Positions 1-64,000 of a DNA stretch of 64,000 bases are shown one piece after another. This DNA comes from Leptotrichia trevisanii DSM 22070 (GTDB lineage Bacteria; Fusobacteriota; Fusobacteriia; Fusobacteriales; Leptotrichiaceae). A program made the translations under genes and the position numbers. The stretch is from positions 1 to 64,000 of the forward strand of contig NZ_AXVL01000005.1 of NCBI RefSeq assembly GCF_000482505.1, given 5' to 3'. Within the stretch, counting starts at the first letter, position 1. Each line of letters begins with the position of its first letter. Under the pieces are notes generated by a model. That model had not been told where the DNA came from. It saw nothing but the letters and a program-made list of their open reading frames with translations, and made no database searches.

Positions 1-358
<358 letters not shown>

Positions 359-512
359 ATATATTTTACATATATTTAATTTTCACCTTTGTCTTGACGA
401 GAATCTTGTTTTACAACAAGAGTTCTTGACTATTATTTATCTTTTACACATTATTGCTTCTTCTATTCTTATCTTAATTGTCCTGCGATACGATTTTGTA
501 TCGACAAGATAT

Positions 513-541
513 ATATTATCATAACTAAATTTATTTGTCAA
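513..541 (-). promoter_or_regulatory. rRNA operon promoter
   Basis: On the minus strand a perfect -35 TTGACA (536-541) is followed after 17 bp by -10 TAATAT (513-518), about 160 nt upstream of the mature 16S start. An A/T-rich stretch directly upstream of the -35 could serve as an UP element. The strength and position fit an rRNA promoter; the leader between it and the 16S gene holds no ORF. Confidence 0.8.
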
Positions 542-575
542 CTACTTTTTTTAAAAAAATTTGTGTTTTTTGTAG

Positions 576-1298
576 TTATAAAGGTTTCTTTACTGGTATT
601 CCTACTTTTCTAGGATATTTTATATTTGTTTTTTGAAGTTTTATAATCTCCAATATTATTCTTGTATCTTTGCTTTCTGGAAGATTAAATTCAAAAGTTT
701 TGTTTATTTTTACATTTAAAATCTTTAGAGCATTTTTCGATTCTTCTATTTCGTTTAGGTTTAATTTCTGCGGTAAAAATCGTCCATTTACCTTTATGAA
801 TGGAATCATATACTCCAGTATTATTCTTAAATTGGCTACCCCTCGGCAAAGAGCAACATCAAAACTTTCTCTTCTATCTTTTATTAATTCTTCTGCACGT
901 TCAAAACTTGTGGTTACATTCTGTAAATTTAATTCTTTTATTACTTCATTTATGAATTCTATTTTTTTCCTTACTGAATCTACTAATAGAAACTTATTTT
1001 TCGGGTAATAAAGGGCAAGTACAAGCCCAGGAAATCCAGCGCCTGTTCCCACATCTATAAAAGATTTTTCATCATTATTTATAACTTTTGTTAAAAGCAA
1101 GGAATCTATAAAATGTTTTTCCAGCATTCCTTTTTTCTCACGAATTGCTGTTAAATTCATAATTTGATTTTTATTATATAAAAGTTCTAAAAATTTCAGC
1201 ATTTGTGTAATTTTTTCGTCTGGCACTTTAATTTCTGATTTTGAAAGCAAGTTTAAGAAATATTCTCTTAAATCGGCTTCTTCGTTTATATTTTCCAC
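576..1298 (-). CDS. rsmG: 16S rRNA (guanine527-N7)-methyltransferase RsmG (GidB)
   Basis: RsmG uses S-adenosylmethionine to methylate N7 of G527 in 16S rRNA; loss in other bacteria gives low-level streptomycin resistance. The protein is 240 residues, the usual family length. The SAM-binding motif I (IDVGTGAGFPG) is at about residues 81-91, preceded by the typical KNQIMNLTAIR segment near 43-53. The ATG has a good upstream Shine-Dalgarno (GGAGAAA). It lies directly downstream of mnmG on the same strand, the classical gidA-gidB arrangement, and probably shares its transcript. Confidence 0.95.
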   Translation of the reverse strand: MENINEEADLREYFLNLLSKSEIKVPDEKITQMLKFLELLYNKNQIMNLTAIREKKGMLEKHFIDSLLLTKVINNDEKSFIDVGTGAGFPGLVLALYYPKNKFLLVDSVRKKIEFINEVIKELNLQNVTTSFERAEELIKDRRESFDVALCRGVANLRIILEYMIPFIKVNGRFLPQKLNLNEIEESKNALKILNVKINKTFEFNLPESKDTRIILEIIKLQKTNIKYPRKVGIPVKKPL

Positions 1299-1349
1299 TT
1301 TTTCTCCTTATGTTTCATTAATATATAAAAGTTTTTTTATAGCTAGATT

Positions 1350-3272
1350 TTATTTTAAGACTCCATCTAAATACATGAGCAGCACAGAAACATCTGCTGG
1401 CGTTACTCCAGACATTCTGGATGCCTGTCCTACATTATACGGTCTATTTTCTTTCAATCTTTGTTTTGCTTCTCTTGTAATTCCCTTCATATTGTCATAG
1501 TCAAAATTTTCAGGAATTTTTTTATCATCCAGTTTTTGCTGTTTTTCCATAATTTGAATAGCTTTGGCGATGTAGCCTTCATATTTTGTCTGAACTTCAA
1601 TTTGATATTCAGTTTCATCGTCAAAATTTAGATTTGGCACATTTTCAATGATTTCAGCGATATATTTTATATCTTGATATGTAACTTTTGGACGGCGTAA
1701 AATTTCCTTTAAAGTCGTTCCGCTTTTTAGGCTTTCACCGTATTTATCAAGAATTTCCATTAGTCTTTGATTACTGCTTCCAAGTTTTATATTTTCAAGG
1801 TTTTCTATTGTTTCCTTAACATTTTTTTTCTTTTCCTGTACAATATCATAATATTTTTTATCAAGAAGTCCAATTTTATAAGCCTTTTCAGAAAGTCTTA
1901 TATCAGCATTGTCTTCACGTAAGATAAGTCGAAATTCAGATCTTGCCGTAAACATTCTATATGGCTCAAACAATTCCTTATTTATTAAATCATCTATCAT
2001 TGTTCCAATGTACGAACTTTCTCTGTCTAAAATAAATGGCTCTTCTCCCTTAATTTTTAAAGCTGCATTAATTCCTGCAATAATTCCCTGTGCAGCCGCC
2101 TCTTCATAACCACTTGTACCATTTAGCTGCCCAGCCAGATAAAGTCCTTTTACTTTACGAGTTTCAAGAGTGTAGTCAAGTTCGCTAGGATCTACAATAT
2201 CATATTCCACAGCATATCCGTATCGCATTATATGGGCATTTTCGAGTCCATCAATTGTATTTACTATCTTCTGTTGCAAACTAGCGGGATAGCTTGTGGA
2301 AAGTCCACTTATGTAGACTTCTGCCGTGTCAAATCCTTCTGGCTCCAAAAACAGATGATGGCTGTCTTTATCATTAAATTTTACAACTTTATCTTCAATT
2401 GATGGACAGTATCTTGGTCCTGTGCTGCTTATACTTCCATTATACATTGGTGCTTTGTCCAAATTATCAAGTATTATTTTATGCGTTGTTTCATTTGTAC
2501 GTGTTAAATAGCAGGATAATTGAGGTTTTTCTAAAACTTCACTATTTGGAGTTCTCATTGAAAATTTTAATGGAATACCTGTTATTCCTGGCTGTTCTTC
2601 CAATTTTTCCAGATTTAATGTTCTGATATCAAGTCTAGGAGGTGTCCCTGTCTTGAATCTATCCATTTTAAATCCTAACGATTTCAGGGAAGCTGTCAAA
2701 TCGTCTGCTGATAACTCTCCCATTCTTCCACCTTTCACCCTTTTATCTCCAATGTATAAAAGCCCTCTTAAGAACGTTCCTGTTGCAAGTACAACTGCTT
2801 TTGCAAAAAACTCCATTCCTGTCTTAGTTCTTATCCCTTTTATAACTTTTTCAATTTTTTTAGAATTACTTTCTAAAATTTCAATTTCTTCAACAATTAA
2901 TTCTGTGACAATATCTTGAACAGTATCTAAATTTTGCTGATTTTCTATTGTTTTTTTCATTTCCCTTGCATAAATTTTTCTATCTGCCTGAGCTCTTAAC
3001 GAACGAACCGCTGGTCCTTTTTTTGTATTTAAAATTCTCATTTGTACAAAGCTTTTATCCATATTTCGTCCGATTTCTCCACCTAATGCGTCAACTTCCT
3101 TAGCCAGATGGCTTTTTGCAGGTCCTCCAACTGATGGGTTACAAGACATAACACCTATATTATCTAATGTTATTGTAAAAATTGCTGTATTCAACCCTAA
3201 TCTCGCCGATGCCAATGCCGCTTCAATTCCTGCGTGTCCAGCACCAACTATAATTACATCATAATTTCTCAT
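1350..3272 (-). CDS. mnmG: tRNA uridine-5-carboxymethylaminomethyl(34) synthesis enzyme MnmG (GidA)
   Basis: MnmG is the FAD-binding partner of MnmE and modifies U34 of several tRNAs. The N-terminus carries the dinucleotide-binding motif ([14 protein letters not shown]), followed by the family signatures [13 protein letters not shown] and [10 protein letters not shown]; the C-terminal helical domain ends near [14 protein letters not shown]. The frame stays open to a TTG at 3347, but homologues begin with the dinucleotide fold, so the ATG at 3272 is preferred (640 residues). That ATG lacks a clear Shine-Dalgarno. A strong one (AAAGGAG, 3332-3338) lies upstream, followed at once by ATG-TAA (3325-3330), so start control may be unusual. 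Confidence 0.94.
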
Positions 3273-3411
3273 TTTATTTATAAATTGTAATTTTTTATTC
3301 TCAAAATAATACTTTGACTTAAAATTACATTCTCCTTTCAATTCCAATTCTTTTTATAAATCAATTATATATTAATATTTTGTTTTTTTCAATAAAGTAT
3401 TTTTCAAAAAA

Positions 3412-3435
3412 GAAAAAACGAGTTATTCAACTCGT
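3412..3435 (-). terminator. Rho-independent terminator of ssrA
   Basis: On the minus strand ACGAGTT (3429-3435 complement) pairs with AACTCGT (3418-3424) across a 4-nt loop, and a run of six T follows. It sits about 40 nt beyond the tmRNA 3' end. Confidence 0.8.
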
Positions 3436-3473
3436 TCTCAATTATTTAATAATTACATTTTTAATTTTTGTTT

Positions 3474-3812
3474 TGGTGGAAATGACGGGAATCGAACCCG
3501 TGTCCAAAATAGAAAGTTCTTACTATCTTCTACAAGTTTAGTCTATTTAACGCTTTAACCGTTAGATATTAAACAGACAAAAGTCTAAAGGCGAGATTAT
3601 AAGATTTCCTCAAATGACATAATCATACATTTGAGTAAGCCATTAAAAATGACATCATCTAATGGGAAAATGGCGTTCCCAAAAGAGATGAGCCGCTATC
3701 TTAGGCAGCTAATGCGTAATTATCGTTTCCGATTATTTTTAAGTTGGATTTTAAAGCTCCCGCTTACTTGCCAATAATAATCTTTTTATCCTGTCGAAAC
3801 CAAAACATTCCC
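3474..3812 (-). ncRNA. ssrA: transfer-messenger RNA (tmRNA)
   Basis: tmRNA rescues stalled ribosomes and tags the unfinished protein. The 5' end GGGAATG pairs with CATTTCC next to the 3' ACCA, forming a 7-bp acceptor stem; the T arm with GGTTCGAATCC-type sequence is at the 3' end. The tag frame is at 3701-3730 and encodes GNDNYALAA followed by TAA, with GGA as resume codon, assigned by aligning the UAAUCG context with the E. coli UAGUCG. The gene is one-piece, about 339 nt, and is followed by a terminator. Confidence 0.95.
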
Positions 3813-3888
3813 TTAATTATTCACTTTTTAACTTTCAAGTCATTCTATCATAAAAACATTTATTTTTCAACAGCAATTTTAAATTTTT

Positions 3889-4404
3889 TTAATGTTTTGG
3901 TGCAAAAAGGCTTATTACACCATAAGATGCTAAAGTCATTATTACTGCGGCTATTATTACTCCCAGCACAATATAAAAAAACGATTTTTTTCTCTCGAAC
4001 TGAAGCAATGCCGCAATTAATGCACCTGTCCAGGCACCTGTTCCTGGAAACGGAATTGCTACAAACAGCATCAAACCAATAAATTCTCCTGTTGCAAGCC
4101 CTTCACTTCGCTTTTTTGCACGATTTTCTATTTTTTCAATAAATTTTACCATAATATTATGTTTTTTCATAAATTCAAAGGCTTTTACTGAAAACAGCAG
4201 AATAAATGGTACAGGAAGCATATTTCCAATAATCGAAACAATCATATTCAAATACCAAGGTAAGCCAATAGCCGCTCCAATCGGTATTGCACCACGAAGC
4301 TCAATTATAGGCAGCATTGATATAAGAAATATTCCAATCACTTTGTTTAAAAGTGGAGCTCCAATCAAAGTTACCTTTACAAAATTTTTAAAAGATTCCA
4401 TCAT
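3889..4404 (-). CDS. small multi-drug export family membrane protein
   Basis: This 171-residue integral membrane protein matches the pattern of the 'putative small multi-drug export' family (PF06695): a first membrane helix followed by LPIIELRGAIPIGAA (about residues 31-45), then a central loop with the conserved FPGTGAWTGALIAA segment (about 118-131) and a last helix near the C-terminus. Four to five membrane segments are predicted by eye. Despite the family name, a transport role has little direct support. The start could also be the second Met. It stands alone between ssrA and a methyltransferase gene. Confidence 0.8.
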   Translation of the reverse strand: MMESFKNFVKVTLIGAPLLNKVIGIFLISMLPIIELRGAIPIGAAIGLPWYLNMIVSIIGNMLPVPFILLFSVKAFEFMKKHNIMVKFIEKIENRAKKRSEGLATGEFIGLMLFVAIPFPGTGAWTGALIAALLQFERKKSFFYIVLGVIIAAVIMTLASYGVISLFAPKH

Positions 4405-4572
4405 TTTTATTTTTTACTTTATAATAATTACATTCATTAATTATTACAAATTTCTCCTTTATTGTTTATTTACGTTGTTTCAAGAGAACGTATACTCTAT
4501 TTTTTTATTTGAAATTCTATCTAATTCTTACAAAAATTCATAAATTTACAACATATTTCCAACTAAATTTAA

Positions 4573-5295
4573 TTATTTTTTTGTAATCACTAATATTAAG
4601 GGCTGTGATTTTTCCAAAACAAACTCAGACTCATTAAAGCCGCCAAATATTTTTACATTGCTCATGCCTAACTGTTCAAAAAATTTCATAAAATCAAAAT
4701 AATTGACATTTGTTAAAATTTCCTCATTTTCAAATTTATCATCCAAAATAGTTTTGAAAATCACATTATTATCAGAATTTTTGTAATAATAACGTTCAAA
4801 TTTCACATTTTCATTTTCAATCAATGGTAAATTTCCCAAAAAATCAGATTCAGATTTTTGATTTTCAAAAAACTTATAAAAATTTATTAGCTGAATAATG
4901 AGTTTCCCATTATTTTCAAGCTGAGAATAAGCCTTTTGTAAAAATAAAAAAATCTCATCTTTACTATTTAAATGCGGTAATGTATTTCCAACATTTATTA
5001 TTGTGTCAAATTTTTCAAATTCATCAATTCTCATCATATCCAAATTTTTTACATCAACATTTTTTTCTCTAGCCTGCTCAATCAATTTTTCATTTATATC
5101 AATGGAAATTACATCATATCCTTCATTTTTCAGAAATTTTGACAAATTGCCTGTTGCAGCTCCCACATCAAGCACTTTTTTTCCTGTAATATATTTTTGA
5201 AAAAAATTCTTCTGAACATCTGAAAGTGAAAAGATAAAATCGTATTTTTCTGCGATTGTATCATAAAATTTCTTCATATTTTCTTTATTTTCCAT
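4573..5295 (-). CDS. class I SAM-dependent methyltransferase
   Basis: The 240-residue protein has a Rossmann-fold methyltransferase core: motif I VLDVGAATGNLSKF (about residues 41-54), the acidic motif II end SIDINEKLIEQA (about 63-74), and a post-motif INVGNTLPHL. The substrate cannot be told from sequence; relatives act on small molecules, lipids or rRNA. It is a single gene with its own start (GGAGAAAATATG context) and no obvious operon partner. Confidence 0.8.
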   Translation of the reverse strand: MENKENMKKFYDTIAEKYDFIFSLSDVQKNFFQKYITGKKVLDVGAATGNLSKFLKNEGYDVISIDINEKLIEQAREKNVDVKNLDMMRIDEFEKFDTIINVGNTLPHLNSKDEIFLFLQKAYSQLENNGKLIIQLINFYKFFENQKSESDFLGNLPLIENENVKFERYYYKNSDNNVIFKTILDDKFENEEILTNVNYFDFMKFFEQLGMSNVKIFGGFNESEFVLEKSQPLILVITKK

Positions 5296-5511
5296 ATTTT
5301 CTCCAAATTTTAAATTTTTTTGAATTTTATACTATTTCCTAGTTAAATAGTAAAAAACAGTTAAAACCATTTTTTACAAGATTTAGTGTAAATATATAAA
5401 ATTTAATTTCCATTTTTTTAATAGAGGTTTAGTATTAATGATAAAGTCATAATTTTAAATTATTATATCATAAATTTTAGAAAATAAGAATTAAATTTGT
5501 AAAAAACAACA

Positions 5512-5542
5512 GAAAAAAGAAAACCGACTATTTCTAGCCGAT
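5512..5542 (-). terminator. Rho-independent terminator of gap
   Basis: On the minus strand CGGCTA-GAAA-TAGTCG forms a hairpin with one G-U pair, followed by a T-rich tract (TTTTCTTTTTT). It lies about 40 nt downstream of the gap stop codon. Confidence 0.75.
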
Positions 5543-5580
5543 TTTCAAAGTTAATTTTTAAGATTTCTGTTTAAAATCAA

Positions 5581-6594
5581 TTATTTAGCAATTTTGCTTG
5601 CGAAGTATCCTAAAGTTCTGATTAATTGAGCTGTATAAGACATTTCGTTGTCATACCAAGATACTGTTTTAACTAATTGAGTATCTCCGTTTTGAACAAT
5701 TTTAGTTTGTGTTGCATCAAATAATGATCCAAAGTGGATTCCAACTATGTCAGAAGATACTAATTGTTCTTCAGTGTATCCGAATGATTCAGTTGCTGCT
5801 GCTTTCATAGCTGCATTTACTTCTTCTACAGTTACTTTTTTCTCTAAGATAGATACTAATTCAGTTAATGAACCAGTTGGAACAGGTACTCTTTGAGCAG
5901 CTCCATCTAATTTTCCGTTTAATTCAGGTACTACTAATCCAATTGCTTTTGCAGCTCCTGTTGAGTTAGGAACGATATTTACAGCTGCAGCTCTTGCTCT
6001 TCTTAAGTCACCTTTTCTGTGAGGTGCATCCAAAGTATTTTGATCTCCAGTGTAAGCATGGATAGTTGTCATTGTACCAGTTACAACACCAAAGTTATCG
6101 TTTAATGCTTTAGCCATTGGTGCTAAACAGTTAGTTGTACAAGAAGCTCCTGAAATAACTGTTTCAGTTCCATCTAAGATTTCGTGGTTTACGTTGTAAA
6201 CTACAGTTTTAACATCGCTTCCACCAGGTGCAGTAATAACTACTTTTTTAGCTCCTGCTTTAACGTGTAATTCTGCTTTATCTTTTGTAGCAAAGAATCC
6301 TGTAGCTTCTAATACTACGTCAACACCTAATTCTCCCCAAGGTAATTCTTCAGGATTAGCTTTTGAGAAAACTTTAATTTCTTTTCCGTTTACTACGAAA
6401 GCTCCTTCTTTAACTTCGATAGTTCCATTGAATCTTCCTTGAGATGAATCATATTTGAACAAATGTGCTAACATTTTAGCATCTGTTAAATCATTAATTG
6501 CCACTACTTCAAATTTGTCTGTTTGTTCAGCCATTAATCTTAATGCTAGTCTTCCGATTCTTCCAAATCCATTAATTGCTACTTTAATTGCCAT
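5581..6594 (-). CDS. gap: glyceraldehyde-3-phosphate dehydrogenase, type I
   Basis: GAPDH converts glyceraldehyde 3-phosphate to 1,3-bisphosphoglycerate with NAD in glycolysis. The 337-residue protein starts with the NAD motif [16 protein letters not shown]. The catalytic cysteine is Cys152 in [11 protein letters not shown], and the C-terminal [12 protein letters not shown] is also typical. The Shine-Dalgarno is near perfect (AGGAGGT) and the promoter is strong. Codon use (GCT, GGT, TTA, AAA) is more even than in neighbours, as expected for a highly expressed gene. Confidence 0.98.
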
Positions 6595-6603
6595 TTCAAT
6601 AAT

Positions 6604-6682
6604 ACCTCCTAAAAAATTTTAATATACATTAATATATTATTCCTTACAATTTGAGTATACCACATTTTTTTTGAATTTTCAA
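6604..6682 (-). promoter_or_regulatory. gap promoter and ribosome binding site
   Basis: On the minus strand -35 TTGAAA (6677-6682) and -10 TATACT (6654-6659) are separated by 17 bp. The ribosome binding site AGGAGGT is at 6604-6610, ten bases before the ATG. The combination suggests constitutive high expression. Confidence 0.75.
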
Positions 6683-6751
6683 CAGTCATAAATTAATAAA
6701 ATTTTATATTGTGATTATTAAAAAATTATATAAGTTTTATATTTTCTAAAC

Positions 6752-6780
6752 AAAAAAACTGCCGAAAAAATCAGCAGTTA
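6752..6780 (-). terminator. Rho-independent terminator of tRNA-Gln
   Basis: AACTGC and GCAGTT arms enclose an 11-nt loop and are followed on the minus strand by seven T. It begins about 25 nt after the tRNA CCA end. Confidence 0.75.
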
Positions 6781-6805
6781 TATATCACACAATTTATTTT
6801 CAAAA

Positions 6806-6880
6806 TGGCTGGGCTGAATGGATTCGAACCATTGCATGCTGGAGTCAAAGTCCAGTGCCTTACCGCTTGGCGACAGCCCA
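6806..6880 (-). tRNA. tRNA-Gln (anticodon TTG)
   Basis: A complete 75-nt cloverleaf reads on the minus strand: acceptor TGGGCTG/CAGCCCA, anticodon stem CTGGA/TCCAG with loop CTTTGAC (anticodon TTG, decoding CAA), T loop GGTTCGAATCC, and an encoded CCA end. It has its own promoter and terminator. Confidence 0.96.
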
Positions 6881-6904
6881 ACAATATTTCCTAAGACAAG
6901 AATT

Positions 6905-6933
6905 ATTATACAAAAAAATTTCTATTTTGTCAA
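6905..6933 (-). promoter_or_regulatory. tRNA-Gln promoter
   Basis: On the minus strand a perfect -35 TTGACA (6928-6933) and perfect -10 TATAAT (6905-6910) are separated by 17 bp, about 25 nt upstream of the tRNA. Confidence 0.85.
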
Positions 6934-7032
6934 CACTTTATTTTACAATTTTCAAAATAATTTTAAAGGGTGTATTGTATAATTAAGTGTAATACCTAAA
7001 ATATATTAAGGAAATATAGTAAAAATGTAAAT

Positions 7033-7070
7033 AAGATACTGCCCTATAAATTATAATAAAACAGTATCTT
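7033..7070. terminator. inverted repeat, possible terminator
   Basis: AAGATACTG (7033-7041) and CAGTATCTT (7062-7070) form a 9-bp stem around a 20-nt AT-rich loop. It lies in the ~265-bp gap (6934-7197) between the tRNA-Gln promoter and the secreted-protein genes, where I see no gene. It could terminate transcription from the secreted-protein genes; the following T tract is weak. A second imperfect repeat follows at about 7077-7112. Confidence 0.4.
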
Positions 7071-7197
7071 TTACTTAAAAGATTTTTTAAATGTAACATA
7101 AAAATCTTTTTACCTTTAATCTATTTGATTTTATTCACTTAATAAAAAAAGTATGAATACAGTTTAATTATCTTAAATTTTAAAGCTACTTTATTTT

Positions 7198-7893
7198 TTA
7201 TTTAATACCCTTCATTGTTTTTTCTAAACTATCTACTTCCCATTTTCCATTTACTTTTTTCAATGTTGCTGGTACATTTTCAATTATAACCTCTTCTTCT
7301 GTAATCTTTTTGGCTTCTGCTTCAAACATTTTTATTCTTTTTGTTATTGCGATACTGTAGTAATTTCGTTTTAATGGCTCATTTCCTTTATTTTTCATAA
7401 CTTTTTCCAATTCGCTTACACTGCTGAATTTAGCTTTTTCCATAATCTGTCTTTCTGTTTCCTCATCTAGATCCAGCATATCTGGAACATCTTTCAAATT
7501 TTTAGACTTTATGTCATAAATTACTTCCACTTCATCATCAGAAACATAATCTATTTGTTTTACATCAAATCTTAGTGGTGTTTCCCTTGCTGTAATTCTT
7601 GAAATTGATCTTATGTATTTATCTACAATTTCGTGTTTTAGTGCATTACTTATAATATAATCTTTTTTAAACAGTCTATTGTAAGTTTCCTTTTCCAATT
7701 TTTTTTCATTATCCTGTATTCCAGCGTTTACAATTGTGAAAAAAAACGATTGTAATCTGCTTATAAGTGCTTTTTTTATTTCCATATTTTCATCTTCCAC
7801 TGTTCTTGCCGGCACACTTTGCTGTGCTTGATTATTTGCTGAAAAAGTATTTCCCATAACTACCAGCATAATCAAAAATAATATTTTTTTCAT
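7198..7893 (-). CDS. secreted protein, tandem paralogue 3 (unknown function)
   Basis: This 231-residue protein has an N-terminal signal peptide (MKKILFLIMLVVMGNTFSA, predicted cleavage after residue 19) and is one of three consecutive paralogues. The shared features are the signal peptide, a central segment with V-x-Y-(I/V)-S-x-(D/N)-E-V-(E/Q)-V, a K-N-K-G-N-(D/E)-x-L/I-K-(R/K) motif, and a C-terminal L-x-K-V-N-G-(K/R)-W-x-V strand pair. The end resembles NTF2-like/DUF4878-type secreted proteins, but I cannot assign a family. It is probably periplasmic. Confidence 0.75.
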   Translation of the reverse strand: MKKILFLIMLVVMGNTFSANNQAQQSVPARTVEDENMEIKKALISRLQSFFFTIVNAGIQDNEKKLEKETYNRLFKKDYIISNALKHEIVDKYIRSISRITARETPLRFDVKQIDYVSDDEVEVIYDIKSKNLKDVPDMLDLDEETERQIMEKAKFSSVSELEKVMKNKGNEPLKRNYYSIAITKRIKMFEAEAKKITEEEVIIENVPATLKKVNGKWEVDSLEKTMKGIK

Positions 7894-7933
7894 CCTTATT
7901 CTCCTTATTTTTTTATTTATTTCTGTTAAATTT

Positions 7934-8614
7934 CTAATTGTCTGTATCTTGAACTTGCCATTTACCGTTTACTTTTTTAAGTGTAGCCGGTATATCTTCC
8001 ACCAAAACCTGTTCATCTTTAAGTTCATGGATATTTTGATTAATAATTTTTGCCATTTCCTCCATTGTTATATTATAAAATTTACGTTTTATTTCATCAT
8101 TTCCTTTATTTTTTAAAATACTTTCCATTTTATTCATACTGTATCCCATTCTTTTTAAAACTCTTTCTCCCAAAATCTCCTCTTTACCGCTTATACTCAA
8201 AATATTTTCTGTATTTTTTGCTTTTGTATCATATAAAATTTCAACTTCATTTTCTGAAACACGATTGACTTTTTTCATTACAATTTTAAGATCCAATCCT
8301 TTTAAGGACAAGTCTATCAAAGTTTTCAAAAATTTTTGTGCCATTTCTTTTTTCAAAGATTCACTGATATTATAATCTTCGTTAAATAAGCTCTCATATG
8401 CTATTTTTTTTAATTCTTCACTTTTGGAAAGCTCTGCCTTTATAGAATCATTTATCGGCTGTTCCACATCATTTTTTATTGCTCTTTCAAATTCTCTTTT
8501 CTCACTTTCCGACACTTGACTTACCATTCCAGTATTTTTGCTACTTCGTGATGTAGGTGCTGTAAAGCTGTTTCCTGCTATCACCAGCATAATTAAAAAC
8601 AATATTTTTCTCAT
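7934..8614 (-). CDS. secreted protein, tandem paralogue 2 (unknown function)
   Basis: The 226-residue paralogue has signal peptide MRKILFLIMLVIAGNSFTA. It carries the shared motif NRVSENEVEILYD (about residues 117-129), then NKGNDEIKRKFYNI, and ends in ATLKKVNGKWQVQD. Spacing to its neighbours is 40-75 nt and each copy has its own Shine-Dalgarno, so the three are probably co-transcribed. Divergence between copies is considerable in the first half and low at the signal peptide and C-terminus. Confidence 0.75.
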   Translation of the reverse strand: MRKILFLIMLVIAGNSFTAPTSRSSKNTGMVSQVSESEKREFERAIKNDVEQPINDSIKAELSKSEELKKIAYESLFNEDYNISESLKKEMAQKFLKTLIDLSLKGLDLKIVMKKVNRVSENEVEILYDTKAKNTENILSISGKEEILGERVLKRMGYSMNKMESILKNKGNDEIKRKFYNITMEEMAKIINQNIHELKDEQVLVEDIPATLKKVNGKWQVQDTDN

Positions 8615-8688
8615 AAGATCTCCTCCATTTTATATTTATTTTTATTTCCACTAAAATTATAACCTAATTTTTAATTAAAACCTTTTAA

Positions 8689-9378
8689 TTATTGATTTAA
8701 ATCCACTTGCCACCTTCCATTCACTTTTTTAACTGTAACCGATATATCTTCTACCAAATTTTCTTCCTCTTTTGTCTTTCTTATTTCTTCATTAAGGAAA
8801 TTTACCACTTCTTCCAGCATTACATAATAATATTTTTTCTTTAATTCTTCATTTCCTTTGTTTCTCATGATCTTTTCTGCTGCATCCATATCTTTGAGTC
8901 CTATCTTTGTCAAAAATTGTCTTTCCATCTTTTCATCAAAGTCCAGCAAATCCCAAACTTTGTCTAAATTTTTCACTTTCATATCACAATTTACCTGAAC
9001 TTCATCTTGAGAAATATAATTAATTTTTTTAACTGCAATTCTTGGTTTCATTCCATTGATTACAATTTTTATTATTTCATCTGTATATTTTTTCCCGATT
9101 TCCTTTCTCGCAGCATCGCTTATAACGTATTCCTTTGGAAACAGGCTGTCTATCGGAATTTTTGAAGACTGCTTATTAATTTCTGTTAGCATAGCATTCC
9201 TAACTGTGTTCATAAATGGCTGCATTCCAACTTGAACAGCATTTTCAATCTCCTTTTTCTCACTTTCCGATATTCTACTTGTTGTTGTAGTTCTCATACT
9301 TCTACCCTTTTGTGTTTTTGGTGCTGCAAATGTGTTTCCCATTACTGCCAGCATTAATACAAATAATAATTTTTTCAT
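8689..9378 (-). CDS. secreted protein, tandem paralogue 1 (unknown function)
   Basis: First in transcription order of the three paralogues; 229 residues with signal peptide MKKLLFVLMLAVMGNTFAA. A low-complexity Ser/Thr/Arg stretch follows the predicted cleavage site. The core motif is NYISQDEVQVNCD and the end is TVKKVNGRWQVDLNQ. No catalytic residues are evident. Function is unknown; a binding or envelope role is only a guess. Confidence 0.75.
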   Translation of the reverse strand: MKKLLFVLMLAVMGNTFAAPKTQKGRSMRTTTTSRISESEKKEIENAVQVGMQPFMNTVRNAMLTEINKQSSKIPIDSLFPKEYVISDAARKEIGKKYTDEIIKIVINGMKPRIAVKKINYISQDEVQVNCDMKVKNLDKVWDLLDFDEKMERQFLTKIGLKDMDAAEKIMRNKGNEELKKKYYYVMLEEVVNFLNEEIRKTKEEENLVEDISVTVKKVNGRWQVDLNQ

Positions 9379-9462
9379 AAACTCTCCTCGCTATATCTTT
9401 TAGTTACCTTATAGAAAGTATAACATATTTTTTTAAAATATTAAAATTTATTATTTTTTTTA

Positions 9463-9508
9463 AATAAAAAACATGATTATCAAACTTTTCAGTTTTTTTA
9501 ATCATGTT
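9463..9508 (-). terminator. terminator downstream of the helical-repeat gene
   Basis: A perfect 10-bp outer stem (AACATGATTA near 9469-9479 with TAATCATGTT at 9499-9508) encloses an inner AAACT/AGTTT stem. On the minus strand a run of T follows, so it fits a terminator for the gene ending at 9625. Confidence 0.65.
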
Positions 9509-9624
9509 ATGTTAGTTTTTACTATTTTATTAAATATTTTTCTTATTCTTTTGATTTCCATTTTTTTCCAAAATAATATCCTTTTTAGTAATTTCATAAG
9601 ACGGATTCTCTTTCAATTCCTTCT

Positions 9625-10965
9625 TCATTTGAATCTCGCTTTCATCCTTTCTACTAGCAATCTTTTCTTTTTATTTTTTTCAAAAAATGTTTCAAATTTT
9701 ATTTTCCATTCATCTTTCCAATTGTTGTTATCCATTATCTTCTTGATGGAACTCAACACAGAAACACAATAATCATAATTGTGTCGTTGCCCCAGATTCG
9801 TAAAATTCTGTGCTTCCTTCCAATATAATTCCAAAATTTCTTTTGGATATTCAGACGCAATTTTTTCTGAAAAATAATGCTTTCTGTCTATATATGGATT
9901 TTTTTGTAAATAATCAAGAACTTCTTTTTTATTATTTTTCACAAGACAAATCTTCAAATATATTGAAACATCTTTATTTTTTATAATATTGATAATCTGT
10001 TGCTCGTGTAATTCAAAATCTTCTTTTGAAAGTTCCTTCTGACATTCTTTATACCAATCCAGTAAGTCATCATACTGAGCAAATTCCACTAAATGAAGTA
10101 GTAAATTTTTCATCTTTTCATAATTATTATTCTTTTTGTAATAACTATACATAAGTTCTGTTATTTCAAATTTTGCATAATTACGATTCTTTTTCATTGA
10201 TTTATCGTAAAGTTCTTCCAGTATTTTATCGTTATGTTCCTTTGAATAAAAGTTAAAAAGGTATCCAAATATCTCCTCAATTCCTCCGATTCCTTTTTCC
10301 AAACCTTTCACAGCTGTTTCAAGTGCTAAATCTTTTTTATTTTTTTCTTCATAATATTGCAAAAGTTCCCAATACTGCTCAGTTGTATTCAGATTTGCTT
10401 TTCGTATTTCAAGATATTTTTCATCTTCTCCAATTTCCCTGTAAATAGATGCAATCCATTCTGAATATCCACTTACACCATTTTCTATAATATAATCAAC
10501 CAAATATCTCTTCTCACCTTTTGTCTGACACAAAGTTTCCACCAAATTCATAAACCATTCTTCCAGATTACAGCAATCATAATATTCACTGTGTTCAGAA
10601 AAAATATAGTTCAAGACTTCCAGCAATATTTTTTCCCTTGTTTCCCACGAAATCTCATTTTGATTTATAATTTCCATAATTTCTTCTAACTGCGAAAACA
10701 GATTATCTTCTGTCGGGCTAATTTCATACTCATAATAAAAAACTGTTTCATCAAGTTCATTAATAAGTTTTTTTGAATTTTCCCATCCTTGTAGCAACTG
10801 CTGTTCTGTAATAAACATTTTATTTTCAAAAATACTATTTTTTTGACAATATTCTAATAAATTTCCCTCTAATTTGGGATTTTTATTTACCAAAAAACAA
10901 ATAATTTCTATCAAATCCCCTTTTTCTACATTCCCAACAATTTCCAATAAATTTTTCTTATCCAT
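9625..10965 (-). CDS. alpha-helical repeat protein, similar to the C-terminal region of SWIM zinc-finger proteins
   Basis: About 446 residues, almost wholly helical by composition and rich in Glu, Leu, Asn and Lys. The C-terminus (LYWKEAQNFTNLGQRHNYDY..., then KKKRLLVERMKARF) resembles the tetratricopeptide-like tail of SWIM zinc-finger/DUF6880-type proteins, but no SWIM CxC-CxH motif is present. The frame extends to 11064, overlapping cbiF; the ATG at 10965 is preferred because AAGGA precedes it by a proper distance and residues before it look non-coding. It follows cbiF by 28 nt and may be co-transcribed, though it has no evident B12 role. Confidence 0.7.
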   Translation of the reverse strand: MDKKNLLEIVGNVEKGDLIEIICFLVNKNPKLEGNLLEYCQKNSIFENKMFITEQQLLQGWENSKKLINELDETVFYYEYEISPTEDNLFSQLEEIMEIINQNEISWETREKILLEVLNYIFSEHSEYYDCCNLEEWFMNLVETLCQTKGEKRYLVDYIIENGVSGYSEWIASIYREIGEDEKYLEIRKANLNTTEQYWELLQYYEEKNKKDLALETAVKGLEKGIGGIEEIFGYLFNFYSKEHNDKILEELYDKSMKKNRNYAKFEITELMYSYYKKNNNYEKMKNLLLHLVEFAQYDDLLDWYKECQKELSKEDFELHEQQIINIIKNKDVSIYLKICLVKNNKKEVLDYLQKNPYIDRKHYFSEKIASEYPKEILELYWKEAQNFTNLGQRHNYDYCVSVLSSIKKIMDNNNWKDEWKIKFETFFEKNKKKRLLVERMKARFK

Positions 10966-10993
10966 AATTAAATTTTCCTTCTTAACATTAATT

Positions 10994-11755
10994 TTACTCT
11001 TCAATCCCTTTCCTAAACTCATGTGAAAATGCCTTGTCGTAAAGTTTAGACTTAGAATATTCATTCCCCATAAAGTTTCCTACAAGAATTTGTGCCGTTT
11101 TTGTGATTTTTTCCTTTTTCACAAGTTCGGCAATAGTTTCTAGTGTTCCCATAACAATTTTCTGATCTTCCCAAGTCGCTCTTTGGACAATTGCAATTGG
11201 TGTTGTTTTATCATAATGCTTTAATAATCTTTTTACAACTTCATCAATCATTTGCACAGATAAGAATATTGCCATCGAACATTTATGTGAAGCAAGGCTT
11301 TCAAGACTCTCTGTTTCAGGGACAGTTGTTCTTCCTTCCAGTCTTGTACAAATTATTGTCTGGCTTACATCTGGTAGAGTAAATTCTTTTTTTATTGCAG
11401 CAGCGGCAGCTACAAATGAACTTACTCCTGGAATTACTTCATATTCAATCTCATATTCATCCAGAATATCCATTTGTTCCCTTATTGCACCATAAATGCT
11501 CGGATCCCCAGTATGCACCCTTGCTACCAGTTTTCCTTTTTTCTGTGCCTTTATCGTAACTTCCATCACTTCATCCAAATTCATTGAAGCAGAATTATAA
11601 ATTTCAGCTCCATCCTTATGACAATCAATAACCTCTTTTGGAACCAATGAGCCAGTATAAATTATTACATCTGCTTCCTTTACGATTCTTTGCCCTTTTA
11701 CTGTTATTAATTCAGGATCTCCAGGCCCTGATCCTATGAAGTATACTTTTTTCAT
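10994..11755 (-). CDS. cbiF: cobalt-precorrin-4 C11-methyltransferase CbiF (CobM)
   Basis: CbiF methylates C11 of cobalt-precorrin-4 with SAM in the anaerobic B12 pathway. The 253-residue protein has the tetrapyrrole methylase signatures: GSGPGDPELITVKG (about residues 8-21), VARVHTGDPSIYGAIREQ (about 78-95) and YEVIPGVSSF (about 105-114). The motif VHTGDPSIYGA is specific to the CobM/CbiF group. It is isolated from cbiL by about 4 kb of unrelated genes, so the B12 block has been interrupted here. Confidence 0.93.
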   Translation of the reverse strand: MKKVYFIGSGPGDPELITVKGQRIVKEADVIIYTGSLVPKEVIDCHKDGAEIYNSASMNLDEVMEVTIKAQKKGKLVARVHTGDPSIYGAIREQMDILDEYEIEYEVIPGVSSFVAAAAAIKKEFTLPDVSQTIICTRLEGRTTVPETESLESLASHKCSMAIFLSVQMIDEVVKRLLKHYDKTTPIAIVQRATWEDQKIVMGTLETIAELVKKEKITKTAQILVGNFMGNEYSKSKLYDKAFSHEFRKGIEE

Positions 11756-11791
11756 AAACTATCCCCTTCTTTTTGAATTAATTTTCTATTT

Positions 11792-12457
11792 TTATAATAT
11801 TTCATTTATTTCAAAACTTACTGATATTTCTGTATTCAAATATATTTTTTTATCCTTCTTAAAAAATGCTTCCCAGACTTTCCCATTTTCAAGATAAACG
11901 GATATTTTATCAAGTTTTTCAACTTCTTCAACATTTATTTTTTCTATTTTTTTGTTTTTTATTCCAAAAATCTTTTCAAATTTTCTTGAAATATCGTTAT
12001 TAATTATCTCGTTATCCACAAAATAAATTTCATTAACCATTTTTTTCTGATAATCTTCAAAACTATTGCAAAATTCTCTAAACTGACTATTACATGCCCA
12101 TTCACACAAAATATCCTTTATTGTCAATTTCTTGATTTTACTAATTTCTTCCTTATTCTCTAAAATTTCTTTTATCTCATTCTCTAAAAATTCCAACGGT
12201 GAATATCCATAAACCTTATCATCACAAAAATTATACTTCGGAATAAAATAAATTTTATCTTTCCATTTTTTCAAATAAATTTTAAAAAATTTGTAATATT
12301 CTATGTTTCCATAATTTAAATAAAAAACATAATTTCCATTTTCATATTTTGGAAAATCAAAACTTTCACCATAATGAATTTCTTTTCCATCTTTTAAAAC
12401 TTGAATATATTCTTCATACCAATCCTTATCATCATAGACTTTTCTTTTTATTTCCAA
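11792..12457 (-). CDS. hypothetical protein
   Basis: A 221-residue protein, rich in Lys, Glu, Tyr, Phe and Ile, with no signal peptide or membrane segment. The first half has many aromatic residues in strand-like spacing; the second half is more helical. I do not recognise a family and see no catalytic motif. It lies 36 nt upstream of cbiF on the same strand and could head that transcript. Low-complexity AT-rich codon use suggests weak selection or recent arrival. Confidence 0.6.
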   Translation of the reverse strand: MEIKRKVYDDKDWYEEYIQVLKDGKEIHYGESFDFPKYENGNYVFYLNYGNIEYYKFFKIYLKKWKDKIYFIPKYNFCDDKVYGYSPLEFLENEIKEILENKEEISKIKKLTIKDILCEWACNSQFREFCNSFEDYQKKMVNEIYFVDNEIINNDISRKFEKIFGIKNKKIEKINVEEVEKLDKISVYLENGKVWEAFFKKDKKIYLNTEISVSFEINEIL

Positions 12458-12654
12458 CTTTTTCTCTTTTCATGTTATTTATTTTTTATCAAATTATAAA
12501 TTATTATTTTTAACTATTTTTACTTTTCAAATATCAAATATTTACTTCCTGCATATTTCATAAGCTATACATTGTTATTTAATAAATAAAATTTATATAA
12601 CTCTTTCCCTCTTAAAGTTACCATCTTGTTACCTTGTAATAAAAATGTACCTTC

Positions 12655-12683
12655 TTCACAATTTTTCTATTTTAAGCTATAAT
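12655..12683 (+). promoter_or_regulatory. promoter of the pyridoxamine-oxidase-like gene
   Basis: -35 TTCACA (12655-12660) and -10 TATAAT (12678-12683) are separated by 17 bp, 46 bp before the start codon; the Shine-Dalgarno is GGAGG. The rest of the 12458-12728 intergenic stretch holds no gene that I can see. Confidence 0.65.
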
Positions 12684-12728
12684 TAACATAGTTAGCTAAC
12701 TCAAAAAATATATCTGGAGGAAATTAAA

Positions 12729-13142
12729 ATGGTTGATTATAATAAAATATTAAAAGAAAACTCTTACGGAATTTTAGCTACACTCGATGATAATAAGCCT
12801 AAAACAAGAATTTTACAATATCTGTTTTCTGAAAAGAACAAAGTATATCTTGCAACTACAAATAATAAAAACGTTTACAAACAGTTAAAAAAATGTCCTT
12901 ATGTTTCTTTTCTCTCTCATTCAGAAGATTATTTATCATTTGTATCTGTAAATGGAAATATTCATTTTACTGATGATATTGATCTTAAAACAAGAGTTTT
13001 AAATAAATATCCAGCAATAAAGGAACTTTTTAAAACTCCTGATAATCCTATTTTTGAACTTTTTTATATTGATGTAGAAGAAATCAGGACTTTTGATTTA
13101 AAAACTTATACCAATGAAAATTTTAAAATTGAAAAACCATAA
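12729..13142 (+). CDS. pyridoxamine 5'-phosphate oxidase family protein
   Basis: The 137-residue protein has the split-barrel FMN-binding fold typical of small PNPOx-like proteins: YGILATLDDNKPKTRILQY (about residues 13-31), then KVYLATTNNKNVYKQLKKCPYVSF and VNGNIHFTDD. Such proteins bind flavin or F420 and often reduce or shelter small molecules; true PdxH activity is unlikely because PdxH is longer. It is convergent with an HxlR-type regulator, a frequent pairing in anaerobes. Confidence 0.82.
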   Translation: MVDYNKILKENSYGILATLDDNKPKTRILQYLFSEKNKVYLATTNNKNVYKQLKKCPYVSFLSHSEDYLSFVSVNGNIHFTDDIDLKTRVLNKYPAIKELFKTPDNPIFELFYIDVEEIRTFDLKTYTNENFKIEKP

Positions 13143-13158
13143 TTAATTCGATACAATT

Positions 13159-13500
13159 TCAGTTATTCGTATTTTGTTTTTCTCGGTAATTTACACCCCA
13201 TTTGTCCATACTTTCCAGTATCGGCTTTAAGCTGTAACCTGTTTCAGTAAGAGAATATTCAACTTTTGGAGGAACTTCAGGATAAATTTTTCTTACAAGA
13301 AGATTGTCCTCCTCCATTTCTCTTAAATTGTATGTCAAAACTTTATTAGAAATTCCATTTATAGATTTTCTCAACTCTCCAAATCTTTTTGTTCCATCGA
13401 GTAAATCTCTTATTATAAGTATTTTCCATTTATTAGAAATTAAAGAAAGTGTTATTTCAACAGAACACTTTGGTAATTCTTTTTTATTCAAAATTATCAT
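13159..13500 (-). CDS. HxlR family winged-helix transcriptional regulator
   Basis: A 113-residue winged-helix protein with the HxlR pattern: CSVEITLSLISNKWKILIIRDLL (about residues 12-34), then FGELRKSINGISNKVLTYNLREMEEDNLLVRKIYPEVPPKVEYSLTETG. A cysteine near the N-terminus (Cys12) is typical of redox- or aldehyde-sensing members. It lies tail to tail with the PNPOx-like gene and may regulate it. Its start overlaps the end of the yhcG remnant by 17 bp. Confidence 0.85.
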   Translation of the reverse strand: MIILNKKELPKCSVEITLSLISNKWKILIIRDLLDGTKRFGELRKSINGISNKVLTYNLREMEEDNLLVRKIYPEVPPKVEYSLTETGYSLKPILESMDKWGVNYREKQNTNN

Positions 13501-14039
13501 TTTCTATTCCTTTTAATTTTATTTTCTTATCATACTCCCTCAAAACTTTTTCCACCTCATTTTCAAGCACTTCCTTATTAGGGATATACAATGTGTATTT
13601 TGAAGCAAAAATCTGATTAGAAAGTCCACCTAGTGCATATTCAGACTGAATACCATTCTCTTTCATAAAATGCTCTTTCTTTATCATCAGATATACTCAA
13701 AATCTCACAACAATGAGACCAGCTCAATTTTCCAGACACTGTCCAGAATTTTTGGTATTTCAAATAAAATTTTCTCATATTAAATAAATTTGATTTTGAA
13801 AAGCCCTTTCCATACTCTTTTGTCAATTTTTTTGACAATTCTTTTAAAAGTTTTTTCCCATATTCCGCTCGCTCATTATTTTTCTGTTCATCTTCTATAA
13901 TAATTTTCCCAATTTTCCAATAAGTCTGCACAAGAATATTATTAATCTTTACAGACACCTGTTTCCTTGCATTTTCCATCAATTCTTTGATTTGCAAATA
14001 AACCATATTACTTTCAATTCCTTTTTCAATTTTATTCAT
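13484..14039 (-). pseudogene. remnant of a YhcG/DUF1016-type PD-(D/E)xK nuclease
   Basis: The N-terminal part (14039-13641) matches the DUF1016 N-terminal domain (KQVSVKINNILVQTYWKIGK, then KYQKFWTVSGKLSWSHCCEIL and DDKERAFYEREWYSV). The C-terminal part (13687-13484) is in another frame and matches the family end (YALGGLSNQIFASKYTLYIP). About 130-150 residues between them, including the nuclease core, are missing relative to ~350-residue family members. The change of frame falls around 13645-13685. An internal deletion with frameshift therefore destroyed a nuclease gene. Confidence 0.8.
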
Positions 14040-14100
14040 TTTTCTCCCCCTATTTATATTAAATTCTAAAAATAATTTATAACTTATCAAACATATTTAA

Positions 14101-14784
14101 CTAATAACTAATTTTTTGTTCAACATTCGGATTTTGAATGGCTTTCTTATACAGTGCCTTTAATTCTTCAAAATGATTTCCATTTTTTTCTCTGTATTCT
14201 TTTTCCTTTTCTGTCAATTCCCTATTATACGGATTATCCCCCAAACTGCTGTGAAGAGCAATTCCAAATTGTGTTATAATATCAAATTTCATAATTTCCT
14301 GTGACAAACTTTTATCTGTATAAAATTTATAACCGTCGTAATTTGAACCTCTTCCCGCATCATAGTAAATATTGTTATTGTATTTTACTTTTACAATATT
14401 TTTTATTTCTTTTTTCGTTTTTCTTTCATAAATAACTGCTTTGTTGTTTTCCACCAATTCAGCAATATAATTACGAACATAATCCAATTTTTTATCTTTA
14501 TCCGAGATATTATTTTTTATATTATTTTCTTTTTTATCCCTATTTTTATTGTATAATTCTAACAAATCACTTTTTCTCACTAAAATATCATAATCTTCAG
14601 TTTTATACGTTACTATATTCTTTTTATCACTCGGCAATACATAACTCAAATTTATTTCCTTTTCAAAAATTTGACTTAATTCTATGTATCTTTTTTTCTT
14701 TGTATCATAAGTTCCTTTTACAATTGTTTCTGCTAGTCCTTGAATTGCTACTCCAAGTAACAAAACAAATAATATTTTTTTCAT
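14101..14784 (-). CDS. secreted hypothetical protein
   Basis: The 227-residue protein has a clear signal peptide (MKKILFVLLLGVAIQGLAE, cleavage near residue 18). The mature part is rich in Lys, Asn, Tyr and charged residues, with a central low-complexity Lys/Asn/Asp stretch (about 80-105). No family is recognised. It follows the membrane-protein gene by about 46 nt and is probably on the same transcript. Confidence 0.65.
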   Translation of the reverse strand: MKKILFVLLLGVAIQGLAETIVKGTYDTKKKRYIELSQIFEKEINLSYVLPSDKKNIVTYKTEDYDILVRKSDLLELYNKNRDKKENNIKNNISDKDKKLDYVRNYIAELVENNKAVIYERKTKKEIKNIVKVKYNNNIYYDAGRGSNYDGYKFYTDKSLSQEIMKFDIITQFGIALHSSLGDNPYNRELTEKEKEYREKNGNHFEELKALYKKAIQNPNVEQKISY

Positions 14785-14830
14785 AATAATTCCTTCTTTC
14801 TTTTAGTTCTTAAATTTTAACTACTTCTTA

Positions 14831-15724
14831 TTAAATATCCCCATCAATCTTGTTTTCAACACAATTTTTCCTTTTATTTTTATTATTTATTTTCAAAGTT
14901 CCCAAATAAAATCCCATATTAACAACCATCGCATAAATAAAATACCTCGACTCCAGCGTCTTTATAATTCCAAATTTTTCAATGCTGTTCTCACCTTCTT
15001 CTAAATACATCAAAACTTTATACGGAAAAGCATAAATTATTGCTTGATAATCTTCTTTGTACCAGTTAAAGCCCATAAAAATAAATATTCCCATAATTAT
15101 TAGACAGCCTGTTATTGTCAATATTCTTACAACTTCAATTTCTTCTTTATCAAAATATTTTTTTATAAAAAGTCCAAAAAATACATTGATAAGAAAAAAT
15201 GGAACTAAAATTCTGTATTGACCAAAACTTCCCTCAATTCTCAAAATACTTTCTATTATTAAAAAAAAGATTGAAAAAATAATTGAAAGAATAGGAATTA
15301 AAAAATACATTACAATAAACCATAATATGATTTTTGAAATTTTAGATAAATAACTTCTAATCTTTATTTTACTTCTAAATATTCCTAAAATGAATAATCC
15401 GTTGAAAAAACATAATTTTATAACTCCAATAATATCTATTCTAAATAATAATATTACTGATAACATTATAAAAAATATTGGCAATTTCAAAATTTTATCA
15501 TTTTCATATTCTTTACTTTTTCCTAATAAATAAAATATTAAACCAAAAAATACGCCTGCTACTACCGAAGATATTCCTTCAAAAACTATACGATATGGTA
15601 AATCAAAGCCGTAATCCCAATCATATTTTCCAACCCAAAAATAAAATGCAAAAAATAAAATTTGAAGAATTATAAACTTTGCTATTTTTATTTTCCTTAA
15701 AGTGTTTTTAGAAATCTCTTCCAC
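14831..15724 (-). CDS. polytopic membrane protein of unknown function
   Basis: The 297-residue protein has about seven to eight hydrophobic segments (roughly residues 12-30, 45-68, 80-98, 105-115, 132-158, 170-188, 200-220 and 262-278). There is no transporter signature that I recognise. The start overlaps the last 28 bp of cbiL, so it is translationally linked to a B12 gene, but this may only reflect insertion of cargo genes at the end of that operon. Confidence 0.65.
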   Translation of the reverse strand: MEEISKNTLRKIKIAKFIILQILFFAFYFWVGKYDWDYGFDLPYRIVFEGISSVVAGVFFGLIFYLLGKSKEYENDKILKLPIFFIMLSVILLFRIDIIGVIKLCFFNGLFILGIFRSKIKIRSYLSKISKIILWFIVMYFLIPILSIIFSIFFLIIESILRIEGSFGQYRILVPFFLINVFFGLFIKKYFDKEEIEVVRILTITGCLIIMGIFIFMGFNWYKEDYQAIIYAFPYKVLMYLEEGENSIEKFGIIKTLESRYFIYAMVVNMGFYLGTLKINNKNKRKNCVENKIDGDI

Positions 15725-16416
15725 TCCTTAACTCCTTCCTTCTTCAATATCATCGTCGAAAAATAAGGAACCTCCTCTACACTCTCAATATCCCAATAAA
15801 CAACTTCATTATCTTTCCCGCAATCTGAAACAATTACAGCATTTTCTTTATTCCCAGTTTCAATTATCGCTTTTTTTATTTTCTCAAAATCTCGGCTAAT
15901 TTTCATCAAAACTAAATTATCATTATTTTCAATTTCCTTGTAAATATCAGTTTTTCGATTAACAGACACTACTTTCAAATCTTCATCGCCAATCATCAAA
16001 GGCACATTCAGTCTAGCTGCAACACTGTTAAATGAAGTTATTCCCGCAATAGTTTCAACTTCCACATCATCTGAAATATGTTCCAATACATAAGTATAAG
16101 TGCTATAAGTCATTGGGTCACCTATTGTTAAAAACGCTACATTTTTACCTTTTTCCAATTCAGCACTTATTACATCCGCATTATTTTTACGAAAAACTTT
16201 TCTTGCTTCTACATCCCTTATCATCGGAAACTCCAAAAATAGCTGCTCTACTTCTGGTTTTATATGCTCTTTTACAATATTAAAAGCTGTACTTCCTTCT
16301 CCACTTTTTGCCTCAGGCAGTACTATCACATCTACTTCATGCAGTCTTTTTGCTGCTTTAACTGTTATATTTTCAGGATCTCCTACTCCTACTCCTATTC
16401 CGTAAAATTTTTTCAT
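15697..16416 (-). CDS. cbiL: cobalt-precorrin-2 C20-methyltransferase CbiL (CobI)
   Basis: CbiL methylates C20 of cobalt-precorrin-2 using SAM. The 239-residue protein has the methylase signatures GIGVGVGDPENITVKA (about residues 6-21), NVAFLTIGDPMTYSTYTY (about 92-109) and VETIAGITSFNSVAARL (about 119-135), all typical of CobI/CbiL. It is separated from cbiD by the GmrSD-like and DUF4143 genes. Confidence 0.93.
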   Translation of the reverse strand: MKKFYGIGVGVGDPENITVKAAKRLHEVDVIVLPEAKSGEGSTAFNIVKEHIKPEVEQLFLEFPMIRDVEARKVFRKNNADVISAELEKGKNVAFLTIGDPMTYSTYTYVLEHISDDVEVETIAGITSFNSVAARLNVPLMIGDEDLKVVSVNRKTDIYKEIENNDNLVLMKISRDFEKIKKAIIETGNKENAVIVSDCGKDNEVVYWDIESVEEVPYFSTMILKKEGVKEWKRFLKTL

Positions 16417-16441
16417 TATACATTCACTTCCCTTAACTCTA

Positions 16442-18733
16442 TTATTTATCTCTCAAAATTATTTCTAGATTTTGTAAATTCATTTCTTCTTTTAAAGCAA
16501 ATATAATTTTTATAATCTGCTCAGATGAAAAACTAGTTTCATAAAATACTGTTTCTCCTATATTTTTCATTTTACTTTTTATCATAGATTTATCCATAGA
16601 TATATATGTTTTTTTAGCTCTAGGAAGTTTAAAATTATTTTGAGCTATTCTTAAAAACTTATCTTTCTCGTTATCATAAAGATTTTGATAAAATTCTACA
16701 AGTAGATTTGCATAAGTAAACTCATTAAGAGTTATCCTGCTATCAAAAATTTCTAAAGACATAGGTTCTAAATTTTTATAATCACGACTTTCCTCATAAA
16801 ATTTCAATGTCGTTTCATCTTTTATGGTTTCTTGAATATCAATATTATCCGTACTCAAAAGGACATTTTTATCTAAAATTTCCTTTATAAGTTCCTCTTC
16901 TCTCTTTTTAATTTGTTTATATGTATTAATTTCCCTTTCATCTTCTTTGAAAGAGATATTATTTTGATAAAGTACTGCATTTGACTTATTATTATTTTCC
17001 TTTGCCCATATTAATCTTAAATTCCCTATCCGATTTAAATATTCTTTATAAAAATCATCCTTTAATAAAGATAACTCCTTTTTATTTTCATTAAAATCCT
17101 GAAATTTTTTAAAAATTACATTATCATTTTCAATATAATATGAAAAATTATCATTATCCTTTTTAGGATTTTGTGGTAAAATATGGTCTAACTGCAAACT
17201 TTCAATAGAATTTAAAAGCGTATAAAATTTATCATAGTCAATACCTTTTTCTCCATATGTTTCTAAATAAGCCAGTATAATTTTTATTACTTTTGGATAT
17301 TTATGATAAGTTGCAGATGCTTTTATACTTTTGGATAAACTTTCATTATCTATTAGCTGTTTGTTGATTTCTCTATAAAAAATATTTTTTATTTCTATCT
17401 CTATATTTTTTTGAAAATCATCTTCATTTAGAAAATTATAAATTTTATTTTGAACATCAGCGAAAACTCCTATTGTTCTTTTACTTTCACGACTTCCTAT
17501 ACTTTGATAAGTGAGAATGAATTTGAATGCAACTTCAACAATATTAAAAAATTTCTCCTCTGATATTTTCTTTTCTTTATATAAAGTTAATAATTTAAAA
17601 TATAATGCTTTTGTATGAGAATATTCCATTATTCTATTCATTTCATAAAAAACTAATATTTTTTTAGATATTTTCTCTAAAATTTCTCTAGAAAGTGTTT
17701 TATCATGCAAAATTCTATAGTAAATTGAATATTTATTCAATTCATCTATAAATTTCTTTATTGTTTTATCATTTTGAGTTGTTTTATAATAATTTTTAGC
17801 ATCTTCTTCAATTATTTTTTTAAAATTTTCGAGTTTTATTTTATTTCTATAGTATGACATATTCGCGCGTACATACACAATTATATAATCCATTAAGTTA
17901 TCTGAAGTTTCTATTATTAAATTACCCCATTTTTCTAAATATTCTTTGTAATCTTCTTCTTTTATATTCTGGAATATATAATTTTTAATTAGATCTACTT
18001 CTTCAAGTTTTTTACCTTTTGCATTTATAGATTCAAATATACTGAAAAGTTTCATTAAATTAACATTTACTTTAATAGCTATAAATCTTATATTAGTTTC
18101 AAAAAAATCAAAAAAATCAAGATATTTCTCTGAACTATCTTCTGAAAAATATTTTTCTTTAAAAAAGTTATCAATGAATACTATATTTTTTAAAAGATTT
18201 TTAGTTATCTCGTCAATTTCAAAGTTATTTTGCCTCTCTTCTATAAATTCCATAAGATCTTTTTTATCATATAGCTGATTAAATAGCTCATTTAATATTT
18301 TTTGTTCAACACTTCCTAATGTCAAAACTCTTTTTTCTTTATCCCTTTCTCTACTATCTTTCTTCCAAAAGAAATTTTCTATTTCTCTTATTTCGTCATC
18401 TTCTATTCCTTCCTGATAAAAATGATTTAATAAAACCATTAGTATAAGAGTAAAAGTTGTTATTCGTTGCTGTCCATCAACAATTTCATATTCAGTATAT
18501 TTATTTTTAAAATTTTTCCCTACTCTGAGAAATAAAGTTCCCATAAATAAAATCAGCTCTTCATTTTGTAAATTATCTTTATTATCAAAAATTAAAAAGA
18601 TATCATCTAATAATTTTCTTATTTCTTTTTCAGTCCAACTATAAGGTCTTTGATATACTGGAACACTATATTTAGCATTCTCAAATAAATTGACAAGATT
18701 AAAACTGTCTGGTTCTAAAAAATCATTCTTCAT
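16442..18733 (-). CDS. GmrSD-like DUF262/DUF1524 protein (modification-dependent restriction candidate)
   Basis: The 763-residue protein has an N-terminal DUF262 domain with QRPYSW at residues 28-33 and the nucleotide-binding motif DGQQR at 86-90. It also has a DUF1524 HNH-type nuclease region with LDHILP at 515-520 and GNLRLIWAKENN about 60 residues later. GmrSD-type enzymes cleave modified phage DNA in an NTP-dependent manner, which suggests defence; some DUF262/DUF1524 proteins have other roles. The last ~110 residues form an extra domain I do not recognise. It lies between cbiD and cbiL with a DUF4143 ATPase upstream and is likely horizontally acquired. Confidence 0.85.
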   Translation of the reverse strand: MKNDFLEPDSFNLVNLFENAKYSVPVYQRPYSWTEKEIRKLLDDIFLIFDNKDNLQNEELILFMGTLFLRVGKNFKNKYTEYEIVDGQQRITTFTLILMVLLNHFYQEGIEDDEIREIENFFWKKDSRERDKEKRVLTLGSVEQKILNELFNQLYDKKDLMEFIEERQNNFEIDEITKNLLKNIVFIDNFFKEKYFSEDSSEKYLDFFDFFETNIRFIAIKVNVNLMKLFSIFESINAKGKKLEEVDLIKNYIFQNIKEEDYKEYLEKWGNLIIETSDNLMDYIIVYVRANMSYYRNKIKLENFKKIIEEDAKNYYKTTQNDKTIKKFIDELNKYSIYYRILHDKTLSREILEKISKKILVFYEMNRIMEYSHTKALYFKLLTLYKEKKISEEKFFNIVEVAFKFILTYQSIGSRESKRTIGVFADVQNKIYNFLNEDDFQKNIEIEIKNIFYREINKQLIDNESLSKSIKASATYHKYPKVIKIILAYLETYGEKGIDYDKFYTLLNSIESLQLDHILPQNPKKDNDNFSYYIENDNVIFKKFQDFNENKKELSLLKDDFYKEYLNRIGNLRLIWAKENNNKSNAVLYQNNISFKEDEREINTYKQIKKREEELIKEILDKNVLLSTDNIDIQETIKDETTLKFYEESRDYKNLEPMSLEIFDSRITLNEFTYANLLVEFYQNLYDNEKDKFLRIAQNNFKLPRAKKTYISMDKSMIKSKMKNIGETVFYETSFSSEQIIKIIFALKEEMNLQNLEIILRDK

Positions 18734-18764
18734 TTTCTTATTTCTCCTTTTATAATTTCAATAT

Positions 18765-20009
18765 TTATTCTTTAGAAAATAATAACCACTCCAGAGCATT
18801 TATAACCTTTATTCCGTCATAGTCAGTATTCACCATTACATCATCTAAAGTTACAAGATACTTCGGATAGTTATCCTTAATATTTTTAAAGGCATCCAGT
18901 TCCCTTTTTAAAGTATTTTCATCTAAGACAGTCAAAGCAACCTGATAATACTCAATTTCATTTGAATTGACAATAACAAAATCAATTTCATTTTTATCAA
19001 ACTGCCCAACATATACATTGCCTTTTCTTCTAATCAGTTCAAGATAAATTATATTTTCCAGTATATGCCCCATATCTATATTTCTGTTACCTAAAATCAT
19101 CTGTCTAAGCCCTAAATCTGCAACATAATATTTTGATAATGTAGATAGAAATTCTTTCCCTTTTATATTATATCTGCTAACTTCATGTACAAGTAAACTG
19201 TCAGTAAGCCCTCTAATATATTTTTCAATGGTTTTTACATCTGTTTTTCTTTCCATTGAAGTTAAAGTATTCCCTATTTTTGAAAGCGAAGTCAAATTAC
19301 CGATATTATCAAATATATACTTCACAACACTTTCAAGTCTCATTACATCTGAAATTTTCAATCTTGCAACTATATCTTTTAAAAGCACTGAGTTATATAT
19401 TCCACTTAAATATTCATGTATATTTTTTAAATCACTGTCTAACTGTAAAGTATAAGGAAATGAACTGTTTACTATATATTCATTATAATATTGTATAAGT
19501 GTTTTTAACGTTTTATTTTCCTTTTGCTCCATTTTTTCATATTCTAATTTAGCCTGATAATACTCCTTAAATGATAAAGGCAACATTTTCAGTTCTATAT
19601 AACGCCCACTTAAAAGGGTTGCCAGCTCGCTCGACATAAAATAGGCATTAGAGCCTGTTATATACAGGTCTGTATTTTCTTTTATAAAAAGGCTGTCTAC
19701 AACTTTTTCAAATTTATCCACATGCTGAATTTCATCTAAAAATATGTAATTCCTTTTATCTTCAATTATTTTAGATTTTATATATTCGTAAAGTTTTTTG
19801 TAATTTGTAAGTTCTTCATAATCCATATCTTCAAAATTTATGGATATAATCTGATTTTTTGCAACTCCATTTTCAAGCAGAAAATCTTTATATATCTCAA
19901 AAAGAGTGGATTTTCCACATCTTCTTACACCAGACACAACCTTTATTATCTGTCTGTCTTTTGATTTTACTAAAATATCTAAATATTCTTTTCTATCTAT
20001 TCTTATCAT
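18765..20009 (-). CDS. AAA+ ATPase with DUF4143 domain
   Basis: The 414-residue protein has an N-terminal AAA_14-type ATPase with Walker A GVRRCGKS (residues 27-34), Walker B NYIFLDEIQHV (about 92-102) and sensor TGSNAYFMSS. A C-terminal DUF4143 (winged helix plus nuclease-like fold) includes YVGQFDKNEIDFVIVN. These proteins are common, variable accessory ATPases of uncertain function. It is preceded by a good promoter and by three phased palindromes, and it precedes the GmrSD-like gene by 31 nt, suggesting a two-gene operon. Confidence 0.85.
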   Translation of the reverse strand: MIRIDRKEYLDILVKSKDRQIIKVVSGVRRCGKSTLFEIYKDFLLENGVAKNQIISINFEDMDYEELTNYKKLYEYIKSKIIEDKRNYIFLDEIQHVDKFEKVVDSLFIKENTDLYITGSNAYFMSSELATLLSGRYIELKMLPLSFKEYYQAKLEYEKMEQKENKTLKTLIQYYNEYIVNSSFPYTLQLDSDLKNIHEYLSGIYNSVLLKDIVARLKISDVMRLESVVKYIFDNIGNLTSLSKIGNTLTSMERKTDVKTIEKYIRGLTDSLLVHEVSRYNIKGKEFLSTLSKYYVADLGLRQMILGNRNIDMGHILENIIYLELIRRKGNVYVGQFDKNEIDFVIVNSNEIEYYQVALTVLDENTLKRELDAFKNIKDNYPKYLVTLDDVMVNTDYDGIKVINALEWLLFSKE

Positions 20010-20032
20010 TTTAACACCTCATTTCCTTTTAA

Positions 20033-20061
20033 ATTATATCCCTTTTTTATTCAAAAATCAA
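20033..20061 (-). promoter_or_regulatory. promoter of the DUF4143-GmrSD-like operon
   Basis: On the minus strand -35 TTGATT (20056-20061) and -10 TATAAT (20033-20038) are separated by 17 bp, 24 bp before the start codon of the DUF4143 gene. Three palindromic repeats lie immediately upstream. Confidence 0.7.
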
Positions 20062-20068
20062 ATTTTAT

Positions 20069-20161
20069 GGAATGTAATCCTATTTTTCTATAAATTAATA
20101 GAATTTAAGGAATGTATTCCTTAAATTTTAGAATTTTTAATTTTTTAAGGAATGTAATCCT
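20069..20161. repeat. three palindromic repeats phased at 40 bp
   Basis: GGAATGTAATCCT occurs at 20069-20081. AAGGAATGTATTCCTT, an almost perfect palindrome, occurs at 20107-20122. AAGGAATGTAATCCT occurs at 20147-20161. The GGAATGT cores start at 20069, 20109 and 20149, exactly 40 bp apart, close to four helical turns, and the nearest one sits just upstream of the -35. This looks like an array of regulator binding sites on one face of the DNA. Confidence 0.6.
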
Positions 20162-20213
20162 ATAATTTAAAAATTATCAATGAGGTTTTACCAGCTTTTA
20201 TTTCTTCATAAAT

Positions 20214-20450
20214 TTAATTAAACTTGCATTTAGAATTTGATAAAACAAATATTCTGAAACAAGGGGTATTAACCCCTTGTGAAAATAAAAAACTTAGGCT
20301 GTCTAACAGATCTACTATACAAATAGTATTTTTTCCAAACATCATAGTATTGTCTGATTTTTTCAATCTGCTAACAACAACCGTAACAACTTCTATATCC
20401 TTAAAGCCCTTTTCTTTTAAAATTATCAAAAAAGTTCTTACTGCTTCCCA
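20214..20450 (-). pseudogene. relic resembling the C-terminus of CbiT (cobalt-precorrin-6B methyltransferase)
   Basis: Immediately after and partly overlapping the cbiD stop, the -1 frame reads LKEKGFKDIEVVTVVVSRLK then SDNTMMFGKNTICIVDL. This resembles the last strand-helix-strand of CbiT-type methyltransferases (LKE-x-GF-x-x-V-x-V ... MM-x-x-x-NP-V-x-I-I). The catalytic SAM-binding part is missing. The simplest reading is that most of a cbiT gene was deleted and its tail now abuts cbiD. Frame and composition look coding; the family call is a judgement by eye. A perfect hairpin (20259-20280) follows. Confidence 0.45.
20259..20280. terminator. GC-rich hairpin after cbiD, possible terminator
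   Basis: ACAAGGGGT and ACCCCTTGT form a perfect 9-bp stem with loop ATTA. GC content is unusually high for this DNA. The following minus-strand sequence has only a weak T tract, so termination is plausible but not certain. It would end the cbiM-to-cbiD transcript. Confidence 0.5.
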
Positions 20451-21525
20451 GCTCTTTTCTTTCAGCAGAAATAATAAGTGTTTCCACTTCCAGATCCCAA
20501 CCGTTTCTTCGGCAATATTCTTCACATTTCTGTTTGGCTTTTTTTGCCAGAAGATCGTAAACTTCTGTTTTTTCAATGTATTTTGTAGCTTCTTCGGTTG
20601 TGTTGGAAGCCATTATCTTTTTTAGGTTTTCCATGTTTTCGCCTACAAGCAGCGCATTCGCTGTGAGAATTTCCATTTTTGCGTCAGAAACCCTGCTGTG
20701 TGTATGAAATATCCCTCCTGCAACTTTCACAAATTTTCCAAGTTCACCAATAAAGTAAATTTTTTTTGCCTCAAATTCACATGCCCTGTCAAACATATAG
20801 CCCACAAAGTTGCTTATTACAACCGATTGAGAAGTGTTATCCTCAAAGTTGTCAGTTAAATATTTTTTCCCCCTGTTTCCAAATAAAAAAATAGCTTCTC
20901 CATTTTCTGAATTTTCAAGAGCCATTTTTAACTCGATAGCAAGCGACGCTTTCCACGCTTCTTCCGACATTGGCTTTACTATCCCAGTCGTCCCAAGGAT
21001 CGAGATTCCACCAATAATTCCAAGTTTTGCATTCAATGTCTTTTTAGCAGTTTCTTCACCTTTTGGAACAAATATTTCCACATCTGCCCCCATACCTTGC
21101 GGCAATACACTTTCCACAGCCTGTCTTATCATTTTTAAGGGTACCGGATTTATTGCGGAATTTCCAGGAGCGATAGGAAGCCCTTTTTTAGTAACTTTTC
21201 CAACTCCTATTCCGCCAAAGATATTTATTTTTGAGTCATTTCTCAAATTTACTTTTGAAAAAATTTCCAAACCGTGGGTAACATCAGGATCATCTCCACC
21301 GTCTTTTAAGACTGATGCCAAAGCGTAATTTTCTTTTATTTTTAATGAATCCACTTTTATTGTCAAGGGTTTTCCTGAGGGAAGTTCGATAGTTACTTCT
21401 GATATATCATTTCTTTCGTTATCTAGAAGATATATTAATGCGGCTTTTGTAGCTGCGGTTGCAGAACTTCCCGTTGTATAGCCATATCTTAGCTTCTTGC
21501 CATTAAAATATACATATTCTTCCAT
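20401..21525 (-). CDS. cbiD: cobalt-precorrin-5B C1-methyltransferase CbiD
   Basis: CbiD methylates C1 of cobalt-precorrin-5B, a step specific to the anaerobic pathway. The protein has the diagnostic start LRYGYTTGSSATAATKAAL, then GLPIAPGNSAINPVPLKMI and GGISILGTTGIVKPMSEEAW. The ATG at 21525 is preferred over a GTG six bases upstream because GGGGAAG precedes it at a good distance. It is 374 residues, normal length. The final residues overlap the relic that looks like cbiT, so the extreme C-terminus may have been altered by the deletion. Confidence 0.95.
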   Translation of the reverse strand: MEEYVYFNGKKLRYGYTTGSSATAATKAALIYLLDNERNDISEVTIELPSGKPLTIKVDSLKIKENYALASVLKDGGDDPDVTHGLEIFSKVNLRNDSKINIFGGIGVGKVTKKGLPIAPGNSAINPVPLKMIRQAVESVLPQGMGADVEIFVPKGEETAKKTLNAKLGIIGGISILGTTGIVKPMSEEAWKASLAIELKMALENSENGEAIFLFGNRGKKYLTDNFEDNTSQSVVISNFVGYMFDRACEFEAKKIYFIGELGKFVKVAGGIFHTHSRVSDAKMEILTANALLVGENMENLKKIMASNTTEEATKYIEKTEVYDLLAKKAKQKCEEYCRRNGWDLEVETLIISAERKELGSSKNFFDNFKRKGL

Positions 21526-21558
21526 TTTCACTTCCCCTTTTTATTTTAAATTCTGTAT

Positions 21559-22203
21559 TTAATATCTATCTCTTTCAAACATCTGATACAATATTCCGTG
21601 CAATACTGCCACAGCCACTGTGCTTCCGCCTTTTGTACCGTTAGTCCTTATAAACGGCACATCGTAACCTGAAAGTGCCGCCTTTGATTCAGGGCATCCT
21701 ACAAAGCCTACTGGCACTCCTGCAATCAATTTAGGTTTTTCTGCTCCATCTTTATCTATCTCTTCAAGAAGTTTAAATAATGCTGTTGGAGCATTTCCAA
21801 TCAAAAATATTTTTGTATCCTTATCTTTTACTGCTCTTTCAATTCCAACCATTGATCTTGTAATTCCTCTTTCCTTAGCTTCTTTTGCCACTTCCTCGTC
21901 ATTTACAAGGCAGTATGCCGAACATCCAAATTTCGAAAGTCCCATTTTATTTAATCCAGTAACAATCATATTTGTATCGCAATATATCCTACACCCTGAT
22001 TTTATCGCTTCCATAGCCGAATTTACAGCATCATTATGAAACTCTGTAATATCTGCATAACCAAAATCCCCAGTAGTATGCACAAGCCTTTTCACAATCG
22101 GTTTCTCATTTTCAGCAAAATGATCAACTTTGTTCCCCAACCCTTCCGTTATTATCTCAAAACTTCTAACTTCTATCCCTTTCGGATCTTTAATATATGA
22201 CAT
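21559..22203 (-). CDS. cbiC: cobalt-precorrin-8 methylmutase CbiC (CobH)
   Basis: CbiC moves a methyl group from C11 to C12 to give cobyrinate. The 214-residue protein has the family motif RLVHTTGDFGYAD with the catalytic His42, then YCDTNMIVTGLNK and LIAGVPVGFVGCPESKAAL, and the C-terminal PFIRTNGTKGGSTVAVA. The ATG has a strong Shine-Dalgarno (AAAGGAG). It precedes cbiD by 33 nt; a 634-bp repeat-filled gap separates it from cbiA. Confidence 0.96.
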   Translation of the reverse strand: MSYIKDPKGIEVRSFEIITEGLGNKVDHFAENEKPIVKRLVHTTGDFGYADITEFHNDAVNSAMEAIKSGCRIYCDTNMIVTGLNKMGLSKFGCSAYCLVNDEEVAKEAKERGITRSMVGIERAVKDKDTKIFLIGNAPTALFKLLEEIDKDGAEKPKLIAGVPVGFVGCPESKAALSGYDVPFIRTNGTKGGSTVAVAVLHGILYQMFERDRY

Positions 22204-22375
22204 AAATTCATTCTCCTTTTTTTGTATTTTTTATTTTTATTTAGGTGTATTTGATAATTTATTTTCACTTATTCAATTTAATGTTTGATGGTTTTTATTT
22301 AAACTTTGATAAAATAAATTATTGTTAATATATATTTTTTTCTTTTACTTCAATATTTTTTCTTTTTTTTAATGT

Positions 22376-22515
22376 AAAGGAAATCAGTCGCCATCCCCTT
22401 TACAATCCCGGCTCGTCTAAGCATTTTTTGAAAATAAAATCGAAACTCGCTACGTTAAACTTCGCTCAAACAGTCAATTTCATTTCCAAAAAATCACGAC
22501 AATTTTATATTATTC
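22376..22515 (+). repeat. dispersed intergenic repeat, family 1, copy A
   Basis: Starts with a hairpin: AAAGG and CCTTT arms with inner AT/AT pairs around the 8-nt loop CAGTCGCC (22385-22392). This is followed by ACAATCCCGGCTCGTCTAAG and, further on, AAACTCGCT and a segment matching copy B2 (CCAAAAAATCACGACA). Copies occur at 36079-36200 (same strand) and 36340-36683 (opposite strand). It lies in the cbiA-cbiC gap, which holds no gene. No transposase is linked to any copy. Confidence 0.7.
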
Positions 22516-22558
22516 CCTATTTAAAAAACGAAAAATTATATTTTAGTTTTAATAAACT

Positions 22559-22690
22559 GACGGAGCTTTTATTTGTTCAACTACGACTGTCTGACGACTG
22601 AAAGGAGGAGTTTCGGAGTTGGACAAATAAAAGTCGTAGTCTAGCCATAGGTGTAGAATTTGCGGCAATGAGCAATCCTGCAAAAAAAGA
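22559..22690 (+). repeat. structured intergenic repeat, family 2, copy A
   Basis: The left flank GGAGC is followed by a 17-bp inverted repeat (22566-22582 with 22617-22633, one G-U pair), an apical part with CTGTCTGA, and then GTCGTAGTCTAGCCATAGG and TTTGCGGCAATGAGCAATCC. The same flanks occur at 53590-53775 around a different but also complementary pair of arms. This points to a folded RNA or DNA element rather than chance. Confidence 0.65.
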
Positions 22691-22837
22691 AAAAATATAA
22701 TAAAAATAGTAAAAACTGTTATTAAACAAAATAATCCGAAATTAAACCCTATTAGACTAATTACTTTTACATAAAAAATATATGAAAATTACAAAAAAAG
22801 CATTTATTAATAAAAATTTTTTTCATAAAATTTTTAA

Positions 22838-24181
22838 CTACAACTCTTCTATTAAATATTTAAAAAATTCTATATTTGAATAAAAAGAAATATGCGGATA
22901 ACCTGCCAGCAGGCTCTTTTTCTTATATCCACAAACCCAATTTCTTCCATCGTTTTTTTCTATTTTGAAAAATTTTTCCTTTTCATTGTCTACAGAAATT
23001 TCTGAATAATGAAATTCGTGTCCTTTTGTACAAATCCCATTTTCAGTTTTTATATTTATGTATCCAAATCTTCCGATATTTAACCTGTTTTTCATGGAAA
23101 TTTCCACATCTATAATTCCGCAGAAATTCCCGCTATTTCCATCTAGCAAGTTCAGCTTATTCGTCAAATAGATAAATCCACCACATTCTCCATAGATTTT
23201 TACTCCATTTTCATAAGCCTGCCTTATGCTTTTCTTCGTGGAAACATTTTCAGACAATTCTTTCCAGTAAAGTTCGGGATAGCCTCCGCCAAGATAGATC
23301 ATATCCAGGTTTTCCGGTATTTTTTCATCTTTTATAGGACTGAATTCGACTATTTCCAAGCCTGAGAATTTCATAAGCGAAAGATTTGACTCATAGTAAA
23401 AGGAAAATGCCCTATCTTTGGCAATTCCCACACGTTTTCCTTTATACTTGCCCTTCAAGCCTTTTATTGGCTCAAAACAGTCCATATCTCCCTTAACTTG
23501 AAATTCTTCTGCTATTTCATAAATTCTTTCCAAATTTAAGCAATTTTGTGCAATTTTTTTAAACAGCTGTTTCTTTTCCTCAAGTTCTTTTGAACCTTTC
23601 AGTTCAAAAGCCTGTTTCAACCCCAAATGTCTGCTTTCCACCGATAATTTCTCATTTTTCGGCAAATATCCTACGCATTCTATCCCTGTAAATCTTTCTA
23701 CCGCTTCCTTCAAGTTCAAGTATAGCTTTTCAGAAGAAACATTATTTAAAATAATACCCTTTATTTTAACATTTTTGTCAAACAATTTGAAACCCAGAAC
23801 TTCGGCAGCTATACTTGTGGAGATTCCTTTTGCGTTAACTACGAGAATTACTGGAATATCAAGTATTCTTGATACATGAGCTGTACTAAAATTATCCTTT
23901 TCATGCCCAATTCCATCATAAAGCCCCATAACTCCCTCGACTATAGCGATATTACTGCCTTTTGCTCCTGTTTCAAATATATGCCTTAATGTGTTTTCGT
24001 CAAACATAAATGCATCCAGATTATAAGACTTGTTTCCTGTGAAAAGTTCATGATAGCCAGGATCAATGTAGTCAGGACCTACCTTAAAAGGTGCCACGTT
24101 TTCAAAAGCCGACATTAATATGCTGCTTACTGTAGTTTTCCCACTACCACTCATTGCTCCTGATATAAGTATTTTTTTCAT
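22838..24181 (-). CDS. cbiA: cobyrinate a,c-diamide synthase CbiA
   Basis: CbiA uses ATP and glutamine to amidate the a and c side chains of cobyrinate. The 447-residue protein has an N-terminal dethiobiotin-synthetase-like P-loop (GAMSGSGKTT, about residues 8-17), KVGPDYIDPGYHE, and a C-terminal class I glutaminase with nucleophile Cys333 in YGECGGFIYL. Its ATG overlaps the cbiO stop (ATGA), so the cobalt transporter and CbiA are translationally coupled. Confidence 0.96.
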   Translation of the reverse strand: MKKILISGAMSGSGKTTVSSILMSAFENVAPFKVGPDYIDPGYHELFTGNKSYNLDAFMFDENTLRHIFETGAKGSNIAIVEGVMGLYDGIGHEKDNFSTAHVSRILDIPVILVVNAKGISTSIAAEVLGFKLFDKNVKIKGIILNNVSSEKLYLNLKEAVERFTGIECVGYLPKNEKLSVESRHLGLKQAFELKGSKELEEKKQLFKKIAQNCLNLERIYEIAEEFQVKGDMDCFEPIKGLKGKYKGKRVGIAKDRAFSFYYESNLSLMKFSGLEIVEFSPIKDEKIPENLDMIYLGGGYPELYWKELSENVSTKKSIRQAYENGVKIYGECGGFIYLTNKLNLLDGNSGNFCGIIDVEISMKNRLNIGRFGYINIKTENGICTKGHEFHYSEISVDNEKEKFFKIEKNDGRNWVCGYKKKSLLAGYPHISFYSNIEFFKYLIEEL

Positions 24182-24984
24182 AACAAGTTTTTTTCCTCCA
24201 AAAATTTATAGTAATCATTTTCATCAAGATTTTTATACTTGAGATAGCTTTTTATTTTCAGTACATTTGGAATATTCAAATTTAATTTCTTCAAAAATTC
24301 AAAATCCTCAAAAACCTCGTCCCTGCTCCCTTGCCGTACAATTCTCCCTTTTTCAAGCACATAGATATAATCAGCAAATTCATAGGCAAAATCAGTATCA
24401 TGCGTTGATACTACCATCGTTTTCCCCGCTTTGGAAAAGTTATCCAAAATTTCTGACACTCTTTTTGTATTTCTAGAATCAAGCCACGCAGTTGGTTCAT
24501 CCAGAATGAGCAGTTCTGGCTCCATTGCTGTAATTGCAGCTATTGAGACCCTTTTTTTCTGTCCATAGCTCAGATGATGACAAGGTCTATCTTTTAAATC
24601 TGTTATATTGATTTCTTCCATTGCCCTGTTTACATTTTCTTCCACTTTTTCACTGGAATAGCCAAGATTTTCAGGCCCATAGGCTACTTCCTGAAACACT
24701 AAAGGAGCAAAAATTTGTATTTCGGGATCTTGAAAAATTATCCCAACTTTTCTTCTCAGATCTTCCAAATCCTTTTTTTTATGTTTTATTTTTTCCCCTT
24801 CAAAATAGATACTGCCCTTTTGCGCCTGCAAAAGTCCGTTCATTATTAAAAATAAAGTTGATTTTCCTGAGCCATTTTCCCCAAGAAATAATGTTTTTCT
24901 ACCTTTTTCAATATTCAAAGTTATATCTTTCAGAGCCTCTGTTTCTTTATCATACGAAAAGGTTATATTTTCAAGTCTAAGCAT
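24178..24984 (-). CDS. cbiO: cobalt ECF transporter ATP-binding protein CbiO
   Basis: CbiO powers the CbiMNQO energy-coupling-factor cobalt importer. The 268-residue ABC protein has Walker A GENGSGKST (about residues 36-44), the Q loop in IIFQDPEIQIFAP, signature LSYGQKKRVSIA (about 139-150) and Walker B ELLILDEPT. The H loop is VVSTHD. The stop overlaps the cbiA start and its start overlaps the cbiQ end by 8 bp. Confidence 0.95.
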   Translation of the reverse strand: MLRLENITFSYDKETEALKDITLNIEKGRKTLFLGENGSGKSTLFLIMNGLLQAQKGSIYFEGEKIKHKKKDLEDLRRKVGIIFQDPEIQIFAPLVFQEVAYGPENLGYSSEKVEENVNRAMEEINITDLKDRPCHHLSYGQKKRVSIAAITAMEPELLILDEPTAWLDSRNTKRVSEILDNFSKAGKTMVVSTHDTDFAYEFADYIYVLEKGRIVRQGSRDEVFEDFEFLKKLNLNIPNVLKIKSYLKYKNLDENDYYKFLEEKNLL

Positions 24985-25681
24985 TGTATTTTACCACCAG
25001 ATATAAGTTTATTGCAAATATTATTATTACAAAAATTATTTCAAACCCAATTTTTTTATATTTTCTATGAGAAAAGATAAACTCTTTTCCCATCCGTGAT
25101 TCCACAGCCTTTATAGAATTCAGATTATAGTAGTATGTTTTTTTTAATATGGCGACTACCAGCATCGGAAATGACTTCATCCCATTTTTAAAGCTGCTGT
25201 ATCCCAGCCTTACTTCCTGTGCATTCTGCAACTTTTCTTTATTATCAAATAATAAAAATATATATCTGTAAATTAACAGAAACATTTCCCTAAATATTTT
25301 AGGAAATTTCATTTTTTCAAATATATAATCCAGATCTATAACAGGCGTTGAGCAGATAAGGAAATAAATTACTGTTATCGAAGAAAATGAACGAAGTAAG
25401 AATGTCCATATATCCGCCTTTATAAGTAGCAGCGAAATTACAGTCGTTAAAATAAATAAAGCCGGAATAAAGTTCAGCTTTAACAAGTCACCTATTTTCA
25501 CTTTTACGACAAATAAAAGAAGTAAATTAAACAGTATAAAATTAAAAACAAATACTATTTTACTTCCAGTATAAAGTAAAAATATTAATGTCGTCATTGA
25601 CAATATAAACTTTACTCCGGGATTTATATTTTTTATGGGATTTGTATAAGATATTTTATCTATCAGCATTTTTTCTTTCAC
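24977..25681 (-). CDS. cbiQ: cobalt ECF transporter transmembrane protein CbiQ
   Basis: CbiQ is the membrane T component that couples CbiO to CbiM. The 234-residue protein has about five to six membrane helices and the family motifs NPGVKFI near the N-terminus and LLIYRYIFLLFDNKEKLQNAQEVRLG (an EcfT-type coupling helix) near residues 135-160. It overlaps cbiN by 26 bp and cbiO by 8 bp. Confidence 0.92.
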   Translation of the reverse strand: MKEKMLIDKISYTNPIKNINPGVKFILSMTTLIFLLYTGSKIVFVFNFILFNLLLLFVVKVKIGDLLKLNFIPALFILTTVISLLLIKADIWTFLLRSFSSITVIYFLICSTPVIDLDYIFEKMKFPKIFREMFLLIYRYIFLLFDNKEKLQNAQEVRLGYSSFKNGMKSFPMLVVAILKKTYYYNLNSIKAVESRMGKEFIFSHRKYKKIGFEIIFVIIIFAINLYLVVKYNA

Positions 25682-25958
25682 CTTTGAAATAGCCTAATAC
25701 ATATCCTACAATTCCTGCACCTAATGCTGCCTGTAATGCAAACAGCAGACTTTCAGTTTCATCTCCTGGTAATTCTATTAAATTTTTAGCCCATGGCTCA
25801 TAATCAGGTTTTATAGTTTTTATTACTTCTTCTCCCTTGTCATCAGAACCGCCAAATTCAGATTTTACGAGAAATAAAGGAATGACACCTATTAAAATTA
25901 TTGCAATTATTAAAATAATATTCTTTTTAAATACACTTTTGTTCTTATTTTCCGACAT
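25656..25958 (-). CDS. cbiN: cobalt transport accessory protein CbiN
   Basis: CbiN is a small two-helix membrane protein that supports cobalt import by CbiM. The 100-residue protein has one helix near residues 12-30, a periplasmic loop with the family signature YEPWAKNL-x-x-P-x-x-E-x-E-S-LLFALQAALG, and a second helix at about 72-88. Its start overlaps the cbiM stop by one base. Confidence 0.93.
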   Translation of the reverse strand: MSENKNKSVFKKNIILIIAIILIGVIPLFLVKSEFGGSDDKGEEVIKTIKPDYEPWAKNLIELPGDETESLLFALQAALGAGIVGYVLGYFKGERKNADR

Positions 25959-26665
25959 TATGCTTCCACCCCTTTTACATTGTATTTTTCAAGTATATTC
26001 ATCACTACATTTGTAAGCAGCCCTTCAATGATAGCAAGAGGAATCTGAGTTACTGCAAACACCGCTCCAAATTTGATAAATGAAGCCAACATTCCACCTT
26101 GAGGTGATGGGTATGCAAGTGCAAGCTGTAAAGATGTAACCACATATGTAGCAAGATCTCCTATTGCTGCAGCCAAAAATATTGCAACTGCCCTATTCTT
26201 CTTAGCAAGGCTCTTATAAATCAAATACGAAACAATTGGCCCTGCTATCGCCATCGAAACAGTATTTGCTCCAAGAGTTGTAAATCCTCCGTGAGCAAGC
26301 AATCCTGCTTGAAATATTAATACGATCGTTCCAAGAATGGAAGTTACAAAAGGTCCGTATAATATAGCCGAAAGCCCTACTCCTGTTGGATGTGATGAAC
26401 TTCCTGTAACTGACGGAATTTTCAGTGCAGATAACACAAATATAAATGCTCCTGCTAATGCAAGTGTCATCTTATCCTGCACGCTTCCTTTAGAAACAGT
26501 CTGAAGTTTCTTTATCCCTATAATCCAGAACGGAATACAAACCACAAACCATACTATAACCCAGTTTAAAGGTAAAAAACCTTCCATAATGTGCATTGAA
26601 TAACCATTTACGCCTATTAACAGCATACTGATTAAAACTAAAAACAATAATGTTCTCTTTTTCAT
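25958..26665 (-). CDS. cbiM: cobalt ECF transporter substrate-binding protein CbiM
   Basis: CbiM is the substrate-binding membrane protein that coordinates Co(II). A signal-like first helix is followed by [13 protein letters not shown]; after processing, the Met-His-Ile N-terminus supplies the metal-binding His. Further hallmarks are [21 protein letters not shown] (split: SSHPTGVGL) and [10 protein letters not shown]. The 235-residue length is standard. It is the first gene behind the cobalamin riboswitch. Confidence 0.96.
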
Positions 26666-26708
26666 TTTCTCTCCTTCTCCAAATTTAATTTAACCTTCGG
26701 CAAGTTCC

Positions 26709-26733
26709 AAAAAAAAAAATCAGCCAAAGCTGA
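26709..26733 (-). terminator. Rho-independent terminator in the cbiM leader
   Basis: On the minus strand TCAGC-TTTG-GCTGA is followed by eleven T. It lies between the riboswitch and cbiM, so it is the likely expression platform: with cobalamin bound, transcription would stop here. The stem is short (5 bp) but the U tract is long. A nearby AAATCA/TGATTT hairpin (26802-26817) may be part of the switch. Confidence 0.65.
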
Positions 26734-26873
26734 ATCCAATACACGTCAAAACTTCCATAATAATCACTATACCATCACTGTATAATATTATTTTATGGAA
26801 CAAATCACCGTTGATTTATTTTTATTGATGTATATCAAATCTTCCCTTCCCAGAAAATTTTATATAAAAATTA

Positions 26874-27032
26874 TTAGGCAAGTCTCCTGACTAACTTCAT
26901 CCTACTCGTACCCTTCCCAAAATATCCAGAATATTTCAGTGGTATCGTGTACTTTCATCAGTTTCACAGTAGTGGGGGCTGTATCGGATTCTAACCGATT
27001 TCCTTATTAAGTTTGGTAAAACACCTATAATT
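26874..27032 (-). ncRNA. cobalamin (AdoCbl) riboswitch
   Basis: On the minus strand this leader contains AATAAGGAAATCGGTTAGAATCCGATAC-type paired segments, the B12-box-like ACCACTG, GGGAAGGG near 26915, and the conserved 3' core AGTCAGGAGACTTGCC (about 26876-26891). These match the Rfam-type cobalamin riboswitch. It sits between its own promoter and cbiM and should repress the cobalt-import and B12 genes when cobalamin is plentiful. Boundaries are approximate. Confidence 0.92.
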
Positions 27033-27043
27033 TCTCTGTTATT

Positions 27044-27071
27044 AGTATACTCTGTTTTTTATGTTTGTCAA
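27044..27071 (-). promoter_or_regulatory. promoter of the cbiMNQO-cbiA operon
   Basis: On the minus strand a perfect -35 TTGACA (27066-27071) and -10 TATACT (27044-27049) are separated by 16 bp, just upstream of the riboswitch. Confidence 0.75.
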
Positions 27072-27142
27072 CCCTGAAAAAATATATTTTTTTCAAATTT
27101 AAATAATTTATTAATATGATATTGGAATATACCAAAATATTG

Positions 27143-27171
27143 TTGACAAATATTGTAAAATAATTTATAAT
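27143..27171 (+). promoter_or_regulatory. promoter of the SRPBCC-MarR operon
   Basis: A perfect -35 TTGACA (27143-27148) and perfect -10 TATAAT (27166-27171) with a 17-bp spacer lie 33 bp upstream of the start codon; the Shine-Dalgarno is AAGGAGG. Confidence 0.8.
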
Positions 27172-27203
27172 AAGTGTACGTATAATAATAAGGAGGAAAT
27201 ACA

Positions 27204-27611
27204 ATGGAATTTAGTTTTAGTTTAAAAATCAAAGCAAAAAAAGAAGATGCGTGGGAATACTATGCAAATATTGAAAAATGGTATGACTGGGAAAAAGACT
27301 TAAAAAATATCACATTAAAGGGGGAATTTAAGACAGGTTCATATGGAACTATGGAACTTGAAGGAATGCCCCCTATGGAATATAAACTTACTCTCGTAAA
27401 ACCTTTTGAAGAATTTTGGGATAAAACAGAAACTTCATTTGGAGATATTCTTTTTGGTCATCAAATAATTGATAACAATGATGGAAGCATAAATATAAAA
27501 CATACTGTAATTTTAGACAGTGAAGATGAACAGCATTTAGAATTTTTAAGTCAAGTTTTTTCAGATGTCCCTCAATCTATATTTATTCTAAAAAATCACT
27601 TGGAAAGATAA
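27204..27611 (+). CDS. SRPBCC (START/Bet v1-like) family protein
   Basis: The 135-residue protein has the pattern of polyketide-cyclase/SRPBCC proteins, which bind hydrophobic ligands: F-x-x-x-I-KAKKEDAWEYYANIEKWYDWEKDL at the N-terminus, a central GTMELEGMPPMEYKLTLVKPFEEFWD, and a C-terminal helix. Its ligand is unknown. It shares a transcript with the MarR regulator 12 bp downstream, so the regulator may sense the same compound. Confidence 0.75.
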   Translation: MEFSFSLKIKAKKEDAWEYYANIEKWYDWEKDLKNITLKGEFKTGSYGTMELEGMPPMEYKLTLVKPFEEFWDKTETSFGDILFGHQIIDNNDGSINIKHTVILDSEDEQHLEFLSQVFSDVPQSIFILKNHLER

Positions 27612-27623
27612 GGTGACTGGTAC

Positions 27624-28067
27624 TTGTTTACATCAAAATATAAAGATAATTCAGAAAAATCAACAGGATTGTTATTTATGAGGGTATACAATAAATGGCA
27701 TTCTATGATAAAAAAAGAGCTAAAGAAAATGAACTTAACACACCCTCAATTTGTTATTTTAGCTTCCCTTGCTTATTTATCACAAGACAGCGACGAAGTC
27801 ACGCAAGTTATGATTTCAAAACTCTCAGGAATAGATGTTATGACAGTATCTCAAATATTAAGTTTATTGGAAAAACATGATTTTGTAAAAAGAAAAGAAC
27901 ATTCAAGAGATACAAGGGCAAAAGCTGTTATTTTGAACAAAAAAGGAGAAGAAATATTACAAAAAGCCGTTCCATTAATTGAACAAATTGATGAAATTTT
28001 TTTCAAAAAGTTAGATACCGATGAAGAACAATTTAAACATTTTCTTGTTAGACTAAATGAAGAATAA
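27624..28067 (+). CDS. MarR family transcriptional regulator
   Basis: The 147-residue winged-helix protein has the MarR layout: LTHPQFVILASLAYL (helices 2), QVMISKLSGIDVMTVSQILSLLEKHDFVKRKEHSRDTRAKAVILNKKGEEIL (helix-turn-helix and wing). The start codon appears to be TTG at 27624, with AAGGTGA just upstream. It is followed by a good terminator, so it closes a two-gene operon. Confidence 0.85.
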   Translation: MFTSKYKDNSEKSTGLLFMRVYNKWHSMIKKELKKMNLTHPQFVILASLAYLSQDSDEVTQVMISKLSGIDVMTVSQILSLLEKHDFVKRKEHSRDTRAKAVILNKKGEEILQKAVPLIEQIDEIFFKKLDTDEEQFKHFLVRLNEE

Positions 28068-28158
28068 GAAGTATTATTTATAATTAATGAATATATCAAA
28101 ATTATCATTTTTATTATTATATTTAAAATTCAAAAAATAAAGCAGTAATCTATCCAAT

Positions 28159-28197
28159 GGACTATTTACATCAAATGTTGTAGTCCTTCTTTTTTTT
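28159..28197 (+). terminator. Rho-independent terminator of the SRPBCC-MarR operon
   Basis: GGACTA (28159-28164) pairs with TAGTCC (28181-28186) with inner ACAT/ATGT pairing, followed by TTCTTTTTTTT on the plus strand. Confidence 0.8.
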
Positions 28198-28265
28198 GTT
28201 CAAAAACTAAAATCAGAAAACAGAGCACAAAGAGCATCTTCAAAGAAAAGATTGAAAGCATACTT

Positions 28266-28529
28266 TTATTTTTTCTTATAATGAGAACCACATTGTAAAA
28301 ACCAGATTTCGCCGTTTTCTATTTTATAAACAATTCTATTTCCTTCATTAATTCTCCTGCTCCAGTAGCCAGACAGTTCATGTTTCAATCCTTCAGGTTT
28401 TCCAATACCAGTATATCCGTTTCTATCAATATCTTTTATAAGTTCCAATATTTTTTTGAAAACTTTCTTATCATTTTTCTGCCAGAAAAGAAAATCTTCC
28501 CATGCTTCATCAGACCATCTTTTTACCAT
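28266..28529 (-). CDS. YoeB/Txe family mRNA endonuclease toxin
   Basis: The 87-residue protein matches the YoeB family: W-x-x-x-AWEDFLFWQKNDKKVFKKILELIKDI, then GKPEGLKHELSGYWSRRINEGNRIVYKI and the C-terminal catalytic CGSHYKKK (His and Tyr near residue 83). YoeB binds the ribosome and cleaves mRNA at the A site. Its start overlaps the antitoxin stop (TAATG), a typical toxin-antitoxin arrangement. Confidence 0.94.
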   Translation of the reverse strand: MVKRWSDEAWEDFLFWQKNDKKVFKKILELIKDIDRNGYTGIGKPEGLKHELSGYWSRRINEGNRIVYKIENGEIWFLQCGSHYKKK

Positions 28530-28783
28530 TACAGCACCTCATGAATTGTTCCACCAGTTTTTTCAATTTGTTCCTTTGCTTTTAAAAGTCTTGCAATATT
28601 TTCTTCACTGTAGAAATAATCATCTTTTTCTGACAAGTCAATTTCCAGTTTTCTCTCTCTAACCAATTTTTTGGCTGCCATTGTAAAAAAAACAGGCAAT
28701 GTTATTCCCAATTCTTCACAGACATTTTCCAAATCAAATTTTAAGTTATCGTCTAATTTAAATGCATAAGTTGTTTTACTCAT
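28529..28783 (-). CDS. RelB/DinJ family antitoxin
   Basis: The 84-residue protein begins with the ribbon-helix-helix pattern of RelB/DinJ antitoxins (TYAFKLDDNLKFDLENVCEELGITLPVFFTMAAKKLV) and has an acidic, flexible C-terminal half that would wrap the toxin. It neutralises the YoeB-type toxin encoded directly downstream. A -10 TATAAT lies at 28816-28821, and an AT-rich palindrome (TATATA-TTT-ATATA, about 28798-28812) just downstream could be the autoregulatory operator. Confidence 0.88.
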   Translation of the reverse strand: MSKTTYAFKLDDNLKFDLENVCEELGITLPVFFTMAAKKLVRERKLEIDLSEKDDYFYSEENIARLLKAKEQIEKTGGTIHEVL

Positions 28784-28864
28784 TTTTATTACTCCTAATA
28801 TATAAATATATAACTATTATAACATAAAAATTATAATAAGCAAAACTTTTGTTACATAAGTAAT

Positions 28865-28892
28865 AAAAAAGAGCAGTATTTTCTCGCTCTTC
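28865..28892 (-). terminator. Rho-independent terminator of the cbiK-ABC operon
   Basis: On the minus strand AAGAGC and GCTCTT arms around an 11-nt loop are followed by TTTT. It lies about 40 nt beyond the stop of the last ABC gene. Confidence 0.75.
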
Positions 28893-28933
28893 AAAATTTT
28901 CATTTTCATAAAAAATTACTTAACCTCCACCAT

Positions 28934-29734
28934 CTATCCTCGCACAGGAAATATCGCACTCAACAACGACTTCGTATATGGATGTTTCGCTTTTTCAGAA
29001 ATTTGTCCTCCATCTACCATTTCTACAATTTCTCCGTGATACATTACAGCAATTTCATGTGCAAAAGATTCTATTAACGCTATGTCATGGCATATAAAAA
29101 TCATTGTTATGTTTTTTTCTTTTTGTAGCTTTACAAGAAGTTCCACTATGTTTTTTTGAATAGAAACATCAAGTGCGGAAGTTGCCTCATCGCATATAAG
29201 TATCTCAGGCTCAAGCGAAATTGCTCTTGCGATTCCAAGCCTTTGTCTTTGTCCTCCGCTCATATTTTGTGGATATTTTGTTACAAATTCTTTGGGTAAA
29301 TCAACCATTTTTAGAAGCTCTATCGCTTTTTGCTTTCTTTCTGATTTTTTTAATCTTCCGTAGTTCATCAGAGGCTCTGTCAAGATTTGCATAACGTTCA
29401 TTTTGGGATTGAAGGCTGTCCATGGATCTTGAAAGACTATCTGAATATTTTGTCTATTTTCCCATATTTCTTTTTTTGTAAACTTGCTTATATCCCTTCC
29501 GTGATACAAAATTTCTCCAGAAGTTGGTTTTTCCAAGTCCATAAGCATATTTACAAGTGTTGTTTTCCCAGAGCCTGATTCTCCTACTATTCCCAAAGTT
29601 TTACCTTTTCGGATTTTCAAATTTATATTGTTACAAGCTATAACTTTTTTATTATTTGATTTTTCATAAATTTTTGTAAGATTTTTTGTTTCGAGAATTA
29701 TATCGTTAATATTAGACAAGTCGCTCACCTCCAA
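28934..29734 (-). CDS. ABC transporter ATP-binding protein (NikE/DppF type)
   Basis: The 266-residue ATPase has Walker A GESGSGKTT (about residues 44-52), signature MSGGQRQRLGIARAISLEPE and Walker B LICDEATSALD. It belongs to the nickel/peptide/opine (family 5) importers, which use two different ATPases. It overlaps the upstream ATPase gene by 23 bp. It is the last gene of the cbiK operon; the context favours Co or Ni uptake, but peptide uptake cannot be excluded. Confidence 0.88.
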   Translation of the reverse strand: MEVSDLSNINDIILETKNLTKIYEKSNNKKVIACNNINLKIRKGKTLGIVGESGSGKTTLVNMLMDLEKPTSGEILYHGRDISKFTKKEIWENRQNIQIVFQDPWTAFNPKMNVMQILTEPLMNYGRLKKSERKQKAIELLKMVDLPKEFVTKYPQNMSGGQRQRLGIARAISLEPEILICDEATSALDVSIQKNIVELLVKLQKEKNITMIFICHDIALIESFAHEIAVMYHGEIVEMVDGGQISEKAKHPYTKSLLSAIFPVRG

Positions 29735-30497
29735 TTTCAGGCACAGCTGCTAAAAGTTTTTTCGTGTACTCACTTTTTGGATTGTTTATAATTGCATTTT
29801 TATCGCCTGCATCGACTATTTTTCCATTTTGCATAACAATTATTTTATCAGAAATATATGCGGCAACTCCTAAATTATGAGTTACCATTATGATAGAAGT
29901 GTCAAACGCTTTTCTTAATTCCATTATTTCCTTCACTATCTGAGCCTGTGTTATCACATCCAATGCACTCGTTGGCTCATCTGCCAGAATAATTTTTGGA
30001 TGAAAAGTAAGTGCCATTGCTATTCCTACACGCTGTTTCATTCCACCTGATAGCTGGTGCGGATAGCTTTTCATAATGATTTCAGGATCTGGCAAGTTTA
30101 CTTTAGAAAACATATCTTTTGCTTTTTCTTCAGCTTCTTTTGTTGACATTTTAGAATGTGTCTGAATGTATTCAACAAACTGTTTTCCTATTTTTCTTAT
30201 TGGATTAAGAGTTCCTCCTGAATCCTGTGAAATCATAGTTATTTCAGTTCCTCTTAGTTCCCTCCATTGACTAAGGGTATTTTTAAGCATTGATTTACCG
30301 TTATAAGCTATATCGCCTGAAATTATTTTCCCAGTATTTGGTAAAAGTCCTAAAATAGAAGAAAGAACGGTAGATTTTCCACTACCGCTTTCCCCTACAA
30401 TTGCTATTATTTCACCTTTTTTCAATGAAAGAGAAAAATCTTCAACCACTGGAGGCTTTTCTCCATACTGGATTGTCAAATCTTTTATCTCCAACAT
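29712..30497 (-). CDS. ABC transporter ATP-binding protein (NikD/DppD type)
   Basis: The 261-residue ATPase has Walker A GESGSGKST, an ISQDSGGTLNPIRKIGKQ segment typical of the D-type subunit, signature LSGGMKQRVGIAMAL and Walker B ILADEPTSALD. It pairs with the E/F-type ATPase encoded immediately downstream. It lies 10 bp after the binding-protein gene. Confidence 0.88.
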   Translation of the reverse strand: MLEIKDLTIQYGEKPPVVEDFSLSLKKGEIIAIVGESGSGKSTVLSSILGLLPNTGKIISGDIAYNGKSMLKNTLSQWRELRGTEITMISQDSGGTLNPIRKIGKQFVEYIQTHSKMSTKEAEEKAKDMFSKVNLPDPEIIMKSYPHQLSGGMKQRVGIAMALTFHPKIILADEPTSALDVITQAQIVKEIMELRKAFDTSIIMVTHNLGVAAYISDKIIVMQNGKIVDAGDKNAIINNPKSEYTKKLLAAVPEIGGERLV

Positions 30498-30506
30498 AAA
30501 TTCTCC

Positions 30507-32066
30507 TTAATTAACTTTTGCAACATCTTTTGTTATCCAGTAATAATCCATTGGATACATTTTAAGTCCTGTTATCGATTTATTGCTGTAAAGGAATGTT
30601 GTTTCGTATCCAAAGAACAATGTAGCTGCATCATTCATTATTAATTGTTGTATTTTTACTATTATATCTTTTCTCTTGGCCTTGTCAAATTCTTTTGATA
30701 ATTCTTTTAACAGTTTATCGACTTCTGGATTTGCATATCCTGTCTGATTTGTTTTTACTTTACTATCCCAGTTTTCTGTCAAATATTTTTCAGGATCTCC
30801 TGTATTTGCGGCAAGTATATTCCAAATCATCAAATCAAAGTTGGAATCATCTCTCATAGTTAAAAGAGTTTCATAACTTACAGGTTTTAATGTTACTTTT
30901 ATTCCAATTTCCTTCATATCAGCCTGAAATGCCTGAGCATAAATTCCCAATTCTTCTCTACTTGTATAAATTACAAAGTTCAAGTCAAGTTTTGAACCAT
31001 CAGGACGTTCCAGATATCCATCTCCATCTGTATCTTTATATCCAGCATCTGCCAATATTTTTTTAGCACTTTCTGGATTATACGCATTTTCATCCTTTAA
31101 TTCATTAAATCCGTAGTCCAATGTTGGAGGAACTGGTGCTTTTCCAGGAGTTGCTCCACCTTGTAACAAGTTTTGTGTATAGTTTTGTCTATTTGAACCT
31201 CTTATTATTGCTTCTCTTAACGCTTTGTCCTTCAATCCCTTAGTCTGGTTCATAAAGGCATAAGTTGATCTTAGCGATTTTAATTCATTTATTACAATAT
31301 TTTTATCCCCTTCAAAATCAGCTTTGTTAGTAACTTTCAAGTTGTATGCTACATCAATTTCTCCAGATTTTAGTGCCAATGCTCTCGTATTCTGATCATT
31401 TATGTCTTTAAATGTTACTTTTGCCAATTTTGCTTTTCCATTCCAATATTTTTCATTTCTTACAACTACTGTCTGTTCACCAGATTTAAATTCCTGTACT
31501 ACAAACGGCCCTGTTCCTATTGGCCCTTTTTGAGCAAATTCGTCTGTATTAACAGATGTATCTACAACAAGAAATAACGGATCTGCTAATGTTTGAGGCA
31601 ATATTGCCACAGGTTCCTTTGTTTTTATTTTCAAAGTTTGTCCATTGGCTTCTATTGCGGTATATTTAAAATATGTTTCAGCTCTTTTATTTTTTTCAAA
31701 AACTCTTTCAATTGATTTTTTTACTGCTTCTGCTGTCAATGGATGTCCATTTGAGAAAGTTACACCATCTCTTATTTTAAAAGTCCATTCCAACTTATCA
31801 TCACTTAATTTCCAGCTTTCAGCAAGCAATGGCTGTAAATCCCCTTTTTCATCAAATTTTGTCAAATTTTCTCCTACACCATAACGAGTTATAACCCATC
31901 CAAAATACTGATCTGTTGGTTCAAGCGTATCCGCAAACGTAGTAACTCCTACTACCAATTCATCTGGATTACCTTTACTTTTTGCACTTTTCCCTCCACA
32001 CGCTACTAACAACGTGAATAAAGCTAAAATTAAAACTAAAAATTTACTTTTACGATTTTTTAACAT
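30507..32066 (-). CDS. ABC transporter substrate-binding lipoprotein (family 5)
   Basis: The 519-residue protein has a lipoprotein signal peptide with lipobox LLVAC, giving lipidated Cys23. The mature part follows the SBP_bac_5 plan: GVGENLTKFDEKGDLQPLLAESW, LEWTFKIRDGVTFSNGHPLTAEAV, GTGPFVVQEF and DGDGYLERPDGSKLDL. Family members bind peptides, nickel or other ligands. The gene follows cbiK and the permeases, so a metal or metallophore ligand is an inference from context. It is surface- or periplasm-anchored. Confidence 0.88.
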   Translation of the reverse strand: MLKNRKSKFLVLILALFTLLVACGGKSAKSKGNPDELVVGVTTFADTLEPTDQYFGWVITRYGVGENLTKFDEKGDLQPLLAESWKLSDDKLEWTFKIRDGVTFSNGHPLTAEAVKKSIERVFEKNKRAETYFKYTAIEANGQTLKIKTKEPVAILPQTLADPLFLVVDTSVNTDEFAQKGPIGTGPFVVQEFKSGEQTVVVRNEKYWNGKAKLAKVTFKDINDQNTRALALKSGEIDVAYNLKVTNKADFEGDKNIVINELKSLRSTYAFMNQTKGLKDKALREAIIRGSNRQNYTQNLLQGGATPGKAPVPPTLDYGFNELKDENAYNPESAKKILADAGYKDTDGDGYLERPDGSKLDLNFVIYTSREELGIYAQAFQADMKEIGIKVTLKPVSYETLLTMRDDSNFDLMIWNILAANTGDPEKYLTENWDSKVKTNQTGYANPEVDKLLKELSKEFDKAKRKDIIVKIQQLIMNDAATLFFGYETTFLYSNKSITGLKMYPMDYYWITKDVAKVN

Positions 32067-32102
32067 TTGTCTTCTCCTTATATATTTTTTTATTTTTATA
32101 AA

Positions 32103-32924
32103 CTACTCACTTTTTATATCGACTAAATCCCTTACCGAATCCCCTAGCATATTAAATATGGTTACAACTATCACTATTGCCAGCCCTGGGTATAACATCA
32201 TCCACGGTGCACTGCTAAGAGTTGTTCTCCCTTCATTAAGCATTGCTCCCCATTCGGGTGTCGGTGGCTGTGCTCCAAACCCTAAGAACGAAAGTGCCGC
32301 TATTTCCAGCATTAATGTTCCTATATCTGAAACTGCCGTTACTATCATTGTTGTAATCATGTTTGGAATTATATATTTGAATATTACTGAATAATCTTTG
32401 CTTCCCGTTAATTTTGCAGCTTTTACATAAAGCTCCTGCTTTATTTTAAGAACCATGCTCCTTGCAAGCCTTGCATATTTTGTCCACGTAACTGCCGCTA
32501 TTGCGATAACTGAATTTTTGACACTTGGGTTCAGAAGCCCCGCTATTGCTATAGCAAGAATTAATCCCGGAAATGCAATCATCATATCTCCAAACCTCAT
32601 TATCACAGTGTCTACTATTCCACCAAAATATCCTGCTATTACTCCAAGTACAGTTCCTACTAAAAAAACTATAAAAATTAATGCCAAAGTCATAAATATT
32701 GAATATCTTGAGCCATATATAATTCTAGAAAATAAATCTCTTCCAAGATGATCTGTTCCAAAGATATACTGCCTTGATGGCCGTCGCAAACTTGGAGCTA
32801 TCATCTTAAAAGGGTTCTTGGGTACTATGACAGGGGCAAAAATCGCTATCAGAACTACTATAATCGCCAATGTCAAAAACACTGCCAGCTGAATATTTTT
32901 TCTTTTCAATCTCAATTTTTCCAA
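32103..32924 (-). CDS. ABC transporter permease (NikC/DppC type)
   Basis: The 273-residue permease starts with a single helix, then the C-type signature FGTDHLGRDLFSRIIYGSR. The coupling-helix EAA-like loop is present (AKLTGSKDYSVIFKYIIPN), and the C-terminus has LSFLGFGAQPPTPEWGAML. About six membrane helices. It is encoded directly downstream of the B-type permease with 2 bp between them. Confidence 0.9.
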   Translation of the reverse strand: MEKLRLKRKNIQLAVFLTLAIIVVLIAIFAPVIVPKNPFKMIAPSLRRPSRQYIFGTDHLGRDLFSRIIYGSRYSIFMTLALIFIVFLVGTVLGVIAGYFGGIVDTVIMRFGDMMIAFPGLILAIAIAGLLNPSVKNSVIAIAAVTWTKYARLARSMVLKIKQELYVKAAKLTGSKDYSVIFKYIIPNMITTMIVTAVSDIGTLMLEIAALSFLGFGAQPPTPEWGAMLNEGRTTLSSAPWMMLYPGLAIVIVVTIFNMLGDSVRDLVDIKSE

Positions 32925-32926
32925 AA

Positions 32927-33868
32927 TCAGTCAACCTCCCCAACTCTCGCATCAAGATATTTATATGAAATATCCACTGCTATATTTATTATCAGGTACA
33001 AGAATGCGATTATCAGGACATAAGCCTGTATTAATGGATAATCTTGAGCCGCTATCGCTTTTACAGCCATTCTTCCCATCCCTGGCCAGTTATAAACAAA
33101 TTCCACAATTGCCGTTCCTCCCAGAAGGCTTCCGAGAGAAATTCCTAAAAGTGTTATTATTGGCAGCATTGCATTAGGCAGTACATGTTTCCACAAAATA
33201 TCCCGTTCCTTTATCCCTCTCATTCTTGCTCCCGTTACATAGCTTTTTCCCAGCTCTTCCAGAAATACGTGCCTTATTTGCCGTATATACTTGACAGACA
33301 TTGCTATTGCCAATGTGAAAGCAGGCAAAATTATGGATCTAAAATCGGCTTGCCCTCCTGAAACAGACACAAGTCCAAGCTGTACTCCAAAAATACTTAA
33401 AAATATCAGCCCTAGCCAGAAACTTGGTATGGACATTCCCATAAAAGTTATCATTCTTATTAAATAGTCCTGCCATTTATTTTCTTTCACTGCTGCCAAT
33501 ATTCCAACTGGTATAGAAATGATACACATTAAAAACAGTGATAAAAAAGATAAATAAAATGTAGGTATAAATGCCTGTCCTATCTTCTGAATCACTGGTA
33601 TCCTCAATGAATATGATTTTCCAAAATTACCTTGCAGAACTCCAAAGAGCCATTTCCAATATTGAATATAAAATGGCTTGTCTATACCAAGCTCGGCTCG
33701 TGTATGGGCTAAAAGTTCGGGCGTTGGAATAAGTCCACATTCTGTCAGCATAACTTGTGCAGGATCTCCCGGTGCTATATAAATCAGGCAGAAAGTTAAA
33801 AAACTTACTCCAAAAAGTACAATCAGTATCTGTATAGCATATTTTATTATTTTTTTGTTTTGTGCCAT
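32927..33868 (-). CDS. ABC transporter permease (NikB/DppB type)
   Basis: This permease has the B-type signature ILIVLFGVSFLTFCLIYIAPGDPA near its start, the EAA loop GARMRGIKERDILWKHVLPNA and a C-terminal YPLIQAYVLI. The frame is open to an ATG at 33916, but family members start just before the first helix, so the ATG at 33868 is preferred (313 residues). A strong AAAGGAGG (about 33898-33905) and a palindrome AGTGATATTTATCACT (33880-33895) lie just upstream of that ATG and may affect translation or regulation. Confidence 0.88.
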   Translation of the reverse strand: MAQNKKIIKYAIQILIVLFGVSFLTFCLIYIAPGDPAQVMLTECGLIPTPELLAHTRAELGIDKPFYIQYWKWLFGVLQGNFGKSYSLRIPVIQKIGQAFIPTFYLSFLSLFLMCIISIPVGILAAVKENKWQDYLIRMITFMGMSIPSFWLGLIFLSIFGVQLGLVSVSGGQADFRSIILPAFTLAIAMSVKYIRQIRHVFLEELGKSYVTGARMRGIKERDILWKHVLPNAMLPIITLLGISLGSLLGGTAIVEFVYNWPGMGRMAVKAIAAQDYPLIQAYVLIIAFLYLIINIAVDISYKYLDARVGEVD

Positions 33869-33975
33869 CACTCCAAAATAGTGATATTTATCACTTTCCT
33901 CCTTTACAAAATTCATATTTTGTATATTAAAACAGATGAACAGTATCTATGTAAGTTTCCCGCAGTTTTTATATA

Positions 33976-34737
33976 TTAAATTTTTCCCTTCCCCAAAAAC
34001 ATAACTTCTTCCAGTTTATCCATAAACATATCATGTATAAACTCATATTCTCCCATTCCCTTTAATACAGGAGTTACTTCATATCCTTCCTTTTGAAGAA
34101 TTGTTTTCCACGAATCATCCTCATCAGAAGCCATGTCATTTTTAGCGTGATCTCCAGCCACTATCATAAATGGCTTTAACAATATTTTCTTAAATCCTCT
34201 TCCCTTCAATTTTTCAATAACATCCCCAATGGTTACTTTTCCTTCAACTGTCGCTACAAAAATATTATCTCTTCCAGCTTTCAGATATTCCTCCTGAAGC
34301 CTTTGATACGTACTGTCCGCCGCACTTTCGGAACCGTGTCCCATAAACACGATGGCATCATTTCCATCAAGGTTGTTAAACTCTTCATTATTCACAACTC
34401 TTTTATAATCCTCATCTGTTGCAAGCAGAGGTTTTGTTATTTTTCCATATTTACCATTAAGTTTTGAATACTCAATTCCATCCAGAATATGCAATGACAT
34501 TGTTACAATCTCATCATAACCTTTATTTTTCAAAGCCTCCAGTCCTTCATTCTGATCAAATATGTGGATTCCTTCTTTTTTTGCAACTATTTGTCTTATA
34601 ATTCCCGATGTATAGGCTCTTTCTACTCTTTCACTTCCATATTTGGATTTTACCTTATTTTCAATCGAATCAAGGCATTTTTCCCTCGTATCTGTGTGCG
34701 ATGTACCAAAACTAGTCACTAAAACTGCCTTTTCCAT
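33976..34737 (-). CDS. cbiK: anaerobic cobaltochelatase CbiK (sirohydrochlorin)
   Basis: CbiK inserts Co(II) into sirohydrochlorin, the entry into the anaerobic B12 pathway. The 253-residue protein has the start KAVLVTSFGTSHTDTREKCLD, a metal-site His in TMSLHILDGIEYSKL, VFMGHGSESAADSTYQ and the C-terminal LKPFMIVAGDHAKNDMASD, which contains the other metal/catalytic His. Two ATGs are possible; 34737 has the better spacing from AAAGGA. It heads the operon with the ABC importer, directly linking chelatase and metal supply. Confidence 0.95.
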   Translation of the reverse strand: MEKAVLVTSFGTSHTDTREKCLDSIENKVKSKYGSERVERAYTSGIIRQIVAKKEGIHIFDQNEGLEALKNKGYDEIVTMSLHILDGIEYSKLNGKYGKITKPLLATDEDYKRVVNNEEFNNLDGNDAIVFMGHGSESAADSTYQRLQEEYLKAGRDNIFVATVEGKVTIGDVIEKLKGRGFKKILLKPFMIVAGDHAKNDMASDEDDSWKTILQKEGYEVTPVLKGMGEYEFIHDMFMDKLEEVMFLGKGKI

Positions 34738-34899
34738 AAACATTTCCTTTCGTTTTAAATTTATAGAAATATTTTACCTTCTATTTTCTGCTCCATCTAA
34801 GAATTTGAACTTTTTTCCTCCTTTCAAAAATTATAAAAAACATACTCACAAATTAATTTCAACTCTCAAACAATTTAAACCTCATCAAACTAAAATAAA

Positions 34900-34949
34900 T
34901 TGATAACCAATACTATTATAGTAAAACTATTTTTAAGTTTGGTAATCAA
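34900..34949 (-). promoter_or_regulatory. cbiK promoter bracketed by two inverted operator-like sites
   Basis: The minus-strand -10 TATAAT is at 34915-34920; the -35 region is poor. Site 1 (34900-34910, TTGATAACCAA on the plus strand) and site 2 (34939-34949, TTGATTACCAA on the minus strand) are the same motif in opposite orientation, with centres 39 bp apart. One covers the -35 region and the other the start of transcription. This layout suggests repression by a metal or cofactor sensor; the regulator is unknown. Most of the remaining 34950-35175 gap is featureless AT-rich DNA. Confidence 0.5.
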
Positions 34950-35175
34950 ACTATTTTTTTCCCATACCTACATTATAATAATTATTTGTTTTTTTTGCAA
35001 CTATTTTTTTAAATTATTTTAACACTTTTTCATTTAGCTATAAAAATATCATTTCTTTAATTTCCCTTTATTTATTGATAATTCTCCATTTTGTCTTTGA
35101 TTTTTATATTTTTTTAGTAAATTTATAATTAATAATTTTAATTGTTTTTTTCAATAACAATTATAATTCACCGCC

Positions 35176-35204
35176 TTGTAAATAATTTAAGAAAGAAGTA
35201 TAAT
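35176..35204 (+). promoter_or_regulatory. thiN promoter
   Basis: -35 TTGTAA (35176-35181) and -10 TATAAT (35199-35204) are separated by 17 bp, 38 bp upstream of the ATG; the Shine-Dalgarno is AAGGGAG. Confidence 0.7.
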
Positions 35205-35242
35205 GTAAATATTATTGCATTTTTTGGTTTGAAGGGAGAAAA

Positions 35243-35908
35243 ATGGAGAAAAGATATGTGATTTTCTTGAATGGGGAATATAAATATTCGCAGGAATTTA
35301 TGGATAAGTTAGTTTCAGAATATGCAGTTTGCTTTTGTGCAGATGGCGGAGCAAATTTTGCTTTTAAATACGGGAAAATGCCAGAAGTTATTATTGGGGA
35401 TCTGGATTCGATTGAGAAAAAAGTTTTGGAATATTATAAAAGTAAGAATATTTTGATAAAAAAATTCCCAAAAGACAAGGATTTTACAGATTTTGAATTG
35501 ATTTTGAAAGAAATTAATAAAATTTCGGAAAATAAGAATTTTGTTGAGAAAATATTTGTTGTTGGTGGACTTGGCAAACGAATTGACATGACTTTGAGCA
35601 ACCTATTCATAATGGAAAAATATAAAAATCTGGTTTTTTTGCAGGAAAATGAAGAAATTTTTTATGCAGAAAAATCTTTTATCCTAAAAAATAAAAAGGA
35701 ATATGAATTTTCAATCATTCCAATTAGTGAAAAAGTTGAAAAATTAACATTAAAAGGCTTTAAATTTGAAACGGATAAAATTGAGGTAAAAAGGGAAAGT
35801 TCTAGGCTTGTGAGCAATGTTATTGTTGAAAATGAGGCTAGCGTGGAATTTGAAAATGGGAAACTGATAATTATTTTGAAAAAAAATAATAAAAATCTTT
35901 TATACTAA
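35243..35908 (+). CDS. thiN: thiamine diphosphokinase
   Basis: Converts thiamine to thiamine diphosphate with ATP. The 221-residue protein has the family motifs CADGGANFAFKYGKMPEVIIGDLDSI (about residues 33-58; split around GDLDS), FPKDKDFTDFELIL (about 75-88) and VVGGLGKRIDMTLSNL (about 106-121). Length fits ThiN. It is a lone gene with its own promoter and a large repeat-filled gap downstream. Confidence 0.92.
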   Translation: MEKRYVIFLNGEYKYSQEFMDKLVSEYAVCFCADGGANFAFKYGKMPEVIIGDLDSIEKKVLEYYKSKNILIKKFPKDKDFTDFELILKEINKISENKNFVEKIFVVGGLGKRIDMTLSNLFIMEKYKNLVFLQENEEIFYAEKSFILKNKKEYEFSIIPISEKVEKLTLKGFKFETDKIEVKRESSRLVSNVIVENEASVEFENGKLIIILKKNNKNLLY

Positions 35909-36078
35909 CACCCTCATTTAAAAAATAGTAATAAAATTTTATAATAATTAGTTTGATAGCCTTATTAAAAAAATCAAATTTAATTTTTAAGTATCCATCT
36001 TAAAGGTTTTTGTAATTTTATTTATAAATATTATAATTAATAAATGCTTTTTCTTATTTCATTTATATGTTTTTTTAC

Positions 36079-36200
36079 GTAAGGGCATCAGACGCCATGC
36101 CCTTACAACCCCGCTTTACGCAAAACTTTCTTATAAAGAAAAAATAAAACTCGCTTTGTAAAACTACTCTCACTTTCGCAAACAAGAGTTATTTTAACAT
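36079..36200 (+). repeat. dispersed intergenic repeat, family 1, copy B1
   Basis: Starts with a perfect 10-bp stem (GTAAGGGCAT with ATGCCCTTAC) around loop CAGACGCC (36089-36096). ACAACCCCGC, AAACTCGCT and a CTCACTTTCGCAAACAAGAG segment follow. It aligns with copy A at 22376 in the same strand sense. It lies in the 1,077-bp gap between thiN and the pseudouridine synthase gene, which has no convincing coding sequence. Confidence 0.65.
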
Positions 36201-36339
36201 AAATAAGTTCTATCATTATAAAAATTATGGCGAAAGAAATACATTCGTATTTAGTTATTTTTCCTTTAACGAAATTTTGCTTATTTAATATTTTCAAAAT
36301 GTTAAAACCTAAAATTTAAATATAATAATCTTTATAATT

Positions 36340-36683
36340 TAATATAGAATGTCGTGATTTTTTTGGAATGAAAACGACTAAACATATTTATGTGTTTCTT
36401 TCGCTAGAACCTTTATAGCAAATATATTTTATAGAACAGTTCTGATCTTTGTTTGCGAAAGTGAGTGTTAGCGAGTTTTGTTTTCGTAGTAATTAAGGTT
36501 TATCCAAATAATGAATGTTTAGACTACTTTCCCAAATAAAATTTGGGAATATTTCAAAAAAATACTTAGACGAGCCAGGGTTAGTGCATACACTTTCGCC
36601 ATTATTTTTAATATGCCATTATTTAAATTTGTTAAAATAACTTTTATTGCGAAATAAAGGGAAATGGCGATTGATTTCCCTTG
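36340..36683 (-). repeat. dispersed intergenic repeat, family 1, copy B2 (inverted)
   Basis: Opposite in orientation to copy B1. Its terminal hairpin (36657-36682) has 9-bp arms AAGGGAAAT/ATTTCCCTT around loop CAATCGCC (minus strand). Internal segments match copy A: GGCTCGTCTAAG near 36565, AAAACTCGCT near 36470 and CCAAAAAAATCACGACAT near 36355. It also shares ACTCACTTTCGCAAACAAAG with B1. It is longer than A because of internal insertions. Confidence 0.6.
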
Positions 36684-36985
36684 CTTATATAAAAAGAAAA
36701 AACCTGAAATTATGAAAAATATTTATTAACAATGAGCAGTTTTTCATAACTCTAAATAAAATCCCTTATATGGATACTTAATGATTAAATTTAATTAAAG
36801 GATATTTTATAAGTACATAGATTATAAATAGTACAATTTTGTAAAAAAGGTTTTAATTCCGTTAATTTTCTGATTTTTATTATTTAAATTAGAAGATGGT
36901 AGAATAATAGATTTGTTTAGCAACTTATTTTTAAAACTAAAAGTTTATTAAAAAAATAAATTTATAAAAAGGATGTGTATAGATA

Positions 36986-38200
36986 ATGAAAAAATTTAGA
37001 ATTGAAAAGGAACATCAGAGGATGAAAATCTCGCAGTATTTGCGGGAAGTGCAGAATTATTCAGGGAGAAGTTTGAGAAATGTGGAAGTTTTTTTGAATG
37101 GAAAGCAGGTAAGGTTAACTAAGAAATTGCCGTCACACGGAAACTTGAGAGTTATTGAGAAGAAAAAGGGGACGGACATTAAGCCGATCAAACTGCCACT
37201 TGATATTATTTTTGAAGATGAAGATATTTTGGTTGTGAATAAGGAGCCATTCTTATTGACACATCCGACACAGAAAAAAGCTGATTTTACACTTGCAAAC
37301 GGAATTGTAAATCATTTTTTGGAAAAATATGGGGAAATGAGAGTTCCACGATTTTACAATAGGCTCGATATGAATACATCTGGGTTGATTATTATTGCTA
37401 AAAACAGTTTTGCACAGGCATTTTTACAAAATTTTTCAATTTTTGAGAAAAAATATCTGGCGATTGTGAACGGAATTATCGATGGTGAGGAAATTGCAAG
37501 AATCAATGAAGAACTTGCAAAAGATGGGGAAAAACATAAGATTCAGGATTTGGAAAAGGAAAATTTGAAACCTGAAATTGAAAAAGTTAATTTTGGAGAA
37601 ATGAAAAAATACGATGAAATGGAAAAAATAGAAAACAATTTAACTTTTGAAAATAAAGATAATAAAATTGAAGAAAATACGGATTTTAACAGTAAAAAAG
37701 AAAATAATAATTTAAATCTGAAAAGTAAAAGTAATTTTGAAAATATAGATTTTAACAGCAAAAATGCAAAAGATAATTTAAATTTGAAAAATAAAAATGA
37801 TTTTAATAATGAAATTTTGGAAAAAAATGGAATAAATAAAATAGTTATTGAAAGACGGATTTTTCGGGATGGGGATAATTTGGAAAGAATAATTGATGAG
37901 CGGGGGCAATACGCAAAAACAGCTGTAAAAGTCTTAAAAACTTACCCTGAAAAAAATGTAACATTAGTAGAATGTGAACTTTTTACAGGGCGAACGCATC
38001 AAATTCGAGTTCACCTAAAATCCATTGGGCATACAATCGTAGGAGACGAACTTTACGGAAATGGCTTAAACAAAGAACTTGGAATAAATAGACAATTTTT
38101 GCACGCTTATAAGGTAAAATTTACACATCCTGCAAGCAAAAAGGAAGTTGAATTGGAAATATCAATGTTTGCGGATATGAAGGAATTTTTGGAAAAATAA
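36986..38200 (+). CDS. RluA family pseudouridine synthase with an Asn/Lys-rich insertion
   Basis: RluA-type enzymes convert uridine to pseudouridine in rRNA or tRNA. The 404-residue protein has an N-terminal S4-like region, then the catalytic motif FYNRLDMNTSGLIIIAKN (Asp near residue 133), and the C-terminal CELFTGRTHQIRVHLKSIGH. Between them, about residues 185-285, is an insert rich in Asn, Lys, Glu and Asp with repeated (D/E)-F-N-S-K and L-N-L-K units. The usual RluA length is about 300, so the insert adds ~90 residues. It keeps the frame and both catalytic halves look intact. The target site is unknown. Confidence 0.88.
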   Translation: MKKFRIEKEHQRMKISQYLREVQNYSGRSLRNVEVFLNGKQVRLTKKLPSHGNLRVIEKKKGTDIKPIKLPLDIIFEDEDILVVNKEPFLLTHPTQKKADFTLANGIVNHFLEKYGEMRVPRFYNRLDMNTSGLIIIAKNSFAQAFLQNFSIFEKKYLAIVNGIIDGEEIARINEELAKDGEKHKIQDLEKENLKPEIEKVNFGEMKKYDEMEKIENNLTFENKDNKIEENTDFNSKKENNNLNLKSKSNFENIDFNSKNAKDNLNLKNKNDFNNEILEKNGINKIVIERRIFRDGDNLERIIDERGQYAKTAVKVLKTYPEKNVTLVECELFTGRTHQIRVHLKSIGHTIVGDELYGNGLNKELGINRQFLHAYKVKFTHPASKKEVELEISMFADMKEFLEK

Positions 38201-38349
38201 AAAATTTACGATTTGAAAAATAAAAAGAAAGGACAAAATTAGAGAACTTATTATTGACTTGATTCAAAATATATTGTTAAAAAGATAAATTATCAAGAAA
38301 TATAAATATTTTTAATAAGATTGTGATTAAGGTTGAGAAGAATTATAAA

Positions 38350-38488
38350 GCGTATCTGAAAACTCAAAATATGTTTTATTTTTACTATTTTTTGAGTTTG
38401 TAAATTAGATAAACTAAGTTAAAATTAAAATTTTTATTTTTTAAAAAATTTGTTAAAAATCATTATTTTAATAGTTTCCAGATACGTT
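38350..38488. repeat. small element with terminal inverted repeats (MITE-like)
   Basis: CGTATCTGAAAAC (38351-38363) and GTTTCCAGATACG (38475-38487) are near-perfect inverted ends of a ~139-bp non-coding stretch. A second inverted pair (AAACTCAAAA with TTTTGAGTTT, about 38360-38399) is nested at the left end. No target-site duplication is clear. It sits beside two gene fragments. Confidence 0.45.
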
Positions 38489-38497
38489 CTAATAATT

Positions 38498-38689
38498 TTA
38501 TTTTTTAAAAATAATTTTTATATAATTCTTTAGTTTATGATTTATTATATTATCAATTACAAAATCTATATCTGAAAAATCATATATATTTGTAATTAGA
38601 GAAAAAAGAGTTACGTAGTTTTTATTTATCCATTTAATTGCATTAAGAAAATCATTATAAGTATTACAATAAGAATTCACTCCTAACAT
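38498..38689 (-). pseudogene. C-terminal fragment resembling a zinc-type alcohol/polyol dehydrogenase
   Basis: The 63 residues (…YNDFLNAIKWINKNYVTLFSLITNIYDFSDIDFVID…) match the last helix-strand section of medium-chain dehydrogenases (…al-x-l-x-x-g-x-i-x-x-x-x-LIT-x-x-f-x-L-x-x-i). The nucleotide-binding and zinc-binding parts are absent. It overlaps the next fragment by 7 bp, and both follow the glycosyltransferase gene; the dehydrogenase could once have belonged to a surface-polymer locus. Confidence 0.5.
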
Positions 38690-38910
38690 ATGTATTTGTT
38701 TATAAAATAACTCTCATTTATATACTTTGAAATCAAAAAACAATCTCTGCAAATATTACAATCGTTATATTGACTTCTTAAAATTCCCTTTTTTTCATTA
38801 AAGCCTAATTTTGAAATAAATTTTTTATAATGTTCTGCTCTTTTTAAAACAATATTTAGTTCTTGGTTTCTAGCATTATAGGAATCTAAATCTCCAAGAA
38901 CAAATTGCAC
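38683..38910 (-). pseudogene. unidentified fragment after the glycosyltransferase gene
   Basis: A 75-residue frame overlapping the end of the glycosyltransferase gene by 25 bp, with a Cys-rich stretch (YNDCNICRDCF). It has no clear start of its own and no recognised family. It looks like a piece of a larger gene rather than a complete small protein, but a genuine small Cys-rich protein cannot be excluded. Confidence 0.35.
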
Positions 38911-40016
38911 TTTAAATCCTTTATTGGAAAAATAAAATTAGATTGCTGTTTAAAAATATTACATTCATCTCCTTCTTTATATATCAAAGGATTTTTCAAG
39001 TAACTATTCTTTTCAAATGCTGTTTCAATAAGTTTTTTAGCAAAAGTAGTATCTTTTTCTCTCATTAAATATGCTAAATTTAAATAATTTGATATTTTAA
39101 ATGGATTTACTATACATTGTTTCATATAGTATTCCCTACATAGGTTTTTATCTAAATAACAATAGTAATTTCCTATTATATCTGCTGAATCTAGTAAGTT
39201 CTGCATATTGAAATCTATAGATTTTATTAACTTTTCTAATTTTTGGAAATTATTTGTAATAATGTATAGTTGACACAAAAATACCATAAGAAAAGGTTTA
39301 AACTTTATTTCTTTTTGCAATGCTTTTAATAAGATATCTTCAGCTTTATCGTATTCCTGGATAGCGATGTATTCCATTGCATAAAAACCCATATTTAAGT
39401 AGTATCTTTCATCTATGATTTTATTTTTTGAAAACAGCATTGTTTCCAAGCCTTTTCTGTATTTTTCTCTTTTCTTTTCAGCTCGATTATTAATCAAAAT
39501 ATCTATGTGATGAAGTAAAATATCAGAATTTATTATTTTTTTCCCCATTTTTGTTATAGATGTTCCAAGTGAGGCATGAATAGGCACATTATCATATTTT
39601 ATTCCCTTATGATTTCTTATAATTCGTAAGGCAGGAACTTCGCACCATAATCCTTTTCCTAAATACTGAATATTTTTTAACTGTATTCCATAAGCTTTTT
39701 CATCTGTCTTTTCTAGTGTTTTTTCTAGCAATCCATAAGAATTTTCATCTAATCTTTCATCAGCATCTATTATTAATATCCATTCACTTTTTGCAGCATT
39801 TAAATATAAATTCCTTGCTTCATCTACGTAGAATTGGCTACCGTCTATTATTTTACATCCATAATTTTTTAGAATACTTAAAGAATTATCTGAACTTCCA
39901 TTATCTACAACTATAATTTCATCGGCAACTGGCAATACTGATTTTAGGCAATCTTCTAAAATTTTTTCTTCATTTTTGACAATCATACATACTGAGAGTA
40001 AATGATTTTTTTTCAT
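38886..40016 (-). CDS. family 2 glycosyltransferase
   Basis: The protein (376 residues from the ATG at 40016) begins with a GT-A fold: LSVCMIVKNEEKILEDCLKSV, EIIVVDNGSSDNS, then WILIIDADERLDE with the metal-binding DAD. The catalytic domain ends near residue 200; the rest is helical and repeat-like (TPR-type). This matches the glycosyltransferase-TPR proteins seen in polysaccharide or glycoprotein loci. The ATG at 40016 follows AGGAGG; the frame continues to 40040 without a better start. Confidence 0.85.
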   Translation of the reverse strand: MKKNHLLSVCMIVKNEEKILEDCLKSVLPVADEIIVVDNGSSDNSLSILKNYGCKIIDGSQFYVDEARNLYLNAAKSEWILIIDADERLDENSYGLLEKTLEKTDEKAYGIQLKNIQYLGKGLWCEVPALRIIRNHKGIKYDNVPIHASLGTSITKMGKKIINSDILLHHIDILINNRAEKKREKYRKGLETMLFSKNKIIDERYYLNMGFYAMEYIAIQEYDKAEDILLKALQKEIKFKPFLMVFLCQLYIITNNFQKLEKLIKSIDFNMQNLLDSADIIGNYYCYLDKNLCREYYMKQCIVNPFKISNYLNLAYLMREKDTTFAKKLIETAFEKNSYLKNPLIYKEGDECNIFKQQSNFIFPIKDLKCNLFLEI

Positions 40017-40199
40017 TTTAGTAACCTCCTGTTTATTCAAAATGTTTATAAACTATACTCAAATTATATTAAAATAAAATTGATATAAATTAAAAAACTT
40101 ATTTTTTTGAATAGCATAATCTTTGGTTATAAACTTAATTTAAAAAATATATTATTATTAACTTAGTTTTACTGTAGATATAAATTTTCAATAATAATA

Positions 40200-40227
40200 A
40201 TAATACTTCGTTTTTTGTTATTGTCAA
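40200..40227 (-). promoter_or_regulatory. promoter of the glycosyltransferase gene
   Basis: On the minus strand -35 TTGACA (40222-40227) and -10 TATTAT (40200-40205) are separated by 16 bp. The -10 lies inside an (AAT)5 triplet run (40190-40204). The 40041-40410 gap also has a possible plus-strand -10 TATAAT at 40275-40280 for the MATE gene; nothing else is evident. Confidence 0.5.
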
Positions 40228-40410
40228 CCCATAAAAAATGAAAAAATTTTTATCTTATTTTTAGAAATTAGTGATATAATAAAACAAAGTTAAAATTAAT
40301 AAAAGAAATTAAGAAGAATAAAAAATTGGAAATTATATAATTTACAAAAAATTATTTTGTAAGCAAGAATAAAAACTTACGATTTAAAAAGCAAAAAGAA
40401 AGGATAAAAA

Positions 40411-41763
40411 ATGAAAAAATTTGATTTTTCTGTTGATTTGATAAATGATAATATTTTGAAGTCGCTTCTGATTTTTTCGATACCGATACTTGTATCGAAT
40501 ATTTTTCAGCAGCTTTACAATATGGCGGATATTGCTATTGTGGGGCATACTTTGGGAGATAACTCGCTTGCGGCTATTGGGGCTTCGGCGGCTATTTTTG
40601 AACTGATTTTTGGATTTGCGTTAGGAATTGGAAATGGGCTTAGTATGGTTACAGCTAGAAATTATGGGGCGAATAATAAGAATCTTTTGAAAAAGTCTGT
40701 GGCTGGCTCGATTGTTATTGGAATTTGGATTACTGTGGGAGTAATGATTTTATCACGGTTTATTCTTATGCCGCTGTTAAAAATCTTGCATACGCCTGAA
40801 AATATTATAAAAGAAGCATTTGAATATATAAACATAATAACAATGTTTATTGGCGTAACTTTTTCCTATAACTTGTCGTCAGGACTTTTACGTGCAATTG
40901 GAAACAGCTTTATGTCGCTCGTATTTTTGGTAATTGCTTCAATTTTAAATATTTTCCTTGATATTTATTTCATAACTTCCCTTAAAATGGGAATTGGAGG
41001 AGCTGCGGTTGCAACAGTTATTGCACAGGCAATTTCAGTTATCTTAAGTATTATCTACATTTACGTAAAAGAGCCAATTTTAATACCTAGAAAAAAACAT
41101 TTCAGATTTGATAAAAAATTGTACAAGGAACTGCTTGGACAGGGACTTTCTATGGGATTTATGATTGCAATTGTACTTATGGGAACGCTGATTTTACAGT
41201 ATGCGATAAATGGGTTTGGGTACTTGATTATCGCTGGGCATACTTCGGCAAGAAAACTTATGGGATTTTGCAACATTCCGCTAACTACAATTGCACTTGC
41301 ACTTGCAACTTTCGTTTCCCAAAATAAAGGTGCAAACAAAGTAGATAGAATCCGAAAAGGTGTATTTTACGCCAATATGATGGATATAGTTTTTGCAATC
41401 GGAATCACAATCTTTGTATATTTATTTTCCAAAAACATGATTCATCTGATGTCAGGCTCCGAATCTGAAATCGTACTGCACAACGGCTCAACCTACCTAA
41501 AAATCGCCTCCCCATTTTTCACAATACTGGGAATTCTTTTTAACTTGCGATACGCTTTACAGGCTCTCGGAGAGAAATTAATCCCTCTTGTTTCCAGCGT
41601 AATAGAATTTTTTGGAAAAATAATCTTCGTAATTTTTATCGTTCCGAAATTAGGCTATTTAGGTGTAATGATTTGCGAGCCACTGATTTGGATTGTAATG
41701 GTGGGGCAACTGGGAATTGCGTTTTATGGGAATTGGTATGTGAAAGGTTATAGAAAACTATGA
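40411..41763 (+). CDS. MATE family efflux transporter
   Basis: The 450-residue protein has twelve predicted membrane helices and the family's repeated half-structure: SIPILVSNIFQQLYNMADIAIVGH (about residues 22-45) and, in the second half, GFCNIPLTTIALALATFVSQNKGAN. MATE pumps export drugs or metabolites in exchange for H+ or Na+. The ATG follows AAAGGA. It is followed within 20 bp by a broken small gene. Confidence 0.92.
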   Translation: MKKFDFSVDLINDNILKSLLIFSIPILVSNIFQQLYNMADIAIVGHTLGDNSLAAIGASAAIFELIFGFALGIGNGLSMVTARNYGANNKNLLKKSVAGSIVIGIWITVGVMILSRFILMPLLKILHTPENIIKEAFEYINIITMFIGVTFSYNLSSGLLRAIGNSFMSLVFLVIASILNIFLDIYFITSLKMGIGGAAVATVIAQAISVILSIIYIYVKEPILIPRKKHFRFDKKLYKELLGQGLSMGFMIAIVLMGTLILQYAINGFGYLIIAGHTSARKLMGFCNIPLTTIALALATFVSQNKGANKVDRIRKGVFYANMMDIVFAIGITIFVYLFSKNMIHLMSGSESEIVLHNGSTYLKIASPFFTILGILFNLRYALQALGEKLIPLVSSVIEFFGKIIFVIFIVPKLGYLGVMICEPLIWIVMVGQLGIAFYGNWYVKGYRKL

Positions 41764-41779
41764 AAAAGGAGAAATAAAA

Positions 41780-41951
41780 ATGACAGTATATGAAAAAATT
41801 CTGGAAAAATCAGATACTTCATTTAAACAGCAAATTTATTTAAAAATAAATAAGTTAAGAAATTTTAATAAAAAAGTTAGATGTTTTAAATGAAATCAGA
41901 GAAGATATTATAATGGAAACATATCTTGGAATCAATTTATTAATAATTTAA
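41780..41951 (+). pseudogene. broken small gene downstream of the MATE gene
   Basis: An ATG with a strong AAAGGAG opens a 37-residue frame (MTVYEKILEKSDTSFKQQ…) that stops at 41891-41893. Shifting frame near a run of A at 41868-41876 continues it as LDVLNEIREDIIMETYLGIN to a stop at 41949-41951. This looks like a single-base frameshift in a small gene. No family is recognised. Confidence 0.4.
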
Positions 41952-42032
41952 TAGACAAAAAAGATTATATATTTTGTGAAATCGATTTTATATTAGAATC
42001 TTTTAATAAAAAACAAATTATTTAGAAAGTAG

Positions 42033-44312
42033 ATGGTAAAATTGTTAAATAGTAAAATAAAAAATATAGGAGATAAGATAGGAAAATATGAAATTACTGA
42101 TAATAATCCAAATAGAAAAGGAGGAAATGGAATTGTATATTTCGTAAAATATAGCCAAGAAAATTATGCACTAAAATATGTAGTTTTCAATAATAAAATG
42201 AAATATAAAAGATTTCAAAGAGAAATAAAAATTATGGAAAAAATTAAAAATGAAGTTACTGGAATTATGAAGATTTATGATTCGTATATATCAGAAAAAT
42301 ATCAAAAAGATCAATCTTTTGGCTGGTATATTATGGATAAAGCTGAAACTTTAAATATAAATGAAATAAAAGAATACTGTATTAATAAAATAGTAAAAAA
42401 TGTTTTAGAAGTTGCTAAAACTTTAAAAGAATTACATAGCAAAAAAATTAGTCACAGAGATATAAAACCAGAAAATATTCTTTGTATAAAAAATAAATGG
42501 TATCTTAGTGATTTTGGGCTTGTTGATTATCCAAACGCCAAAAATATAACTATTGATGAAAAAAATAGAGCATTGGGTCCTAGAATGACAATAGCCCCAG
42601 AATTTAAAAGAAATCCAGATACATCAGAAGGAACAAAGGGAGATATATACAGTTTTGCTAAAACTTTGTGGATATTTTTAACAGGAGATAAAAAATGCTT
42701 TGATGGGCAATATAATTTTAGAGATGAAAAAATAAGCATTAGAAATTATATTAAAGATGAACCTCTTGGGTTAATAGAACAACTATTATTTGAGGCTACT
42801 GAAAATAATCCTGAAAATAGAATAGACATAGATAAGGTAATAGAGTATTTAGAAAATTTTTTAACTTATAAAATGGAAGAAAAAATAAATTATGAATGGA
42901 AATTTATATCAAAAAATTTATTTTCTGATACAATGCCAAATGTAGTTGTTTGGGAAAATTCAAAACAAATAGTAGATGTATTAAATAAATTTTCTTATTT
43001 TAACTCAATGAATCATATGTTTTTTGGAGCTGGAGGTCTAGACTTAAAAGAAGTAAAAAATTCAAATGAAGAAGGATTTATTGAATTAATTTCGGGAGGA
43101 TTTATTTATAAAATAAAGCCTAAATCATTAACATTTTATTCATTTGAAAATTCTGAATGGAATTATCTTTGGTTAGAAAGCGAAGAAATAAAATTGTTAA
43201 ATAAAGGAATGAAATACGAAGAAGTTGTTGAAATTTATCCTGGAATTTACTTGCCAAATTGGATGTGGTATTATCAAAGAAATATGTCTTCTGTAGAAAA
43301 AAGGAAATTTCCAAAAACTGCTAGGCTAATTAAATTGTATTCAAAGAGTAATTTTGTAATTTTTAATAAATTTTCTCAATACAATAAAGAATATACAACA
43401 TATAATGGTTATGAAAATATTCTTAATAAAGAAGAATTTAATGAAATTATACTAAAATGTAGTAAAAGTTCTAAAAATGAATTGAAAATACTTGATAAAA
43501 TATATAGTTTTTTAAAAGTTAAGGATATAAAAAAAGAGGATATGAGTAGTAAAATTTTATACTATTTTAAAAATTTAGAACTTTTTCTTTATGAAATTCA
43601 AATACTTAATAATCATAAAACTGTAAAAATGAGTGAAGATGAAAAGAAAAAGTTTTTATGTAAATGTATAAAAAGTCCTGAGCTTATTTTTGAAAAAGAA
43701 AAAAAAGAAATTTCAGAAGAAGAAAAATTAAAATTAATGGCTGAAGATATTAAAAAAATCGAAAAAGTTTTAAGTTATATAAAAGAAGAAGAAAATTTAA
43801 AGATAGAGTATGAATTAAAAATCATTATAGAAAATATTGATTTCTACATTGATGAAAGAAATAAATTAAATAAGTCTGATAATACTATGATTTTTGATAC
43901 AATAAATGATAATATTAATTTTGGTAGTTGTTTTCCCAAAAAAAGAAGATTTAATAAAAATCAAATATTAGAAATAAAAAAAGAAATTTTAAATTTAGGA
44001 ATTAAAAATCTAGGTTTAAGAGTAAAAACTTTTTTGTTAAATAATATAAAAATTCCTACAAAAGTAGAACTTGATGAAGTTTTAAAAAAAGGAAACAGTT
44101 TTAAAGACAACGCTTTAGTTTTAGATGAAAATGGAAAATTAGAATTACTTTCCATAGAAAATAATGAATTTGAAATTTCATTGTATCCTGTAGTAATCAA
44201 AGAGTTTATAGCTTATGAAAATGCTGTTGGAGAATATTATAATGAAGATAATAAGCTAGATCATTATTATGAGAGGTTAATTAACAAAATAGAACAAAAA
44301 AATCAAAATTAG
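42033..44312 (+). CDS. orphan Hanks-type Ser/Thr protein kinase with a large C-terminal region
   Basis: The 759-residue protein has a complete kinase domain (about residues 15-285): glycine loop RKGGNGIVYFVKY, ATP Lys48 in YALKYV, catalytic HRDIKPEN at 141-148, DFG at 160-162 and the APE motif APEF at 188-191. The remaining ~470 residues are novel to me, partly helical and Lys/Glu rich, with no membrane segment, PASTA or TPR repeat. Typical bacterial PknB kinases are membrane-bound, so this one is cytosolic and unusual. No kinase partner or phosphatase is adjacent. A phage-defence role is possible but only inferred. Confidence 0.88.
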   Translation: MVKLLNSKIKNIGDKIGKYEITDNNPNRKGGNGIVYFVKYSQENYALKYVVFNNKMKYKRFQREIKIMEKIKNEVTGIMKIYDSYISEKYQKDQSFGWYIMDKAETLNINEIKEYCINKIVKNVLEVAKTLKELHSKKISHRDIKPENILCIKNKWYLSDFGLVDYPNAKNITIDEKNRALGPRMTIAPEFKRNPDTSEGTKGDIYSFAKTLWIFLTGDKKCFDGQYNFRDEKISIRNYIKDEPLGLIEQLLFEATENNPENRIDIDKVIEYLENFLTYKMEEKINYEWKFISKNLFSDTMPNVVVWENSKQIVDVLNKFSYFNSMNHMFFGAGGLDLKEVKNSNEEGFIELISGGFIYKIKPKSLTFYSFENSEWNYLWLESEEIKLLNKGMKYEEVVEIYPGIYLPNWMWYYQRNMSSVEKRKFPKTARLIKLYSKSNFVIFNKFSQYNKEYTTYNGYENILNKEEFNEIILKCSKSSKNELKILDKIYSFLKVKDIKKEDMSSKILYYFKNLELFLYEIQILNNHKTVKMSEDEKKKFLCKCIKSPELIFEKEKKEISEEEKLKLMAEDIKKIEKVLSYIKEEENLKIEYELKIIIENIDFYIDERNKLNKSDNTMIFDTINDNINFGSCFPKKRRFNKNQILEIKKEILNLGIKNLGLRVKTFLLNNIKIPTKVELDEVLKKGNSFKDNALVLDENGKLELLSIENNEFEISLYPVVIKEFIAYENAVGEYYNEDNKLDHYYERLINKIEQKNQN

Positions 44313-44331
44313 ACTAATTTTAAGATAAAAA

Positions 44332-44367
44332 TTAAGCAACGAAAATCACTAAGAAATCGTTGCTTAA
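44332..44367. terminator. hairpin between convergent kinase and secreted-protein genes
   Basis: TTAAGCAACGA (44332-44342) and TCGTTGCTTAA (44357-44367) form a perfect 11-bp stem with a 14-nt loop. It lies between the kinase stop and the stop of the opposite gene, so it could end both transcripts; T tracts are modest. Confidence 0.55.
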
Positions 44368-44399
44368 AAATTATTAATTATTTTTTGTATTTTGATAAT

Positions 44400-44813
44400 T
44401 TAATTTGTTATAAGATTGCAAAGTTTTTTGTTATCTGAAATACGATATAAATCCATTTTAGGTCTATTTTTTTTATCAAACGAATAAGATAATTTGTAAT
44501 TTGAAAAAACTTGTGTTTTGTCATTCAAGTTTGTAAAATAGATAGAATTTTCATTTTCTTTTACTTCGTAATCTAATTGTGAAAGTTCAAGCGAAACTTT
44601 TCCTGTTTTTAATGCTGCACGATTATCCAATATGCTAACTGAAATAGACGACTTGCCATTTTCATTCAAGAACTTTATATAAGTAAGTCCCTTAAAAGTT
44701 CTGTCAACAGAATAAGGACATCTCCAAAGTTCTTTAGATATTATATCAATATCAGAATTAGAAAAACTTAAACTAAAAGTCAGTAAAAACAACGCAAATA
44801 TAATTTTTTTCAT
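44400..44813 (-). CDS. secreted hypothetical protein
   Basis: The mature start is taken as the ATG at 44813, preceded by TTAGGAGTG; it encodes 137 residues with signal peptide MKKIIFALFLLTFSLSFS. The rest alternates hydrophobic and polar residues like a small beta protein. No family is recognised. It is convergent with the kinase gene and separate from the SDR gene. Confidence 0.65.
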   Translation of the reverse strand: MKKIIFALFLLTFSLSFSNSDIDIISKELWRCPYSVDRTFKGLTYIKFLNENGKSSISVSILDNRAALKTGKVSLELSQLDYEVKENENSIYFTNLNDKTQVFSNYKLSYSFDKKNRPKMDLYRISDNKKLCNLITN

Positions 44814-44888
44814 AAAATCACTCCTAAATAACAATTTTCGTATATTTTATAATATTTTTTTAGGAAAATCAATAATAAAAACTAATAT

Positions 44889-45668
44889 TTAAAATTTCAC
44901 ATTATTTTTAGAACTAAACGCATTTTGAAAAAATTCATCGGACAAGTTAAATTCAAAAGTTTCACGGCTAATGTAACCGACAGTTTTGTCGCTTTCGTAA
45001 AGTTGAATGAGAAAATCTGCCATTTCTTCGGCTGTGTGGTAATTTGGATAAGATTTATCATAATCAAAATCAGTTTTACCAGTTGCGACATTTCCAAAGT
45101 TAGTTTTTGTAGCAGCGGGGGCTAGGACTTTTACTTTTAATTGGGCATTATTTTGCTTTAATTCTAGTGCGAGTCCTTCTGTGAAGGCGTTTACGTAGAA
45201 TTTTGTGGCACAGTAGACAATTGCGTTTGGAACGATTGTGTAGCCTCCTGCTGAGGAGATATTGATTAATTGAGAGCCTTTTTCGTTGTGGTAATCTTGG
45301 ACATATAAAGAAGATAGCAAAGTTAATGCTTCTACATTGAGATGAAGCATATCTAAAATTTTATTTAAAGGCTGCTCTTTTACATCACCATACATCCCAA
45401 AACCTGCATTGTTTATTAAAGTTTCAATGTGATAATTGTTTAATTTTGAATATAGTTCAGGGATTTTGCTGACATTTGTTAAGTCAAAATCTATTACAAT
45501 AATCTCCAAATTAGGATTTTTCTTCAAAATTTCACTTTTTAAGTCTTCTAGTAAATTCTTTCTCCGTGCAATCAGAATAAGATTTTTATTTCTTTCTGAG
45601 AATTTTAGAGCCACGGCTCTACCTATTCCCGAACTTGCTCCTGTTATAACAGTATATTTTGTTTTCAT
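44889..45668 (-). CDS. short-chain dehydrogenase/reductase (SDR) family protein
   Basis: A classical SDR of 259 residues: TGASSGIGRAVAL (NAD(P) motif, about residues 8-20), NNAGFGMYGDV, catalytic Ser in INISSAGGY and Tyr-x-x-x-Lys in VYCATKFYVNA. The substrate is unknown. The ATG at 45668 is chosen because GGAGG lies at the proper distance; an earlier in-frame ATG (45683) overlaps that site. It is divergent from a MerR regulator, a common arrangement for inducible aldehyde or ketone reductases. Confidence 0.9.
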   Translation of the reverse strand: MKTKYTVITGASSGIGRAVALKFSERNKNLILIARRKNLLEDLKSEILKKNPNLEIIVIDFDLTNVSKIPELYSKLNNYHIETLINNAGFGMYGDVKEQPLNKILDMLHLNVEALTLLSSLYVQDYHNEKGSQLINISSAGGYTIVPNAIVYCATKFYVNAFTEGLALELKQNNAQLKVKVLAPAATKTNFGNVATGKTDFDYDKSYPNYHTAEEMADFLIQLYESDKTVGYISRETFEFNLSDEFFQNAFSSKNNVKF

Positions 45669-45698
45669 AGTTATTACCTCCATAAATTTGATAAATAA

Positions 45699-45729
45699 AG
45701 GATAACAGTTAGAGTATAGTATAAGTCAA
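45699..45729 (-). promoter_or_regulatory. SDR promoter with MerR-type 19-bp spacer
   Basis: On the minus strand -35 TTGACT (45724-45729) and -10 TATCCT (45699-45704) are separated by 19 bp instead of 17. MerR activators work on such overlong spacers by twisting the DNA. The MerR gene reads away on the other strand. Confidence 0.65.
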
Positions 45730-45754
45730 GAGTTTTTTGAAAGGAGAAAATAAA

Positions 45755-46144
45755 ATGAAAAAGAATGAACAAAAAATAATGCAAATAAAGGAATTTTCAG
45801 AAAAAACAGGCTTAACTCCATATACAATAAGGTTTTATGAAAAAAAGGAGCTGTTTCGTGTAAAAAGAGACGAAAAGAATAGAAGAATATACGATGAAAC
45901 TGACATTGAATGGATAAAAATGTTAAAAAGATTAAAAGATATGGGAATGAAATTGAGTGAAATTAAGAAATATTCAGATTTACGATATGAAGGGAACGGA
46001 ACGATAAAAGAAAGAATGAAAATTTTGACAAATCATAAAAAATATGTAAATATAGAAATTGAAAAGTGGCAAAAATATTTACAAAATCTTGATGATAAAA
46101 TTGAGATTTATGAGAGTTTTTTAAAAAGTATTTCTGAAAAATAA
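45755..46144 (+). CDS. MerR family transcriptional regulator
   Basis: The 129-residue protein has the MerR helix-turn-helix IKEFSEKTGLTPYTIRFYEKKELF and the second wing with RRIYDETDIEWIKMLKRLKDMGMKLSEIKKYSDL. The C-terminal coiled-coil effector part is short. It resembles small-molecule (aldehyde/oxidative stress) MerR members rather than metal sensors, as no Cys cluster is present. The ATG at 45755 has AAAGGAG upstream; a TTG at 45737 is less likely. Confidence 0.88.
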   Translation: MKKNEQKIMQIKEFSEKTGLTPYTIRFYEKKELFRVKRDEKNRRIYDETDIEWIKMLKRLKDMGMKLSEIKKYSDLRYEGNGTIKERMKILTNHKKYVNIEIEKWQKYLQNLDDKIEIYESFLKSISEK

Positions 46145-46179
46145 AAGGGTCATAAATATATAGAAATTTAGGAGTAAAT

Positions 46180-46908
46180 ATGCTTACAGATACAAATATA
46201 ACTTGGGGATTTGTCTTGTTATCCCCTTTTATAATTCCAATATTAATTTTATTAACTTTCTGGTTTTTTGTTTCAAAACGAAAATTTAATTTTCTTATTG
46301 CATTTACAATTTTGTCATTATTATTTGTTAGGTATCTTCGTTTTCCCTATGACACAGTTAACCGTAACAGCGAACTCGAAGTATCACAAAATTTTTTGAT
46401 AAAAAGAACTTTGAGTTCGGATTCAGAGCATGAAGTTTATAAACTTGTTGATAAGACGAAGCTTGAAGATTTGATTTTGTATTTAAATGGATTAGCTAAA
46501 ATTAATAATACTTGGGTTGGTTATATAGAAGAAACAGATTCTTACGAAGGAAAATATGGTGTCAAACCAGAAACATATTTTTTCATTAACGACAATAAAA
46601 TTGAATATAACTTAGATGAGAAAACTTTAGAAAAAAGATTAGGTTTAAAAGAAATAAAATTACAGGATGCTGAGTACTTTGTTGATAAATTTGGGAGTAA
46701 AAAAGAAATCTTATATCAATATCAATTAGATAAAACAGGAGATTTAGATGAAAATATTTCTTTAAATTCAGAATTAAGCAAGAAATTGGAAATAAATTAT
46801 AAAAAAGACAGAGCATTCTATTTGATGTTTTGGAGTGTAATGTTGCTTATGGAAATTATTTATCTGTTTATAAAAAATAGAAAAATTACAAAAAGTAATA
46901 AAGATTAG
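46180..46908 (+). CDS. membrane protein of unknown function
   Basis: The 242-residue protein has two N-terminal membrane helices (about residues 12-32 and 37-52), an extracytoplasmic domain with strand-like alternation, and a C-terminal helix (about 213-232). It precedes three tandem membrane paralogues by 15 bp and is probably co-transcribed with them. No family is recognised. Confidence 0.65.
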   Translation: MLTDTNITWGFVLLSPFIIPILILLTFWFFVSKRKFNFLIAFTILSLLFVRYLRFPYDTVNRNSELEVSQNFLIKRTLSSDSEHEVYKLVDKTKLEDLILYLNGLAKINNTWVGYIEETDSYEGKYGVKPETYFFINDNKIEYNLDEKTLEKRLGLKEIKLQDAEYFVDKFGSKKEILYQYQLDKTGDLDENISLNSELSKKLEINYKKDRAFYLMFWSVMLLMEIIYLFIKNRKITKSNKD

Positions 46909-46922
46909 AAGGAGAAAAAAGG

Positions 46923-47438
46923 ATGGAAAAAAATGAAAATAAATTTATGTCAAAAGCAAAAAGTTTTTTAGTATTAGTTTTATTTACAGTAATTTACTTT
47001 TTCTTTCAGAAAACAATATATCCAGCATTAGCACTTTTGTTTTGGTTAATTTTTACAATGCGGATAGAAGAAATAATTTTTAATGCTTTAGAATTTTTAA
47101 ATCTTTCAAAAGGAACCATAAGTATTATTGATATTGTGATTACAGGAATTGCTTTGCTAACAGTGCTTATGTTTGTATTTTACTTGGGATATTTATGCAG
47201 TAAATTTTTGAAAAAAATTAATAAAACTTTGTTAGGTAGTGTAATGATGGCGATTTTAATTTATTTTTTGTATAAAATTTTTACAGAAACAGATGAAAAT
47301 ACAGCAATGTTTGCACCGACAGCACGGGAAATATATATTTTCTGTACAGCATCACATATTTTTTACACAGTTGGAGTATTTTTTAGTGATAAAGTCAAGA
47401 AAGTATTGGACAGAATAAAATTTAAAAGAAAAAAATAA
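46923..47438 (+). CDS. four-helix membrane protein, tandem paralogue 1
   Basis: The 171-residue protein has four predicted membrane helices and ends in a basic tail (KVKKVLDRIKFKRKK). It shares with the next two genes the N-terminus (K-N-E-N-K-F), the first helix (LVLFTVIYFFFQ), a YLGYLC-x-x-FL-x-K-x-N-K motif near the third helix, and FC-x-x-x-H-I-x-Y in the last helix. Function unknown; the triplication suggests dosage or diversification. Confidence 0.7.
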   Translation: MEKNENKFMSKAKSFLVLVLFTVIYFFFQKTIYPALALLFWLIFTMRIEEIIFNALEFLNLSKGTISIIDIVITGIALLTVLMFVFYLGYLCSKFLKKINKTLLGSVMMAILIYFLYKIFTETDENTAMFAPTAREIYIFCTASHIFYTVGVFFSDKVKKVLDRIKFKRKK

Positions 47439-47456
47439 AAGAAGGAGGAAAAATAA

Positions 47457-47960
47457 ATGGAAAAAAATGAAAATAAATTTGTGAGGAAACCGAATAATTT
47501 TTTAGGATTAATTTTATTTGCGATAATTTATTTTTTAGTTCAGAATGTGATATATCCGCTATTAGGATTTTTATTCTGGTTTTCTTTCACGCTGATTTTT
47601 GGAGGAATAGCAGATGCTTTGGGAATTTTAAAAATAAAAGAAATTCAAGTTATTTTAACTTATCTATTTTATTGTGTTTGTTTGGTAATATTATCTGGAT
47701 TTATGTGTTATTTAGGATATTTATGTAAAGATTTTTTAGGAAAAATGAATAAAATAGGATTAAATACCGTAATGATTGTAATATTGATTTATTTTTTGTA
47801 CAAAGCTGCTGCTGGAGATCAAAATTCAATAATTGATGCTTTAATAGATGAGAAAAAGTATATATTTTGTACTATATTTCATATTTCGTATATAATGGGA
47901 GCATTTCATAGCGATAAAGTTAAGAAAGTATTAGACAGAATAAAATTTAAAAAAAAATAA
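47457..47960 (+). CDS. four-helix membrane protein, tandem paralogue 2
   Basis: The 167-residue copy has the same plan: NKFVRKPNNFLGLILFAIIYFL, YLGYLCKDFLGKMNK and FCTIFHISYIMGAFHSDKVKKVLD. The spacing to paralogues 1 and 3 is 18 and 16 bp with a near-identical GAAGGAG-type ribosome binding site, showing recent duplication of the whole unit. Confidence 0.7.
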   Translation: MEKNENKFVRKPNNFLGLILFAIIYFLVQNVIYPLLGFLFWFSFTLIFGGIADALGILKIKEIQVILTYLFYCVCLVILSGFMCYLGYLCKDFLGKMNKIGLNTVMIVILIYFLYKAAAGDQNSIIDALIDEKKYIFCTIFHISYIMGAFHSDKVKKVLDRIKFKKK

Positions 47961-47976
47961 AAGAAGGAGAAGAAAA

Positions 47977-48471
47977 ATGAAAAAAAATACAGATAAACTT
48001 ATGACGAAACAGAATAATCCTTTAGGATTAATTTTATTTACAATAATTTATTTTTTAGTTCAGGCAGGGATATATCCAGTGTTAGCATATTTGTTTTGGT
48101 TTATTTTTACATTATTTTCTACTGGGGTTTTGTTGGAAGCTCCAGAGCAGATTTTGAAGATTTTTATAATTGTGTTTTCGTTGTTTTGCTTGATAATAAT
48201 ATTGGGAATTATGTATTTTTTAGGATATTTGTGCAAAGGATTTTTGAAAAAAATGAATAAAAAGGCATTAATTTGGATAATGATTGTAATATTGGTTTAT
48301 TTTGTGTTTAGAGCTCTTTTTGAAAACAAAAATAGTTCGATAATGTCTTATTTGACAAATGGGAAAAAATATATATTTTGTATAATGTCGCATATTTCAT
48401 ATGTAATTGGAGTATTTTTTAGCGATAAAATCAAGAAAATATTAGATACAATAAAATCTAAAAGAAAATAA
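47977..48471 (+). CDS. four-helix membrane protein, tandem paralogue 3
   Basis: The 164-residue copy keeps LGLILFTIIYFLVQ, FLGYLCKGFLKKMNK and FCIMSHISYVIGVFFSDKIKK. It is closer to paralogue 2 at the N-terminus. No terminator is obvious before the cbiP promoter. No catalytic motif is visible. Confidence 0.7.
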   Translation: MKKNTDKLMTKQNNPLGLILFTIIYFLVQAGIYPVLAYLFWFIFTLFSTGVLLEAPEQILKIFIIVFSLFCLIIILGIMYFLGYLCKGFLKKMNKKALIWIMIVILVYFVFRALFENKNSSIMSYLTNGKKYIFCIMSHISYVIGVFFSDKIKKILDTIKSKRK

Positions 48472-48493
48472 AAATATTTTTTGCAAATCTAAT

Positions 48494-48522
48494 TTGTTTA
48501 TGGCATTTTTATCTGTTATAAT
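48494..48522 (+). promoter_or_regulatory. cbiP promoter
   Basis: -35 TTGTTT (48494-48499) and -10 TATAAT (48517-48522) are separated by 17 bp. The 78-nt leader before the ATG is too short for a cobalamin riboswitch and shows no B12-box core. Confidence 0.6.
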
Positions 48523-48600
48523 TATTTTAATAAGAATAAATGGATTATTTATAAAATAATTATAAATTTTTTAGATAAATTTAAAATAGGAGCAGTATTT

Positions 48601-50106
48601 ATGGGAAGAAAACATAGGAATATAATGTTGCTGGGGACAGGTTCTAATGTGGGAAAAAGCATAATCAATGCGGGGTTTTGCAGAATATTTTATCAGGACG
48701 GGTATAGTGTGGTGCCGTTTAAGTCGCAGAATATGGCTTTAAATTCGTTTATTACGAAGGATGGAAAAGAGATGGGGAGAGCTCAGGTGGTGCAGGCTGA
48801 AGCGGCTAATATCGAGCCACAGGCATTTATGAATCCAATTTTGCTAAAGCCTACAACAGACAGAAAATCACAGGTTATTGTGAATGGGAAAGTTTATAAA
48901 AACATGGATGCAAGGGAATATTTTGCCTATAAGCATAATTTAAAAAAGGATATAATGGCAGCATATAATCACATAAGGGATAACTTTGATATTTGTGTGC
49001 TGGAAGGAGCAGGAAGCCCTGCGGAGATTAACTTGAAGGAAGACGACATTGTAAATACAGGGATGGCGGAAATGGCTGATTCGCCTGTTATTTTGGTTGC
49101 TGATATTGACAGAGGCGGTGTTTTTGCGGCAATTTACGGGACAATTATGCTGCTTGAGGAAAGTGAAAGAAAACGTATAAAAGGTGTAATTATAAATAAA
49201 TTTAGGGGAGATAAGAGCCTTTTGACTCCTGGAATTGAGATGATTGAAGAGTTGACAAATGTGCCTGTTCTGGGAGTAGTGCCGTTTGTGCCATTAGGAA
49301 TTGAGGAAGAGGACAGTCTAGGGATTGATAAGTATAATGTGAAAAAAGAAGGGAAAATTCGGATTTCGGTTATTAAATTAAAACATATATCGAACTTTAC
49401 TGATATTGATGCACTTAGCCATTATAACGATGTTTCCTTGAAATACGTTACAAAAAGCTCTGAACTTGGAGATGAGGACATTATTGTTATTCCCGGCTCT
49501 AAAAACACTGTGGAAGATATGAAGGACTTGATTGATAAAAATATAAGCAGGGAAATTATAAGGCTTGCAAAAAAAGGAACGATAGTATTTGGAATTTGTG
49601 GCGGTTTTCAAATAATGGGACAAAAAATAATGGATCCTCAAAATATTGAGTCTAATCTAAAAGAAATTTCAGGTTTAGGTTTGCTAGACATAGAAACAGT
49701 TATGGAAACAGCAAAAACAACAACACAGTATGAAAATAAAATAAAAAATGCAGATGGAATACTCGCTGGAATGGACGGCATTGAAATAAAAGGCTATGAA
49801 ATACATCAAGGCTACAGTTATCCTGTACACGAGGAAAAAACCAAGATAAAATGTATCTTTGATGATGAAAAGCTAAAAGGCGTTGTAAAAGGAAATGTTG
49901 TCGGAACTTATATTCACGGAATATTTGACAATTCTGAATTTACAAATCATTTTCTGAACGAAGTAAGAAAACTTAAAGGACTAGACAAAGTCGATGAAGA
50001 TTTTAGTTTCAAAGAATATAAAAACAGGGAATACGATAAATTGGCACAAATTTTGCGAGAAAATGTCGATATTGATAAGGTTTATGAAATAATGGAGATA
50101 AAATAG
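48601..50106 (+). CDS. cbiP: cobyric acid synthase CbiP (CobQ)
   Basis: CbiP amidates the b, d, e and g side chains of adenosylcobyrinate diamide with ATP and glutamine. The 501-residue protein has the P-loop-like LLGTGSNVGKSIINAGFCR (about residues 10-28), VPFKSQNMALNSF, VADIDRGGVFAAIYG, and a C-terminal glutaminase with nucleophile Cys333 in FGICGGFQIMG and the catalytic His in GYEIHQGY. It follows its own promoter and stands apart from the other B12 genes. Confidence 0.96.
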   Translation: MGRKHRNIMLLGTGSNVGKSIINAGFCRIFYQDGYSVVPFKSQNMALNSFITKDGKEMGRAQVVQAEAANIEPQAFMNPILLKPTTDRKSQVIVNGKVYKNMDAREYFAYKHNLKKDIMAAYNHIRDNFDICVLEGAGSPAEINLKEDDIVNTGMAEMADSPVILVADIDRGGVFAAIYGTIMLLEESERKRIKGVIINKFRGDKSLLTPGIEMIEELTNVPVLGVVPFVPLGIEEEDSLGIDKYNVKKEGKIRISVIKLKHISNFTDIDALSHYNDVSLKYVTKSSELGDEDIIVIPGSKNTVEDMKDLIDKNISREIIRLAKKGTIVFGICGGFQIMGQKIMDPQNIESNLKEISGLGLLDIETVMETAKTTTQYENKIKNADGILAGMDGIEIKGYEIHQGYSYPVHEEKTKIKCIFDDEKLKGVVKGNVVGTYIHGIFDNSEFTNHFLNEVRKLKGLDKVDEDFSFKEYKNREYDKLAQILRENVDIDKVYEIMEIK

Positions 50107-50145
50107 GAAATTAAAATAATAAAAATAAAAACATAATTTTATAAT

Positions 50146-50253
50146 TTATAGTAAAACTACTTTAAAACAAGATTCAAAAGTTATGACTATTTTACTCAAA
50201 ATCTAAAATTTATATAATTTAGTAGTTTAATTTTAAATAGGTTTGAGTATATT
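50146..50253 (+). repeat. dispersed intergenic repeat, family 3, copy 1
   Basis: About 108 bp nearly identical to 53930-54028, including AAAAGTTATGACTATTTTACTC and TATATAATTT...AGTAGTTTAATTTTAAATAGG (quoted in parts). It is bounded by AAACTACT (50154-50161) and AGTAGTTT (50221-50228), an inverted pair. It fills part of the non-coding gap 50107-50394. Confidence 0.75.
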
Positions 50254-50310
50254 GAAAAAGTTTGTAATGAATTCATTATCAAAATAGGGTTTAGTATAAA
50301 TTCTCTTAAT

Positions 50311-50356
50311 AAAAAAACTGCACCTCTTATATTATATACAATTTTTGGGGTGCAGT
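50311..50356 (-). terminator. Rho-independent terminator of the lipoprotein cluster
   Basis: ACTGCACC (50318-50325) and GGTGCAGT (50349-50356) form an 8-bp stem with a long AT-rich loop; on the minus strand seven T follow. Confidence 0.7.
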
Positions 50357-50394
50357 CTAGTCAATCTATGAATTAAATAGTATCTTTTTTAATC

Positions 50395-50505
50395 TTAATT
50401 ACGATAATATTCTTCTCCATCATATCCCATTACATCTGGTGTTGAACAACTGATTAAAGTCAATCCTAGTAAGACTATAATTAATATTTTAAATATTTTG
50501 TTCAT
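50395..50505 (-). CDS. 36-residue mini-lipoprotein, paralogue of the two upstream lipoproteins
   Basis: A very short gene: its first ~20 residues (MNKIFKILIIVLLGLTLISC) are nearly the same as the signal peptide of the next lipoprotein, with lipobox LISC and Cys20. The mature peptide is only about 17 residues (STPDVMGYDGEEYYRN). AGGAGAG precedes the ATG and a terminator follows the stop. It may be a genuine short surface lipopeptide or a truncated duplicate. Confidence 0.65.
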   Translation of the reverse strand: MNKIFKILIIVLLGLTLISCSTPDVMGYDGEEYYRN

Positions 50506-50544
50506 AAAAATCTCTCCTAACTATTATTTATTTGAGGTAATTGT

Positions 50545-50844
50545 TTAATAATCTTCATACGTACAAATTCTTCCAGTTCCAAGCATACCTGTATTTGATC
50601 CGCTACAACCTGTAAATCTTTTGTTTTCATAAGGTGTTTTACGGCACTCTTTCTTACTTCCATTTCTATCTAAAAGACAATGCGGTCTCGCAATTGTGGT
50701 TTCTCCTGTTCCGGTATCGTAATATCTACCTGTCAAAACGTCATCTTTTTTTACTTCTGCCCAAAATTTTGGACTAAACAATTCGCAGCTTGTAACTGTT
50801 AATGCCAGTAAAATTAAAGCTAAAATTTTAAATACTTTGTTCAT
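50545..50844 (-). CDS. small lipoprotein
   Basis: The 99-residue protein has a lipoprotein signal (LTVTSC, Cys20). The mature part shares with the 50880-51179 product DVLTGR-x-YD, T-x-T-x-x-RPHCL, KKECRKTPYENKRFTGCSGS and a C-terminal ICTY. Five conserved cysteines in the mature part suggest disulphides. Function unknown. Confidence 0.75.
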   Translation of the reverse strand: MNKVFKILALILLALTVTSCELFSPKFWAEVKKDDVLTGRYYDTGTGETTIARPHCLLDRNGSKKECRKTPYENKRFTGCSGSNTGMLGTGRICTYEDY

Positions 50845-50879
50845 AAGAATCTCTCCTAACTGATATTTGGGGTAATTGT

Positions 50880-51179
50880 TTAATAATCTTTATATGTACA
50901 GATTCTTCCCATTATATCTCTCTCTGAGCCACTACAACCTGTAAATCTTTTATTTTCATAAGGGGTTTTTCGACACTCTTTCTTATGTCCATTTTCATCT
51001 ACAAGGCAATGTGGTCTTGAATTTGTGGTTTTTCCAGTGTATCTGTCATAATCTCTACCTGTCAGAACGTCTTCTCTTTTAAGTCTTTGCCACTCTCTTG
51101 GATCAAACAATTCACAGCCTGTTATTGTTAATCCAAGTAAAATTAAAGCTAAAATTTTAAATACTACTTTCATAGACAT
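50880..51179 (-). CDS. small lipoprotein (paralogue)
   Basis: The 99-residue paralogue has lipobox LTITGC. Mature parts of the two proteins align along their whole length, including DVLTGRDYDRYTGKTTNSRP and the Cys-rich KKECRKTPYENKRF. A -10 TATAAT for this cluster is at 51211-51216 on the minus strand, with a weak -35; a long A tract (as read on this strand) lies just upstream. Function unknown. Confidence 0.75.
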   Translation of the reverse strand: MSMKVVFKILALILLGLTITGCELFDPREWQRLKREDVLTGRDYDRYTGKTTNSRPHCLVDENGHKKECRKTPYENKRFTGCSGSERDIMGRICTYKDY

Positions 51180-51253
51180 TCAACTCCTTTAATTTATTTT
51201 GTTTATTCTTATTATATTCTATGTTCTAAATATTGTGATTTAAATCTCGTTTG

Positions 51254-51271
51254 TTTTTTTTTTTTTTTTTT
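51254..51271. repeat. 18-nt T homopolymer upstream of lipoprotein and cobD genes
   Basis: Eighteen consecutive T (plus strand), which is A18 for the lipoprotein genes on the minus strand. It ends 14 bp upstream of the presumed -35 of that cluster, where an UP element would be. The rest of the 51180-51556 gap has no gene that I can see. Such tracts slip during replication, so length may vary between cells. Confidence 0.7.
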
Positions 51272-51556
51272 GAGTATAGTTTAATTATAAATTGAGCGAA
51301 TAGAGTTAGAGTCTATGATTGAACACTTTATATCTTGCGTATTTAAAAAGTAAAATGACAATAAGTTTTTATATTATTCAAATTTACTGTTATACATTAT
51401 AATCTATAAAATAAAAAAATAATAATAGTAAAAAATATTTAAAAATAAACAAAAAAAATTATAAATATTCAAATATATGTTTGATTTTAAAAGATTTTTA
51501 ATGTAAAATAAAATGAGAGATTGTATAAAAACAATTTTCATAAAATGGAGGAAAAA

Positions 51557-52663
51557 ATGGATTTTCATGGTGGAAATATTTATAAAATATTCAGGGAAAA
51601 AAATATAACAGAAATACTGGATTACAGCTCAAATATCAATCCTTACGGAGTGCCTGAGAGTCTAAAACGTAAGATTACAGAAAATATTGAGATTCTTGAG
51701 AGATATCCTGATCCTGACTATGTGGAATTGCGTGAAAAATTAGCTCAGCTGAATAAAGTTGAACTGGAAAATATTGTGCTGGGGAATGGTGCGACAGAAG
51801 CTATATTTTTGTTCATAAAAGTAATAAAGCCCGAAAAAGTGCTGATTGTATCGCCTACTTTTGGGGAATATGAAAGGGCAATAAGAGCGTGTAAAAATTC
51901 TGAAAGTCAGAAAATTGAAATTGAATATTTTGAATTAAAAGAAAAAGACGAGTTTAGGCTTAATATTGGGAAATTAAAAAAGGAACTTGAGAAAAAATAT
52001 GATTTGGTAATAATTTGCAATCCGAATAATCCGACTGGAAAATTTTTGAAAATGGCTGAAATAGAGGAAATTTTGAGAGAATGCAATAGATATGATACAA
52101 AGTTATTTATTGATGAGGCATTTATCGAATTTTTAGAGGATGGATTAAAGGAAAGCATTGTAAACAGTGGGGAAAATAAGAAAAATTTGTTTGTAACTCG
52201 TGCATTTACAAAATTTTTTGCTATTCCAGGATTACGATTGGGATACGGAATTTATTTTGACAAAAATTTAGAAAAGAAAATCGCTGAAAAAAAAGAGCCG
52301 TGGAGTGTGAACAATATCGCTGAAATGGCTGGAATAACGGTTCTTGATGATACAGAATACATAGAAAAGACATTAAACTGGATAACAGAAGAAAAAAAAT
52401 ATATGTATGAAAAACTGAATGAAATTTCAGGAATAAAGCCTTATAAGACTGAAGTAAACTTTATTTGTGTAAAAATAAAAGATGAACTGTTTTCTAAAGG
52501 GCTGAATGTGAAAAAATTGCGGGAAAAAATGATGGAAGAAGGAATTCTGATAAGGGATGCGTCCAATTTTAAATTTTTGGATGAAAGATTTTTTAGACTA
52601 GCAATTAAGGACAGAAAAAGTAACGACAGAGTTATTAAGGCTTTGAGAAAAATTTTAGAATAA
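51557..52663 (+). CDS. cobD: threonine-phosphate decarboxylase CobD
   Basis: CobD makes (R)-1-amino-2-propanol phosphate, the linker of the B12 nucleotide loop, from threonine phosphate. The 368-residue PLP enzyme has FHGGNIYKIF, the start motif LDYSSNINPYGVP, IICNPNNPTGKFL, the Asp of KLFIDEAFIEF and the PLP Lys219 in TRAFTKFFAIPGLRLGYG (split). The ATG at 51557 follows GGAGG at the right distance; a TTG at 51521 is also in frame but is unlikely. HisC is the near relative, but the N-terminal HGGN and the B12 context favour CobD. Confidence 0.9.
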   Translation: MDFHGGNIYKIFREKNITEILDYSSNINPYGVPESLKRKITENIEILERYPDPDYVELREKLAQLNKVELENIVLGNGATEAIFLFIKVIKPEKVLIVSPTFGEYERAIRACKNSESQKIEIEYFELKEKDEFRLNIGKLKKELEKKYDLVIICNPNNPTGKFLKMAEIEEILRECNRYDTKLFIDEAFIEFLEDGLKESIVNSGENKKNLFVTRAFTKFFAIPGLRLGYGIYFDKNLEKKIAEKKEPWSVNNIAEMAGITVLDDTEYIEKTLNWITEEKKYMYEKLNEISGIKPYKTEVNFICVKIKDELFSKGLNVKKLREKMMEEGILIRDASNFKFLDERFFRLAIKDRKSNDRVIKALRKILE

Positions 52664-52694
52664 AAAAGAAAAAGAAAGGAAAGGTGCATTATTT

Positions 52695-53414
52695 ATGAAA
52701 AGAAGACTATTATTTATTTTATCGGTATTTTTAATTTGCTCACTTTTTGCTTTTGGCGAAAACTTTCCAGATAAATCAAAAAATATAGATGGATTTATTC
52801 CAAAAGGCTGGAAATCAATTCTTTCGGCTAAAGGGGATTTGAATAACGATAAACTTGAAGATACCGTCGTTGTTATTGAAAAAGAAGATAAGGCGAACAT
52901 TGTAAAAAACGAGAATCTTGGCTCTGAATATTTAAACTTGAATCCAAGAATACTTTTGGTTTTATTCAAGCAAAAAAATGGAAGCTATATTTTGGCAAGC
53001 AAGAATGACAAAGATTTTATCAAAAGTGAAGGAGATAAGGAAAATCCAGCTCTTATGGATACTTTAGACAACATCAGCATAAAAAATAATATTTTAAAAA
53101 TTAAATTTAATTATTTTTTGAGTGCAGGAAGCTGGTCAGTAACACAAAATACCTACACTTTTAGATTTCAAAACAAAAAATTCGAACTTATCGGATTTGA
53201 CAGCAATTCATATATGAGAAATTCTGGCAATCAAGAGGAATTTAGCATTAATTTTTCTACTAATAAAGTAAAAATTACTACTGGCGGAAATATGTTTGAT
53301 GAAAAGGCAAATAAACCTAAGGAAGAATGGAAAACTATTAAAGCTAATAAAAAATATGTGTTAGATGAAATGACGAGCGATATAGTCGATGAGATTGCGA
53401 AATATGTTTATTAG
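52695..53414 (+). CDS. secreted protein with EF-hand-like motif
   Basis: The 239-residue protein has signal peptide MKRRLLFILSVFLICSLFAFG (cleavage near 21). A stretch AKGDLNNDKLEDTVVVIEK near residues 50-68 resembles the calcium loop of FG-GAP/integrin-like repeats (D-x-N-x-D-x-x-x-D). The rest is strand-rich. Probably periplasmic or surface-exposed. It follows cobD by 31 bp but has no evident link to B12. Confidence 0.7.
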   Translation: MKRRLLFILSVFLICSLFAFGENFPDKSKNIDGFIPKGWKSILSAKGDLNNDKLEDTVVVIEKEDKANIVKNENLGSEYLNLNPRILLVLFKQKNGSYILASKNDKDFIKSEGDKENPALMDTLDNISIKNNILKIKFNYFLSAGSWSVTQNTYTFRFQNKKFELIGFDSNSYMRNSGNQEEFSINFSTNKVKITTGGNMFDEKANKPKEEWKTIKANKKYVLDEMTSDIVDEIAKYVY

Positions 53415-53589
53415 GATTTTAAATGGGGATTCTTATGATTTATAAGATATTCCCTATTATTTTATATTAAATCCCATTTAAATAACGAATTTATTACAAA
53501 TTTTTCTAATTAAAGGATAAAACTTAATATTTTCAAATGATTAAAACATAATTTTTACTTTTTAAATAGATTTTAGTATAAATTAATCG

Positions 53590-53775
53590 GTCGGAGCATT
53601 TTTCTGTACTGGCAAAACTGTCTGAGCATAGCGAGTTTTTTGTCAGTGCAGAAAAATGTCGTAGACTAGCCATAGGTTATTGCGTAGCAATTCTTGCCAC
53701 AATTTTAATTATTAGGACAAACCTTTTCTGCAAGATAAGGATTTGCGGCAATGAGCAATCCTACGAAAATAAAAA
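53590..53775 (+). repeat. structured intergenic repeat, family 2, copy C
   Basis: Same flanks as the copy at 22559-22690: GGAGC at the left, GTCGTAGACTAGCCATAGG after the hairpin, and TTTGCGGCAATGAGCAATCC at the right. The hairpin is different: a ~22-bp stem (53597-53619 with 53634-53658, two G-U pairs and one bulge). An extra ~65 nt, with a small ATTGC/GCAAT hairpin, lies between the last two conserved blocks. It is part of the 739-bp gap 53415-54154, which has no gene. Confidence 0.65.
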
Positions 53776-53929
53776 AGAAAAAACATAGTAATATGAAAAA
53801 ATACTTATTAATAAAATATCCAAAAAATAATAAAAAATAATTTAGTTGAATGATTATGAGTTAATTATCAAACAACTCTATTATAAAAATTTATTCCTAT
53901 TTTCAAAAGGGGTTTAGTATTATAGTAAA

Positions 53930-54028
53930 ACTGCTTTAAAACTAAACTCAAAAGTTATGACTATTTTACTCAAACCCTAAATTTATATAATTTTTAGTAG
54001 TTTAATTTTAAATAGGTTTGAATATATT
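53930..54028 (+). repeat. dispersed intergenic repeat, family 3, copy 2
   Basis: Matches 50146-50253 over about 100 bp with a few substitutions, including AAAAGTTATGACTATTTTACTC and TAGTAGTTTAATTTTAAATAGG (quoted in parts). Both copies lie in the same orientation on either side of cobD. Confidence 0.75.
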
Positions 54029-54154
54029 TTGTTATAGATTTACTGATTAGAATGTTTGAGTATCTTATTATTAAATTGAATTGACAAAAAATGGGAAAAT
54101 TAATAGAATGTAAGCAGGTAACAATTTACGGAGCAGAAGGAGTATAAAATTTAG

Positions 54155-54547
54155 ATGAATAATTTATTTAATCCAAAAATATTAGCTAAAAAGGCTGAAG
54201 AAGAAATCGATTTAAGTAAACATAATTTTTCTGAAAGAAGAAAGGCACTAAATAAATGGATAAAAAATCTTGAAAATGGTATTCTGGATAAATCGAAAGA
54301 AGAAGAGTTTCAAGGAGAATTTTTATACGATATTTTTACAACTGTCTTGAGGACTGTGAATAAATCGGATGGAAAAAATGAATGGAATTTGGAAAGAGAA
54401 ACTAAAACAAAGTTAGATGGGCAGAAGGCTGATGGAGTTTTGGGATTTTTTGATGCAGATGGAAAAAAAGATGTCAGGGCTGTAATTGAACTGAAAGGTG
54501 CGAAAGTTTCGCTAGATGTAAGGCAGGCGATACAAGAACGCCTGTAG
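54155..54547 (+). pseudogene. N-terminal nuclease part of a frameshifted type IIG restriction-methylation enzyme
   Basis: The 130-residue frame is the front end of an Eco57I-like type IIG enzyme. It carries a PD-(D/E)xK-type nuclease core: Asp93 in KADGVLGFF, then Glu112 and Lys114 in AVIELKGAK. The correct reading continues after LDVRQ as GDTRTPVEQAFNYAPKYG in the next frame, so one base is missing near 54526. There is no homopolymer at the site, so simple slippage is not obvious. Confidence 0.85.
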
Positions 54548-54642
54548 AACAGGCTTTTAATTATGCTCCAAAATACGGAAAAAACTGTCAATGGGTTATA
54601 GTTTCAAACTATAAGGAAATACGGCTTTACAGGTCAAATGAT

Positions 54643-57273
54643 ATGACAGAATATCAGGTATTTTTTCTTGAAAAATTAAAAGATGATTTGGAATTTAAGA
54701 AATTTATTTACATTCTTTCATTTTATGCTTTGGTAGGAACTGAAAAGAAAAAAGCAAAAACAATAGAACTTTCTGAAGAATATCAGAAAAATCAAGCTGA
54801 AATTGAGAAGAAATTTTATAACGAATATAAAGCTATTAGATTACATATTTTTGAAAATATGCGAAAAAATAATCCTGCAGTAAATGAAAATACGATAATT
54901 GAAAAAGTTCAAAAATTATTGGATAGATTCTTGTTTATCTGCTTTTGTGAAGACAAAGGCTTATTGCCAAATAATATTTTTCATAAAACTTTGGAAAAAG
55001 GAAAAAAGATCGAAAATATTTTTGAAATTTTTTCATCATTGTGTAGATGGATAGACATAGGAAATTCAAGAGAAAATATTCCTCGTTTTAATGGTGGATT
55101 ATTCAAAAATGATGATATTTTGGATGGACTTTATGTCGATAATGAAGTTTTTGAAGAAATGAAAAAAATATCTGAATATGATTTTGACTCTGAACTGAAT
55201 GAAAATATCTTGGGGCATATTTTTGAGCAATCTATAAGCGATATAGAGGATTTGAAAAAAGAATTAAATGGGGAAGAATTTGACAAGAAAAAAGGGAAAC
55301 GTAAAAAAGACGGTATTTTTTACACACCAAAATATATAACAAAATACATTGTAGAAAATTCGATAAAAAACTGGCTTGACGACAAACGAAAAGAGCTAGG
55401 CGAAGATAAACTTCCTGAACTGACAGAAAAAGATTTTGAAATAAAATATAGCAGTAAAAAAAGTGATGAAAGAATTTACAGCAAAAATTACAAAAAACAT
55501 ATAGAATTTTGGACAAAATACAGAGAGGCTGTAAAAAATATAAAAATTGTAGATCCAGCTTGCGGAAGCGGAGCATTTTTAATCACAGCCTTTGAATATT
55601 TATTAAATTACAACAATTATTTAAACGATAAAATTTTTGATTTGACAGGAACAAAAGATTTATTTTCCGATACGACAAAGGAAATCTTGCAAAATAATAT
55701 TTTTGGCGTAGATTTGAATAAGGAAAGTGTAGAAATTACGAAATTATCATTGTGGCTAAAAACTGCTGATAAAAATAAAACACTTGCAACACTTGAAAAT
55801 AATATAAAATGTGGAAATTCATTGATTGATGATATTGAGATTGCTGGGGAATTGGCGTTTAATTGGGAGAAGGAGTTTCCGCAAGTGTTTGAAAATGGTG
55901 GATTTGATGTTGTGGTGGGGAATCCGCCGTATGTTTCTACAAAACAAATACCAGTAAATGACAGAAATTATTATTGGGATAAATACAAAGAAATTTTATT
56001 TTCTGAAATGGATTTATATGAAATATTTATATATAAATCAATAAATGAATTCTTGAAAAATAAAGGTTATCTAGGATTTATTACACGTGATTCTTATTTT
56101 ACAAATACAAGTTTTGAATTATTAAGAAAATATTTACTAGAAAAAACTAAAATTATTGAAATAATTGATTTTCCATATAGATTTTATCCATTTAAAGAAG
56201 TTAATACGGAAACAGCTATTCTTATTTTAAATAAAAAAATAGATAAGAATTTTGTAAATTTAAGAGTATCAAATAGAAATGTAAATAATTTATATTTGAA
56301 AGAAAGTTTAAAAAATAATATTCAACTCAGCCAAGAAGAAATATTAATGAAGTATAATAATAAAATAATAGTTAATATAAATTCAATTTTAAACAAATTA
56401 TTAAAAAATAGTTTAAGATTTGGGGATTACCTAGAATTGCATAAGGGATGGATGAGTATTCCTAAAAAAATAAAAATAGGTTTAACAGAAATAGAAAAAG
56501 GGATATTTACTAAAGAAGAAGCAATAAAAAATAATATTATTAATAATTGTTCTGAATACTTGGAGGGTAGAGATATTCATAGATATTTTACTGATAAAGT
56601 AAATAAATATGTTTATATAAAAAATATTGATAAAACAACGAAAGAGTGGCATTTTTCTCCTAAAATAATACTTCAAAGAATAGTTGGTCAAAATAGAAAT
56701 AAAATATTTGCAACAATAGACTTGAATCAAAAAATTATATTTCCGAATGCAAATTTAGTTAATTTGAAAAATAAAAAAGATGATGTAAGATTTTATTTAA
56801 CAATTTTGAATTCTAGATTAATTAGCTATTTTTACAATTTATATTATGGAGAATCAAATACTAATTTAACCAAAATAGCTTTTGAAAATATTCCATTAGT
56901 TAATATAGAAAATATAAATCAACAGTCTTTTATTGAAAAAGCTAATAAAATGTTATCTTTAAATAAAGAATTACAAGAAATTTCACAAAAATTTCAACGA
57001 ATGATTATGAGAGAATTTAGTTTAGAAAAAATTTCTACTAAATTACAAAATTGGTATTTGTTAAATTTTGATAAATTTATAAAAGAGTTATCAAAAGTAA
57101 AAGTGAAATTAAACCTTTCTCAAAAAGCTGATTGGGAGGATTATTTCATTGCAGAAAAATCAAAAGCAGAAACATTAAATAATGAAATTACAAAAACGGA
57201 TAAAGAGATTGATGGGATGGTTTATGAACTGTATGGGTTGAGTGAGGAGGAGGTTAAGGTTGTTGAAAGCTAA
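54643..57273 (+). CDS. Eco57I-type DNA methyltransferase and specificity part of a type IIG enzyme
   Basis: The 876-residue frame holds the adenine methyltransferase: motif I VDPACGSGAFL (about residues 303-313), motif IV NPPY at 427-430, and HIFEQSISDIEDLKKE before the domain. A TaqI-like target-recognition region lies near 560-760, with a helical C-terminus. The intact enzyme would be about 1,040 residues including the nuclease part encoded at 54155-54547. The frame is open from about 54530; the ATG at 54643 has a weak ribosome binding site. If translated alone it would methylate without cutting. Confidence 0.85.
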   Translation: MTEYQVFFLEKLKDDLEFKKFIYILSFYALVGTEKKKAKTIELSEEYQKNQAEIEKKFYNEYKAIRLHIFENMRKNNPAVNENTIIEKVQKLLDRFLFICFCEDKGLLPNNIFHKTLEKGKKIENIFEIFSSLCRWIDIGNSRENIPRFNGGLFKNDDILDGLYVDNEVFEEMKKISEYDFDSELNENILGHIFEQSISDIEDLKKELNGEEFDKKKGKRKKDGIFYTPKYITKYIVENSIKNWLDDKRKELGEDKLPELTEKDFEIKYSSKKSDERIYSKNYKKHIEFWTKYREAVKNIKIVDPACGSGAFLITAFEYLLNYNNYLNDKIFDLTGTKDLFSDTTKEILQNNIFGVDLNKESVEITKLSLWLKTADKNKTLATLENNIKCGNSLIDDIEIAGELAFNWEKEFPQVFENGGFDVVVGNPPYVSTKQIPVNDRNYYWDKYKEILFSEMDLYEIFIYKSINEFLKNKGYLGFITRDSYFTNTSFELLRKYLLEKTKIIEIIDFPYRFYPFKEVNTETAILILNKKIDKNFVNLRVSNRNVNNLYLKESLKNNIQLSQEEILMKYNNKIIVNINSILNKLLKNSLRFGDYLELHKGWMSIPKKIKIGLTEIEKGIFTKEEAIKNNIINNCSEYLEGRDIHRYFTDKVNKYVYIKNIDKTTKEWHFSPKIILQRIVGQNRNKIFATIDLNQKIIFPNANLVNLKNKKDDVRFYLTILNSRLISYFYNLYYGESNTNLTKIAFENIPLVNIENINQQSFIEKANKMLSLNKELQEISQKFQRMIMREFSLEKISTKLQNWYLLNFDKFIKELSKVKVKLNLSQKADWEDYFIAEKSKAETLNNEITKTDKEIDGMVYELYGLSEEEVKVVES

Positions 57274-58309
57274 AAAAGAAGAAAATCGAGTTACAAGAAC
57301 TATAAATCAATTACATTTTGAAGACTTAGATCCAATAAGATTTGAAGAATTAATATTAGCAATGGCATATAAATGGAGAAGATGGGAATCAATAAATCAT
57401 TTTGGAAAGTTAGGAAGTGATGATGGAATTGATATAGAAGCAACTGAAAATTTATATGATAGAGAAAGAATGTATATATTTCAATGTAAAAGATACCTAA
57501 AAATTTCACAGTCACAATTAAAAAAAATAGTAGATGAGTTTTTATCAAAAAATAATTTATTACCAGATGTGTATGTTTTAGTAGTAAGTTGCTCAATAAG
57601 TAAAAAAAATATTGAATTTATGAGAACTTATCTATCTAGCAAAGGAATAGAAAAATTAATTGTTTGGGATAAATCAATTTTAGAAACAATGTTATATACA
57701 GATTATCAAAATTTATTATTTGCATATTTTGGAATTAATTTAATAAAAGAACATAATAATAAAATAAAAACAATTAGACAAAATATAGCATTGAAAAAAA
57801 AGATGCACTTAGATTTTTTGAATAATAATAGTATAGGTAATTATAGTGTAACAGAACATCTAAAAAAGCCATTTTTAAAATTTGGATTTACTAAAATGAT
57901 TATACATTCAATTTATGATAAAAATTATCCTTATGAAAATACGTTGTTAAATAATGATTATACAGGATATTTCAGAGTAGATATATATGATTTTTATTTT
58001 AATGGTTTAATAGTAACAGATGGATTTGTTGGAGTAAAATTAACACAGTTAGAAAATGGTAAAAAAATTAATCATAATATGAAAGCACTGAGACTTGGAT
58101 ATATACCTTTTGAAAATATCATAGAGTACGATATGGAAGGAGATGAATTTTATAGTAATCCTCATTTATATTGTGAATTTATAAATGTGTGCGATCCATT
58201 TGAAAAGATAGGCTACGCAGTTTTAGTATCAGATGATGAATACCAGATATTTGATGAAAGTGAAATATTAAAAATAGAAGAAATTAAATTTGAGAAAAAA
58301 GGGAAATAA
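57260..58309 (+). CDS. Mrr-like PD-(D/E)xK restriction endonuclease family protein
   Basis: The ~349-residue protein has an N-terminal Mrr_cat-type fold: FEELILAMAYKWRR, then GSDDGIDIEA (catalytic Asp) and MYIFQCKRYLK (Q-x-K motif), about 20 residues apart, followed by QLKKIVDEFLSK. The C-terminal ~180 residues are unrecognised. The start is not sure: the frame opens with GTG at 57242, but TTG at 57260 sits 7 nt after GAGGAGG. It overlaps the methyltransferase gene and the following abiH, so all three are translationally coupled. Confidence 0.75.
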   Translation: MLKAKKEENRVTRTINQLHFEDLDPIRFEELILAMAYKWRRWESINHFGKLGSDDGIDIEATENLYDRERMYIFQCKRYLKISQSQLKKIVDEFLSKNNLLPDVYVLVVSCSISKKNIEFMRTYLSSKGIEKLIVWDKSILETMLYTDYQNLLFAYFGINLIKEHNNKIKTIRQNIALKKKMHLDFLNNNSIGNYSVTEHLKKPFLKFGFTKMIIHSIYDKNYPYENTLLNNDYTGYFRVDIYDFYFNGLIVTDGFVGVKLTQLENGKKINHNMKALRLGYIPFENIIEYDMEGDEFYSNPHLYCEFINVCDPFEKIGYAVLVSDDEYQIFDESEILKIEEIKFEKKGK

Positions 58310-59475
58310 TGATGGAAGAATTATATATTTTAGGAAATGGATTTGATTTATATTTAGGATTAAAAACAAGATATTCGGATTATTTTAAAAATAGAAAAAT
58401 TAGTGAAGAATTTTTTGAAAAAATAAAATTAATTTTCAAAAATTCAATAGGAAGTTATAATTATGATGCAAGAGGTAAAGTTTATGCTGTATTTGATTAT
58501 GATGAAACTCTATTAAATATGCAAATAATCCAACTGTATAAAGATATAGAAAAAAATTTATTTTATTTATATTTAATATTCTTAAAAAAATGTGATTTGA
58601 ATTGGAATGAGGTTGAAAGTAACATACTTCCTTTTATAAGAGATACATCTAAAATTTTTAAACTTAAAATGGAAACAATATTAGGAAATATAGAAAAAAA
58701 TGAAATGTATAAATATTTATTAATAGCTAAAGTTATTATTAAAGATAGAAAAAATTTAAGTTTTTTAGATTTTATGATGGAACAATTAAATTTATTTGAA
58801 AAAGATTTTGGGAATTATATAGGAAGTTTAGAAATAAAAGAAGAAAATAAAAATAGACTAATAAATATTTTTAGAACGACTTGTCGAAAAAAAATTATAA
58901 ATTTTAATTATAGTATATTTTTACAAGATTTAATAGATAGATACAAAGATATAGCTTTTTCAGAAATAGAAATTGCTAGGAGAATAAAGTCGATAGAAAG
59001 TATAGTAAATATACATGGTGATTTTAAAAATCCAATTTTTGGAATAGATAGCCATAATTCAGAAGAACAATTTCAAAATTTTACTAAAACATCAAGAATT
59101 TTAAATAATGATACAGTAGGAAATTTTGAATTACCAAAGCCTGAAAAATTAGGAACAATTAATTTTTTTGGACATTCTTTGTCAGAAGCAGATTATTCAT
59201 ATTTTCAAAGTTTATTTGATTATTACGATATTTATTCTTCAAATATAAAATTAAACTTTATGTATTCTGAATACGATAAAAATGATTTAACGAGAGCAAA
59301 AAGAGAAACACATAATAATGTTGTAAAATTAATGAACAATTATGGAGAAAAATTAGAAAATAAAGATAAAGGAAAAAATTTATTACATAAATTATTAATT
59401 GAGAATAGAATTAAATTGATAAATGTTGATAAAGAAAATAAAATTATTGATAATTCAAATTATAGTTTTAATTAA
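58309..59475 (+). CDS. AbiH-family abortive infection protein
   Basis: The 388-residue protein matches the AbiH pattern: LYILGNGFDLYLGLKTRYSDYF (residues about 5-26; split after GNGFDLY), a central IINFNYSIFL and NIHGDFKNPIFGID, and the C-terminal INFFGHSLSEADYSYF. AbiH in Lactococcus blocks certain phages; the mechanism is not established. The ATG overlaps the preceding stop (TAATG), and a second ATG follows directly. Confidence 0.88.
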   Translation: MMEELYILGNGFDLYLGLKTRYSDYFKNRKISEEFFEKIKLIFKNSIGSYNYDARGKVYAVFDYDETLLNMQIIQLYKDIEKNLFYLYLIFLKKCDLNWNEVESNILPFIRDTSKIFKLKMETILGNIEKNEMYKYLLIAKVIIKDRKNLSFLDFMMEQLNLFEKDFGNYIGSLEIKEENKNRLINIFRTTCRKKIINFNYSIFLQDLIDRYKDIAFSEIEIARRIKSIESIVNIHGDFKNPIFGIDSHNSEEQFQNFTKTSRILNNDTVGNFELPKPEKLGTINFFGHSLSEADYSYFQSLFDYYDIYSSNIKLNFMYSEYDKNDLTRAKRETHNNVVKLMNNYGEKLENKDKGKNLLHKLLIENRIKLINVDKENKIIDNSNYSFN

Positions 59476-59512
59476 AATTTATAAAAATATAAATAGAAAG
59501 GAGTGACCACAA

Positions 59513-60775
59513 ATGAAAATAAAAAATCTTCACATAGAAGAATATAACGGACTTGAAAATTTAGATTTGAATTTTGAGTCAGAAGGAAAAGTTTTAGATT
59601 TGATAGTTCTGGCTGGGATTAATGGGAGTGGGAAAACTAGAGTTTTGGAAAGTATTCGTTATTGGTTTGAAATGTTTAGAAGTAAAGCTGTTAATGTGGA
59701 ATTATTTTATGAAGAGAATGAAATAGAAGTCTTGGAAAGTCTTATGGATAGTGAAGGATTGACAGAAGTTGAAAAAGAAGCACAAAAAGATATTGAATTT
59801 ACAGATTGCTTGAGAAATATAAAATTTTATAACTATGATTACAGACACAATAAAACAGAAAATCGAAATTATAATTCAAAAATAATAAGCAGAAGTTTTG
59901 AAAAATTAAAAATATTTCCCAAAATAATTTATGTTCCAATTGAAATTAATTTTGAAGAAATTAAGAAAGCTCAAACAAATTTGAAAAAAGAATATAGTTT
60001 TATTAATATCGTAGATTCATACGAAATTAAGGATATTCCGTCCTATATTGCAACTCGGATTTCTAAAGTTGCGAATGAAGAGGAAGATTTGACAATGGGA
60101 CAAGTCAGAAAAAAAGTTTTTGAGGAAATTAATGGGATTTTTGAAATTTTGGAGTTGGATGTGAAACTTTCAGAAATATCGAAAGATGAGAATAGTATGC
60201 CGATTTTTACAGATTCTAGTGGAAAAAAATTTGGGATAAATGAACTTTCTTCTGGAGAAAAGCAGTTGTTTTTACGGACTTTGGCGATAAAAATGCTAGA
60301 GCCTGAAAATTCGATAATTATGATTGATGAACCAGAACTTTCATTACATCCAAAATGGCAACAGAAAATTGTCGATGTTTATAAAAAAATTGGTAAAAAT
60401 AACCAGATAATTTTGGCAACACATTCTCCGCATATTTTAGGAAGTGTGGAAAAAGAGAATATAATTTTATTAATAAAAAATCGAGATGGAAATATAGAGA
60501 CTAGACTTGGGAAAGAACTTGGTAATTCGTATGGACAGACTATGGAAAGAATTCTGGAAGATATAATGGGTCTTGAGACAGATAGAAATCCTAGTGTGTA
60601 CGAACTGCTTAATCAAGTAAAAGAAATGGTTAAAAATGATAATTATGAAAGTTTTGAATTTGAAAGAAAATACAGTAAAATAAAAGATATTCTAGGAGAA
60701 GATGATAGAGATTTATTTTTAGTGGATATGGATTTGCAAGTGAAGAAGGGGAGAAAAAATGCTGAAAGTAAATAA
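59513..60775 (+). CDS. Septu-type defence ATPase (PtuA-like)
   Basis: The 420-residue protein is an AAA/ABC-type ATPase: Walker A LAGINGSGKT (about residues 33-42), signature SSGEKQLFLR (about 246-255), Walker B IIMIDEPELSLHP (about 268-280) and H loop LATHSPH (301-307). In Septu systems this ATPase works with an HNH nuclease to stop phages. Its gene overlaps the HNH gene by 17 bp. The AGGAG ribosome binding site is good. Confidence 0.86.
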   Translation: MKIKNLHIEEYNGLENLDLNFESEGKVLDLIVLAGINGSGKTRVLESIRYWFEMFRSKAVNVELFYEENEIEVLESLMDSEGLTEVEKEAQKDIEFTDCLRNIKFYNYDYRHNKTENRNYNSKIISRSFEKLKIFPKIIYVPIEINFEEIKKAQTNLKKEYSFINIVDSYEIKDIPSYIATRISKVANEEEDLTMGQVRKKVFEEINGIFEILELDVKLSEISKDENSMPIFTDSSGKKFGINELSSGEKQLFLRTLAIKMLEPENSIIMIDEPELSLHPKWQQKIVDVYKKIGKNNQIILATHSPHILGSVEKENIILLIKNRDGNIETRLGKELGNSYGQTMERILEDIMGLETDRNPSVYELLNQVKEMVKNDNYESFEFERKYSKIKDILGEDDRDLFLVDMDLQVKKGRKNAESK

Positions 60776-61376
60776 AAATGATGAGCCAAAATTTTTTGCG
60801 GAATTTAAAAAGAAAAGTAATCGGAAAAGCTGGAAAGATTTTGATTTTGAAATAAAGAGCAAACTAAAAGAGTATATGCTTGAAAATGAGCAGAAAATAG
60901 ATGGAAATTATTTTTGTCCTTATTGTGAAAGACAGATTTCTGTTGAGAAAAGTCAAATTGAGCATATAAAACCTAAAGATAAATTTCCAAAGTTGTTTCA
61001 TAATTACAGTAATTTTTTGACTGGTTGTCTTGAAAATCAAACTTGTGGTTCAACAAAAGGGAACAAATGGGATGATAAATTTGTGAATCCAGTTGAATAT
61101 AATCCTAGAGATTATTTTGAATATAGTATTAGTACAGGCGAAATAATTCCAAAATATGAAAATGGAATAGAGTATGAAATGGCAATGAAAACAATAGAAA
61201 TTTTAAATTTGAATCAAAAAAAATTATGTGAAAGCAGAAAAAGTTTTATTTATCAAAATTCTTCAAGAAAAGAAGGGAAAATAGTAATTAATATTGAAAA
61301 TTTAAAATATATAACAAAATTTCCTACGCTAAAAGAATTTCTTTTAAAAAATTTAAAATCTGCAACTGAAAAATAA
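60759..61376 (+). CDS. Septu-type HNH endonuclease (PtuB-like)
   Basis: The 205-residue protein has the zinc-supported HNH motif of the TIGR02646/PtuB group: FCPYCERQI (Cys53, Cys56), IEHIKPKDKFP (His69), SNFLTGCLENQTCGSTKGNKWD and FVNPVEYNP. PtuB cleaves nucleic acid under control of PtuA. Together with the upstream ATPase it forms a complete two-gene Septu-like system. The C-terminal third is less conserved. Confidence 0.86.
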   Translation: MLKVNKNDEPKFFAEFKKKSNRKSWKDFDFEIKSKLKEYMLENEQKIDGNYFCPYCERQISVEKSQIEHIKPKDKFPKLFHNYSNFLTGCLENQTCGSTKGNKWDDKFVNPVEYNPRDYFEYSISTGEIIPKYENGIEYEMAMKTIEILNLNQKKLCESRKSFIYQNSSRKEGKIVINIENLKYITKFPTLKEFLLKNLKSATEK

Positions 61377-61400
61377 ATAAAAAATTGGAGAGAGAAAAAA

Positions 61401-62441
61401 ATGAAGGAAAATTTAGTAAAAAATTTTTATATTCTAAGTTTTAGTTATAAAAATTTGAGTTTAGAAGAAAGGGAAAAGTTTGTAAAAGAGGGGTATAGAC
61501 ATGTTTTGAGGGAGTATTTGGAAAAAAGGATTATAAAAGGGTATGTGGCTGTTGAAACTTGCCTTAGGATAGAACTTTATTTGGATGTTAGCAAGGAATT
61601 TGAAATTGAGAGATTAAAGAGGGATTTTAGGATTGAGAAGATGAAGGACTATAAAGGGGCTGAAGCCGTGAATTATTTATTGCGGGTGATTTGTGGGCTG
61701 GATTCGATAATAAAGGGAGAAGATCAGATTCTTGTACAGCTTAAAAAGGCATATTTTGATGCTCTTGACAAAAATATTACGTCTTCATTTTTGAATATAA
61801 TGTTTAATCAGGCGATAGAAACTGGGAAAAGATTTAGGGCGGAAAGCAAGATAAACGAAAAAAATATTTCACTTGATTCGATAGCTGTAAAATTTATAAG
61901 AACAAAATTTGAGAGCCTTGAAAATAAAAAAATATTTGTAATTGGAGTGGGAGATTTGAGCCAGTCGATTCTTGTACTTCTTCACAAAATGAACAATTGC
62001 CATTTGACAATGACAAATAGAAGTTTGCGACGATCAATTGAATTGCAGAAAGTGTATCCAGATGTTCAAACTGCAGAATTTAACGAGAAATATAATGTTA
62101 TAAAAAATATGGATATTGTAATAAGTGCCACTTCCGCACCACATTTGATTCTTGAAACAGCGAAAATTCAAAATATTTTGAATGATGGAAAAAAACGATT
62201 TTTCCTTGATTTAGCCGTTCCGAGAGACATTGAGACAAGTATTGGTGATTTTGAAAATGTTTCGCTTTATCATTTGGAAAATATTTGGGATGAATATAAT
62301 AAAAATGTGGAAAAACGGGATGAAATTGTAGAAAAATATTCTTACATTATTGAGGAGCAGTTAAAAAAAATAGCGGAAAAACTTGAAAAAAGAAGAAAAT
62401 ATACAAATCAGAAAAATATTCAGATGGGTGAAAATAGATGA
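61401..62441 (+). CDS. hemA: glutamyl-tRNA reductase
   Basis: HemA makes glutamate-1-semialdehyde from glutamyl-tRNA, the first committed step of tetrapyrrole synthesis by the C5 route. The 346-residue protein has the catalytic Cys54 in VETCLRIELY, the conserved LDSIIKGEDQIL, NADPH motif VIGVGDLSQS (about 180-189) and FLDLAVPRDIE. It is somewhat short at the C-terminus, lacking most of the dimerisation domain. It starts 24 bp after the Septu genes and overlaps hemC by 4 bp. Confidence 0.94.
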   Translation: MKENLVKNFYILSFSYKNLSLEEREKFVKEGYRHVLREYLEKRIIKGYVAVETCLRIELYLDVSKEFEIERLKRDFRIEKMKDYKGAEAVNYLLRVICGLDSIIKGEDQILVQLKKAYFDALDKNITSSFLNIMFNQAIETGKRFRAESKINEKNISLDSIAVKFIRTKFESLENKKIFVIGVGDLSQSILVLLHKMNNCHLTMTNRSLRRSIELQKVYPDVQTAEFNEKYNVIKNMDIVISATSAPHLILETAKIQNILNDGKKRFFLDLAVPRDIETSIGDFENVSLYHLENIWDEYNKNVEKRDEIVEKYSYIIEEQLKKIAEKLEKRRKYTNQKNIQMGENR

Positions 62442-63406
62442 AATCAAATAAAATAATTATTGGAACGAGAGGAAGTATTTTGGCACTTGCACAAGCGGAA
62501 AAAGTGAAGGAAATGCTTATTAAAAAATATGATGAATTAAGAGAAAATGAGAATTTTTGCGGAATTGAAGGATTTGAGAAAAAAAATCCACTGGAAATAG
62601 AACTGAAAGTTATAGTTACAAAGGGAGATAAAGATTTAAGGGACTTTACAAAAATAAAAGGAACTACGCAAAAGGACTTGTTTGTGAAGGAAATTGAAAA
62701 GGAAATGCTGGAAAATAAAATAGATTTGGCGGTACATTCGTTAAAGGATATGCCACAGAATACTCCAGAAGGGCTTTTGAATGCATGTTTTCCAATGAGG
62801 GAAGACAACCGTGATGTGCTTGTTTCAAAAAATGGAAAAAAATTAAAAGAACTTGATGAAAATTCTGTAATTGGGACAGGGAGCATAAGACGGGAAAAGG
62901 AGCTTCTAAATTTGCGAAATGATGTAAAGATAAAAGCAATTCGAGGTAATATTCACACAAGGCTCAAAAAACTTGATGATGGAGAATATGATGCGATTGT
63001 GCTGGCTGCGGCTGGATTAAAAAGAGTTGGGCTGGAAAACAGAATTACTGAGTATTTTGATGCAGATGTTTTTATGCCAGCACCAGGACAAGGAATTTTA
63101 TGTATTCAATGCAGGGAAAATGATAATAAAATACGACACCTTCTAAAAATTATAAATGATGATGAAGTTACAATAATGTGTAAAGCTGAAAGAGAATTTT
63201 CAAAAATTTTTGATGGAGGATGTCATACTCCGATAGGCTGTTCATCGGTTATTGAAGGGAATACATTAAAATTAAAGGGAATGTTTAATGATAACGGAAT
63301 CAGAATATTTAAAGAAGTTGAAGGAAATAGGGAAAATCCAAAGGAAACTGCACAAAAATTGGCTGAAGAAATAAAAAAAGAGGAGTTGAAAAATGAGAAA
63401 AGGTAA
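62438..63406 (+). CDS. hemC: hydroxymethylbilane synthase (porphobilinogen deaminase)
   Basis: HemC joins four porphobilinogens into hydroxymethylbilane. The 322-residue protein has IIGTRGSILALAQA at the start, the active-site Asp and Arg region DLAVHSLKDMPQ, PAPGQGILCIQCR, and the cofactor-bearing Cys262 in DGGCHTPIGC. Its start overlaps the hemA stop by 4 bp and its end overlaps cobA by 14 bp, indicating a tightly coupled operon. Confidence 0.95.
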   Translation: MKSNKIIIGTRGSILALAQAEKVKEMLIKKYDELRENENFCGIEGFEKKNPLEIELKVIVTKGDKDLRDFTKIKGTTQKDLFVKEIEKEMLENKIDLAVHSLKDMPQNTPEGLLNACFPMREDNRDVLVSKNGKKLKELDENSVIGTGSIRREKELLNLRNDVKIKAIRGNIHTRLKKLDDGEYDAIVLAAAGLKRVGLENRITEYFDADVFMPAPGQGILCIQCRENDNKIRHLLKIINDDEVTIMCKAEREFSKIFDGGCHTPIGCSSVIEGNTLKLKGMFNDNGIRIFKEVEGNRENPKETAQKLAEEIKKEELKNEKR

Positions 63407-64000
63407 AGTTTATATCGCAGGAGCAGGCTGTGGAGATGAAGGACTTATAACTTTAAAATTGAAAAATGTGATAGAAAAAGCGGACTGCATTGTTTATGAC
63501 AGGCTTGTAAATGAAAATATCTTACAGTATGCAAAGTCTGATGTAGAAATGATTTATATGGGGAAAGAAAATACTGCTGGAGGAAAATTACAGGCAGATA
63601 TAAATAATAAATTAGTGGAAAAAAGTAAAGAAGGACTTGCAGTTCTAAGACTAAAAGGAGGAGATCCTTTTGTATTTGGACGAGGAGGAGAAGAAATAGA
63701 GGCTTTAATTGCTGAAAATATAGACTTTGAAGTGATTCCAGGGATAACTTCTTCAATCGCTGTGCCAGCTTATGCTGGAATTCCTGTTACTCACAGAGGA
63801 ATTAATACTTCTTTTCACGTATTTACTGGACATACGCAATTTAATGGAATAGAACTTGATTTTCCAATTATTGCAAAATTGGAAGGAACTTTGGTTTTTT
63901 TAATGGGATTAAGTAATCTTGAAAAAATAGCAGAAAACTTGATAAATAACGGAAAAAATCCGAAAACACCTGTCGCAATAATAAAAGATGGAACAACGAC
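63393..64000 (+). CDS. cobA: uroporphyrinogen-III C-methyltransferase (CobA/CysG-C type), partial
   Basis: The reading frame from the ATG at 63393 is open to the window edge (about 202 residues seen). It has the SUMT signatures VYIAGAGCGDEGLITLK, VLRLKGGDPFVFGRGGEE and VIPGITSSIAVPAYAGIPVT. It makes precorrin-2, feeding CbiK and CbiL. In many clostridia and fusobacteria this gene is fused to hemD; the fusion would lie beyond the window. It overlaps hemC by 14 bp. Confidence 0.93.
   Translation, partial: MRKGKVYIAGAGCGDEGLITLKLKNVIEKADCIVYDRLVNENILQYAKSDVEMIYMGKENTAGGKLQADINNKLVEKSKEGLAVLRLKGGDPFVFGRGGEEIEALIAENIDFEVIPGITSSIAVPAYAGIPVTHRGINTSFHVFTGHTQFNGIELDFPIIAKLEGTLVFLMGLSNLEKIAENLINNGKNPKTPVAIIKDGTT

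Follow-up and report, generated by a model that had tools for sequence, protein, structure and literature searches.

The two repeats at positions 22559 and 53590 of the Leptotrichia trevisanii DNA studied here are members of a large family of short mobile Leptotrichia elements that is absent from Rfam and shares one folded RNA. The fold is strand-specific, consists of several helices and has been kept by compensatory base changes, and the second of the two repeats entered its site as a discrete unit of 455 bp. Our preferred reading, to which a probability of roughly 0.6 is given, is that the copies in the window are non-autonomous, MITE-like Leptotrichia elements that carry a conserved structured RNA with a BOX/NEMIS-like role. 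RNA-bearing miniature repeats themselves are known already; this family is unusual in that one fold is shared by several sequence classes, and in its strand signature.

The window, i.e. the whole stretch of 64,000 nucleotides that was analysed, contains the two copies with their conserved blocks as an earlier note had described them, and GTCGTAG-x-CTAGCCATAGG was found to be exact at 22633-22651 and 53658-53676. Both copies are real, but they do not constitute the repeat pair that had been proposed: GTCGTAG-N-CTAGCCATAGG with up to three mismatches was counted 29 times in the whole genome (mirrored control pattern, 0), and the window repeats are two of these 29 near-exact copies. Two further copies in the window, both on the minus strand, were detected by cmsearch with the covariance model R1, at 22373-22500 and 36078-36216. 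The copies at 22559, at 53590 and at 22373-22500 represent three sequence classes, A, B and C, whose arms differ from class to class; class C has its own arms and its own 3′ hairpin, unlike A and B. The copy at 36078-36216 probably belongs to a fourth, more distant class D, and class D-like copies were also found at three other loci (L115, L183 and L236). The features of the window copies are as follows, where P1 to P4 denote helices.

22373..22500 (-): class C module with the architecture of A and a different sequence; cmsearch R1 100.8 bits, E 3.8e-23; class C covariation.
22559..22682 (+): class A module, short form (first copy); cmsearch R1 131 bits, E 1.4e-30.
22559..22561 (+): class A, 5′ strand of P1, GAC, with partner GTC at 22639-22641; covaries with class B GTC/GAC (pair 2-86).
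22566..22585 (+): class A, 5′ arm of the long hairpin P2, with the 3′ arm at 22614-22633; sequence and covariation.
22587..22613 (+): class A, apical part, CTGTCTGA..GAGTTT head; invariant columns, with tandem G-A pairs predicted to alternate with C-G pairs.
22643..22646 (+): class A, invariant AGCC, its GCC complementary to the GGC of the P4 loop; invariant columns, possible pseudoknot.
22653..22681 (+): class A, P4 hairpin with loop GGCAATGA at 22664-22671 and one A-C mismatch; sequence and cmsearch.
36078..36216 (-): probable class D copy, whose 3′ hairpin is GTAAGGGCATGGCGTCTGATGCCCTTAC; cmsearch R1 27.4 bits, E 4.8e-5.
53462-53464 and 53920-53922 (+): TTA triplets bordering the 455-bp unit; empty-site comparison.
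53465..53919 (+): inserted 455-bp MITE-like unit with the class B module and ends TATTAAATCCC...GGGGTTTAGTA; empty site in L206-L210.
53590..53766 (+): class B module, long form (second copy); cmsearch 90.0 bits (53590-53702) and 20.2 bits (P4, 53738-53762); fold.
53590..53592 (+): class B, 5′ strand of P1, GTC, with partner GAC at 53664-53666; sequence and covariation.
53597..53616 (+): class B, 5′ arm of P2, with the 3′ arm at 53639-53658; sequence and covariation.
53668..53671 (+): class B, invariant AGCC; invariant columns.
53679..53691 (+): class B, long-form hairpin ATTGC-GTA-GCAAT (class C: AGTGC-GTA-GCACT); helix comparison.
53693..53734 (+): class B, long-form helix CTTGC (53693-53697) / GCAAG (53730-53734) (class C: TTCGC/GCGAA); helix comparison.
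53738..53762 (+): class B, P4 hairpin with loop GGCAATGA at 53747-53754; cmsearch.

The pattern GTCGTAG-N-CTAGCCATAGG also occurs many times in L. hongkongensis and in Leptotrichia sp. oral taxon 879. Among 33 Leptotrichiaceae genomes a longer exact pattern was present in 11, every one of them a Leptotrichia, and its single matches in three unrelated organisms (L049, L054, L061) were excluded as chance. With the covariance model R1 at least 10 matches were obtained in 12 of 13 Leptotrichia genomes and one in the thirteenth; at least 36 were obtained in 8 of the 13, the true numbers being higher. Other genera within the Leptotrichiaceae gave no match to R1, and weak matches were found in four genomes of Fusobacteriaceae. 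No Rfam covariance model matched the Leptotrichia copies or those from the wider phylum, either at the gathering threshold or at E values up to 0.5-1, and no publication on the repeat or its motif was found in a literature search that covered few subscription journals.

The order of elements is common to all classes: P1, a closing helix of 3 bp, is followed by a short internal loop, P2 of about 20 bp, the head, AGCC and finally P4 with its GGC loop. P1 is GAC/GTC in class A and GTC/GAC in classes B and C. The base x of GTCGTAG-x-C, which had been noted merely as variable, has as its partner the middle base of the 5′ G-N-C, giving GAC/GTC in class A and GTC/GAC in class B, and thereby belongs to the closing helix. 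In each copy the arms of P2 are complementary over 20 consecutive positions, with one A-G mismatch in class A (columns 25/62 of alignment A2). The observation that the arms are unrelated and still complementary thus stands for the two copies, but their difference is one of class membership, since arms are very similar within a class. AGCC and GGC are invariant through the alignment columns of A, B and C, and GCC and GGC could form a pseudoknot. Many copies have a long form with two extra helices, P3a and P3b, between AGCC and P4; in copy B about 57 extra bases lie between CTAGCCATAGG and GCGGCAATGAGCAATCC. The same P3a and P3b helices are formed in A/B and in C with changed bases, and one A/B copy (L080) has ATTAC-GTA-GTAAT in place of ATTGC-GTA-GCAAT. 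An A-rich stretch 3′ of P4 is common to A, B and C. Single sequences of the short form fold at z = -5.2 to -5.8 relative to dinucleotide shuffles, and the whole window copy B at z = -3.6.

Selection on the fold was assessed in alignments. In a plain MAFFT alignment of A, B and C, which was built without structure information, 95.9% of the cells were paired, compared with 71.9% after shuffling of columns and 42-49% when the partners were slid against each other; both sides were changed in 24 of the 33 pairs, and the covariation score was 0.700 vs 0.245. The arms of classes A and B vary little within their class, and this first covariation signal is one between classes. Class C, whose alignment is unambiguous, provides the strongest test within a class: in its 25 sequences 99.0% of the cells were paired (slid versions, 44-58%), and 56 cells had both sides changed compared with 18.3 after shuffling, although the copies are related and covariation cells are not independent events, so that such counts overstate independence. 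RNAalifold, run on class C unprompted, returned the same fold except for the innermost base pairs of P2. Among the mispairs over A, B and C there were 285 G-U and 9 A-C; when only cells that depart from the majority of their class are counted, 59 G-U and 9 A-C. A strand-neutral palindrome is expected to show the two in equal numbers, and the large excess of G-U therefore indicates that it is the modelled strand which folds, as it would in an RNA. This asymmetry points to an RNA of the modelled strand. The claim that pairing kept through base changes marks a selected structure is hence borne out by compensatory changes both between classes and within class C together with the 285 G-U against 9 A-C, and the search for more copies without covariation, by which that claim might have fallen, was run and did not refute it.

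The head is a tandem G·A motif, UGUYUGA-stem-GAGUUU in RNA and CTGTYTGA...GAGTTT as a DNA pattern. In class A it is readable as tandem G-A and C-G pairs in alternation, and in B, C and D as a tandem G-A beside a stem of at least 2 bp (GCATAGC or GCGNAGC; GCACGATTAGTGC in genome G010). Of 98 Fusobacteriota genomes, 31 contain the pattern CTGTYTGA-RCGNAGY-GAGTTT, mostly more than once, and the mirror control gave 0; among the 150 matches listed, the R..Y pair was by hand count A-T or G-C in 147, G-T in 2 and A-C in 1. Set against the k-turn definition, a tandem sheared G-A beside a 3-nt bulge that separates two stems, the head has GA/GA and a 2-bp stem that covaries, and its bulge reads 5 nt (UGUYU). 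As judged from its sequence, the head looks like a k-turn-type candidate protein site. Outside the head, the elements of the wider phylum that carry it are built differently from the Leptotrichia modules. Those of G074-G076 end in a hairpin whose loop, TTCAAG, is complementary to an upstream CTTGAA; a CTTGA/TCAAG pseudoknot 3′ of the head in other Fusobacteriota is clear in this G074-G076 type, the scoring control being too loose for generalisation. At the loci L319-L324 and L327, from other Fusobacteriota and one viral contig, the head was observed upstream of a TCAAG-loop hairpin complementary to CTTGA, likely an H-type pseudoknot repeat.

That a mobile element might be involved had been the other half of the earlier proposal, and it was confirmed for copy B, which lies inside a precise 455-bp insertion absent from five relatives. 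Where the window has these extra bases, G006, G007, G008, G009 and G013 show CCCTATTATTTTATAGTAAAAC without interruption, G013 with a single base difference farther to the right; the precise insertion thus rests on one site compared with five relatives. TTA is present on both sides of the unit and once in the empty site. The flanking triplets of 46 units are mostly TAA or TTA (TWA); left and right triplets were identical in 23 of the 46 vs 18.2 after permutation, which is not above permutation. Inverted ends on both sides of A/B modules were found in 21 of 107 copies and at 2.2% of random positions; 35 A/B copies with both ends have lengths of 327-594 bp, and copy B has both the size of a MITE, less than about 600 bp, and its terminal inverted repeats. 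Class C lacks MITE ends of the A/B type (right end in 2 of 44 copies, left end in 1 of 44); its copies share about 235 bp that begin just 5′ of P1. The part common to all classes is therefore the RNA module and not a terminal repeat. Three shorter units with the same ends and no RNA module (L084, L090 and L110) look like internal deletions.

Neither for the A and C pair at 22290-22760, where the intergenic region is unrelated in the relatives, nor for the class C copy L232, where different elements occupy the site by species and no clean junction was seen, did the empty-site comparison give a clean result. Plasmids and phages gave no match to the B unit; one viral contig holds the P4 core. No match to Y1_Tnp (PF01797) was obtained in the L. 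trevisanii genome and no matching ends at 30 DDE_Tnp_1 loci, and no autonomous partner with the same ends was found in the searches for Y1 in the own genome, TnpB and DDE_Tnp_1. By sequence reading, the 455-bp unit lies just 3′ of a hairpin and U-rich stretch that follow the gene at 52695-53414. Several rearrangements were additionally observed: hairpins were lost through deletions at short direct repeats in L012 (AAAAATG) and L113, and in L356 the 3′ half of a class C element is fused to a reversed class B element.

The genomic setting was recorded for about 100 loci. Tandem-gene gaps hold 29 modules in sense and 35 in antisense orientation, convergent gaps 25 and divergent gaps 6; no strand preference of insertion relative to genes and no recurrent neighbouring gene family were seen among them. 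In the sets examined every copy was intergenic except one, which an open reading frame overlaps. The genes cbiC (21559-22203) and cbiA (22838-24181) flank the window copies A and C. They stand back to back in the cobalamin cluster, C at 22373-22500 (-) and A at 22559-22682 (+), parting co-directional genes. A TATAA(T/A) box is located 12-13 bases 5′ of P1 in most class B modules; it occurs within the last 26 bases before 46 of 62 of these modules vs 8 after shuffling, the copies sharing ancestry, and may be regarded as a weak candidate for a class B promoter. Sites resembling promoters or terminators were no more frequent around the window copies than expected by chance.

According to the preferred reading, transcription of the module would depend on its own -10-like box or on read-through, and the transcript would fold with a GCC:GGC pseudoknot, its G-A head probably binding a protein. 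The DNA of A and B would be moved in trans by a transposase that recognises inverted TACTAAACCCC ends and cuts at TWA targets. RNA landing in intergenic, often 3′ flanking, transcribed DNA may then, by analogy with BOX and NEMIS repeats, act as a stable protein-bound block, and such a block might alter or shield the transcript, so that the element persists. A different role for the same RNA, as a trans-acting working part of the element that is bound via the G-A head and without which the repeats would not move or be maintained, seems unlikely. If it held, classes A-D and the wider Fusobacteriota hairpins would form one phylum-wide class of RNA-bearing miniature transposons, whose shared part would be the RNA and not the terminal repeats.

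The same hairpins could act as single-stranded DNA, for instance as recognition ends of a Y1 (IS200/REP-type) transposase or of some other recombinase that binds hairpins, with the RNA incidental. REP/IS200 ends typically take the form of dispersed hairpins, and GCGNAGC, which occurs in many heads, is an unusually stable DNA mini-hairpin; the strand asymmetry alone would be compatible, as G-T wobble is tolerated in single-stranded DNA too. Yet the own genome is without a Y1_Tnp (PF01797) match, the unit in which copy B moved is bounded by outer inverted ends and not by the hairpin feet, and the multi-helix part with the P3 helices exceeds what a hairpin end needs, which leaves this explanation improbable. 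An origin as omega-RNA of a TnpB/IscB-type RNA-guided nuclease transposon, left behind as non-autonomous copies, would account for a structured RNA with a possible pseudoknot within a mobile element, and TnpB is abundant in some Leptotrichia; it is nevertheless very unlikely, because TnpB is lacking in the own genome and in G006-G009, which are among the richest in repeats, the TnpB-richest genome (G014) has one repeat match, a module was located at the gene in none of 20 TnpB loci (the single match being a separate copy about 1.4 kb off), and neither HEARO nor any other Rfam model matched. The link to TnpB, anti-correlated across genomes and without a module at tnpB genes, was rejected.

The intergenic position of all copies bar one and the rarity of divergent gaps (6, compared with 25 convergent) would suit a cis-acting mRNA element, such as a riboswitch, attenuator or terminator, that was spread by duplication. 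Its orientation between tandem genes is without preference (29 sense, 35 antisense), so that a single cis-regulatory role is not supported; moreover, no neighbour family recurs, with cbiC and cbiA being unrelated neighbours, and no U-tract terminator is present. We consider such an element to be improbable. The least credible explanation is that of passive inverted repeats, i.e. relics of transposon palindromes whose structure is not selected: MITEs often contain palindromes, and deletions have removed the hairpin from some copies (L012, L113), but neutral palindromes would lose their pairing and show A-C and G-U in equal numbers instead of 9 and 285, and class C contains compensatory changes. 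The strand asymmetry refutes passive palindromes, unless it is itself mimicked by a biased mutation process.

Comparable elements are known from other bacteria. The pneumococcal BOX repeats are, like RUP and SPRITE, dispersed; they are modular, RNA folding has been predicted for them, and some are expressed (Croucher et al. 2011, PMC3049150). Like BOX, the Leptotrichia elements are short, present in high copy number, intergenic, parasitic-looking and modular, and the optional boxB resembles their long form; this likeness rests on the description in PMC3049150, sequence comparison having been limited to Rfam. They differ in belonging to another genus and in having several classes on one fold, the strand signature, the G-A head and AGCC/GGC. 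Transcripts containing Correia elements are cut by RNase III at the inverted repeats (reviewed in PMC10969869). The neisserial NEMIS/Correia elements are likewise MITEs whose transcripts fold into stem-loops, but the Correia hairpin is made of the inverted ends, whereas the conserved Leptotrichia RNA is internal and multi-helical. The bcr1 repeat of Bacillus cereus folds as RNA. Going by the title of a paper by Kristoffersen et al. (2011; cited in PMC4666352), bcr1-bcr18 together are dispersed, mobile-looking intergenic repeats. Compared by description alone, they differ from the Leptotrichia family in belonging to a different phylum. REP/BIME and RAYT-associated repeats are short, palindromic and dispersed (PMC3733652); unlike these, the Leptotrichia family has units of 235-455 bp instead of 20-40 bp, and the L. 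trevisanii genome gave no match to a Y1 transposase. The Leptotrichia family may be comparable to BOX and NEMIS, and membership in any such family is not claimed. It is a clear natural case of one RNA fold shared by several bacterial repeat classes, whether through convergence or through common descent, and the strand signature separates selection for RNA from mere palindromes. As the family is abundant in a genus of the human mouth and lacking from Rfam, with a head motif found across the phylum, dozens of intergenic regions per genome that are now unannotated could become annotated RNAs.

Some further observations concern the surroundings of the repeats. The DNA to the right of copy B (53923 to about 54045, TAGTAAAACTGCTTTAAAAC...) is a second repeat, which G013 has at the cbiC site (L211) and G005, G006 and G008 do not; a separate repeat of about 155 bp, with more than 20 copies in G005, lies at about 304-461 of L232, where it adjoins a class C element. 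Matches to TnpB-family genes number 58 in G014 and 45 in G016, and several genomes that rank among the richest in RNA repeats have no such gene. A large Eco57I/MmeI-like restriction-modification protein is encoded at 54643-57273, a short way downstream of copy B. Elsewhere in the window, a cobalamin riboswitch is located at 26860-27043 (-) and a tmRNA gene at 3474-3812 (-).
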